In this document: positions 1-28,813 of the stretch, one piece after another | Numbering within the stretch: position 1 is the stretch's first letter | Layout of the letters: each line of letters starts with the position of its first letter | Virus record (IMG/VR): IMGVR_UViG_3300035704_000392 | Coordinates: 1-28,813 of that record | Direction: 5' to 3' (one strand) | Source: a virus | DNA: 28,813 bases | The notes under the pieces: model-generated | Told to the model about the DNA's origin: nothing | What the model saw: only the letters and a program-made list of their open reading frames with translations | Databases searched by the model: none | Position numbers and translations under genes: made by a program

Positions 1-447
1 TCAAGTTATTGACTTGCGCCAGTACAGCGAATTCGGCCAAGCCCACGGAAATTGCGGCTGGTACAAGCGATACCCCGAACGTATGAAATTATTGGCGGAA
101 GCAACATTATCGGTCGTGTCCGACACGATGCAGCGCCATCCATTCTGTCGCACCCGCGATTCCATCGCGCGCATCAACCGCAATTGCAGATCGTTTCCCC
201 GGTGTTTGCTCAGCACTCCCACCCGGCAAAAATATCCCGCATTTGCTGCGTGGGTGGATAGGACGACGCCGGCAAGCGCAACCGGGATCGCCTCATGGTA
301 GGCGAGCCACCAATGCCCGTGATCGAATTCCGGAACACGTGCGCCGCTGAAGAATGTGAGCTGATGAAGCTCGGCCAGGGTCTCGGCGATTTCGTCCTCA
401 TGTGCGTTCACCTCGCGAATCCTGTAGATCGGACTCACCTCAGGCAT
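1..447 (-). CDS. GNAT-family N-acetyltransferase, phage-borne
   Basis: A 148-residue protein whose stop codon is at the window edge (positions 1-3), so it is complete. I chose the ATG at 447 because an AAGG lies about 9 bases upstream and the sequence further upstream reads as low-complexity shadow. Residues from about 70 on follow the GNAT fold: a GYFCRVGVL strand, then KHRGNDLQLRLMRAM, which matches the acetyl-CoA pyrophosphate-binding motif A (R-x-x-G-x-x-L type), then a late ASANNFIRSGYRLYQ segment typical of motif B. GNAT enzymes move an acetyl group from acetyl-CoA to an amine; the substrate cannot be read from the sequence. It overlaps the upstream small exported protein gene by 13 bases and is the last gene seen of the lysis operon. 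In a phage it could modify a host or virion protein, but that is a guess. Confidence 0.8.
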   Translation of the reverse strand: MPEVSPIYRIREVNAHEDEIAETLAELHQLTFFSGARVPEFDHGHWWLAYHEAIPVALAGVVLSTHAANAGYFCRVGVLSKHRGNDLQLRLMRAMESRVRQNGWRCIVSDTTDNVASANNFIRSGYRLYQPQFPWAWPNSLYWRKSIT

Positions 448-617
448 CGTCGAGCCTTCTCGATTTCTTTTTCGCTGATCCCGTTCGCTCGCGCCCAGGA
501 TTCCACGGCCGCCTCGCCATTTTGGGCGACAGCCCTCCTGATGACCCAGCATGGGTAGGCGTGGGCGGGGCCTGACAACAGCAACAGCGCTGCCGTCAAT
601 GCGCAGATACGCGTCAT
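435..617 (-). CDS. Small exported protein of the lysis region
   Basis: A 60-residue protein starting at the ATG at 617, which overlaps the stop of the gene before it in an ATGA arrangement (translational coupling). Residues 1-20 form a signal peptide (MTRICALTAALLLLSGPAHA) with a good AHA cleavage site. The mature part is about 40 residues with one cysteine near its start (YPCW) and one near its end (RRC). The ending ISEKEIEKARRCLR reads as a short helix. I associate small proteins of this design with the lysis end of rhizobial prophages but know no proven function. Its place after holin-like genes makes a spanin-like or envelope role possible; it has no lipobox, so a classical o-spanin is not supported. 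Confidence 0.7.
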   Translation of the reverse strand: MTRICALTAALLLLSGPAHAYPCWVIRRAVAQNGEAAVESWARANGISEKEIEKARRCLR

Positions 618-916
618 TTGCCGAGCATCGCCTTGGCGCCGAGCCACACCGCGCCCACAAATCCGGTCACTATGACCGTGATGACGGCCTTGAAAGTATA
701 GCTTTGGGCCTGCTCCACGCTTTTGCGCCAGCGCCTCAAGTGCTGAAAATCGGCCCGCAGCTCACGTCGATCCTGCTCTTCGATTCCGAACGATGTCAGG
801 AGGGTCGCAACGGTCCGAAGAACCACGGCATCGATGTCCTCGTGCCGAAGTCTTTGTTGTTCGGTCAGCGTCTCAGCGACGATGGTCCTGATATCCTCAT
901 GGTGCACGGTGTTCAT
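614..916 (-). CDS. DUF6127-like phage protein with C-terminal membrane segment
   Basis: A 100-residue protein. Residues about 1-50 are acidic and helical, followed by ELRADFQHLRRWRKSVEQ and then a single C-terminal membrane segment (about 73-95, AVITVIVTGFVGAVWLGAKAML). The F-Q-H-L-R-x-W-R block followed by one membrane helix is what I recall for the DUF6127 family of alphaproteobacterial phages; no activity is established for it. The position downstream of the 3TM holin-like gene suggests an accessory lysis or envelope role. The start at 916 lies in a sequence nearly identical to the 22-base repeat that follows the holin stop codon, which suggests the two genes once overlapped (see findings). 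Confidence 0.75.
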   Translation of the reverse strand: MNTVHHEDIRTIVAETLTEQQRLRHEDIDAVVLRTVATLLTSFGIEEQDRRELRADFQHLRRWRKSVEQAQSYTFKAVITVIVTGFVGAVWLGAKAMLGK

Positions 917-970
917 CGCTTGTTGATCCCCTATGCTCCCGCCCCGTGACTACTTGTTAATCGCTCGGAG

Positions 971-1053
971 TCATCGCTTGATGATCCCGAGGTCATCGCT
1001 TGATGATCCCGAGGTCATCGCTTGATGATCCCGAGGTCATCGCTTGATGATCC
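971..1053 (-). repeat. 22-base tandem repeat, about 3.8 copies
   Basis: Units start at 971, 993, 1015 and 1037 (the last partial) and are identical to the eye. On the minus strand each unit reads as the final codons of the holin-like gene (R-I-I-K-R-stop) plus a CCTCG joint. A further near copy, one mismatch in 18 bases, lies at 913-930 and contains the start codon of the next gene. The repeat fills the otherwise empty stretch between the two genes. Each unit also holds an ATGA stop/start overlap. Confidence 0.9.
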
Positions 1054-1420
1054 TCGCGACGTTCTCGAATCCGCGCTTCGCGAAATAAAAAGCGACGACG
1101 AGATTGGCGGTTGTCGAAGCAAAGCCTGCCAGCGGATCGGTACTGCCGAGCCTGAGAACTTTGTCCCAGATCAGGAGTTTCGCGAAATAGATGGCAACGG
1201 AATAACCGATCAGCTTGTCGGGCTCATACCAGTGCCCGATTTCAGCCGCGCGGTATTGCAGGATTGCGTTGGTCTCTGAGACCTGCGCGGCGATCTCTGC
1301 GGAAGCCGTTTCGCTCGCGATTTTTTCGGACGTGTTGCCGGCGGCGAGCTTCGCTTTATAGGCATCGATCAAGCCCTTCACGACCGGGCCGCCGAGAAAT
1401 GACAGCAGCGTTAGCCACAT
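1037..1420 (-). CDS. Holin-like protein (3TM gene-transfer/phage holin type)
   Basis: A 127-residue membrane protein. It starts MWLTLLSFLGGPVVKGLIDAY, has an amphipathic stretch rich in Ala/Ser/Glu (about 28-50), then LIGYSVAIYFAKLLIWDKVL (about 71-90) and TTANLVVAFYFAKRGFENVA (about 102-122). The start FLGGPVVKGLIDAY and the ending FAKRGFENVARII resemble the family described as holin of 3TMs for gene-transfer release. Such proteins oligomerise in the inner membrane and let the endolysin reach the peptidoglycan. It lies right after the other small membrane protein and the endolysin gene (1-2 base gaps), a standard lysis cassette. Its stop region is tandemly repeated downstream. Confidence 0.75.
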   Translation of the reverse strand: MWLTLLSFLGGPVVKGLIDAYKAKLAAGNTSEKIASETASAEIAAQVSETNAILQYRAAEIGHWYEPDKLIGYSVAIYFAKLLIWDKVLRLGSTDPLAGFASTTANLVVAFYFAKRGFENVARIIKR

Positions 1421-1421
1421 C

Positions 1422-1616
1422 TCAGAGTGTCCGGCGGCGCGTCAGTTCGGTAATCACACCGGACACGATGAGCCATCCCGTAAGCCACCTCGGCCCAAGC
1501 AGCGGTGTCAGATCCGTTGTCGATAGAACGCTCCAACCGACCGCAAAAACAAGCTGCATTCGCGCCCACGCGATCGTGGTCGAATTGTCGAACCACGCCT
1601 TGATCTTGGGCCACAT
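1422..1616 (-). CDS. Small lysis-cassette membrane protein (holin/antiholin candidate)
   Basis: A 64-residue protein. The ATG at 1616 is chosen over an upstream GTG because AAGGAAA lies 6-8 bases before it; that sequence overlaps the endolysin stop codon. Residues about 16-33 (ARMQLVFAVGWSVLST) and 40-56 (PRWLTGWLIVSGVITEL) are hydrophobic, separated by a short TDLTPLLG turn, and the end is basic (TRRRTL). Size, the two membrane segments and the position between endolysin and 3TM holin fit a second holin or an antiholin. I know no characterised homologue. Confidence 0.65.
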   Translation of the reverse strand: MWPKIKAWFDNSTTIAWARMQLVFAVGWSVLSTTDLTPLLGPRWLTGWLIVSGVITELTRRRTL

Positions 1617-1618
1617 AC

Positions 1619-2317
1619 TTATTTCCTTCCGAATAGAGAGAGCACAAATGCGATAAACGCCGCCCAACCTGTAAGTCCTTTGGTCTGTGCGGGTGGAACG
1701 GCAGGCGGCGGCGGAGTGGGCGTTGTGGTCGGGATCTCCAACATTTCGCGGCCAAACGAAACGGTTCGATCCAGCGCCATCATCGCCATCAGAAGGCCGA
1801 CGCAGCCGAGCTGCTTATCGACCGCGGTTGGATCATAGACGCCGTCGCGGATGTATTTCCCTGCCGCGTATTGATCGGTCCCGGCCCAGATATAGGGAGA
1901 CGGAACGCCGCGAGAGGCATAGCCGAAGCCGTTATAGCCTTCCAACTCGGTCAGCGTGCCGCCGATGCTCCAGTCGGTATTGCGCGCCGCATGAGGTGAG
2001 CAAAGAACGAGTGCATCGATCGCGGCCTCTTCCCAGGATCGGAATGGTCCCCTGCCCGCCGGAGCATGGACGGAAATCCTGTTCCAGGGATCGCCCTGAG
2101 CCAGGCTCCTGGTCCAGTCCTGCGAGGACTCCCGTTCGTGAATCACGGCAATGACGAACCAGGGCACGCCGGTCTTTGCGGCGACGGCCTGATAGCGCCC
2201 CTTTGCGACCGTCGTGACGAGATGACTCGCGATGGAAGCGCAATCCGCCTTTCGCAGCAGCTTGGCGCTCGCCCAACGCGCCGCATTCGCCTGCTTCAGC
2301 GCGGTCAGGTCAGTCAT
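1619..2317 (-). CDS. Phage endolysin (lysozyme-type) with C-terminal membrane anchor
   Basis: A 232-residue protein. Residues about 25-190 form a compact hydrolase domain: helix KTGVPWFVIAVIHERESSQDW with Glu61 and Glu63 as catalytic candidates, then GDPWNRISVHAPAGRGPF, then ELEGYNGFGYASRGVPSPYIWAGT, the pattern of phage muramidase-like enzymes. A Thr/Pro linker (about 195-212) leads to a hydrophobic end (GLTGWAAFIAFVLSLFG, about 213-230) and RK. There is no N-terminal signal peptide. It would cut peptidoglycan at lysis. The C-terminal segment would anchor it in the inner membrane, or could contribute to its release; this is unlike classical soluble lambda-type endolysins. It starts the lysis cassette and is divergent from the acyltransferase gene. 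Confidence 0.8.
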   Translation of the reverse strand: MTDLTALKQANAARWASAKLLRKADCASIASHLVTTVAKGRYQAVAAKTGVPWFVIAVIHERESSQDWTRSLAQGDPWNRISVHAPAGRGPFRSWEEAAIDALVLCSPHAARNTDWSIGGTLTELEGYNGFGYASRGVPSPYIWAGTDQYAAGKYIRDGVYDPTAVDKQLGCVGLLMAMMALDRTVSFGREMLEIPTTTPTPPPPAVPPAQTKGLTGWAAFIAFVLSLFGRK

Positions 2318-2481
2318 CTATTGCTCGCTTGGGGGTTGTGGTGTTGGTGGACGAGTGCGCCAGCTAGTTGTCCAGCACGTCACACTATTTTTTCGCCTCA
2401 CAGGTGACGTGAGCCGCCAAATACGCCGGTAGTTCTACGGATATTTTGACCGCGGTTGCGGTGCATGCTACTCACGTGGCA

Positions 2482-3516
2482 ATGGGGGCAAGACACACTT
2501 ACTACGACTACATTCGTGCGTTCGCCGCGCTACTTGTCCTGTTTTGCCATAAGGGGAAAATGCCGGGCGGACCGATCGGCGTAAGCATTTTTTTCTGCCT
2601 GAGCGGCTTTCTCATCACCAAGATTTTGATTGGCCTTCCCAGCACATCAGCTCTCAACATCGCGAATTTTGTTTTCCGCAGATTCATGCGGATTTTCCCG
2701 CTCTATGTCGCGACCATTTCGGCGGCCATTCTGTTGGCGTGGCTGTATCGGCCCGAACGTCTTCCCCACCTCATCGCCGGTCTCCCAGGGTTGTTGACCT
2801 TTACCCAACTTCCAACCGGGGCCGGCTACGCAACTGCGGTGGCGTGGAGCCTCCATGCGGAATTTTGGTTCTACGTCTGCTTCCCGATCGTCTTTGCGAT
2901 CACATACAAGCGGAGGCTACTGCCGCTTGCGATAGCGGCCCTGATCGTAGCGAGTATTTTCGCCAAGGTTTTCGCAGGAGCCCAGGACGAGTGGCCCATA
3001 GCAACGGGCCCATGGTTCACCGTCCTTTACCTCGACACGCTTATGTATGGTGCGATTTGCGCGCTCCTAGTCGCAAATCGCTCCGCTGTAGTCGGCCTAT
3101 TTTCCTCTAAATTTTGGTTTTGGGGACCACTCACCGCCAACCTGATGATTGCCAAACTCGGGCCGCTCAATCATTGGTACTTCGAAATGAGCGTCGCCGC
3201 GTTGCTTTGCGCCGTCGCCATCCTTCATTACGAGGCGACTAAGCAACACATGAAAGACAACTTCATTGCGTGGCTCGGGCGAATTTCCTTCTCTCTGTAT
3301 CTCGTTCATGCGGTGGTTCTTGACTATCTCCCCTATGAAAAGCTCCCCGACATATTAGATACCCCGTCCTTCTTTGTTGTGGTTCTCGCCGTCTCCATTT
3401 TTACCCAGCGGTTTATCGAGCGACCCGGAATTAGATTGGCACATGAGATCGCGGGTTTCCGCGCGGCCAAACGAGGGTCAGATGGCCCGCAAGAGGCTAT
3501 TCTCAAAAAATCCTAA
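2482..3516 (+). CDS. Acyltransferase 3 family membrane protein (O-acetylase type)
   Basis: A 344-residue integral membrane protein on the strand opposite to the phage genes. It begins MGARHTYYDYIRAFAALLVLFCHKG; the R-x10-H arrangement (Arg of DYIRAF to His of FCHK) is the known signature of AT3/OafA-type acyltransferases. Further matches are GVSIFFCLSGFLITK, FVFRRFMRIFPLY, AWSLHAEFWFYVCFPI and WLGRISFSLYLVHAVV, with about ten membrane helices in all. AT3 enzymes O-acetylate surface sugars; phage-borne members change O antigen and block superinfection. An in-frame TTG at 2446 would add 12 residues; neither start has a clear ribosome site. Its 3' end overlaps the tail fibre gene by 14 bases in convergent orientation. 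The sequence looks more AT-rich than its neighbours, as expected for a moron gene. Confidence 0.9.
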   Translation: MGARHTYYDYIRAFAALLVLFCHKGKMPGGPIGVSIFFCLSGFLITKILIGLPSTSALNIANFVFRRFMRIFPLYVATISAAILLAWLYRPERLPHLIAGLPGLLTFTQLPTGAGYATAVAWSLHAEFWFYVCFPIVFAITYKRRLLPLAIAALIVASIFAKVFAGAQDEWPIATGPWFTVLYLDTLMYGAICALLVANRSAVVGLFSSKFWFWGPLTANLMIAKLGPLNHWYFEMSVAALLCAVAILHYEATKQHMKDNFIAWLGRISFSLYLVHAVVLDYLPYEKLPDILDTPSFFVVVLAVSIFTQRFIERPGIRLAHEIAGFRAAKRGSDGPQEAILKKS

Positions 3517-4501
3517 TGATGTAGTTGCAGACGATGGTAGGCTGAGTTGTTCTGAACGGTGTCGCCGTGCCGCCTTGCGCAATGCCGCTAAACGCGCCTG
3601 TTCCAGTCGAGGTTAGTACTCCGGCTATCGTGGTATTAGCCAGCGGCATGAAGGAATTGGAGCCGCCGCCAAATCCGGTCACTCCTAAAGTAACACCTTG
3701 AACAACAATACCGGATGTTGAAGTCACCGCGACACTAACCGAGCCAACCGGCGTATAGGGCGGAAGATTTGGCGTTCCCAGGAAGTTCGATTCTCCTCCA
3801 CCCGCTGCCCCGAGCGCGGTCGAGTTGCCGCCGAAGTAGGTAGATGTAAGGCGCGCTGCAGTACTTTCTCTCATCGCCGAAACCCGCCCGGTTTTATCCG
3901 GCAGATTGAATGTGGTCGATCCGTCACCCGCGCCATACGTCGTCGACATGATCGAGAACAGCGCGGCGTAGGTGGTCCGCGAAATCGCCTGCCCGATCGG
4001 GAACGCAAACGAAGCATTCGGCGCGGTCGTCCCCCAGAAATCCAAGCCGGCACCCAACGGGATGTTGTACGGATTGCCGAAAAATCCCTGCAGGTAAAAC
4101 GAGCCATCCGAATTGTTATAGATCGCGACGTATGGCGTGCCCTGAATGATGGTGCCGGGCAGCAACTCCACCCCAGGCGACGAGCGCAGCGGCTTTGCTC
4201 CAAGGCCATCGACATTCAACGTTACCGTCGCGCCATTGGTTGCGTGCGGCGTGAACGCGATCATTTGCCCGTTGAGATGCGCCAAGGTGTCGAACACTTC
4301 GTAAGACGAAACCGAATACGCGGTCGACGTGCCCGCGGTGACGATCGCGCCGGCGATATCGTCGCGGTACTTTGCGGTCGCCGCCATCATGGCGCGAGCG
4401 GAGTCGTTGACGCTGGACGGCGCCTGGCCTTCGGCCCAGTTGATGGTGCTGTCCGCCGTCGCGTCCGCCGATGCCGTCTGCGACCACTTGTAAAGTGTCA
4501 T
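3503..4501 (-). CDS. Tail fibre protein with phage tail collar domain
   Basis: A 332-residue protein with an AAGGG site about 8 bases before its ATG. The N-terminal part MTLYKWSQTASADATADSTINWAEG resembles the virion-attachment end of phage fibres. Residues about 150-205 (FPIGQAISRTTYAALFSIM, GDGSTTFNLPDKTGRV) are the tail collar domain, and the ending TQPTIVCNYIIRIF is the usual C-terminal strand of collar fibres. Gly/Ser/Thr-rich repeats lie between. It probably forms a trimeric distal fibre that binds a host surface sugar or protein. It is convergent with the acyltransferase gene, an arrangement that would pair receptor recognition with receptor modification. Confidence 0.88.
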   Translation of the reverse strand: MTLYKWSQTASADATADSTINWAEGQAPSSVNDSARAMMAATAKYRDDIAGAIVTAGTSTAYSVSSYEVFDTLAHLNGQMIAFTPHATNGATVTLNVDGLGAKPLRSSPGVELLPGTIIQGTPYVAIYNNSDGSFYLQGFFGNPYNIPLGAGLDFWGTTAPNASFAFPIGQAISRTTYAALFSIMSTTYGAGDGSTTFNLPDKTGRVSAMRESTAARLTSTYFGGNSTALGAAGGGESNFLGTPNLPPYTPVGSVSVAVTSTSGIVVQGVTLGVTGFGGGSNSFMPLANTTIAGVLTSTGTGAFSGIAQGGTATPFRTTQPTIVCNYIIRIF

Positions 4502-4524
4502 TGTTCGTTCCCTTGAAATGGAAA

Positions 4525-4547
4525 CGGCGACCCCTTCGGAGTCGCCG
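4525..4547 (-). terminator. Hairpin before the tail fibre gene
   Basis: On the minus strand a GC-rich stem of 9-10 pairs (GGCGAC with GTCGCC, extended by CC/GG with one mismatch) closes a four-base loop, followed by GTTTCCATTTC. It lies between the stop at 4592 and the fibre start at 4501. The uridine tract is poor, so it may act as a weak terminator, attenuator or RNA processing site. Confidence 0.45.
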
Positions 4548-4591
4548 CGTAGGCCAAAAATGCTGATCGCGATAAATCCGTTAGCCGGCGG

Positions 4592-4807
4592 TTATTCCGC
4601 GCCGCTGATCTCGAGATACTGCGCGCACGGGCATGACGGCGCCCGCGCGGTAAGGAGATTGCGGATCACGCCCGTCGGCACGCCCGGGTTTTCTTTCGCC
4701 ACAGTTGTGGCCCGGGCGTCGATGATGGCTTCGACGTCCGCTCTAATCTGCTTGATGCGCGCCTCAAGCGTTGGAGTGCGCGTCGCTTTGATGTCCTTTG
4801 AGGTCAT
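4592..4807 (-). CDS. Small phage protein of unknown function
   Basis: A 71-residue protein starting MTSKDIKATRTPTLEARIKQIRADVEAIIDARATTVAKENPGVPTG. Residues about 14-38 form a charged helix, then a Cys-x-Cys pair (PSCPCAQY) near the end. It overlaps the gene before it by 44 bases. The RIKQIRADVEAIIDARA helix and the PGVPTGVIRNLL segment are compatible with a small DNA-binding or structural protein, but I do not recognise a family. The next gene downstream is the tail fibre, 90 bases away behind a hairpin. Confidence 0.6.
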   Translation of the reverse strand: MTSKDIKATRTPTLEARIKQIRADVEAIIDARATTVAKENPGVPTGVIRNLLTARAPSCPCAQYLEISGAE

Positions 4808-5285
4808 CGGCTTCAGTTCCTTTTGTCATGGATTGCATTTCGAGCGCGGGCTTTTGAGCTCCGGCCATGAGTTTCTGCCTGGCGAGAGCCGCGTCATTCT
4901 GTGCGCGCCGCAGCGCTTTCTCGCGCTGCTGCTCATGGGCGGCGACATAGACCTGCAAATCATACGGCAAGGATTTGAAGCGCAGCTTGCGGTCATCAGG
5001 CCATGACCGCGGCGGGTCGATACCCGAGATATTGCTGATTGCGGCCGCTGGCGCGCCGCCGAGCGTCGGATCGGCAAGCCCCAGCTCCACATGCGCCTTT
5101 GAGATTTCTTGCACCGCCGGCCATAGCCGTTCGATGCCGAGCGAAGCGCAATCGCCAACGAATTTTGCAACGTCAGCCGGCACCGCCGGGCACCAGGAAA
5201 CGCGATTGAGTTCACACCAGCGCGCGAACATCGGCGCGGCGCGCATTCGCGCCTGCGCCAGCGCTGCAAGCACCGGGCTCTTCAT
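4764..5285 (-). CDS. Protein with integrase SAM-like N-terminal fold, no catalytic domain
   Basis: A 173-residue protein. A GTG at 5297 would overlap the previous stop (GTGA) and add four residues; I give the ATG at 5285. Residues about 8-75 (FARWCELNRVSWCPAVPADVAKFVGDCASLGIERLWPAVQEISKAHVELGLADPT) follow the pattern of the core-binding SAM-like domain of tyrosine recombinases: W-C...P..P..V..F...GI..L...V..I...H...GL.DP. The rest is proline-rich, then a charged helix (AHEQQREKALRRAQNDAALARQKL) with no R-H-R-Y catalytic block. It is therefore not a working integrase. It may use the fold for DNA binding. The similarity is by eye only. Confidence 0.6.
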   Translation of the reverse strand: MKSPVLAALAQARMRAAPMFARWCELNRVSWCPAVPADVAKFVGDCASLGIERLWPAVQEISKAHVELGLADPTLGGAPAAAISNISGIDPPRSWPDDRKLRFKSLPYDLQVYVAAHEQQREKALRRAQNDAALARQKLMAGAQKPALEMQSMTKGTEADDLKGHQSDAHSNA

Positions 5286-5293
5286 CCCCACGC

Positions 5294-5560
5294 TCACCGC
5301 TTGGCTTTGCGCAGCGCCTCGTGAACGCTTCCCATTTTCTTGCGCAGCCCCATCAATTGCGCCCTCCGACGCAGGCTGTGCGCGCCTGAACCGATCTCGC
5401 TTCTCAATTCGGCGTCGAAGTCCGTCAGCGCGGCCGCCCGCTTCTGGAGTCCGTACAGCGCGAAGTTGTCCACCATGTTATCGATCGACATCGGCTTACC
5501 ATTCAGCTTCTCAGTTACTGATGCCGCACGCTCGATAAGGTCGCGTTCGTCGTCTGCCAT
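5294..5560 (-). CDS. Small helical phage protein, unknown function
   Basis: An 88-residue, highly charged, probably all-helical protein (MADDERDLIERAASVTEKLNGKPMSIDNMVDNFALYGLQKRA and so on, ending KMGSVHEALRKAKR). It has a very strong ribosome site, GAGAGGAG about 6 bases before the ATG. Its stop overlaps a possible GTG start of the next gene. The C-terminal half is basic (SLRRRAQLMGLRKK). It lies directly after the third SOS-promoter module. I do not recognise a characterised family. Confidence 0.65.
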   Translation of the reverse strand: MADDERDLIERAASVTEKLNGKPMSIDNMVDNFALYGLQKRAAALTDFDAELRSEIGSGAHSLRRRAQLMGLRKKMGSVHEALRKAKR

Positions 5561-5642
5561 CGCGTGGCTCCTCTCAATTCAGTTCTTCTCAAGGCCCATA
5601 TCCCTTTCTCGGAATCATGTCTTTGCTTCTGCGCAGCTGACA

Positions 5643-6641
5643 CTAGAACCGGAAATTGATCGGAGGCCGAACGGACCAATTTTCCATCGACTCGTTGCTC
5701 CAGATACCTCTTGGGGGCGCCGCCTGCTGCGGCGGCGGTTGCGGCGCCAGTTGCGTTGGATTGCGCGGATCGACGCCGGCCACGGAAGCTGTCCAAGCCG
5801 TAACATCATTGCCGTAAGGATTTCGAAATGGCCTGGCAGGAGAGACAAGTCTGAGGGGATCTGCGCCTTCGGCGGAGTCAGATGCTTGCGAGCTGGCGCT
5901 ATTCGCCTGATCGAGGTAGCCGCGATACGGCTCGAGAAATGGGAGCGGAAGTTTCGCCGTGCGACCGCTCAATAGCCACGGAGGGTGGCTACCGGGATTT
6001 TCCGATTTCTTGCTAACGGCCTCGGTCAGTTGAGAACTCGTAAATGGATCGTACGTCCGACCTGAATAGGCGCCCCGCGGCCGATACTCGATATCGTAAG
6101 AGTCACCTCGGTTTTCCGGATCGTATTTCAGTCTCGCCAGCTCACGCGCAACCTCTAGCGGAATATTCCAGGTCTTGTGTTTGAAGTTAAACTTCGTGTC
6201 GAGGGGTTGAATTTCGATGTCATGGAAAGTCTTTGTACCATCCTCACCGACCGTGACCCGGCCGGAAATCCGCGCGCTCTCGTTTCCGAATACGAATGCG
6301 CGCGTTCTGTAATCCTCCGATCCGACGTCAGTCGTATAGTGCGATATCGAAGCCGCGAGCGAGGGATCCTTCTTCCCACCTGGCGCCAATTTCCCCAAAT
6401 CGTACGTGTCCGGGGCAAGATCATTCCGAGCGATGACCTTTTGAATGATCGGAAACATCCCCGGGTGATAATACCGTCCCGGCCCCTCGTCCATGTACCA
6501 ACCCCTATCCACCTCAACCGGCTCGGGCGGACCCCCCACAGGAGTGGGCGTACCCGATGCGCTAAGCGTATTAGAGTGGTCGAGGAATTGCCGGTACGTC
6601 CAGCTCTGGTCGTTTCTGATCCTGGTCTGATTTCCTGACAT
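5643..6641 (-). CDS. Cargo/toxin-like protein of SOS module A
   Basis: A 332-residue protein with no signal peptide or membrane helix. The N-terminal linker is proline-rich (about 30-45). A mixed alpha/beta domain covers about 45-225: FVFGNESARISGRVTVGEDG, IQPLDTKFNFKHKTWNIPLEVARELARLKYDPENRGDSYDIEYRP. A low-complexity Ser/Ala/Pro segment follows. The tail from 286 reads SVAGVDPRNPTQLAPQPPP, sharing the A-G-[IV]-D-P-x-N-P-x-Q signature with the module B protein. It follows, by 3 bases, a membrane-anchored protein with periplasmic cysteines, and the pair has its own promoter. I infer a toxin or effector with its immunity protein. The D-x-x-F-N-F segment loosely recalls bacteriocin domains such as colicin M, but I cannot support an enzymatic assignment. 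Confidence 0.7.
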   Translation of the reverse strand: MSGNQTRIRNDQSWTYRQFLDHSNTLSASGTPTPVGGPPEPVEVDRGWYMDEGPGRYYHPGMFPIIQKVIARNDLAPDTYDLGKLAPGGKKDPSLAASISHYTTDVGSEDYRTRAFVFGNESARISGRVTVGEDGTKTFHDIEIQPLDTKFNFKHKTWNIPLEVARELARLKYDPENRGDSYDIEYRPRGAYSGRTYDPFTSSQLTEAVSKKSENPGSHPPWLLSGRTAKLPLPFLEPYRGYLDQANSASSQASDSAEGADPLRLVSPARPFRNPYGNDVTAWTASVAGVDPRNPTQLAPQPPPQQAAPPRGIWSNESMENWSVRPPINFRF

Positions 6642-6644
6642 AAC

Positions 6645-7034
6645 CTATCTGCCCCCTATGTAGAGCTCTGAATCCCAGTAGGTATCGTCATCAAAGACAT
6701 CGCCGCAGTTCGAGAGCATCACTTGGGCGAACCGTCCATCTCTCGCGTTCAGAGAGACATGCCATGCGATGACCAAGTAGACATTTCTGTCTCTGGTCAC
6801 CGTGCAGCAGTTTTCCGCTTTGGAAAGTGCGGCGATAAAACTTGCGTCGAATTCCTGGCCATGGGCGGATTCCTTTTTGGCTACCTCGATCGCGTCTGCT
6901 TCCGACTCGATCAGATGCTGCCCAGGGCCACAAACATTGTTCAAGCGATACGCGAATCCTGCGCACAACAAGACGAACACCGCAACGAGCGCGACGAGCG
7001 TGAACAAAAACGCTCGAAAAATCTTCTTCAGCAC
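6645..7034 (-). CDS. Membrane-anchored periplasmic protein, immunity candidate (module A)
   Basis: A 129-residue protein. The GTG at 7034 is chosen because AAAGGA lies about 7 bases upstream. Residues 5-29 (IFRAFLFTLVALVAVFVLLCAGFAY) are one membrane segment, with a Lys/Arg-rich start that puts the rest in the periplasm. That part has cysteines at about 35, 76, 77 and 110, suited to disulfides, and a SEADAIEVAKKES helix. An N-terminal anchor plus a periplasmic disulfide domain is also the design of the colicin M immunity protein; this is an analogy, not a detected homology. It is the first gene after a sigma-70-like promoter with a LexA-type box and is followed 3 bases later by the cargo-like gene. 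Confidence 0.7.
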   Translation of the reverse strand: MLKKIFRAFLFTLVALVAVFVLLCAGFAYRLNNVCGPGQHLIESEADAIEVAKKESAHGQEFDASFIAALSKAENCCTVTRDRNVYLVIAWHVSLNARDGRFAQVMLSNCGDVFDDDTYWDSELYIGGR

Positions 7035-7115
7035 GGAGCTTTCCTTTGATCGTGACGCATCCAAATGAGCAGGCCGCGAAATGCATGCAATCGCGAGCAA
7101 TTTTCTACCTATGAT

Positions 7116-7144
7116 TGTATAGAACAAAGAATGAACTTGGTCAA
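7116..7144 (-). promoter_or_regulatory. Promoter A with LexA-type SOS box
   Basis: On the minus strand: -35 TTGACC (7139-7144), a spacer of exactly 17 bases, -10 TATACA (7116-7121). Inside the spacer is GTTC-N7-GTTC (7122-7136), the exact LexA operator form of alphaproteobacteria. LexA bound here would block RNA polymerase until DNA damage. The first start codon served is the GTG at 7034. The promoter shares extra bases outside the box with promoters B and C in this window. Confidence 0.8.
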
Positions 7145-7169
7145 GCCCGACGTGTTTCTTTGAACCTCT

Positions 7170-8381
7170 TCACCGCCGGCTGGACTTGCGAGCATGATAA
7201 AGCGCCACCGCATCCTTGATATCGCCCGACTGCGAAAGCCTGGCGGCGAGCGCGCGCACATCGGCATGTTCGCGCTCGGCGGAGGAGCGAGCAGTACCGG
7301 GCCGCTGCACCGGCGGCACAGGTTTGGCGGCGGCCGCGTCCCTTGCTTTCATGGCCAGGCGGTATTTTGCCGCGTCGTACATCATGTGCTGGAACGCGGC
7401 GTTTCGCATCAACGGTTCGCTGTTGAACAGCCCCATCAGATCGGCCGGCTCGATGCCGCTGGCCTTGGCGGAGGCGAATATCTCGGCGGTGACCGCCTGC
7501 TGGGTGGCTTTCGGCTCGCCTTTGAGCATGGTCTCAAAGAGCGCGTCCTCGGATCTTGCGAATTGCAGAAAACTCTGGCGCGCCATCTCAGCTTCGCGCT
7601 GGCTCTCGTGCTGCCGATACGCGAACAGTTGCTCTGATGTCGCTACCATTGCCTGAACCCGCGCGAATTTCTGCGGATCTTGTCTCGACATCAACTCGAG
7701 CGCGCCGGGCAGGTTTTCCGCTGCAATGCTCGCAAGCTCAGGGAATTGGCTGAGGAAACTCACCTGCGCGATCTGCGTTGCCGCATCCAGGCCCTCGAGA
7801 TAGCTTTGGCGGGCCTTCTCTGCCTCCCCTATTTCCTGTTCGATGGCCTGGCGCACCTGCGGATGCCGCAGCGCTTTCTCGAGTTCTGCATCGAGCTCGC
7901 TCGCAGCGTTCTGGCCGGCGCCTTCCGCCGAAGCGGATTCGTCGTCTCCAGGCAACGATCGATCCGGTTCGGCTTCATCGGCCTGCGGTGGCTCGAAGCC
8001 GTAGAATTCGGCCGCGCCGGGATCATTGGCCAGCGCTTCAGCGCGCAAGGCGTCAACGCGCGCGGCAAGATGTTCCGAGGTCACGTTGTCAGCCGCCAGT
8101 CTCTCGGCCGCAGTTACGCCGGCGTAATCGCGGGCCGCCCGATCGAGCGAGATCGCCTCGTTGGCGGCAACCGGTTTGCCCTCGTGATCGATATATTCCC
8201 GGATATTCGGCGGGCGCTGCGCGGCGGTGGATCGCGCTTCCGCCGCTTCGCGCAAGGAGGCGCTGTCGCCACCTATCGCGTCTTCGTCCGGCTTCCGTTC
8301 CTGATCCGGCATCGGCGTATAGCCGGCATTGGCGAGATCAAACGCGGCGCCCGTCAATGAAGACTGGGGTTCAGTTGTCAT
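7170..8381 (-). CDS. Scaffold-like phage structural/assembly protein
   Basis: A 403-residue acidic, mostly helical protein. The ATG at 8381 has GGAG about 5 bases upstream, so I do not use an earlier one at 8411. The N-terminal 150 residues are acidic and disordered (PDQERKPDEDAIGG, PDRSLPGDDESASAEGAG). Residues about 160-330 are long helices with coiled-coil character (DAELEKALRHPQVRQAIEQEIGEAEKARQSYLEGLDAATQIAQ). The end PVPPVQRPGTARSS then LAARLSQSGDIKDAVALYHARK is a motif I associate with scaffold or assembly proteins of alphaproteobacterial phages. Position after the tail genes, rather than just before the capsid, is unusual for a scaffold; an ejected internal protein is an alternative. 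Confidence 0.6.
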   Translation of the reverse strand: MTTEPQSSLTGAAFDLANAGYTPMPDQERKPDEDAIGGDSASLREAAEARSTAAQRPPNIREYIDHEGKPVAANEAISLDRAARDYAGVTAAERLAADNVTSEHLAARVDALRAEALANDPGAAEFYGFEPPQADEAEPDRSLPGDDESASAEGAGQNAASELDAELEKALRHPQVRQAIEQEIGEAEKARQSYLEGLDAATQIAQVSFLSQFPELASIAAENLPGALELMSRQDPQKFARVQAMVATSEQLFAYRQHESQREAEMARQSFLQFARSEDALFETMLKGEPKATQQAVTAEIFASAKASGIEPADLMGLFNSEPLMRNAAFQHMMYDAAKYRLAMKARDAAAAKPVPPVQRPGTARSSAEREHADVRALAARLSQSGDIKDAVALYHARKSSRR

Positions 8382-8518
8382 TAGTGCTCCAGCATGTGTT
8401 GATTGCGGCAATGCGCGGCGAGGCCTGCGGCGACGATGATGCGCGCGCTGACCGTTTTCGCTATGAGGTTTAGAGAGGTGGCGGGACTAGCCGATGCAGG
8501 CTCGGCCTCCAGGATCAG

Positions 8519-8806
8519 CTATCCCGATCGCGACGAATGCGATTCCGTCTTGGCGACGATATCCTTGACGGCACGATCAACGACGGACTTTCCATGCGCA
8601 TCGAAATCGTTGCCCGGCAGCAGCGTGTGCGCATTGATGCTTTCAAGGGCGAACAATGCATCGGAAAGCGAGCGCTCCAAAGCATCGTCCTCAATTACAG
8701 CTACCCGACCTTCAACCTTGTGGATGAGCGTCTGGAGCGACATCAAGCCGTCCTGATAGTCTGTCGCCGCTCCAGTGATGAGGGTGACTTGATAAGCTAC
8801 GTCCAT
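8519..8806 (-). CDS. Small cytosolic protein, immunity candidate
   Basis: A 95-residue protein starting at the ATG at 8806 (GGGAAAG upstream; a GTG at 8854 would add 16 residues that look non-coding). It has no signal peptide or membrane segment. It reads MDVAYQVTLITGAATDYQDGLMSLQTLIHKVEGRVAVIEDDALERSLSDALFALESINAHT and is acidic and helical. An acidic small helical protein directly downstream of a cargo-like gene with a distinct C-terminal domain is what immunity genes of polymorphic toxins look like. The function is inferred from position and composition only. Confidence 0.65.
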   Translation of the reverse strand: MDVAYQVTLITGAATDYQDGLMSLQTLIHKVEGRVAVIEDDALERSLSDALFALESINAHTLLPGNDFDAHGKSVVDRAVKDIVAKTESHSSRSG

Positions 8807-8962
8807 TATCGCTTTCCCGATAGGCCAGCTATAGCCCAACCCTGACCTCTTCACAACTTTTAGTTGTTGTGCGTTCCTATCGGTGCGTCGCTTAGCAAGT
8901 TGGGGAAGTAGGGAATGTTTGCCGAGAACAAGATTCCGCTTTGACGATCCCTGCGCTGGTTC

Positions 8963-9853
8963 TCACCGGCGCTTGTTGCGCTTAGCTCTTTTCACCGGCG
9001 TCCAATTGGTCGGCTTGTCGGTAAGATTCCCACCGCAGCGTTGGTGCATAAAGCCTTTCATACAATCACTCATGGTCCAGGGGCGCCCTGATTCAGTCGG
9101 GTAAGGCCCTGTGTCATAGTGACTGTCCTTCCAAGGCTCAGAGCATATCTTGAGAGCATCTTCCCTCTCCTGCTTACAATCTGGGTCAGGTTCAGCCGGT
9201 TGCGCAGCCGGGCTCTCGTAAGGAGCAATGCTCCCGGGATCTTCTATGGTCGGTACCGAAGGTATTTCAGGAGCAATGCTTCCAGGATCCTTGATCTTTG
9301 GTATCTTTTCCGGGTCGCTGCCAGGCCCGCCCGCTTTCTGGTTGTCCAGAATAATTTTGCCCAGCGTGGCAGCGATAGCATCGAACAGCGCTTTTCCTCC
9401 TTTGATGGCTGCTCGCGCCACATCAGCTCTGCCTGCATATTGCGAACCTGGTCTGACCGGATCGGGGAATGCGTCGGAAACAACGGGCGCTCCGCCTCCA
9501 TTATCGCCGGTGTGAAATCCTTGCTGACCGGCCAGCGCTTGCGCGACCAGCGCTTTGCGGCTCTCCGGATTGACGGTCGCAAGCATTGCCTTGTGATCGC
9601 CGAGCACCGAGCGCAACGCTCGATATTGCGAGTTCAGGTTCGGCGCGCCGGCCTGCTCGCCGGAAGGCAGTCCATCGACCGGCGGATTTGGCCACGCGAT
9701 TTGCTGCGCCGCCTGCGGCGCGGATGCCGAGGCGGCAAAGCCCGTAGCCGGTTGATATTGATCTTGCTGCGCTTGCAATGCGAGCAGCCGACCGAGTAGT
9801 CCACCGCCCTCCCCGAACTGTCGGGGAGCAAAATAACCATCTAACAATGCCAT
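8963..9853 (-). CDS. Cargo-like protein, LLGRL N-terminal module and Cys-rich C-terminal domain
   Basis: A 296-residue protein with three parts. The N-terminal module (7-38, YFAPRQFGEGGGLLGRLLALQ, then QYQPATGF) is shared with the 12055-13203 protein. The middle is Pro/Gly/Ala-rich and has a short DPGSIAP repeat (about 189-195 and 205-211), visible in the DNA too. The C-terminal domain (about 225-280) has four cysteines, 226, 237, 264 and 273, in a C-x10-C-x26-C-x8-C-GGN pattern, and then a basic end. I recall related C-termini in exported and toxin-like proteins of proteobacteria, with no known activity. Its start overlaps the fibre stop by one base (TAATG), so it is made with the virion proteins. 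The gene after it looks like an immunity gene. Confidence 0.7.
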   Translation of the reverse strand: MALLDGYFAPRQFGEGGGLLGRLLALQAQQDQYQPATGFAASASAPQAAQQIAWPNPPVDGLPSGEQAGAPNLNSQYRALRSVLGDHKAMLATVNPESRKALVAQALAGQQGFHTGDNGGGAPVVSDAFPDPVRPGSQYAGRADVARAAIKGGKALFDAIAATLGKIILDNQKAGGPGSDPEKIPKIKDPGSIAPEIPSVPTIEDPGSIAPYESPAAQPAEPDPDCKQEREDALKICSEPWKDSHYDTGPYPTESGRPWTMSDCMKGFMHQRCGGNLTDKPTNWTPVKRAKRNKRR

Positions 9854-10983
9854 TAGCGAACCTCATGAATACGGCGGGAAGATTCGGTCGCTGCGCGATA
9901 ATCGACGGCCTTGTAGCCGTTGATTTCGATGACGGCGGCAGGCGTGGTTTTTTCCACGTCCTGTGCCAGCAGGCCGATGTGATAGGCGGGCGCGCCTTTG
10001 TATCGATAGCCGTAGACCGGAGTGCCATCGAACAGCGCGCCAACGGGTTCGATGTCTTCCTTGAGACGCTCGTCGGAGAAACGCAGCAGGCTGAGCAGGC
10101 CACTGCCGCCAGAAGCCGCGCCGCTGGCGCTTGTCGACGGCGCCGTGCCCAGGAGATCGCCGATGCCGCCCGCGATCGTGGCGAACTGCTGCGCGCCGGA
10201 CATCTGCTGCGTCCCGCTCGACGTGCCGTTTGACTGCGACCCGAGCTGTGCAATGGGCACGCCGATCTGCGCGAGCAGTCCGAGCGCCTGAACAGGAATG
10301 CCGCGGCGCTGCGCTTCCTCCGCCAACATTGCGTTGGCGCCATAGTTTTTCGCATCGAGCGCGGACTGGGTCGCGTTGACGCCCTGCCCTTGATTGTTCA
10401 GATAGTTTTGCTGCATGCCGGACAGCGTGCCGGCGGTTGTATTGCCTGCGCTGTAGAGCGCGTTAGCGGCACCCAACTGGTTGGCGACGTCCTGATTGTA
10501 CTGCGCGGCAATGACGGGGGCTTCGCCGGCGGCCACGCCTCGGCCATAGGCCATCTGATTGGCGCCGCTCATGTCGCGACCGGCGGCGGCAAATTGCCCA
10601 TTTACGGAATTGCCGACATCGGTTTGGATTTGCGCCAGTTGCGCGGCGAGCGCCGGATTATGGCCGATCATGCTGCCGTTGGCGTATGGAGTCAGTTGGC
10701 TCTGCAACGTGCCGAAATTGCTCTGCACATTGCCGGCCTGGGCGTTGGCGCCGCCGCCGTTCAACAACGATTGCGCGTAATCGCCGATCGACCCGGAGTA
10801 CGGATTGCCCTGCGAAGCATTCTGCGAAAGTTGAGTGAGTGCGCCGGCTTCAGCGGAGGTCAGTCCGGTATTGTTCAACCCACTACCAACTTGGCCGAGG
10901 ATATTTTGCAGCATCGGCTGCGCCGCTTGCCACGGCGCGGTTTGCGATTGTTGCGTTTGCGTCGACGAAGATTGTCCGCCCAT
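9853..10983 (-). CDS. Virion fibre protein with S74 (endosialidase-type) C-terminal chaperone
   Basis: A 376-residue protein with AAGGA 8 bases before the ATG. Residues 1-300 are Gly/Asn/Gln/Ala-rich helical and low-complexity sequence (MGGQSSSTQTQQSQTAPWQAAQ, QFAAAGRDMSGANQMAYGRG, APVIAAQYNQDVANQLGAAN). From about 301 comes RFSDERLKEDIEPVGALFDGTPVYGYRYKG, then YHIGLLAQDVEKTTPAAV and GYKAVDYRA. That is the S74 intramolecular chaperone. Its Ser303-Asp...Lys308 matches the Ser-Lys dyad that self-cleaves in endosialidase fibres, so the C-terminal part is probably released after trimerisation. It belongs to the tail or to an ejected structure. It is the first gene after the 10984-11395 gap. Confidence 0.78.
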   Translation of the reverse strand: MGGQSSSTQTQQSQTAPWQAAQPMLQNILGQVGSGLNNTGLTSAEAGALTQLSQNASQGNPYSGSIGDYAQSLLNGGGANAQAGNVQSNFGTLQSQLTPYANGSMIGHNPALAAQLAQIQTDVGNSVNGQFAAAGRDMSGANQMAYGRGVAAGEAPVIAAQYNQDVANQLGAANALYSAGNTTAGTLSGMQQNYLNNQGQGVNATQSALDAKNYGANAMLAEEAQRRGIPVQALGLLAQIGVPIAQLGSQSNGTSSGTQQMSGAQQFATIAGGIGDLLGTAPSTSASGAASGGSGLLSLLRFSDERLKEDIEPVGALFDGTPVYGYRYKGAPAYHIGLLAQDVEKTTPAAVIEINGYKAVDYRAATESSRRIHEVR

Positions 10984-11395
10984 TGCTTGATCCTTCTTCA
11001 GAGGCCGATTGGTTGAATTGAGCGCGCAGCCGGCATCGCGGCCGCAGGGCGGACGCGTAGGCAGGCGTGGTTGTTGGCTTGAGGTGCTTGCTTTGGTTTG
11101 GTGCTCGCCGAGCGGCAGCCACAGCTAGCGTGACTCTGCGCTGACGGGATCACCGACCGAAGTGAAAGGCGGGCCGAGAAGCTTTCCGACTGGAATTGCT
11201 GTTGCTGCGCCGTCTTCGGTCCAGAACGAAGCCGCGATCCCCGTAAAACTACGGAGCGCGACACGTCTGGACTAGGTACGAGTTATTGCTCAGCTTGTTC
11301 CTTGCGCGCTGACTCAGCACGCCTGGTTGGATGGCCGCCATTCAATCCGCAACGCGCACTTGCTTTAACAGCCGTGAAAAGAGATTCGGCACGCC
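10984..11395. other. Gap of 412 bases without a convincing gene
   Basis: Both strands have short open frames here (for example 10998-11264 minus and 11302-11667 plus), but they are rich in Arg/Ser/Ala, lack ribosome sites and look like shadows. The only clear element is the AAGGA ribosome site of the fibre gene near 10991. I found no convincing promoter or terminator. It separates the two plus-strand membrane protein genes from the fibre gene and may be debris from an insertion. Confidence 0.5.
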
Positions 11396-11626
11396 ATGAC
11401 CATCCGAAAATTTATCGGAATTATTTTGTCTTCAGCGCTGGTCATCGATGGTGTCTGGATCTCGTACACCGTAATGGCAGTCGACCGGGTCGATGCTGGC
11501 CAGCTCGTTTATGTCGGGCCTTATCTTTTTTTCGTCGGCGCCGTTTGGATCTATTCCGGATTGGTTCGAGTGACTGGCTGGTTGTCACACGCGTCTCGCA
11601 TATGGCCTCGAGAGAAATGCGTTTGA
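11396..11626 (+). CDS. Small membrane protein on the plus strand
   Basis: A 76-residue protein with two membrane segments, FIGIILSSALVIDGVWISYTVM (about 6-27) and LVYVGPYLFFVGAVWIYSGLVRV (about 37-59), and a basic end. No strong ribosome site is visible before the ATG. It runs against the phage operons and lies just ahead of a second plus-strand membrane protein gene. Together they look like a small inserted cassette next to the 12055-13203 cargo-like gene. Function unknown; an immunity or superinfection-exclusion role is possible. Confidence 0.55.
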   Translation: MTIRKFIGIILSSALVIDGVWISYTVMAVDRVDAGQLVYVGPYLFFVGAVWIYSGLVRVTGWLSHASRIWPREKCV

Positions 11627-11663
11627 ATCTTCGATACAAATTGGAATGGACAGGTGATCGGCC

Positions 11664-12035
11664 ATGAGAAGAACGGACACACCGCCAGCCGTGACGACCG
11701 AGCCGTCATCACCGGCCATCGAATCCCGGCCACAGCCTGCCGAGCGGCAGCTCCCTTTGTATCGCCCCGGGGTGGTCGCCATGGTCGGCTGGTTTGTCGG
11801 CTGGCCGGTTGTGTTATTCGTTTCGCTTCCTTTGATGACGCCGGGGGATACTCTTGAGTGCTGTCTGTTGGGTGTCGGCTGTTGGCTCTGGTTGTCGTCC
11901 TGCTACGGGGTTTACCTCATACTGTTCACGATAGCTGAAGCGCGCTGGCCGGCGGCTAGGACGATCCGGAACGTCCTGAGCTGGCTCTTTAGCATCGCTC
12001 GGGCTTTTCAAGGCCACCACCATCACTCCGACTAA
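11664..12035 (+). CDS. Membrane protein on the plus strand
   Basis: A 123-residue protein with a good ribosome site (AGGTGA about 7 bases before the ATG). A cytosolic Pro/Thr-rich start (MRRTDTPPAVTTEPSSPAIES) is followed by two membrane segments, VVAMVGWFVGWPVVLFVSLPLM (about 37-58) and CLLGVGCWLWLSSCYGVYLILFTIA (about 67-91), and a basic, His-rich end (GHHHHSD). It ends 20 bases from the stop of the minus-strand cargo-like gene at 12055, so the two are convergent. Position suggests a partner or immunity role for that cargo gene, but the opposite strand is unusual for such pairs. No family recognised. Confidence 0.65.
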   Translation: MRRTDTPPAVTTEPSSPAIESRPQPAERQLPLYRPGVVAMVGWFVGWPVVLFVSLPLMTPGDTLECCLLGVGCWLWLSSCYGVYLILFTIAEARWPAARTIRNVLSWLFSIARAFQGHHHHSD

Positions 12036-12054
12036 GCGACCCCAGCGACCGATC

Positions 12055-13203
12055 CTAATTTGGCGCGATCCGACTGCTGAGGTATCGCCTCGCAGCCAGC
12101 GCGAGAGGAAGACCGCGGCGCATGAAGGGATACGCTTTCTGCAGTGCCTGACCCATCTTGCTGTCTGGTAGTGCTTCTTCCAACGCTTGCACCGCGACCC
12201 CTGGAGCAACCGCGTGCTTCACCAGGGTATTCGGCAGAGCGCGCAATGCTGCAGCTGCCGCCTGACGACCCCAGCCTGCAGCAATCACGCCCGGCTCGGC
12301 GAGGATCAATGGCGCCATTTCGCCGATTGTTTCGGCGTATCGTCCGGCTCTGGTTTTGGGTTCATAAAACTCGCCGGTATGATTTTCGATCCTATGCCGA
12401 ATACTGTCTGGCTTTATGCATTCGATCCAGTCGGGTGTATCGGCGGGCAGGTCCGTCGCGCCAAAAAACCGTCTAATTGGATTTTGGATGAAGTGAGGCG
12501 GGAAATAGCCGAAGCCGGTCAGAATCTCCCCGGCCAATCCGAGACCATTGACGACCCCGTTGGCAAGGCCGATGCCCGCCGATTTCCCGATATCCATGAG
12601 ATCGAAGTCAAGCGGCTCGGACCGGGTGAGATTTCTCACGCCTCGCGCAAGGCGCGCTGCGGCTACTTCTCTTGCCTGCTGCGCCTGATCTGCCTCGTAT
12701 TGCTGAATCGTCTGCTGCGGAACCGAAGAGTTAAGTACTGGCGCAGGGTTACTACCTGGAATCGACTGATACTGCCTCTGCTCGGATTGCGCGGGGAGCT
12801 GTCTCCTGGGAATGCCGCCCTGTCCACCATAGGTCTCCGGGCCAGAGCGCGGAGCAGCATCCAGCGGCCGAACGATGATCCTGGTCTGTGGAGCGCCTCC
12901 ATCCTCTTGTGCAGCGGCTCTCGTCTGTCTATTAGCCGGAAGCTGAGGAAAAGCTCCGTCATCGGAGTTAGCCTGGCTGGGTTGCACGATTCCAAGCAAC
13001 GTGCCGAGCAACGTGCTTGGCGAGGCTGCATAGTTATCCGGATCAAATCCGAGCGCAGCGTTCGACCCCGAGACGAAACCGGCGCCTGGCTGCGCCTGGC
13101 GGTCCGGCATTGTCGACATCAGCCTGCCGAGCAGCCCACTCTCACCGCGATAGGTTTCGGGATCGAATTCGTACCGATTGCGAAAATTAGGACCGCCCAT
13201 CAC
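12055..13203 (-). CDS. Cargo-like protein with three PETY/LLG repeats and hydrophobic helical domain
   Basis: A 382-residue protein; the second ATG (13200) is equally possible. Three copies of an N-terminal motif are visible: FDPETYRGESGLLGRL (13-28), FDPDNYAASPSTLLGTL (53-69) and PETYGGQGGIPRRQL (122-136). Pro/Gln-rich linkers separate them. From about 190 on, a helical domain follows: DFDLMDIGKSAGIGLANGVVNGLGLAGEIL, TRAGRYAETIGEMAPLIL, LPNTLVKHAVAPGVAVQALEEALPDSKMGQALQKAYPFMRRG. It resembles the pre-toxin helical region of polymorphic toxins that I recall from rhizobial genomes. It then stops at YLSSRIAPN without an obvious toxin domain. It overlaps the upstream GNAT-like gene by 17 bases, so it is co-translated with tail genes. 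Role inferred only. Confidence 0.65.
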   Translation of the reverse strand: MMGGPNFRNRYEFDPETYRGESGLLGRLMSTMPDRQAQPGAGFVSGSNAALGFDPDNYAASPSTLLGTLLGIVQPSQANSDDGAFPQLPANRQTRAAAQEDGGAPQTRIIVRPLDAAPRSGPETYGGQGGIPRRQLPAQSEQRQYQSIPGSNPAPVLNSSVPQQTIQQYEADQAQQAREVAAARLARGVRNLTRSEPLDFDLMDIGKSAGIGLANGVVNGLGLAGEILTGFGYFPPHFIQNPIRRFFGATDLPADTPDWIECIKPDSIRHRIENHTGEFYEPKTRAGRYAETIGEMAPLILAEPGVIAAGWGRQAAAAALRALPNTLVKHAVAPGVAVQALEEALPDSKMGQALQKAYPFMRRGLPLALAARRYLSSRIAPN

Positions 13204-13612
13204 TCAATTCCTTATCCATGATGGCGTGCTTTTCTTCGAATCCATCGAGCAGCTGTAGCCAGCCCTTGCGTCCGTAAATGCGAACGCGCTTGCAGCCTTC
13301 GGCACGCGCATAAGTCTCGATCTGCGCGATCAGCGGAAGCCAGCGTTTCATATCGCTGCCGCCGCACACCGTGATGATGCAAACCCTGCCGATTTCGGAG
13401 TTGATCAGGATAGTTGCCGCGGCGGATTGGACGGTTCGTCCGTTCCACGCCATCCACAGCAGGCTGCGCCCGGAAAGGATGTCGGCTTCGATGTCCGCGA
13501 AAGCGTTCAGCTTGGTGCGGCAACAGGCTGCTTTCAGCAACGGGCTGACGTGCGGCCACATCTCACTGACCCGATCAGGGTCGACACAAACCAGCTCAAC
13601 CGTGGATGGCAT
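13187..13612 (-). CDS. GNAT-fold phage protein
   Basis: A 141-residue protein from the ATG at 13612, with AGGAAG about 11 bases upstream. It begins MPSTVELVCVDPDRVSEMWPHVSPLLKAAC, and continues LLWMAWNGRTVQSAAATIL, GRVCIITVCGGSDMKRWLPLIAQIETYARAEGCKRVRIYGRKGWLQLLDGFEEKHAIM. The strand order and the G-C-x-x-V-R-I-x-G-R-x-G-W near the end fit a GNAT fold, similar to acetyltransferase-like proteins found among podovirus tail genes. Motif A is weak (CGGSDMKRW instead of R-G-x-G), so acetyl-CoA binding is uncertain and the role may be structural. It sits in the tail operon, overlapping both neighbours by 17 bases. Confidence 0.65.
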   Translation of the reverse strand: MPSTVELVCVDPDRVSEMWPHVSPLLKAACCRTKLNAFADIEADILSGRSLLWMAWNGRTVQSAAATILINSEIGRVCIITVCGGSDMKRWLPLIAQIETYARAEGCKRVRIYGRKGWLQLLDGFEEKHAIMDKELSDGRS

Positions 13613-13910
13613 ATAGAAACGTTCTTCCTGATATCGTGGAATTGGCGTGGGTGATGGTGAATGAGCCATTGGCGATCGAGGAGACGTACATCGTGCCATT
13701 GCCGACTTCCGTCGCAGCATTCGCCGTCGTCGCCGTAAGCAGCGGTGTCGACGACGCCGCGCAGTTTTTGTCCGCCACGACGGTTGTCGCACTGCCAGTC
13801 GCCAGCGTCACCGAGCCGACCGCGTTGGATCGGCCTGCCGCGAGCTGCTGTATCGCGAGCACGATCTTCTTCAGATCGGTCTCTGTAATTCCGGGAACAA
13901 AGGCCGTCAT
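13596..13910 (-). CDS. Small tail-region structural protein
   Basis: A 104-residue protein whose ATG at 13910 overlaps the previous stop (ATGA). A short helical start (MTAFVPGITETDLKKIVLAIQQLAAGRSNAVGSVTLATGS) leads to beta-rich Thr/Ala/Asn sequence with TTVVADKNCAASSTPLLTATTANAATE and FTITHANSTISGRTFLYAIHG. This ending, a beta sheet with ITHAN, is common in small phage virion proteins. It is probably a tail or fibre-associated protein. No function is known. Confidence 0.7.
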   Translation of the reverse strand: MTAFVPGITETDLKKIVLAIQQLAAGRSNAVGSVTLATGSATTVVADKNCAASSTPLLTATTANAATEVGNGTMYVSSIANGSFTITHANSTISGRTFLYAIHG

Positions 13911-15379
13911 AATGTGCCGCCGGTGGCGAGATCTGGCACCACCCCCGCGCAGAAGGTCCAGGCCGTTGCGGCCGGAATCCTCACCTTGAACCGCGAATAG
14001 CGCGTGTCCCGCCGGACGTCGCAACGACCGGTACGGGCATTCACCGGTACCTCCGCGCCTGCAATCGGCGTCGCCGAAGGCATGTCGCGAAAAGACAATG
14101 AGCCATAGAGACTCGCCGCATCAGTCACGGGCCGAAACCCGCGTATGGTTATGCGATTCTCGTCGGTACCCTGCTCCGCGCTTTCGATCGTCGCTTCCAG
14201 ATTCACGCCCCTGAAAAATCCGAGCACATGCGCGCCCGAAAACTGTGCGATCTCCGGTTGGGCGGCCGTGGCATACGCATCCAGGCTGAGAATCAAATCA
14301 TCCAGCGATGACGAAATGCTGTCGAGATTTTCCAGCGTCAGCCCGGTCTGAGACACGCCCAGCAAATACTCGCCGCTCGAAAGTACCGGGAAAAATCGAT
14401 CCAGCAGAAAATCATAGCCGAGCAGCTTGTCGTAATTTCCGAGCGCACCGGAGACGGATTTGTAGGCCCAATACACTCGCGTGCTGCGTGGATCGGCAGC
14501 GCCCATGAACAATTGCAGATTGCCCTTGTCGACGTCGGCGAGGAAAGTCCTGTCGACCTTTTCCCGGCCGATCTGCTCAGGTACGCCGCCTGGCTCGATC
14601 TTGTGAAACCCCTGACCTGCGTAGAAGAAGATTCGTTCCCCTGCCCGGATAATGGAATAAGGCGCGAACAGCCCCTTGTCCTGAGTGATGCGGTCGATCT
14701 GGAAAACGATCGGCGAGCCCGGCACAAAGGACATCCGCCGGATCGCCTGATCCTGAAAATTGATCCCCGCCTCGCCGCCCGCGACGCCGCGGACGATGCC
14801 GCCATCAGGGAAGTCCTGAAAGTCAGAGGAATTCGTGCCGGAAGTCCAACTGGCGGAGCTGTTGAAGCTGTTCAATCCGGACCACTGGACGCGGAATGGC
14901 GTCGAGAGCAATCCTGACAACACCAGGAAGCGCCCGACCACACTGATGTAGGCCGCTTGCGGCGGCGAGCCGAGCGCATCGGAAAATGCTGCTGCTGACG
15001 AAAGATCGAATACCTGCAGAACCGCATTGGCCTGTGTCGCAAAAACCAGGTTACCCGTTTGCGCGAATTGCCATTGCGCCGTGGAGGACACCGCCGAATA
15101 GACCGACCCGCCCTTTGAAACATCGGTCCAGGTGAAGTCCGTGTTGTTGAGCTTATAGAGTCTTGTGCTCGTGCCGGCGAATGTAATCACGCTGCCGTCC
15201 GATTTCAGCGCGTAGAAGGCGCCCCTGCAGGCCGACGGAAGCGACGACGTGTAAGCCGAAAAGGATGGAAACGGTCCGTAGCCATCGCCGCGCGGAATCA
15301 CATTCAGAATATTCCGGGTGGCTTGGCCTTCGTAGTCGCTGACATCCGGGCGGTAGTCGCCAATAGCAAGAAGCGGCAT
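13907..15379 (-). CDS. Tail hub / DNA stabilisation protein (P22 gp10-like)
   Basis: A 490-residue beta-rich protein. It begins MPLLAIGDYRPDVSDYEGQATRNILNVIPRGDGYGPFPSFSAYTSSLP. Repeated blade-like segments follow: GAFYALKSDGSVITFAGTSTRLYKL, WQFAQTGNLVFATQANAVLQVFDL, RFLVLSGLL, RIFFYAGQGFHKIEPGG. The opening, with N-V-I-P and G...FPSF, and the propeller-like repeats match phage stabilisation proteins of the P22 gp10 kind, which sit in the short tail hub and hold the packaged DNA. The end (SRFKVRIPAATAWTFCAGV) is also typical. It starts by a one-base stop/start overlap with the previous gene. The absence of a tape-measure gene supports a short-tail virion. Confidence 0.7.
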   Translation of the reverse strand: MPLLAIGDYRPDVSDYEGQATRNILNVIPRGDGYGPFPSFSAYTSSLPSACRGAFYALKSDGSVITFAGTSTRLYKLNNTDFTWTDVSKGGSVYSAVSSTAQWQFAQTGNLVFATQANAVLQVFDLSSAAAFSDALGSPPQAAYISVVGRFLVLSGLLSTPFRVQWSGLNSFNSSASWTSGTNSSDFQDFPDGGIVRGVAGGEAGINFQDQAIRRMSFVPGSPIVFQIDRITQDKGLFAPYSIIRAGERIFFYAGQGFHKIEPGGVPEQIGREKVDRTFLADVDKGNLQLFMGAADPRSTRVYWAYKSVSGALGNYDKLLGYDFLLDRFFPVLSSGEYLLGVSQTGLTLENLDSISSSLDDLILSLDAYATAAQPEIAQFSGAHVLGFFRGVNLEATIESAEQGTDENRITIRGFRPVTDAASLYGSLSFRDMPSATPIAGAEVPVNARTGRCDVRRDTRYSRFKVRIPAATAWTFCAGVVPDLATGGTL

Positions 15380-15990
15380 TATTCAGCGGTCCAGGTTTTG
15401 GGGTGAATGATAGCTGGCGTCCATGTTTCGGCCCTTTGCGGATTGTCGAGCCACGCACCAGACGAGGTGACCTTGCCCGTCCACGGTTCGCTCTCAATAA
15501 AATTTCCCCGCCAGCCATCGGTGTCGAACGGTCGCGGAAACCACGCCTCGAAATCGCGCGTGTAGTTCGCCTCAAAGCCGGCGACAGCGAATGAGCCCAT
15601 GCCGAATGATGCCGACGTGACCAGCGGCGCGGCATTTCCATTGATGGCGAATGCGACCGCGGATGGCGAAAACCGGACCATAAACGCTGCCACGCTACCG
15701 GCGATCGCATAGCCGCCAGCATTGCCGGCCAACCGGAGTTGAATCGCCGCGGCGTTACCGGCGGTCAACAAGCTACCGGCCGAAACGGCAAACCTCTCGC
15801 CAAATAACGCGACATTGCCTGCGGCCAAAACAGCAGCCGCATTCGCGCGCTGCGATAGATTGAAAAAGGGCATCTGGCCCGTGACGGCGAAAGCGACTGC
15901 GCCTGCGCTCAATACCGTGTTCGTTAGCCCACGGGCCGGCAATTGCCCCGGCGCGAGCCGCCCGAGCGCATCAAAACCGAGAAGCGACAT
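15379..15990 (-). CDS. Structural protein with six 20-residue beta repeats
   Basis: A 203-residue protein. Residues about 28-148 contain six imperfect repeats of about 20 residues, each of the form A-G-x-x-A-(F/L/Y)-A-(V/I)-x-G-x-x-A-x7. Examples are AGAVAFAVTGQM, AAAVLAAGNVALF, GSLLTAGNAAAIQ, GGYAIAGSVAAFM, AVAFAINGNAAPLV and GSFAVAGFEANYT. Similar repeats occur in many alphaproteobacterial phage proteins. A strand-turn-strand repeat suggests a stacked beta structure in the tail. The C-terminal 55 residues (FEAWFPRPFDTDGWRGNF, ending WTPAIIHPKTWTAE) are Trp/Pro-rich and differ. Its gene lies between a 63-residue protein and the hub gene, overlapping the latter by one base. Confidence 0.7.
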   Translation of the reverse strand: MSLLGFDALGRLAPGQLPARGLTNTVLSAGAVAFAVTGQMPFFNLSQRANAAAVLAAGNVALFGERFAVSAGSLLTAGNAAAIQLRLAGNAGGYAIAGSVAAFMVRFSPSAVAFAINGNAAPLVTSASFGMGSFAVAGFEANYTRDFEAWFPRPFDTDGWRGNFIESEPWTGKVTSSGAWLDNPQRAETWTPAIIHPKTWTAE

Positions 15991-15993
15991 GCC

Positions 15994-16185
15994 TCACTCA
16001 CGCGGGTCGGCGGAAATCGCGGCGGCATTGGCGGGCCTGACCTCGATTTCGATGATGCTATTTGCCACACCTTCGATCATTGCAAGCGCACCTTGCACCA
16101 GGCTCCATTCGGCTCCGGTAGTCGGGACAATCCCATGCGCACGCTGCAGATACATGACCAGCGCCGCCGCTTGTTTCTTGTTCAC
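15994..16185 (-). CDS. Small phage protein, unknown function
   Basis: A 63-residue protein starting at a GTG with AGGAG about 9 bases upstream. It is a helical protein, MNKKQAAALVMYLQRAHGIVPTTGAEWSLVQGALAMIEGVANSI, with an acidic and hydrophobic ending (IIEIEVRPANAAAISADPRE). Tight spacing (3 bases) to the next gene places it in the tail operon. It might be an assembly chaperone or connector; no family is recognised. Confidence 0.6.
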   Translation of the reverse strand: MNKKQAAALVMYLQRAHGIVPTTGAEWSLVQGALAMIEGVANSIIEIEVRPANAAAISADPRE

Positions 16186-16219
16186 GAGGGCGTCTCCTGT
16201 TTGGCGGCGAGCGCAATTG

Positions 16220-17053
16220 TCAACTTACAGCCCACACACCCCAGGAGAAGCCCCTGGTTGTGACGCCGGAGCCGGTGAATATGCGCCAAGTATTCGTGCC
16301 GGTGTCGAAACCAATGCTGTATGTGTTCGCGGCGGGAGTGGTCGAAAGTGTCCACAGGCCGCTGGAAGCCAGCACCGAAATTCCGGCAAACGTCCCGAGG
16401 AAGGCGATAATCCAATCACCTGTGGTATTACCTTCTCGAATGAAGATAAATCCAGCTTGGTTCCCAAGGATCTGGACGCTCGAAGACGCCCCGACGTTGG
16501 TTATTGTTGCCGTCTGCAAATGCGGTTGGCCTGCCGCCGTCGATGGAACGATCTTGCCGCCGACGGACAACGCGCCGCCAACGCCAAGGCCGCCGGCAAA
16601 CTTGCCGGAGCCTGTCGTTGGGGAAGTGGATGCCGTGCTGTCACTGACGGCCAGTGCTCCCGCCAGGGTGCTGACGCCAGTAACGGCGAGCGTGCCGGCA
16701 ACGCTGATATTGCCGGTGAAAGCGTTGCTGGCCTTGGTCAGCGAGGGCAAATCCTCCGCAAGCGCAACGATCGCAACTTGCGGCACTGTCGAAAACGATA
16801 TTTTCGCCGTTGTGCCGAGCGAGTTGAACAGAACGGTGGTGCGCGCAAAAACGCCGGTCGCGCTGTTGTAGGCTCCGAAGCCCACTTCCCATTGTGAAAG
16901 GTCGGCGCTTTCGGCGCGGTAACGATAGACGACGCCGTTGACGGCGCCGGCGGCTGTCGGGCCCTGATATCCGGTTGCCGCGACGGCAACGGCCCAGTCG
17001 GTGGTGCCGCCCGCAACGGGAGTGAACCGGCAGATGTCGAGAAATTCAGCCAT
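16220..17053 (-). CDS. Tail fibre/spike-like protein
   Basis: A 277-residue protein one base after the stop of the gene before it. The N-terminal half (MAEFLDICRFTPVAGGTTDWAVAVAATGYQGPTAAGAVNGVVYRYRAES) resembles the head-binding part of phage fibres. The region about 105-170 has Gly/Ala/Ser/Thr-rich shaft-like repeats (GNISVAGTLAVTGVSTLAGALAVSDSTAST, GKFAGGLGVGGALSVGGKI). A beta-rich end (ILGNQAGFIFIREGNTTGDWIIAFLGTFAGISVLASSG, then TYSIGFDTGTNTWRIF) may be the tip. Likely a trimeric fibre or spike of the short tail. The receptor is unknown. Confidence 0.72.
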   Translation of the reverse strand: MAEFLDICRFTPVAGGTTDWAVAVAATGYQGPTAAGAVNGVVYRYRAESADLSQWEVGFGAYNSATGVFARTTVLFNSLGTTAKISFSTVPQVAIVALAEDLPSLTKASNAFTGNISVAGTLAVTGVSTLAGALAVSDSTASTSPTTGSGKFAGGLGVGGALSVGGKIVPSTAAGQPHLQTATITNVGASSSVQILGNQAGFIFIREGNTTGDWIIAFLGTFAGISVLASSGLWTLSTTPAANTYSIGFDTGTNTWRIFTGSGVTTRGFSWGVWAVS

Positions 17054-17054
17054 C

Positions 17055-17480
17055 TCAGGTGATCGTCAGAACCGGCGAGGCAAGACTGACGGTGAACGTG
17101 TTTCCATTGGTCAAGGTGATCGCTGTGCCGTAATCCCACCAGCCGATCAGCGGCTGAGTGGCCGACGTTGAATTGTAAAGCACGGCAAATTCAAACGGTC
17201 CGATCGAGCCGCCGGAAGCCGTCCACGCCGGATTTGTGCCGCCGGACAATGAGAACGTGCCGGAGCTCTGAACGCCGGTAATGGCGCCGATCGAAACGCC
17301 TCCCGCCGCGTATCCGTTGGCACTCGGAAGATCGGCAGGCGTGTTGTATGCGGTGTTCGTCGCCAAAGGCGCGGTGTTGGTGAGGTACACCTTATAAACC
17401 TGCGCCGTGCCCGTCTTCATGTCGTGCAGCGCGTGCGCGACGTCCCCGACAAAGCAATTGAACTTGTTGAATGATGCCAT
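17055..17480 (-). CDS. Virion structural protein, beta-rich
   Basis: A 141-residue protein starting MASFNKFNCFVGDVAHALHDMKTGTAQVYKVYLTNTAPLATNTAYNTPADLP, followed by Gly/Ser/Thr-rich beta sequence (GGVSIGAITGVQSSGTFSLSGGTNPAWTASGGSIGPFEFAVLYN). The opening FNKFNCFVGDVAHALHDM with V-x-L-T-N-T-A-P is a pattern I recall from small tail-region proteins of many phages, described only as structural. It lies between the connector adaptor and the fibre-like gene, so it may be a tail tube or fibre base part. Confidence 0.72.
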   Translation of the reverse strand: MASFNKFNCFVGDVAHALHDMKTGTAQVYKVYLTNTAPLATNTAYNTPADLPSANGYAAGGVSIGAITGVQSSGTFSLSGGTNPAWTASGGSIGPFEFAVLYNSTSATQPLIGWWDYGTAITLTNGNTFTVSLASPVLTIT

Positions 17481-17490
17481 CGCTATGGTC

Positions 17491-18144
17491 CTAGATGATC
17501 TGGCCGGAGACGCTGACCGTCATTGGTCCGGCGTTGAACGTCGATGTCAGCCCAAGATTGTTGAGATCGTTCAGCGCCGCGGAAAGGCCGAGTGCCCAGA
17601 TCTGGATGCGGCCGTCTTCCTTGATGTAAGGAGCAGATTCCAGCAGCGCGCCGTAGAGATAAAGATCAGGGGCTTTTTCCAAGAGCCAATTAGTGGCATT
17701 GGATGCAAGCGGCGGAATGCTCTGCCGGTACACCATCTCGATGGTGTAGGCGGCGTTCGGTGTCGGCGCCAATTCGATCTCTTCGCCAAATACCGTGAAG
17801 TACCGCGGCTGGCCGCCGAGATCGGACCTGGCGAACCGGTACTCGTCCATCTGCGTACCGGATTTGAATTCGAGGCACGGCTTTCCCGTCACGCTCGAAA
17901 GCCTGACGCGGCGCATGGACTGGAAGTCCGCCGGCAGCGAGATAAATTCCGGCTCGCCTGATGCGGTGTTGACCAGCGCGGTTGAGCGCTGCTCCATTTG
18001 GCGCACGAATAGTTGCCGGTTGAACTTTGCTTCCGCGAGCTGGATGAAAGTCGGGATGCGGACAATCAGGGTCGCATCCTGATCTCTTGCGAGATATTCG
18101 ATGACCGCCGCCTGCAGCGATGTGTAGTCGATGATTTGTGTCAC
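17491..18144 (-). CDS. Head-tail adaptor protein (SU10 adaptor-like)
   Basis: A 217-residue protein. I chose the GTG at 18144 because it overlaps the previous stop (GTGA). Residues 1-100 are helical (IIDYTSLQAAVIEYLARDQDATLIVRIPTFIQLAEAKFNRQLFVRQMEQRS). A beta part follows (FISLPADFQSMRRVRLSS, RYFTVFGEEIELAPTPNAAYTIEMVYRQSIPPL) and a helical end (NWLLEKAPDLYLYGALLESAPYIKED). This order, with the A-x-x-D-L-Y-L-Y-G-A-L-L motif, is that of head-tail connector adaptors of SU10-like podoviruses. It would bind below the portal ring. It directly follows the 111-residue protein and precedes tail genes. Confidence 0.75.
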   Translation of the reverse strand: MTQIIDYTSLQAAVIEYLARDQDATLIVRIPTFIQLAEAKFNRQLFVRQMEQRSTALVNTASGEPEFISLPADFQSMRRVRLSSVTGKPCLEFKSGTQMDEYRFARSDLGGQPRYFTVFGEEIELAPTPNAAYTIEMVYRQSIPPLASNATNWLLEKAPDLYLYGALLESAPYIKEDGRIQIWALGLSAALNDLNNLGLTSTFNAGPMTVSVSGQII

Positions 18145-18476
18145 GCAAGCTCCGCTGACCAGCCGGATTGCAGTCTCGGCCGGTCGGTTCGCAAATAGGC
18201 CCATTCGGGATCGCCGAGTTTCTTCTGGACGATCTGATCGAACTCAGGGGTAAACATGCGCAGATGCGTGTTGCCGGCGGCATGCTGCTCATCAAGCCAT
18301 TTGACGTAAATGACGTTTGGGATCCGCGCGACGTGCCGGCCCCAATCGCTGCTCTGTTCGCAGCGGCGCGATTGCTTGTTCCATTCCAGAATCGGTTCGA
18401 CGTCCTGGACATGCTCGATCGCCAGGTCTTCACCATTGCTGTCGAGATGAGGCCGGATCAGAACGCCGTCCATCAT
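18141..18476 (-). CDS. Conserved phage protein near the connector
   Basis: A 111-residue protein beginning at either of two adjacent ATG codons (18476 or 18473); the first overlaps the preceding stop (ATGA). It reads MMDGVLIRPHLDSNGEDLAIEHVQDVEPILEWNKQSRRCEQSSDWGRHVARIPNVIYVKWLDEQHAAGNTHLRMFTPEFDQIVQKKLGDPEWAYLRT. I associate this pattern (V.PIL..N, GRHVA.IP, FD..V..KL.DP...YLRT) with small virion or connector proteins of many tailed phages, with no known activity. The order (capsid, decoration-like, this gene, adaptor) supports a head completion role. Confidence 0.7.
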   Translation of the reverse strand: MMDGVLIRPHLDSNGEDLAIEHVQDVEPILEWNKQSRRCEQSSDWGRHVARIPNVIYVKWLDEQHAAGNTHLRMFTPEFDQIVQKKLGDPEWAYLRTDRPRLQSGWSAELA

Positions 18477-18784
18477 GACATTTCCGTGACCCACAGCGTT
18501 CCCGCTGTCGCAGTGACGAGGCCGTTGGTGCTGGCCTTGATGGCGGAGATGCGCTGACCGGGACTGACGATCACGTATTCGATCGCGTTGGCCGGAAGAT
18601 ACGCATCGGCCGTTGTCGCATTCTGCGCACCGTCGCCGATTTTGTAACAACAGCCCGAATTGGAGACCAGACGAAGCTGGTAGGTCTCGGGACCGAACGC
18701 ATTCGCGATGGCCACGCTGGCATCGAATGCGATCGTCTGAGACGAACCGTTCCGAGAAGATGGTTGTTTCGGAAAGAACGACAT
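18473..18784 (-). CDS. Small head-region structural protein
   Basis: A 103-residue protein starting right after the stop of the 120-residue protein. The sequence MSFFPKQPSSRNGSSQTIAFDASVAIANAFGPETYQLRLVSNSGCCYKIGDGAQNATTADAYLPANAIEYVIVSPGQRISAIKAS is beta-rich with one Cys-Cys pair. The ending GTLWVTEMS fits a small beta barrel. It may decorate the capsid or stop the head-tail joint. No characterised homologue is known to me. Confidence 0.65.
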   Translation of the reverse strand: MSFFPKQPSSRNGSSQTIAFDASVAIANAFGPETYQLRLVSNSGCCYKIGDGAQNATTADAYLPANAIEYVIVSPGQRISAIKASTNGLVTATAGTLWVTEMS

Positions 18785-19147
18785 TTACGCGGCCCTCACG
18801 CTGACGGAGTAATGCATCGGAACCGACACGCCCGAGGCACCGGAAGGCGTCAGGACGATCACGTCATCCTCGTTCAGGTAAGCGGGTGATGGCGGCGTCA
18901 CCGAAAACAACTGCCCCGCGGCCGAGCCTGCCTGGGTCACCGTGAAACTCGCAAGCGTGGTCGAATTGGCCGATAGGGTAACAGCGGCATCCGAGGTGGT
19001 GATGGCGCCGCCGAGAATGCCGGTCGCCTTCAGAAGCCTGCAACGGAAGGGCACGCGGATGTAAGCGGCGACAGGGCTAGCGCCGCAGGACGGCGTATAG
19101 GCCGTAAGGTCGGTGGTGTTGAGCGTATGATTGCCGGGAAGCGACAT
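18785..19147 (-). CDS. Possible capsid decoration protein
   Basis: A 120-residue protein with GGAG about 9 bases before its ATG. It is beta-rich: MSLPGNHTLNTTDLTAYTPSCGASPVAAYIRVPFRCRLLKATGILGGAITTSDAAVTLSANSTTLASFTVTQAGSAAGQLFSV. The ending VIVLTPSGASGVSVPMHYSVSVRAA fits a jelly-roll or Ig-like fold. Position directly after the major capsid gene is that of decoration or head-stabilising proteins. The function is inferred from position and fold only. Confidence 0.65.
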   Translation of the reverse strand: MSLPGNHTLNTTDLTAYTPSCGASPVAAYIRVPFRCRLLKATGILGGAITTSDAAVTLSANSTTLASFTVTQAGSAAGQLFSVTPPSPAYLNEDDVIVLTPSGASGVSVPMHYSVSVRAA

Positions 19148-19201
19148 CTAGGGAATCTCCAGAAGAATGGGCGATGAAATGGGCGTCGGCACGAGCGAGG
19201 T

Positions 19202-19248
19202 GGCGAAGCAATCCGGCAGCCGTCGCTCGGCTTTCGGATCGCTTCGCC
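19202..19248 (-). terminator. Long hairpin between capsid and next gene
   Basis: Two 14-base arms (19202-19215 and 19235-19248) pair with one mismatch; the loop contains a second small GCCG/CGGC stem. On the minus strand no uridine tract follows. It sits just after the capsid stop at 19272. It could protect the capsid mRNA or partly stop transcription so that capsid is made in excess over the genes below. Confidence 0.5.
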
Positions 19249-19271
19249 CTAGCTCTTGCTGACGAGGCCGA

Positions 19272-20234
19272 TCAGGATGCGGTGTTATCGAACACGCCGC
19301 CGCTGGCTTTTTCGTTCCGGGCGACCAGCGCGTACTCCGCCAGAATCTGGCAGCGATCGGAGTCGCCGGTTTTGGCCAGCGGGACCGAGATCATGTTGCG
19401 GCCGTTCAAATAGGCGACCGCCCATTTGTCCATCTCAAGCACCAGCACATCCCGAGCGCGCTGGAAGCGGTTTGCCACCACCTTGAGCTTGCCGAAGTCG
19501 GACTCGTAGGCGTCGACCGAAGCCACGATCTTCTTCGACTTGGCTTCCTCGATCGCGGTGGCGCGGCCGGTGAAGGTCGAGAACACCTGTTTGTTGAAGG
19601 CGCCGGTCAGAATCGTGCCCGGCTTGCCGCCATTGATCCAGATCGAGGACAGCACGCTCTTCAATCGCGCCTCCGTGAAAGCAATCTGGGTGCCATCGCT
19701 GCGTGTACCGGTGCCGTCGGTCACCGATGGATCGGCAGGCGAACCGGCGCTGCCCTTCGAGGTGTTGGATGCGATCCATGACAGGATCGAAGCCGTAAGC
19801 CGCGGCGTGGTGGTGTTGCCACTTACCTTGGCCTGGTTGGTTCCGACAAGGATAGTCTCGATGTCGCGCTTGAGCTCGAGGCCTTTCAGCATTTCCTGAT
19901 ATGCCAGTTCGTTGTCGCGGCCGGCGTGATCGACGGCCTGCTGGGTGCCCGAGACGCGTGCCACCTTGTAGGAGATCTGGCAGAGATTGCCCAGGCGAAC
20001 CGTGGGCGTGCTCACGGTCGTGGTGGGATCGTCGCCTTCGAGCTGCGCATTCGCCGCGGAAGCCGCGGCCAGCGCCTGGGTTTGCCATTCGTGATTGACG
20101 GCCGAGGCTTTTTCCTTTTCGGCGCCGCTCATGAAGGGCGTGTCGGTCGGATCGATCCGATAGATCATATCCGAGAGATCTTCGCGGTTGCCAACCGCCT
20201 GATAGGTGGCAAAGGTTGAAGTCGGTAGAGACAT
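19272..20234 (-). CDS. Major capsid protein (DUF5309 / SU10-like)
   Basis: A 320-residue protein. The ATG at 20234 is used because AAGGA lies 8 bases upstream; two earlier ATGs fall in that ribosome site. It reads MSLPTSTFATYQAVGNREDLSDMIYRIDPTDTPFMSGAEKEKA, then a long extended stretch, LCQISYKVARVSGTQQAVDHAG and DNELAYQEMLKGLELKRDIETILVG. Later come LKSVLSSIWINGGKPGTILTGAFNKQVFSTF, FGKLKVVANRFQRARDVLVLEMDKWAVAYL and a short end. This is the DUF5309 family of HK97-fold capsid proteins found in SU10-type and related phages. It is the first gene after the terminator and open-frame region at 20237-20590, so it may be read from an upstream operon or a promoter of its own that I could not find. 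Confidence 0.9.
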   Translation of the reverse strand: MSLPTSTFATYQAVGNREDLSDMIYRIDPTDTPFMSGAEKEKASAVNHEWQTQALAAASAANAQLEGDDPTTTVSTPTVRLGNLCQISYKVARVSGTQQAVDHAGRDNELAYQEMLKGLELKRDIETILVGTNQAKVSGNTTTPRLTASILSWIASNTSKGSAGSPADPSVTDGTGTRSDGTQIAFTEARLKSVLSSIWINGGKPGTILTGAFNKQVFSTFTGRATAIEEAKSKKIVASVDAYESDFGKLKVVANRFQRARDVLVLEMDKWAVAYLNGRNMISVPLAKTGDSDRCQILAEYALVARNEKASGGVFDNTAS

Positions 20235-20236
20235 GG

Positions 20237-20470
20237 TCATTCCTTGCAATTGTCCAGCGCTCTGCGGTCCGAAGCTGCGCGGGGCGCAACTGGAAGCCGC
20301 GCTCTTTGAGCGAGCCGGTGCGATCGAGTCCGCCAGGCGGACGTGGATGGGTTCAAGATTCTGAAGACCTCGGCGGCGCGATGGCGCGGAAGCATCGCTT
20401 CCGGTTCGGCTTCCATGATGTCTTCGCCGGGCGCCTGCTCTATTGCAGGGTCGGCGTTGGCTCGCGCCAA
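20237..20470 (-). CDS. Open frame before the capsid gene, possible gene remnant
   Basis: A 77-residue frame beginning at TTG; the frame stays open back to 20524. The first part (ARANADPAIEQAPGEDIMEAEPEAMLPRHRAAEVFRILNPSTSA) has GC-ending codons and an acidic helical composition like coding sequence. The later part (RLPVAPRAASDRRALDNCKE) looks like a shadow, while a different frame reads better, so a frameshift near 20340 is likely. A small scaffold-like or head gene could once have stood before the capsid. No homologue recognised and no ribosome site seen. Confidence 0.25.
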   Translation of the reverse strand: MARANADPAIEQAPGEDIMEAEPEAMLPRHRAAEVFRILNPSTSAWRTRSHRLAQRARLPVAPRAASDRRALDNCKE

Positions 20471-20557
20471 TTCATTTGCTGCGGTCGCCCGAAGAGCGCG
20501 CTCGGCAGCGAATTGTTTGTCAGCTCATGTCGTCTCTCATGGTCTCGTGCCGACATG

Positions 20558-20590
20558 AAAAAACCCGCGATCGGCTTTCCCCGACGCGGG
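20558..20590 (-). terminator. Rho-independent terminator of module C
   Basis: On the minus strand CCCGCG-T-CGG pairs with CCG-A-T-CGCGGG around a GGAAAG loop (20564-20590), followed by six T (20558-20563). It is a classical intrinsic terminator. It ends transcription from promoter C before the capsid region. Confidence 0.85.
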
Positions 20591-20704
20591 CCTGTCATTC
20601 TTTCGATGATGAACTTATGCCGGTGATTTCCCCGACGTGTCAAACTTTTTTGTTGCACGTGTTGTCGCGATGTTGAGCATTGATTAAAGCGCTTCGCGAA
20701 CTGC

Positions 20705-21087
20705 TCAGCAGAGCGCCATGCGCGCGCCTGAGGGGACGGGCTCGAACGGCCGGCGGCGGAACGGCCAGCTTATTGCGTTCGCCTGCCGAGATACCTGATC
20801 GGTCTGTCGTCCGCTGGAGAGCCAGGCCGGCAGCGATGGCTCCTGCGAATCGATTCCCAGAAAATCTGTCCAATCTCCGATGCCGTTGCCATCCCCGATC
20901 GGTTTCGCAACACCCTGGAGCCGCGCCATTTGCGACCCTTGACCGTAGTCATTAAATGGCGACCGCGGTTTGCTTGCCGCGACGGGTCTCTGACATACGC
21001 GCCGCTGCGCATGAGAAACTTCGCCGGTACGTAACCAGTTAACTGGCGATTTCGCTCGGTGCCAACATAAAAACGTGGGTCTGTCAT
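20705..21087 (-). pseudogene. Frameshifted cargo-like gene of module C
   Basis: From the ATG at 21087 one frame reads MTDPRFYVGTERNRQLTGYVPAKFLMRSGAYVRDPSRQANRG. It then turns into Arg/Lys-rich shadow, while the overlapping frame continues with plausible protein: SPFNDYGQGSQMARLQGVAKPIGDGNGIGDWTDFLGIDSQEPSLPAW. The change of frame lies near 20950-20960. The block N-G-I-G-D-W-T-D-F-L-G-I-D-x-x-x-P resembles the tails of the cargo-like proteins of modules A (G-N-D-V-T-A-W-T...G-V-D-P-R-N-P) and B. The repaired product would be about 125 residues. It follows the membrane protein by 15 bases and is followed by a strong terminator. A sequencing error is an alternative to a true frameshift. Confidence 0.45.
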
Positions 21088-21102
21088 ATCTTCGCTCGGC
21101 CA

Positions 21103-21798
21103 TCATAAAGTCGGCGCATACCAATACCGCTCGTCGTCGCCATCAAATTCAATCTCTCCAATCGTAATTTGGTAGAAATTTCCGAACAGCTCACTCGCAC
21201 GTCCTTGCTGGTTGATGAGCAGTTTCTGTGGAGAAAAATGCGACATCGCCGCCTTCCATTCGGGCGTTCTTTGCGACAGTGGCAACACGAACTCTCCCGT
21301 CGTGTCGTAAAATACGTCAACTATCGTTTCGTTCCCTATTACAAGTGTCTCGCATCTGCCGAGCTTCTGCTCTACGCCTTGCTCGACAAACCAAATCATT
21401 TGGCATTGCGCCAGATATCTATCGATCGGAGAAGCGTGGATACGAAACGCCTCCGCATAGAGCCAACGAAACAGAGGCGATCCGCGTCGTACGTAGAAGG
21501 GATTCAGAGCGATGGCCAAAATCACGACAAGGATCGCGGTATCTTTCCATCTGTGCCGAAACAAGGCACCCAAAAAAAGGAAGAATAAAACAAGCAAACA
21601 GACGAAGTATATCCGTGCCAACGGGGTAAACAAATCGGGATGAGAGAACGCCAGAAGCGTCATCCCAAGCCGGCTCCCGACAATCAGAGCGAGCAACACA
21701 TATTTTAAAAGACCCGGCTTCCACCAGGATAGTCGCGGTCGCATATCGCTGGCACTCGGTTCAATGGTCGGAGTCGACGGGTTTGCACCAGAACTCAT
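21103..21798 (-). CDS. Three-helix membrane protein, immunity candidate (module C)
   Basis: A 231-residue protein (ATG at 21798; a GTG at 21807 would add three residues). After a polar start come three membrane segments: LLKYVLLALIVGSRLGMTLLAF (about 30-51), IYFVCLLVLFFLFLGALF (about 63-80) and TAILVVILAIALNPFYV (about 86-102). A soluble part of about 125 residues follows with two cysteines (LAQCQMIWFVEQ, KLGRCETLVIG) and IVDVFYDTTGEFVLPLSQRTPEWKAAM, which I place in the periplasm. No homologous function is known to me. It has its own promoter with a LexA-like box and stands where modules A and B have their membrane or exported protein, so immunity is the best guess. Confidence 0.7.
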   Translation of the reverse strand: MSSGANPSTPTIEPSASDMRPRLSWWKPGLLKYVLLALIVGSRLGMTLLAFSHPDLFTPLARIYFVCLLVLFFLFLGALFRHRWKDTAILVVILAIALNPFYVRRGSPLFRWLYAEAFRIHASPIDRYLAQCQMIWFVEQGVEQKLGRCETLVIGNETIVDVFYDTTGEFVLPLSQRTPEWKAAMSHFSPQKLLINQQGRASELFGNFYQITIGEIEFDGDDERYWYAPTL

Positions 21799-21856
21799 GT
21801 TGCCCACGATCGGCTACGTTCCGGGCCATCCCGCAGATATCCGCAGCCCTCTACTT

Positions 21857-21885
21857 CTGGTAGAACAAACCAGAAACTACGTCAA
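21857..21885 (-). promoter_or_regulatory. Promoter C with LexA-like box
   Basis: On the minus strand: -35 TTGACG (21880-21885), 17-base spacer, -10 TACCAG (21857-21862). The spacer holds GTTT-N7-GTTC (21863-21877), one base off the LexA box GTTC-N7-GTTC. Seventeen of 26 positions are identical in promoters A, B and C. It serves the membrane protein at 21103-21798. Confidence 0.65.
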
Positions 21886-21919
21886 TCGTTGCGCAAGCCC
21901 TTCGCCACCCAGACCGCGC

Positions 21920-22219
21920 TCAAATGATTCCGAAACGCTTCCGTCGCTCGGCGAGTTGCGCGAGTTCTTTCAACTCAGCCTGGGCCAATTTGCCGCTGGT
22001 GACGATCGCGGTCAGATGATCGCGCACCTTGCCGACGATATTGATGGCGAGAAACAATTTTTCACGGGCGCTGATGTCTTCGATTGCCGTAGCGCGCCAT
22101 GCGGCGATGTAGCTGTCTTCGAGCCCAGTGAACGCTTCGGTCAGCAACTCGCTTTCGAGCATTTCCTGGGCTCGCATGGCCTTTGCCACGTCCTGCTCGA
22201 GCCTGCTTTCATCACTCAT
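21920..22219 (-). CDS. Small helical protein downstream of the portal
   Basis: A 99-residue protein overlapping the portal 3' end by 8 bases. It is all helical: MSDESRLEQDVAKAMRAQEMLESELLTEAFTGLEDSYIAAWRATAIEDISAREKLFLAINIVGKVRDHLTAIVTSGKLAQAELKELAQLAERRKRFGII. I recall this pattern (LLTEAF..LE..YI.AWR.T...D...REKL.LA...V..VR..L) as a conserved small phage protein next to the portal, with no known role. Coupling to the portal suggests a head assembly partner. Confidence 0.72.
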   Translation of the reverse strand: MSDESRLEQDVAKAMRAQEMLESELLTEAFTGLEDSYIAAWRATAIEDISAREKLFLAINIVGKVRDHLTAIVTSGKLAQAELKELAQLAERRKRFGII

Positions 22220-23888
22220 TGGATGTGCCCCGTCCGTTATCGCTCTGCTGCATTTTCAGCTCATGGCTATGTGCGGTAGCCGCGACGCCAAGCGCGGCCT
22301 CGGCGACCTCCATCTGATGTTGCGCTTCCGCGTGCTGCATTTTCTGCTGCCCGATCGCGGCCTTCAGGTGCGCATCGAGCAGAGACATCTTGGCGTCGAG
22401 CTCAGCCTTGATCCTTGCCAGTTCGATCTCGGCCTGCATCTTGACTTGCTGGTGAACGGCATCGCTCTGCGCCTTCTGTTGCTCAAGCTGCGCCTTGTGC
22501 GCGGCCGCGCCCTGATCGGCCTGTGCCCTCGCCTGCATGGCGAGCAGCTTTGGGTCGGGTGGCGGCGCGGGCGGCGTCGGCGGCGTGTGCAATAATTGTC
22601 CAGTCCGCGGATCGACAGCGGTGGGGTCGCAGAAGAACCGGTCGGGGTTTTTGTGCCCCATGATCCGGGTCAGTTCAGCCGCGGTGTTGTAGAGTTCGCG
22701 GTCGCCGACCAGGTTGCTTTTGCCGCCGGCGATCAGTTGCTTCTGGACGTTCGCCAAAGCCATAAGTTGCGCGAATTGCTGCGCCTTGCCGCCCGAACCC
22801 AGCCCGACATTGATGGTCATGTCCTCGCGCGTTTTCCATGTCCTCGGGTCGACATTGATCCAGGCGTTTCGCAGCCGCACCGTCTGTTGTTGCTGGCCGT
22901 GCTCGCGTATGGTGCCATGCAGCAGCGCGAAGATGTCGCGCACGCCTTCGGCCATGATCCGCGCGATCAGCTTTATCCGCATTTGCGAGGCTGAGAACAC
23001 CTGCGCCACCGCCGTCGCCGACTGGTTCTGCAATGCGTTCGCATCGATGCCCTGGCTCTGTTTGTTGAGCCCGCTGCGGGTTTCCAGCTCGGCGTCAAGA
23101 TATTGCAGCATCGGAAAGATCGATCCGGTGATATCCGGCACCACCTGCCAGTTCAGCCCGCCCGCGGTCTTGGTGCGGACCACGCCGCCGGGACGCGACA
23201 CCAGGAGATCGTCGAGCGTATTGGCGCCGGCATTGCTTTCAGCGACTTCCACGCGCGGGTTGTTATGCAGATAGAGATTGTCCAGCGCACCGCGCTTGAG
23301 CGCGGTCTTCTCCCGCTGCAGCGGCATGACCAGCTCGGCGATCGAGCGGCCAAAGAAGCGGTGCGTCATCGGCACCGGCGTCGTGGTCGCAAACGGAATG
23401 GCGTCGAAGGGCGTGATGCATTCCCTGCCACCCTTGCGCAGGATCTCGCCCTGGTCGCCGCCGGTGATCACCTGATACAGGCATGGTCGGCCGTTGCCCT
23501 CATAATCCATCCGCACATAGTGCTCGGTGATACGAACCAGCCGCGCCGCCGAGTTTGCCTCGCCGGTGATGGTGCCGAAATGCTCCTGCACGGTGTCGCG
23601 CGCCAGCGTCTCGATTTCGGTATTGCCGGTGTAATCATCGAGCGACCTGACCTGGTCTTGATCGAAGCCTTCCGCGACCAGTTGGCCCTCGGTCTTGGTG
23701 ACGACCTCGTGGAAGCAATAGTTGCAGTCGCGAATATTGCGGGCGCCGCGCTCGATGCCGAATTCCTCCGGAGGAACGCCCATCACCCTCGCCTGGGCGA
23801 GTTTTCGCGTCGTGACGAGTGTAACGTCGTGTGTGATAGCGGAGGTAACGTCCTGCGACAGGCCCAGCAAAGGTACAGCCGTATTCAT
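22212..23888 (-). CDS. Portal protein, C-terminal part of a split gene
   Basis: A 558-residue protein starting at an ATG that shares one base with the stop of the first portal ORF (TGATG), with GGAG about 10 bases upstream. It has the portal body: THDVTLVTTRKLAQARVMGVPPEEFGIERGARNIRDCNYCFHE, PFATTTPVPMTHRFFGRSIAELVMPLQREKTALKRGALDNLYL, YLDAELETRSGLNKQSQGIDANAL and RIMGHKNPDRFF. The end is a Pro-rich linker and a long Ala/Gln coiled coil (residues about 460-550), like the barrel of P22-type portals. The portal is the dodecameric ring through which DNA passes. Homologues of this type are normally one chain of about 700-770 residues. Confidence 0.85.
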   Translation of the reverse strand: MNTAVPLLGLSQDVTSAITHDVTLVTTRKLAQARVMGVPPEEFGIERGARNIRDCNYCFHEVVTKTEGQLVAEGFDQDQVRSLDDYTGNTEIETLARDTVQEHFGTITGEANSAARLVRITEHYVRMDYEGNGRPCLYQVITGGDQGEILRKGGRECITPFDAIPFATTTPVPMTHRFFGRSIAELVMPLQREKTALKRGALDNLYLHNNPRVEVAESNAGANTLDDLLVSRPGGVVRTKTAGGLNWQVVPDITGSIFPMLQYLDAELETRSGLNKQSQGIDANALQNQSATAVAQVFSASQMRIKLIARIMAEGVRDIFALLHGTIREHGQQQQTVRLRNAWINVDPRTWKTREDMTINVGLGSGGKAQQFAQLMALANVQKQLIAGGKSNLVGDRELYNTAAELTRIMGHKNPDRFFCDPTAVDPRTGQLLHTPPTPPAPPPDPKLLAMQARAQADQGAAAHKAQLEQQKAQSDAVHQQVKMQAEIELARIKAELDAKMSLLDAHLKAAIGQQKMQHAEAQHQMEVAEAALGVAATAHSHELKMQQSDNGRGTSNE

Positions 23889-24475
23889 CAGCTCGTTGCT
23901 CCCATGAGTTGTTGGTTGTCTTCGAGAGCGCCAGCATGGGTGTGAACGGTATGCGCCGCGATGTTCATCGCACCGCCGGATTCCATCACGGCTTGCGCCA
24001 ACAGCGCGAACTGATCGTCAGTCAAATCGTAATAGGTCTCGCGGCTTTCTTCCTCGCGCTCTTCCCACCACACCTTGACGATCCCGACCTTGGACAGCAG
24101 CGCGTCTTTGATGAATGAATAAAGGATCATGAAGCCGGGGTTCTGCTGCATGAAAACGTGATTGACGTAATCGGTCTCCTGCTGGGCCGCAGCTTCGTCC
24201 TCCGGGCCGACCGGCTCGAAGCGGACGACTTCGTCGGAGCCCGCAAAGATATCCATCAGCGAGGGCATCAAGCCTTCGATGGTATCCGCGACATCGGTCG
24301 AGACCGCGCGCGAGCGGCCGTCCTGCGCCGGCATGTCCTTGCGCATATCGCCGAGATAGTAATCCATCGCGTCGGCGCGATCTTCCATCAGCCGCGCGGC
24401 CGAGATCGCCGCCAGCGCATTGGCCTTTTCGGAGGCGAGCATGGATTTGAGATCGTCGTTAGACATCTTGGGCAT
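23888..24475 (-). CDS. Portal protein, N-terminal part of a split gene
   Basis: A 195-residue protein (an ATG at 24532 would add 19 residues). It reads MPKMSNDDLKSMLASEKANALAAISAARLMEDRADAMDYYLGDMRKDMPAQDGRSRAVSTDVADTIEGLMPSLMDIFAGSDEVVRFEPVGPEDEAAAQQETDYVNHVFMQQNPGFMILYSFIKDALLSKVGIVKVWWEERE, the standard N-terminal third of P22-like portals. It stops at LEDNQQLMGATS and the next ORF starts in another frame. No slippery heptamer was seen at the joint, so either a frameshift mutation or a true two-chain portal is present. The start region is duplicated at 26188-26332. Confidence 0.8.
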   Translation of the reverse strand: MPKMSNDDLKSMLASEKANALAAISAARLMEDRADAMDYYLGDMRKDMPAQDGRSRAVSTDVADTIEGLMPSLMDIFAGSDEVVRFEPVGPEDEAAAQQETDYVNHVFMQQNPGFMILYSFIKDALLSKVGIVKVWWEEREEESRETYYDLTDDQFALLAQAVMESGGAMNIAAHTVHTHAGALEDNQQLMGATS

Positions 24476-24597
24476 GGATAAAGGTCTCGGGTTGAAAGAG
24501 TAAGGATGTGGGTCCGTCTCGATGCAAAGCATTAAGCGCGGAATATCGATTTCGCCCCGAGCGCAATTGCACTCAGGCTCGCGAATTCACGCCGATG
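24451..24597 (-). repeat. Direct repeat copy 1 (portal 5' end and leader)
   Basis: 147 bases covering the first codons of the portal gene and the sequence upstream. An imperfect copy, in the same orientation, lies at 26188-26332. Similarity is high by eye (long identical runs broken by single changes) and stops sharply at both ends. Confidence 0.85.
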
Positions 24598-24630
24598 AAG
24601 GGCTTGCGGATCGGAAAAGGCGAAGGTGGT

Positions 24631-25524
24631 TCAGGCTTGGCGCTGGCCGCGAAGCAAGAGGCCGAGCAGCCCACCGGCTGGCGGCGCAGTTTGGTCCGGA
24701 TTGTTCGGATCGATGCCCGCCAGCGCTGCGAGTCGGCCGGCAAGGCCGCCGATGAATTCTGGGGTTGAGGCTGGGAGAAGAGCTACCGGAGTACTAGGAA
24801 GGCCTAACCTGAATGCTCCGGGCTTTGGTCCGCCCCCTGCAGGCAAGTTCCAGATCGGCGGCGGTGCGGGAGAGTTCGGCATTGGCTTGCCGCCAAAAAT
24901 GCCTAGCGGTCTGGAAGACTGTGGCTCGGGCGTGTTGCGACTGGAAACAGCTGGCGCGCTTGTGTCGAATACGGACGCCGGCGATCGGTCCACAATCCGC
25001 CGGGATAAAATTCGCACCGGCTCACTGTTCAAGTTATTGTCCGTCGCTCCTGCCCGCGACTCCTGCACCAGCGGCTCTGCTTCAGGAGGAAATGAAATGA
25101 GCTCCGGTGCGCCACTTAGTGATCTTGGACTTATTACTCTGGGAACATCAATTGGATCGACTGTATCCGGATGAGCGCGCAGAATACGATCTCTGGCTTC
25201 GTTGTTTCGTGCAGCCTGTTCGACCCGCTCGATCGTTCGATCGATGTTGTCGATAACGGAATCGATTATCGAATTAGGATCATCAGCAAATGCCTTCGCC
25301 CCAATTGCGTATTGCTTGAACCTTTTCAGATCCTGAACCGTGCTGTCTCCAAAGTCACTTATTAACGGTTTTTGCGTGCCGCCTTCGAAATACGACCCTG
25401 CTCCGTTCAAATAGTAATCAAGAACATCGTTGGCTTGAGCGCTGATCTCAGCTCTGTGCGCTTCCGTTATCGTAGTAACCGTGCCGTTCGGTGGAGGTAG
25501 AGGTCTTTTTTCTATAGTAGCCAT
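24631..25524 (-). CDS. Cargo/toxin-like protein of module B
   Basis: A 297-residue protein starting at the ATG at 25524, with GGAG 5 bases upstream. Residues 1-120 are helical and charged (VTTITEAHRAEISAQANDVLDYYLNGAGSYFEGG, NSIIDSVIDNIDRTIERVEQAARNNEARDRILRAH). The rest is Pro/Ser-rich, presumably unfolded, with SPAPPPIWNLPAGGGPKPG. The last 40 residues read GGLAGRLAALAGIDPNNPDQTAPPAGGLLGLLLRGQ. They carry both the AGIDPNNPDQ signature shared with module A and an LLG motif like that of the operon-encoded cargo-like proteins. There is no signal peptide. It lies 29 bases after the exported protein gene. Toxin/effector role inferred. Confidence 0.68.
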   Translation of the reverse strand: MATIEKRPLPPPNGTVTTITEAHRAEISAQANDVLDYYLNGAGSYFEGGTQKPLISDFGDSTVQDLKRFKQYAIGAKAFADDPNSIIDSVIDNIDRTIERVEQAARNNEARDRILRAHPDTVDPIDVPRVISPRSLSGAPELISFPPEAEPLVQESRAGATDNNLNSEPVRILSRRIVDRSPASVFDTSAPAVSSRNTPEPQSSRPLGIFGGKPMPNSPAPPPIWNLPAGGGPKPGAFRLGLPSTPVALLPASTPEFIGGLAGRLAALAGIDPNNPDQTAPPAGGLLGLLLRGQRQA

Positions 25525-25553
25525 ATTAGCTCCCGATCGTTTCGGCCACGACC

Positions 25554-25973
25554 TCATCGATAGTCGAACCTAAGATAAAGCGTGCCCGCACGTTCGTTCT
25601 GAATAAATAAGCCGCCTCTGGCTCGGGTTCCCTTAAAGAAGGAAACTCGAGATAGCAGGTTGCGCGGGTCAATGATTTTGCTTTCAGCGGCGAGGTCGAA
25701 ATAGCAGCAACTTGGGTCGCTTGCATACAATCGAACGGAAGCTTGCTCAGGCTCCCTGCGAGATACGAAAATGCTGACCGTCAGCCCCAGGGGTTCTATT
25801 TTCGCGCGACATATCTCGTCGAACGAACACGTCAGCGAGTTGGCGTCCTTACCGATCTCGGTTTCAACCCCCACCTCGACGCTATAGTCGGCGGCAAATG
25901 CGGAGCTGACCAACAAAGCAATGCCAAAGACACCCAGAACAGTGGTAAACAGAGGTTGTCCGGTGCTTCTCAC
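25554..25973 (-). CDS. Exported protein with four cysteines, immunity candidate (module B)
   Basis: A 139-residue protein starting at GTG (25973), with a weak ribosome site. Residues 1-28 form a signal peptide (TTVLGVFGIALLVSSAFAA, cleavage near AFA-ADY). The mature part of about 110 residues is beta-rich: YSVEVGVETEIGKDANSLTC, LGLTVSIFVSRREPEQASVRLYA, LLSRVSFFKGTRARGGLFIQNERAGTLYLRFDYR. Cysteines at 49, 55, 89 and 90 suit disulfides; the mid-chain Cys-Cys pair recalls the module A partner (76-77), though the sequences are not otherwise alike. A soluble periplasmic inhibitor or immunity protein is the best guess. It is the first gene after promoter B. Confidence 0.65.
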   Translation of the reverse strand: MRSTGQPLFTTVLGVFGIALLVSSAFAADYSVEVGVETEIGKDANSLTCSFDEICRAKIEPLGLTVSIFVSRREPEQASVRLYASDPSCCYFDLAAESKIIDPRNLLSRVSFFKGTRARGGLFIQNERAGTLYLRFDYR

Positions 25974-26105
25974 GTGACGCTCAGGCCAGTTAGAGTTTAG
26001 CGACAGTTTTTTCGGCTATCGCAGATCGAAACGGCTGTCTTGATGCGAAAGCATCGTAAGGATTTGCTGGCTGCGCGCGATAAGTAGTAAAAGACGTTAC
26101 AACCA

Positions 26106-26134
26106 GAGATAGAACATACCGAGAACTTAGTCAA
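26106..26134 (-). promoter_or_regulatory. Promoter B with LexA-type SOS box
   Basis: On the minus strand: -35 TTGACT (26129-26134), 17-base spacer, -10 TATCTC (26106-26111). The spacer contains an exact GTTC-N7-GTTC (26112-26126). Both the box and its place relative to -35 and -10 are the same as in promoter A. It would drive the exported protein at 25554-25973 and the cargo-like gene after it. Confidence 0.75.
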
Positions 26135-26187
26135 TCGGTCTGTGGCGGTTCGGCCTGAAGCCGTTCTAGAGTCTGCATTGCCGGAGT

Positions 26188-26332
26188 GATCGCCGTTAGA
26201 CATCTTGGGCATGGATAAAGGTCTCGGGTTGAAAGAGTGAGGGTGTGAATCCATCTCGATGCAGAGCATCAAGCGCGGAATCAATTTCTTCCCGAGTGGA
26301 GTTGCGCTCAGGTTCGCTAATTCACGCCGATG
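26188..26332 (-). repeat. Direct repeat copy 2, remnant of the portal 5' end
   Basis: 145 bases matching 24451-24597. The reading MLCIE-D-HP-SFNPRPLSMPKMSN is kept, but after MPKMSN the frame turns into unrelated sequence, so this is not a working gene. Copies 1 and 2 frame the whole module B (24598-26187). Because copy 2 is nearer the terminase, it may mark the original portal start or the outer end of an insertion. Confidence 0.8.
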
Positions 26333-26406
26333 TGGGTTTTAGGCTTGAGGCACCAAGAGACTGCCGGATGAATTCGGAGAAATTAGGTAATATTATACAG
26401 CTTATC

Positions 26407-26466
26407 TTGACGCCAGTCCTCTAAATGTACATATCTCTGTACATACCCCCCCAATGCCCGTGTACA
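26407..26466 (+). promoter_or_regulatory. Promoter/operator of yefM-yoeB with three TGTACA hexamers
   Basis: TGTACA occurs at 26426-26431, 26438-26443 and 26461-26466; the first two are exactly 12 bases apart, the spacing described for the YefM-YoeB operator of Escherichia coli, whose palindromes have this core. A -35 candidate TTGACG lies at 26407-26412, with a weak -10 candidate CATATC at 26430-26435 that overlaps the first hexamers. The YefM-YoeB complex would thus repress its own promoter. Confidence 0.72.
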
Positions 26467-26484
26467 AAGGGGCGGGAGAGCAAG

Positions 26485-26751
26485 ATGGCATATGTTTCTT
26501 ACACCGAACTTCGTAACAAGCTCGCGTCCTACATGGACGAGGTTTGCGACAACCGCACGCCCCTGTTCGTAACACGCCAGAATGCCCGCACTGTGGTGCT
26601 TATGGCGGAGGACGAATACGAGGGTCTGATGGAGACCGTTCATCTCCTAAAGAGCCCAGCCAATGCGGCCCGCCTTCTCCGCTCTATCAAGGAAGCCGAT
26701 GAAGACAAACTTACTGAGCGCGAATTGATCGAACCAGCGAAGGTCGGTTAG
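26485..26751 (+). CDS. yefM: YefM-family antitoxin
   Basis: An 88-residue protein starting MAYVSYTELRNKLASYMDEVCDNRTPLFVTRQNARTVVLMAEDEYEGLMETVHLLKSPANAARLLRSIKEAD, with GGGAGAG upstream of the ATG. The Phd/YefM fold is clear: Y-x-E-L-R-x-x-L...D-E-V..., then the V-V-L-M...-Y-x-x-L-x-E-T dimer and DNA-binding part. The C-terminal tail (ADEDKLTERELIEP) would wrap the toxin. It binds its own operator and neutralises YoeB. It is followed by yoeB after 8 bases, on the opposite strand to the phage genes. Confidence 0.95.
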   Translation: MAYVSYTELRNKLASYMDEVCDNRTPLFVTRQNARTVVLMAEDEYEGLMETVHLLKSPANAARLLRSIKEADEDKLTERELIEPAKVG

Positions 26752-26759
26752 GCAGCGGA

Positions 26760-27026
26760 ATGAAGACCGCTTGGACTGAGGATGCCTGGCAAGATTATCT
26801 TCATTGGCAGAAGGAGGACCAGAAGATCCTCCAAGTCATCAACGATCTGATCAGAGATATAAAACGCGATCCGTTTAAGAGGCTCGGAAAACCAGAGCCC
26901 CTTAAACATGCGCTTCAAGGATGGTGGTCTCGACGTATCTCAGGCGAACATCGCTTGATTTATCGCGTTTCTGGAAAAGGTGACGTCCAGCAACTCGACA
27001 TCGCCCAATGCCGCTATCATTACTAG
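26760..27026 (+). CDS. yoeB: YoeB toxin, ribosome-dependent mRNA endonuclease
   Basis: An 88-residue protein (E. coli YoeB has 84). It reads MKTAWTEDAWQDYLHWQKEDQKILQVINDLIRDIKRDPFKRLGKPEPLKHALQGWWSRRISGEHRLIYRV and ends QCRYHY. The catalytic set is present: Glu46 (GKPEPLKH), Arg65 (EHRLIY) and the C-terminal His87-Tyr88. YoeB cuts mRNA in the ribosomal A site when free of YefM. It has four extra residues (SGKGDVQQ loop) before the last strand. An intrinsic terminator overlaps its stop codon. Confidence 0.96.
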   Translation: MKTAWTEDAWQDYLHWQKEDQKILQVINDLIRDIKRDPFKRLGKPEPLKHALQGWWSRRISGEHRLIYRVSGKGDVQQLDIAQCRYHY

Positions 27027-27036
27027 CGGGCTTTTT
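27011..27036 (+). terminator. Rho-independent terminator of yefM-yoeB
   Basis: CCGCTA (27011-27016) pairs with TAGCGG (27024-27029) around a seven-base loop, followed by GC and five T (27032-27036). The stem contains the last codons and the TAG stop of yoeB, so the terminator is built into the gene end. Confidence 0.8.
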
Positions 27037-27119
27037 GCTTTCGCGCCGCGTAGCGCAACGCTGGGCGCGCCAGCCTCCGGCAAATGGTGACAGTAGCTAA
27101 TCCCCTTTAAACCCATCCC

Positions 27120-28406
27120 TCATACCCAGCCCTGCTCTTTATATTGGATGGCCCGGTTGAAACTCGCTGCCCTGCCCGGCTCCTCGTAACAGATCGCCAT
27201 CAGGCCGAGCGCGTCGGCGGCGTGGCTCGACCAGTCGTGTTCGGGGCCGAGTCCGACGTTACGGTTGTCGTCCTTGCGCTCATGGTAGAAGCCGATGGCG
27301 TCGCGGCCCGGTTCGGTGGTCGTCTCGTTCCACCAGATCTGCGGGCCGAGCCGGCGCAACGCTTCGATGCGCATCATCGCCGCGCCCTTGCCCTGGTTCT
27401 TCACTGGCGGTTCGACCTTGAAGCCGGCTTCGCGCAAATGATCCTCATAGCGCTTGCCGGTGACGTTGTTCTGGTTCACGCCGTCATGCGGCAGATAAAG
27501 CATCGCCTGCGCATAACCTCTGGAGCGCAACCAGTTGACGTGAAACGCCAGCACCTGGCCAATGCTTTCATAGTAGTCCAGAACGCGAATTTCAGCGCCG
27601 ACCCATTGCACAACCCAGATCGTAAAGGCATCCGCATGCGCGCCCGCGCCGCCGATGTCGATGAAGGCGCGCAGCGGCAGCAGCGGATCGGCGGCAACCT
27701 TGCCGATGCGGCCTTGCGCCCGCGCCTCCGAAAGCATCTGCGCGAAGTAAGCGCCTTCGAAAGCTCTCACGTAATCGCCTTCCCAGATATGCTCGTACCG
27801 ATCCGGAAATAGCGACAGCTCCAGCCGGCGCTCGTCTTCCAGCACCGACGGGAACCACGGATTGTCGCGCCAGTTGGCGTTGACCGTGATCGCGCCCGGC
27901 GGATTCTTGCCGCGAAAAAAATCGTCAATCGGGTCCGATTTGCGCCTGGGATTCCAGCTCGCCCACAGCTCCGAGCCTTCGCTCCGGATCGTGGGGCGCA
28001 GCAGCGAAAGGCTGCGCGCGCTCAGATTTTGGGCCTCGTCGATCCAGGCAATTCGAAAACCTTCAAGCGATTTGATCGATTCCGCAGTGTGATCCTGCAT
28101 GCCCCTGAAAATGATGAGGCCGCCCCCGGGTGTCTCGATTTTATCGCTATACAATTTGAACTGATGACCGAGGCCGAGGCTGGCGATCTTGCCTTCGATC
28201 AGGCGCTTGGAAGACTGTGCCAGCGTGCGTTGCGCCTCGCGAATGCAAACCGCTGACGTGCCGCGCTCGGCCTGACAGGTCTCGACGATCAATTCGCCGA
28301 AGAAGTGCGACTTTCCCGAACCGCGGCCTCCGTAGACGCCCTTGTAGCGGGCGGGTTTCAGCAGCGGCTCGAAAATTCTAGCTGTCGGAATTTTCAGGAT
28401 GGACAA
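27120..28406 (-). CDS. terL: Terminase large subunit (PBSX/Terminase_3 type)
   Basis: A 428-residue protein that packages DNA into the prohead. Its ATPase domain has Walker A GGRGSGKS (26-33), Walker B RIAWIDEA (118-125) with Glu124, and ELWASWNPR (about 146-154) as coupling motif. The RNase H-like nuclease domain has Asp250 (AFIDIGG), Asp308 (LPHDGVN) and HAADAL near 395-400 with Asp398. The start is TTG at 28406; no ATG lies nearby. It overlaps the upstream small gene by 29 bases. Length is normal for the family, and all catalytic residues are present. Confidence 0.95.
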   Translation of the reverse strand: MSILKIPTARIFEPLLKPARYKGVYGGRGSGKSHFFGELIVETCQAERGTSAVCIREAQRTLAQSSKRLIEGKIASLGLGHQFKLYSDKIETPGGGLIIFRGMQDHTAESIKSLEGFRIAWIDEAQNLSARSLSLLRPTIRSEGSELWASWNPRRKSDPIDDFFRGKNPPGAITVNANWRDNPWFPSVLEDERRLELSLFPDRYEHIWEGDYVRAFEGAYFAQMLSEARAQGRIGKVAADPLLPLRAFIDIGGAGAHADAFTIWVVQWVGAEIRVLDYYESIGQVLAFHVNWLRSRGYAQAMLYLPHDGVNQNNVTGKRYEDHLREAGFKVEPPVKNQGKGAAMMRIEALRRLGPQIWWNETTTEPGRDAIGFYHERKDDNRNVGLGPEHDWSSHAADALGLMAICYEEPGRAASFNRAIQYKEQGWV

Positions 28407-28626
28407 TGACGCGCTCGATTCTATGGATCAATTCGAGAGCGCCATCATCGCCGTTCTCGATTGGCTGCGTAGCCTTGCCCCAGCCGCGATCCAGAACAGC
28501 GTTGGCCGCGGCGATCCGCGCCGGCGGCGGCGCCTTGGTGTTGCGCATGACACCGACCAGTACGTTCAGCGCGGTCCTGGTATGGCTGCGGGCCAGTGAG
28601 CGGATTTCAGTGAGCGTCTTGGGCAT
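28378..28626 (-). CDS. Terminase small subunit-like protein
   Basis: An 82-residue protein from the ATG at 28626 (a GTG at 28707 would add 27 basic residues). It reads MPKTLTEIRSLARSHTRTALNVLVGVMRNTKAPPPARIAAANAVLDRGWGKATQPIENGDDGALELIHRIERVI. The helical ARIAAANAVLDRGWGK block is common in a family found just before terminase large genes in alphaproteobacterial phages and is taken as the small subunit, which recognises the packaging site. It is shorter than classical TerS (about 130-180 residues) and has only one helix pair. The call rests mostly on position. Confidence 0.65.
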   Translation of the reverse strand: MPKTLTEIRSLARSHTRTALNVLVGVMRNTKAPPPARIAAANAVLDRGWGKATQPIENGDDGALELIHRIERVIVHPENSDS

Positions 28627-28813
28627 TGTCACTCGTGGCCGGGCTCGTCCCGGCGATCCCTGTATTTGCTTGGCGCGTGTCTTCGAAGAGATTTTTCGCC
28701 CAGGCACACTCGCAAGCTCCCATATCCACGTGATCCATCGCGAGATCGTCGAAATCGCCTTGCCCGCGAACGGGCATCACACCACGATTGAACGAAAGGA
28801 TTTCCGCGCTCAC
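28607..28813 (-). CDS. Small phage protein, cut by the window edge
   Basis: At least 68 residues; the frame opens at the window edge with a GTG, so the true start may lie outside. It reads SAEILSFNRGVMPVRGQGDFDDLAMDHVDMGACECAWAKNLFEDTRQANTGIAGTSPATSDNAQDAH. The ACECAW pair of cysteines and the disordered end are seen; no family is recognised. It overlaps the start of the terminase-small-like gene by about 20 bases. Confidence 0.5.
   Translation of the reverse strand: MSAEILSFNRGVMPVRGQGDFDDLAMDHVDMGACECAWAKNLFEDTRQANTGIAGTSPATSDNAQDAH

Follow-up and report, generated by a model that had tools for sequence, protein, structure and literature searches.

We propose that the membrane-protein gene here called M, which lies between the portal and capsid genes of a soil phage, is very probably an orphan immunity gene left behind when a phage-borne toxin-immunity pair, of a family that appears to be undescribed, decayed. 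This reading comes from sequence comparison of the window (the whole stretch of 28,813 bases of virus record IMGVR_UViG_3300035704_000392) with related loci. Along 99% of its length, the window's capsid protein shares 73% identity with the capsid of Bradyrhizobium phage ppBeUSDA76-2; its identity with the capsid encoded on a Bradyrhizobium MAG contig (L007) is 94%. M and the second gene of the proposed pair, C, belong to module C, which lies in the interval between portal and capsid; all the genes discussed are on the (-) strand. The portal N-terminal half (23888-24532) and the main part of the portal (22212-23888) are followed by a 99-aa ORF (21920-22219) between portal and module C, and the capsid gene (19272-20249) comes next after the module. 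A second record, IMGVR_UViG_3300036786_000085 (L040/L003), repeats the window sequence with one mismatch in the 9574 bases compared, and possibly does not derive from independent reads.

M, the proposed immunity protein, is intact, as the initial annotation had it: positions 21103..21807 (-) are open for 234 aa from a GTG start, with an in-frame ATG at 21798. Its hydropathy describes three transmembrane helices and a C-terminal domain, the latter with two cysteines that are invariant across a 21-row alignment that includes plasmid homologues. Positive charges precede the first helix and fall between the second and third, an arrangement which, by the positive-inside rule, would put the C-terminal domain outside the cytoplasm; this Cys domain is thus probably periplasmic. 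A Pfam scan of 20 members of the M group returned no family above cut-off.

Single M queries against genome contigs and against phage and plasmid collections gave no match, and close-relative scans that used a single M protein or the C tail returned nothing beyond the second record of the window sequence. The loci of relatives were then obtained through capsid alignment. In many of these, an intact C homologue of about 265-290 aa lies directly 3' of M, which answers the search for an intact counterpart that had been suggested at the outset; ten intact C proteins can be aligned across about 266 positions.

Against six intact relatives, the C gene of the window has lost about 165-177 codons from its middle, and its frame changes twice. 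Three remnants persist on the (-) strand. The first (20983..21087, frame 1) encodes the N-terminal residues 1-35 and aligns to residues 1-35/37 of all six relatives; the second (20822..20983) encodes the conserved tail in the other frame (residues 202-253 of the C protein of locus L056; tail profile E 2.8e-15); the third (20770..20817), in frame 1 again, carries the last residues and the native stop (L056 residues 255-269). The preserved tail corresponds to residues from about 202-213 to 253-263 of the six relatives, the deletion junction lies near 20983, and the second frame change falls near 20822-20817. As judged from these alignments, roughly half a kilobase has been deleted from within the gene, which is the main lesion, and two frame changes accompany this deletion. 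The second gene is therefore broken, as had been claimed; the earlier description of it as frameshifted was correct in that the frame does change, but not in its implication of a point frameshift as the main lesion, and the site then favoured (20940-20970) contains no break in homology; that stretch is inside the preserved tail.

Another observation to emerge from this comparison is that the tail is not private to C. When the C tail profile was run against the 427 ORFs of the window, it matched the cargo of module A (E 5e-5), so that we found neither of the two things that the initial annotation had held would count against it, namely intact frames and a lack of kinship with the other cargo tails. 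Related tail motifs occur at ORF ends in 19 of 116 capsid loci, with 26 matches compared to 0 in a reversed control of 8010 tails. Such recurrence suggests that the common tail may be a trafficking signal. A further step, which we regard as unlikely, is that these phages carry interchangeable antibacterial toxins near their head genes, which would be loaded by their tails into the virion and enter the next cell with the DNA, an orphan M then blocking relatives by neutralising the injected cargo.

The direction of decay was assessed with M and C profiles that were run on the loci, chained, deduplicated at 97% DNA identity and paired, which yielded 56 units; the loci had been found via capsid, C or M, and the collection is partly biased. 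M is intact beside an intact C in 16 units, beside a broken C in 13, and with C absent in 9. A broken M accompanies an intact C in 0 units, a broken C in 3 and an absent C in 4; six of the remaining units have a C fragment but no M, and five are edge cases at contig ends. In total, M is intact with a broken or absent C in 22 units, and in 0 units is C intact while M is broken or missing. The count is 21 versus 0 without L158, a single open ORF of other architecture, and 16 versus 0 for orphan M among capsid-fetched loci only; binomials on these orphan counts are naive in that they ignore kinship. The rule scores L158 and L159 as broken, yet each is one open ORF of a longer variant; these rows were handled by hand, as were L157, at a contig start, and the first unit of L145, an edge case by the rule that is frameshifted on the longer L162. 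All 16 intact C genes have a full M, and for two further intact C genes M is cut by the contig end.

M and C form an adjacent two-gene unit that is conserved across genomes. Of the 265 genomes in a Bradyrhizobium sample, 9 carry C and 7 carry M, and each of the 7 with M also has C. One tandem array (L010) contains three M genes, one with an intact C, one with half of C, and one with the tail only; another (L146) has four M genes and one C. The C gene of L145 has an internal deletion similar to the window's. Lesions differ among units, so the losses of C were mostly separate events. Taken together with the occurrence of M-C pairs in secretion-system loci (see below), the 22-to-0 asymmetry supports, by comparison, the original proposal that the toxin was lost and the immunity gene kept. 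That proposal would be weakened by an intact M in genomes that never had C, and here the nine units with intact M and absent C give a divided answer: C remnants were recognised by eye or tblastn in three (the second copy in L008, L059 and L112), and none were seen in the rest.

Might M be intact merely because C was lost recently, with orphan M under no selection? M is shorter than C and upstream of it, and M itself is broken in 7 rows of the unit table, so this neutral account has something in its favour; we nevertheless consider it rather improbable. The 22-to-0 direction speaks against it, as do orphan M copies that have diverged substantially while dN/dS has stayed low: 0.26 for orphan versus paired M within L010 and 0.13 for the M of L176 versus that of L078 (also orphan versus paired), both being pairwise values that do not date the loss of C, and 0.21 for window M versus L144 M, two proteins with 59% identity, again a pairwise value that does not isolate the time since C loss. 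M and C distances are correlated (r 0.63, 15 pairs, 0 of 5000 permutations), which is also expected of genes that are adjacent and inherited together; where a capsid control could be included (8 pairs), r(M,C) is 0.37, no higher than r(M,capsid) at 0.38.

The non-phage settings provide what we view as the best evidence, still of a comparative kind, that C may be an effector that is secreted, with M as the partner that confers immunity. Three plasmids were matched by tblastn with intact C. On Paraburkholderia phymatum pBPHY01, the order is an ImpA_N (TssA-type) ORF (E 1.5e-28), M (1e-7), an ORF with the C domain (1.6e-30) and a VgrG-type ORF (Phage_GPD, 1e-85). On a plasmid of Pantoea sp. JZ2, M is followed by C as the N-terminus of an 822-aa protein, then by a 1721-aa ORF and a type I secretion permease/ATPase; on a Rahnella sikkimica plasmid, C is broken and M is open. 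Furthermore, in a proteobacterial genome (L183), the C domain stands at the start of an RTX-like ORF. The M profile did not recognise the membrane ORFs upstream of that ORF; we observed there (L183 2462-5549) two near-identical copies of a membrane-type ORF 5' of the RTX-like ORF, and these are possibly another immunity family for the same candidate toxin domain. Searches with the C domain found none in 369 genomes of one class and 2 in 398 genomes of the phylum. Outside phages, this toxin-candidate domain is therefore associated with T6SS and T1SS/RTX-like neighbourhoods, T6SS-type neighbours being shown for L179 only. Near the phage units we saw no T6SS genes, the window ORFs having been scanned in part.

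For C itself, the libraries searched yielded neither a known toxin domain nor a catalytic motif or fold. A Pfam scan of the 10 intact C proteins gave no family at E <= 0.5 and no MuF domain, and NCBIfam and PHROG searches gave no family, one PHROG at E 0.38 being set aside. A relationship to alginate lyase was considered and rejected: PDB sequence rows appeared only at E > 0.4 over residues 9-45, and we took these as chance. AF2 modelled full C with 10 rows at a pLDDT of 38, and the C domain alone with 19 rows at 82 in one of five models (48-63 in the others); no convincing match came from Foldseek or VIA-align. A literature search of open-licence papers located no description of the M-C pair. 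Given the place of M in the membrane and the Cys-paired domain that it probably exposes to the periplasm, the likelier guess for the target of C is the periplasm or the inner membrane.

That C lacks a recognised toxin domain would suit a different partnership, in which M serves C as a membrane anchor or export chaperone, or the two act in superinfection exclusion or lysis; C would then depend on M, and an orphan M would simply be slower to decay. A chaperone or anchor role predicts, as immunity does, that intact C is never found without M. We judge this arrangement to be quite unlikely, because a chaperone is useless without its client and yet orphan M is open in 22 rows, several of them in tandem arrays (L010, L146), and because T6SS and T1SS neighbourhoods suit secreted effectors with immunity. 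It is very improbable that the second gene is not decayed at all, with the ORF at 20705-21124 or a programmed frameshift yielding a small functional protein: that ORF is open for 139 aa, its ATG overlaps the M stop (ATGA), and L145 2622-2876 joins residues 4-58 to 243-265 in a single open frame, but the homology in the window switches frame twice with the middle of C wholly gone, and the N-terminal part of the ORF has no homologue among intact relatives.

The promoter that the initial annotation placed ahead of M corresponds to a promoter-like site at 21857..21885 (-), with a -35 TTGACG and a weak -10 TACCAG. Within it is a LexA-box-like GTTT-N7-GTTC (21863-21877, (-)), one mismatch from GTTC-N7-GTTC, which is given as the LexA-binding motif of Alphaproteobacteria in two papers (PMC8565304, PMC3323433). 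Perfect TTGAC-LexA-box promoters precede module A (7122..7144, (-); membrane-type ORF 6645-7127, cargo 5643-6641) and module B (26112..26134, (-); ORF 25554-25973, cargo 24631-25557). At <=1 mismatch, the composite motif TTGAC-N3-GTTC-N7-GTTC has exactly three occurrences in the window, one ahead of each module (A, B and C), compared to a mean expectation of 0.05 from 20 Markov sequences. Upstream sequence was long enough in 44 units; of these, 17 show a LexA-type box at <=1 mismatch, and each of the 17 beats 100 of 100 shuffles of its own upstream stretch; L051 was left out of this count, its upstream sequence being too short. A simple sigma-70 scan of 17000-25000 found no promoter whatever, so that the promoter C call rests on the repetition of the motif and on its conservation. 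We also considered whether the SOS box is lost in orphan units; it is present at <=1 mismatch in 6 of 20 orphans versus 10 of 16 pairs, a difference that is not significant (Fisher p 0.09).

At the other end of the module, the strong terminator that had been noted is indeed there, as an intrinsic-terminator-like hairpin with a U run (20556..20600, (-); dG -22.3 kcal/mol, z -3.4). Just before the hairpin, and outside the module, is a promoter-like element, TTGACACGTCGGGGAAATCACCGGCATA (20616..20643, (-)). Of 116 capsid loci, 53 contain the block that these two elements form; M is present in 14 of the 53 and lacking in 39, and we therefore assign the terminator and its promoter to the phage backbone; the notion of module C as a self-contained unit falls with that assignment. 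The block (20556-20643, (-)) is kept before head genes, and some loci (L007, L065, L079) have up to four copies. An Rfam search of the window gave no match; perhaps the block is an antitermination-controlled late promoter or a tiny RNA.

Several features of the surrounding locus deserve separate mention. The portal gene (window 22212-24532, (-)) is divided into two ORFs, while the portal of L007 is one frame without stops. The portal halves are ~1.2-5.4 kb apart in L074, L079, L083, L085, L093 and L096, and in L074, L079, L085 and L096 the gap contains cargo-like ORFs. The portal 5' end is duplicated in the window (24451-24597 and 26188-26332) on either side of module B, a possible trace of the route by which modules insert. 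L074 1276-5148 and L096 1866-6300 each hold a series of differing cargo-like ORFs with related glycine-proline tails, interleaved with secreted or membrane-type ORFs; these runs are candidates for further toxin-immunity modules. Finally, 22-nt tandem direct repeats, GTCATCGCTTGATGATCCCGAG, are found at window 948-1053.

We hypothesize the following history for the orphan M of the window. A phage-borne toxin-immunity pair would have been inserted between the portal and capsid genes, where M, as the first gene, would have provided immunity and C, as the second, the toxin, both driven at one time by an SOS-type promoter. C would have consisted of an N-terminal toxin domain of about 200 residues and a proline-rich tail shared with other phage cargo. 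In the window phage, the putative toxin domain was deleted, so as to leave two ends in clashing frames and M open. M would be an inner-membrane protein whose Cys-paired domain reaches into the periplasm, and it probably neutralises C-type toxins from relatives.

The M-C pair can be placed in a known kind of system as a new family, with an unusual location. SOS-controlled colicins and pyocins have a LexA-type promoter ahead of a toxin-immunity operon. The promoter motif before the M-C unit appears to be of the same type, the box of module C being one mismatch off; unlike colicins and pyocins, the M-C unit places immunity first, where it shares the SOS-type promoter, and no colicin domain architecture was recognised. 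Arrays of orphan immunity genes are described by Kirchberger et al. (2017, PMC5361080) for the T6SS clusters of Vibrio cholerae, in which immunity genes outlast displaced effectors and accumulate with effector remnants, as M appears to do. On the other hand, the M-C pairs are carried by phages close to their head genes and have the proposed immunity gene before the toxin gene, and their losses are often by internal deletion or frameshift rather than by displacement alone. Bxa (PMC11699363) is a prophage-encoded MuF polymorphic toxin with an N-terminal MuF domain, a C-terminal toxin and immunity downstream; like the proposed M-C family, MuF toxins are prophage-borne, can exchange their toxin domains and have immunity genes next to them. 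In contrast to Bxa, the M-C unit has its variable domain at the N-terminus of C and the shared tail at the C-terminus, with the proposed immunity gene upstream, and the Pfam scan returned no MuF domain. That one domain recurs in T6SS, T1SS/RTX-like and phage carriers, in each case accompanied by a candidate immunity gene, recalls the polymorphic toxin systems of Zhang et al. (2012, PMC3482391), from which the C domain differs in being without a match in Pfam, NCBIfam or PHROG, the libraries compared.

These units supply a countable phage case of antidotes outliving their putative toxins, 22 to 0 over 56 units. They also bring to light a candidate toxin domain and immunity family, without a model in the libraries searched, that is common to phages and to T6SS and T1SS loci, and their promoter motifs suggest SOS-type control of phage-borne toxin modules. 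If the virion-loading idea were true, the window would carry an antidote-only exclusion gene. Should orphan M confer protection, soil phages would constitute a store of genes that give immunity to the weapons of other bacteria.

Follow-up and report, generated by a model that had tools for sequence, protein, structure and literature searches.

The portal gene of the virus analysed here is divided into two overlapping reading frames, and comparison with related loci indicates that this division is real, neither a mutation nor an assembly error. The DNA, referred to as the window, is the whole stretch from position 1 to 28,813 of IMG/VR record IMGVR_UViG_3300035704_000392. All tailed phages have the portal as a core component, the ring for DNA entry into the head, and the portals known to us are single chains. 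We consider it highly probable that a functional portal is encoded here as two polypeptides, that these are made by coupled re-initiation and associate non-covalently into a normal ring, and that the split had a single origin and later offered sites for inserted genes. Within this explanation, coupled re-initiation, non-covalent assembly and the arrival of the inserts are what we infer. A two-chain portal is a new form of a known protein, and an essential gene serving as a cargo insertion site is the wider pattern. No earlier report of a natural two-chain portal was found in the literature searched, which mostly excluded subscription journals and so gives weak evidence of novelty.

Two portal chains and their joint

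On the minus strand the window reads, in order, terminase, the open reading frames 25554-25973 and 24631-25557, portal N, portal C, a small gene and the head genes. The features that concern the portal are:

27120..28406, minus strand: terminase large subunit (PHROG 3717, E 3e-47)
23888..24475, minus strand: portal N chain of 195 aa, whose end falls in the loop that follows a strand of the wing domain (PF23899, PHROG 1216)
23899..23903, minus strand: GGGAG within the last N-chain codons, likely ribosome-binding site of the C chain (from sequence; GGAGG here in most compact relatives)
23886..23890, minus strand: TGATG, N-chain stop overlapping C-chain start (from sequence)
22212..23888, minus strand: portal C chain, 558 aa (PF23899, PHROG 1216)
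21920..22219, minus strand: small gene of 99 aa that overlaps portal C at its end (PHROG 8161, E 9e-8)
19272..20249, minus strand: major head protein (PHROG 1328, E 2e-101)

The N-chain stop TGA occupies 23890-23888 and the C-chain ATG 23888-23886, with one base common to both; the joint reads GGGAGCAACGAGC-TGATG-AATACG, and GGGAG (23903-23899) sits 10 nt ahead of the ATG. A preliminary description had reported two portal frames of these lengths with a one-base overlap and a ribosome-binding-like motif ahead of the second start, and its coordinates, lengths, frames and overlap are borne out here. It had also taken the N chain for the N-terminal third of the portal, of which it is actually a quarter. 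Against PF23899 (SU10_portal; cut-off 30 bits) the N chain matches positions 2-151 of 593 (188 bits, E 2.6e-55) and the C chain positions 176-584 (419 bits, E 3.5e-125). Together they cover the family end to end, and consequently they are read as two parts of one complete portal. The N frame has a further in-frame ATG upstream, at 24532; relatives favour 24475 as the start.

Portals of the SU10, PaP3 and Pa223 type (PF23899, PHROG 1216; PDB 7z44, 7sxk, 9nwm) are alike in full-length sequence, in fold, as judged from the model of a re-fused homologue described below, and in the gene order terminase, portal, head genes. They are, however, single chains, whereas here there are two, cut at a wing-strand loop, with the start of one overlapping the stop of the other. 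Translationally coupled phage genes with TGATG or ATGA overlaps resemble this joint in the overlap itself and in the upstream ribosome-binding site, and neighbouring genes of the operon overlap too; the difference is that the products of the coupled genes here correspond to parts of a single protein in relatives.

Conservation of the split

Searches with the C chain yielded 80 viral contigs, 34 genome loci and one close GenBank phage (loci carry L numbers below). The preliminary description had pointed to homologues as a check, and the split lies at the same protein position in 96 of the 98 related loci that have both portal parts, a count in which some phages appear twice among the viral and genome loci, so that independent cases are fewer. 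The two exceptions are single chains, in a Bradyrhizobium MAG (L092) and in Kaistia terrae DSM 21341 (L113). Some loci had appeared to carry a single frame running through N, insert and C (for example 1413 aa in G548); on reading they are ordinary splits. Over 9067 bases the window and a second viral record (L003) show one mismatch (99.99% agreement) and their joints are identical, and the same split is present in the finished genome of strain BTAi1 (L104) and in phage OP596614. Between the window and 14 relatives, dN/dS was 0.06-0.13 for the N chain and 0.11-0.23 for the C chain; such values indicate that both chains are under purifying selection and are maintained as proteins.

The joint itself is conserved in the manner of a translationally coupled pair, with a stop/start overlap at 21 of the 22 joints examined that have no large insert. 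Nineteen of the 22 are TGATG or TAATG, in two others the C chain can begin at a TTG overlapping TGA (L194, L198), and the sole joint that lacks an overlap has a spacer of about 0.1 kb (L026). The overlap is retained in compact relatives as low as 62% identity. Two loci, L069 and L070, differ in having TAA or TGA as the stop and both retain the overlapping ATG. Furthermore, most relatives have GGAGG at ribosome-binding distance within the last N-chain codons (SEATS-stop), and the heads of the C chains are free to vary, in sequence as in length, ahead of the conserved HDVTIVTTRKLAQA. The kept ATG, the exchanged stops and the variable heads argue for a true second start rather than a frameshift. 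Ribosomes would finish the N chain at the TGA and restart on the overlapping ATG, probably aided by the ribosome-binding site within the last N-chain codons. The portal halves are separated by 0.15-8 kb of other genes in about 70 related loci; where kilobases intervene direct coupling is impossible, and there the C chain must have its own initiation.

A relative known to make virions has the same gene structure. Bradyrhizobium elkanii USDA 76 spontaneously releases two phages, of which ppBeUSDA76-2 (OP596614) is a podophage by TEM and was also recovered as packaged DNA (PMC10127595). In its locus (L083) the terminase ends at 7405, portal N spans 7405-7959 (184 aa) and portal C 7959-9620 (553 aa), with one base common to both in a TGATG joint, as in the window, and its C chain is about 71% identical to that of the window. 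Unlike in the window, no cargo separates its terminase from its portal; its C chain lacks annotation and its virions are known. The C-chain search matches one place only in the record, where the N half is labelled hypothetical and the C half is an intact open reading frame without annotation, so the published work is silent on its portal. A phage with a split-portal gene structure therefore makes particles; this is established for ppBeUSDA76-2, and the window is a 28.8-kb virus fragment.

Among other explanations, programmed frameshifting or stop read-through would make the compact forms produce a fused chain, at least on occasion. The frames do overlap, and the single-chain L092 implies that a fused product is viable. 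We nevertheless regard it as very unlikely: no slippery heptamer of the form X XXY YYZ is present at the window joint, which was read by eye (in agreement with the preliminary description), the C-chain heads vary freely, L194 and L198 begin at TTG, and a frameshift could not span the kilobases that separate the halves in relatives. A split intein joining the halves after synthesis, or a self-splicing intron in the interrupted relatives, seems to us barely credible, even though such elements often interrupt genes at conserved sites. The N chain ends about 17 residues past its last conserved strand and the C chain begins 12-50 residues ahead of the following one, which leaves far too little length for an intein; in Pfam the two chains match portal families and nothing else; no Rfam family reached its gathering score in the window or in nine relatives; and the window has no insert, yet its frames are unjoined all the same.

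The preliminary description had also raised a recent frameshift mutation that broke the portal gene and left the phage defective. Many relatives are indeed prophages, and some have decayed, such as L240 with its truncated C chain, but the same split in 96 of 98 loci, purifying selection, the conserved overlap, the second contig and the virion-producing relative with the same joint refute it and leave it a minimal chance. Its other suggestion, an error of assembly or sequencing at the joint, could produce this picture in a single contig through one base gained or lost, but it is likewise refuted, and left with practically no chance, by the identical joint in the second record, which matches over 9067 bases, the same structure in the isolate genomes BTAi1 and OP596614, and that same conservation, selection and virion production. 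Its third option, that coupled translation produces the two subunits of a real portal, is the one supported by the conserved split and overlap, by selection and by the virion-producing relative, and on these comparisons it appears to be the right one.

Origin of the split and place of the cut in the fold

In 397 genomes across the order, full-length portal matches outside Bradyrhizobium were single-chain, and 242 Bradyrhizobium genomes gave about 30 two-part portal matches and about 6 single chains (counted from the table). One Bradyrhizobium locus (L233, in G510) has its PF23899 match broken at 479/480 into two abutting stretches, at a site different from that of the present split. A tree was built on the C part of 114 different sequences, with a midpoint root for drawing and with long outgroup branches. 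In it, the single-chain L229 (53% identical) and the Kaistia L113 are the nearest outgroups to one split clade (SH-aLRT 98). Compact forms lie on its deep branches and inserts came later and repeatedly, with at least nine changes forced by well-supported branches. The single chain of L092 is nested deep within the split clade, and an in-frame linker there replaces the stop and start. The tree points to a split that arose once, in podophages of Bradyrhizobium, from a single-chain ancestor, and to L092 as one later re-fusion. Its linker would be evidence, supplied by nature, that the two chains function as a single protein.

The place of the cut was examined in an AlphaFold2 model of the re-fused L092 chain, not of the window's two chains (mean pLDDT 74.5, pTM 0.60, 13 sequences). 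The model has the fold of the Pa223, PaP3 and SU10 portals (Foldseek to 9nwm, E 1e-41; VIA Z 31-35). Between a strand at 170-178 and a second strand at 198-217 lies a disordered loop (181-193, pLDDT under 50), and PaP3 and Pa223 have a short turn at the position matching the cut. The SU10 portal has a wing domain with a beta-sandwich (PMC9509320). Because the cut falls in a floppy loop between two wing-domain strands that would still be able to pair, non-covalent association of the two chains is plausible from the model, and they would then assemble into one normal portal ring. The natural split would mark a loop that can be opened without loss of assembly, which suggests sites for tagging portals. 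It also raises the question of how an equal dose of two chains is achieved with genes kilobases apart.

Inserts, repeats and tagged cargo genes

The following features lie at the start of the portal or upstream of it in the window, which is a compact form with an empty joint and one tagged gene upstream of the portal:

26188..26332, minus strand: direct repeat copy 2, vestige of the portal N leader and first codons (MPKMSNGD), 91% and 83% identical in two blocks
25554..25973, minus strand: 139-aa open reading frame that overlaps the tagged gene at its start, putative gene (from the list of reading frames)
24631..25557, minus strand: tagged cargo-type gene, 308 aa, C-terminal end DPNNPDQTAPPAGGLLGLL, with the C-terminal motif common to the relatives' insert genes
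24451..24597, minus strand: direct repeat copy 1, portal N leader and first codons

The 147-bp direct repeat thus flanks both reading frames. In the relatives, traces of portal sequence are found within and beside the inserts. One locus (L100) has a 61-aa reading frame exactly at the joint, with TGATG ahead of it and TAATG behind, so that the chain of overlaps is maintained. In L004 and L005, CCGGAGGCGACTAGCTAATGAATATGG ahead of C is a copy of the N tail, and a joint-like sequence ahead of C is recognisable in 20 of 65 insert-bearing loci (p<0.05 against shuffles). Remnants of portal N lie within the inserts of L055, L096 and L102, and remnants of the C-chain head within those of L015, L029/L087, L086 and L063/L064/L094. 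The likeliest reading of these remnants is that inserts arrive by recombination anchored in portal sequence, and the window's upstream repeat would be a sign of the same process. The joint, together with the N-chain leader, would then have become a recombination site that takes in genes without breaking the portal. In one 4.2-kb contig (L067) the portal C half lies ahead of the N half, which reflects either a permuted or circular contig or a rearrangement.

The codon-usage gene caller gave weak calls inside the inserts, and for this reason insert genes were judged by homology. In many of them, N-terminal domains of unlike kinds precede a shared C-terminal tag, GGLLGLIQDYMRNN; in many, and in the window frame 24631-25557, a Pro-rich linker is followed by a tag like NPDQ..AGGLLGLIQDYMRNN. 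A strict scan for the tag, with a motif picked after examples had been seen, found 64 reading frames, all in portal orientation, 49 of them different, in nine N-terminal clusters, some of which depend on uncertain start codons. When viral contigs were searched for the tag with a degenerate DNA pattern, 19 of 2.9 million matched, and this portal was present in all 19. Among the N-terminal domains are an M23 peptidase in L044 (E 1e-8), a domain of the tail-lysozyme type in L116 (PHROG 27932, E 1e-12) and one of the endolysin/transglycosylase type in L098 (PHROG 873, E 7e-17). The window's tagged gene had no Pfam, PHROG or PADLOC match and the window's reading frame 25554-25973 no PHROG match; PADLOC gave no defence match among the tagged cargo proteins scanned.

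MuF polymorphic toxins are encoded next to phage portal genes, and their loading into virions has been proposed (PMC5576092). The tagged cargo resembles them in having variable domains on a common part, beside the portal, in temperate phages, and the occurrence of one tail on dissimilar domains beside the portal suggests, by analogy, loading into the virion. The likeness concerns the cargo and not the split, and there are differences: the cargo proteins scanned showed no MuF domain (by Pfam for the window's tagged gene), the common part is a short C-terminal tag while the N-terminal domain varies, and in relatives the genes lie within the portal gene. A bolder proposal is that the split portal serves as a cassette dock, in which the cut in a tolerant loop of an essential gene lets recombination, guided by the conserved halves, swap cargo whose common C-terminal tag would load the products onto the portal or into the head. 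We hold it as a tentative possibility, somewhat unlikely; if true, it would be a phage-borne polymorphic cargo system with products delivered together with DNA. Some of the tagged genes at the joint have cell-wall-degrading domains, and as a group they make the phage loading of extra proteins a testable proposal.

Untagged genes were also seen. The protein of L086 3889-4734, encoded in the portal insert, looks secreted and has an Ivy lysozyme-inhibitor domain (E 3e-15); cell-wall-degrading tagged proteins are present at the same locus. L102 3516-4622 encodes an insert protein weakly resembling metallo-beta-lactamases, with PADLOC matches to PDC-M48B (E 2e-10) and LmuA (E 2e-7). In the window, a 332-aa reading frame (5643-6641) has a linker, AGVDPRNPTQLAPQPPP, that resembles those of the tagged proteins but lacks GGLLG, and a weak PA14 match (E 0.03); a 160-aa frame (6645-7127) has a weak TrbC/VirB2 pilin match (E 0.002, below the cut-off). 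An acyltransferase gene (2446-3516; PF01757, E 9e-25) lies on the opposite strand beside the tail-collar gene and is possibly a surface-modifying lysogenic conversion gene.
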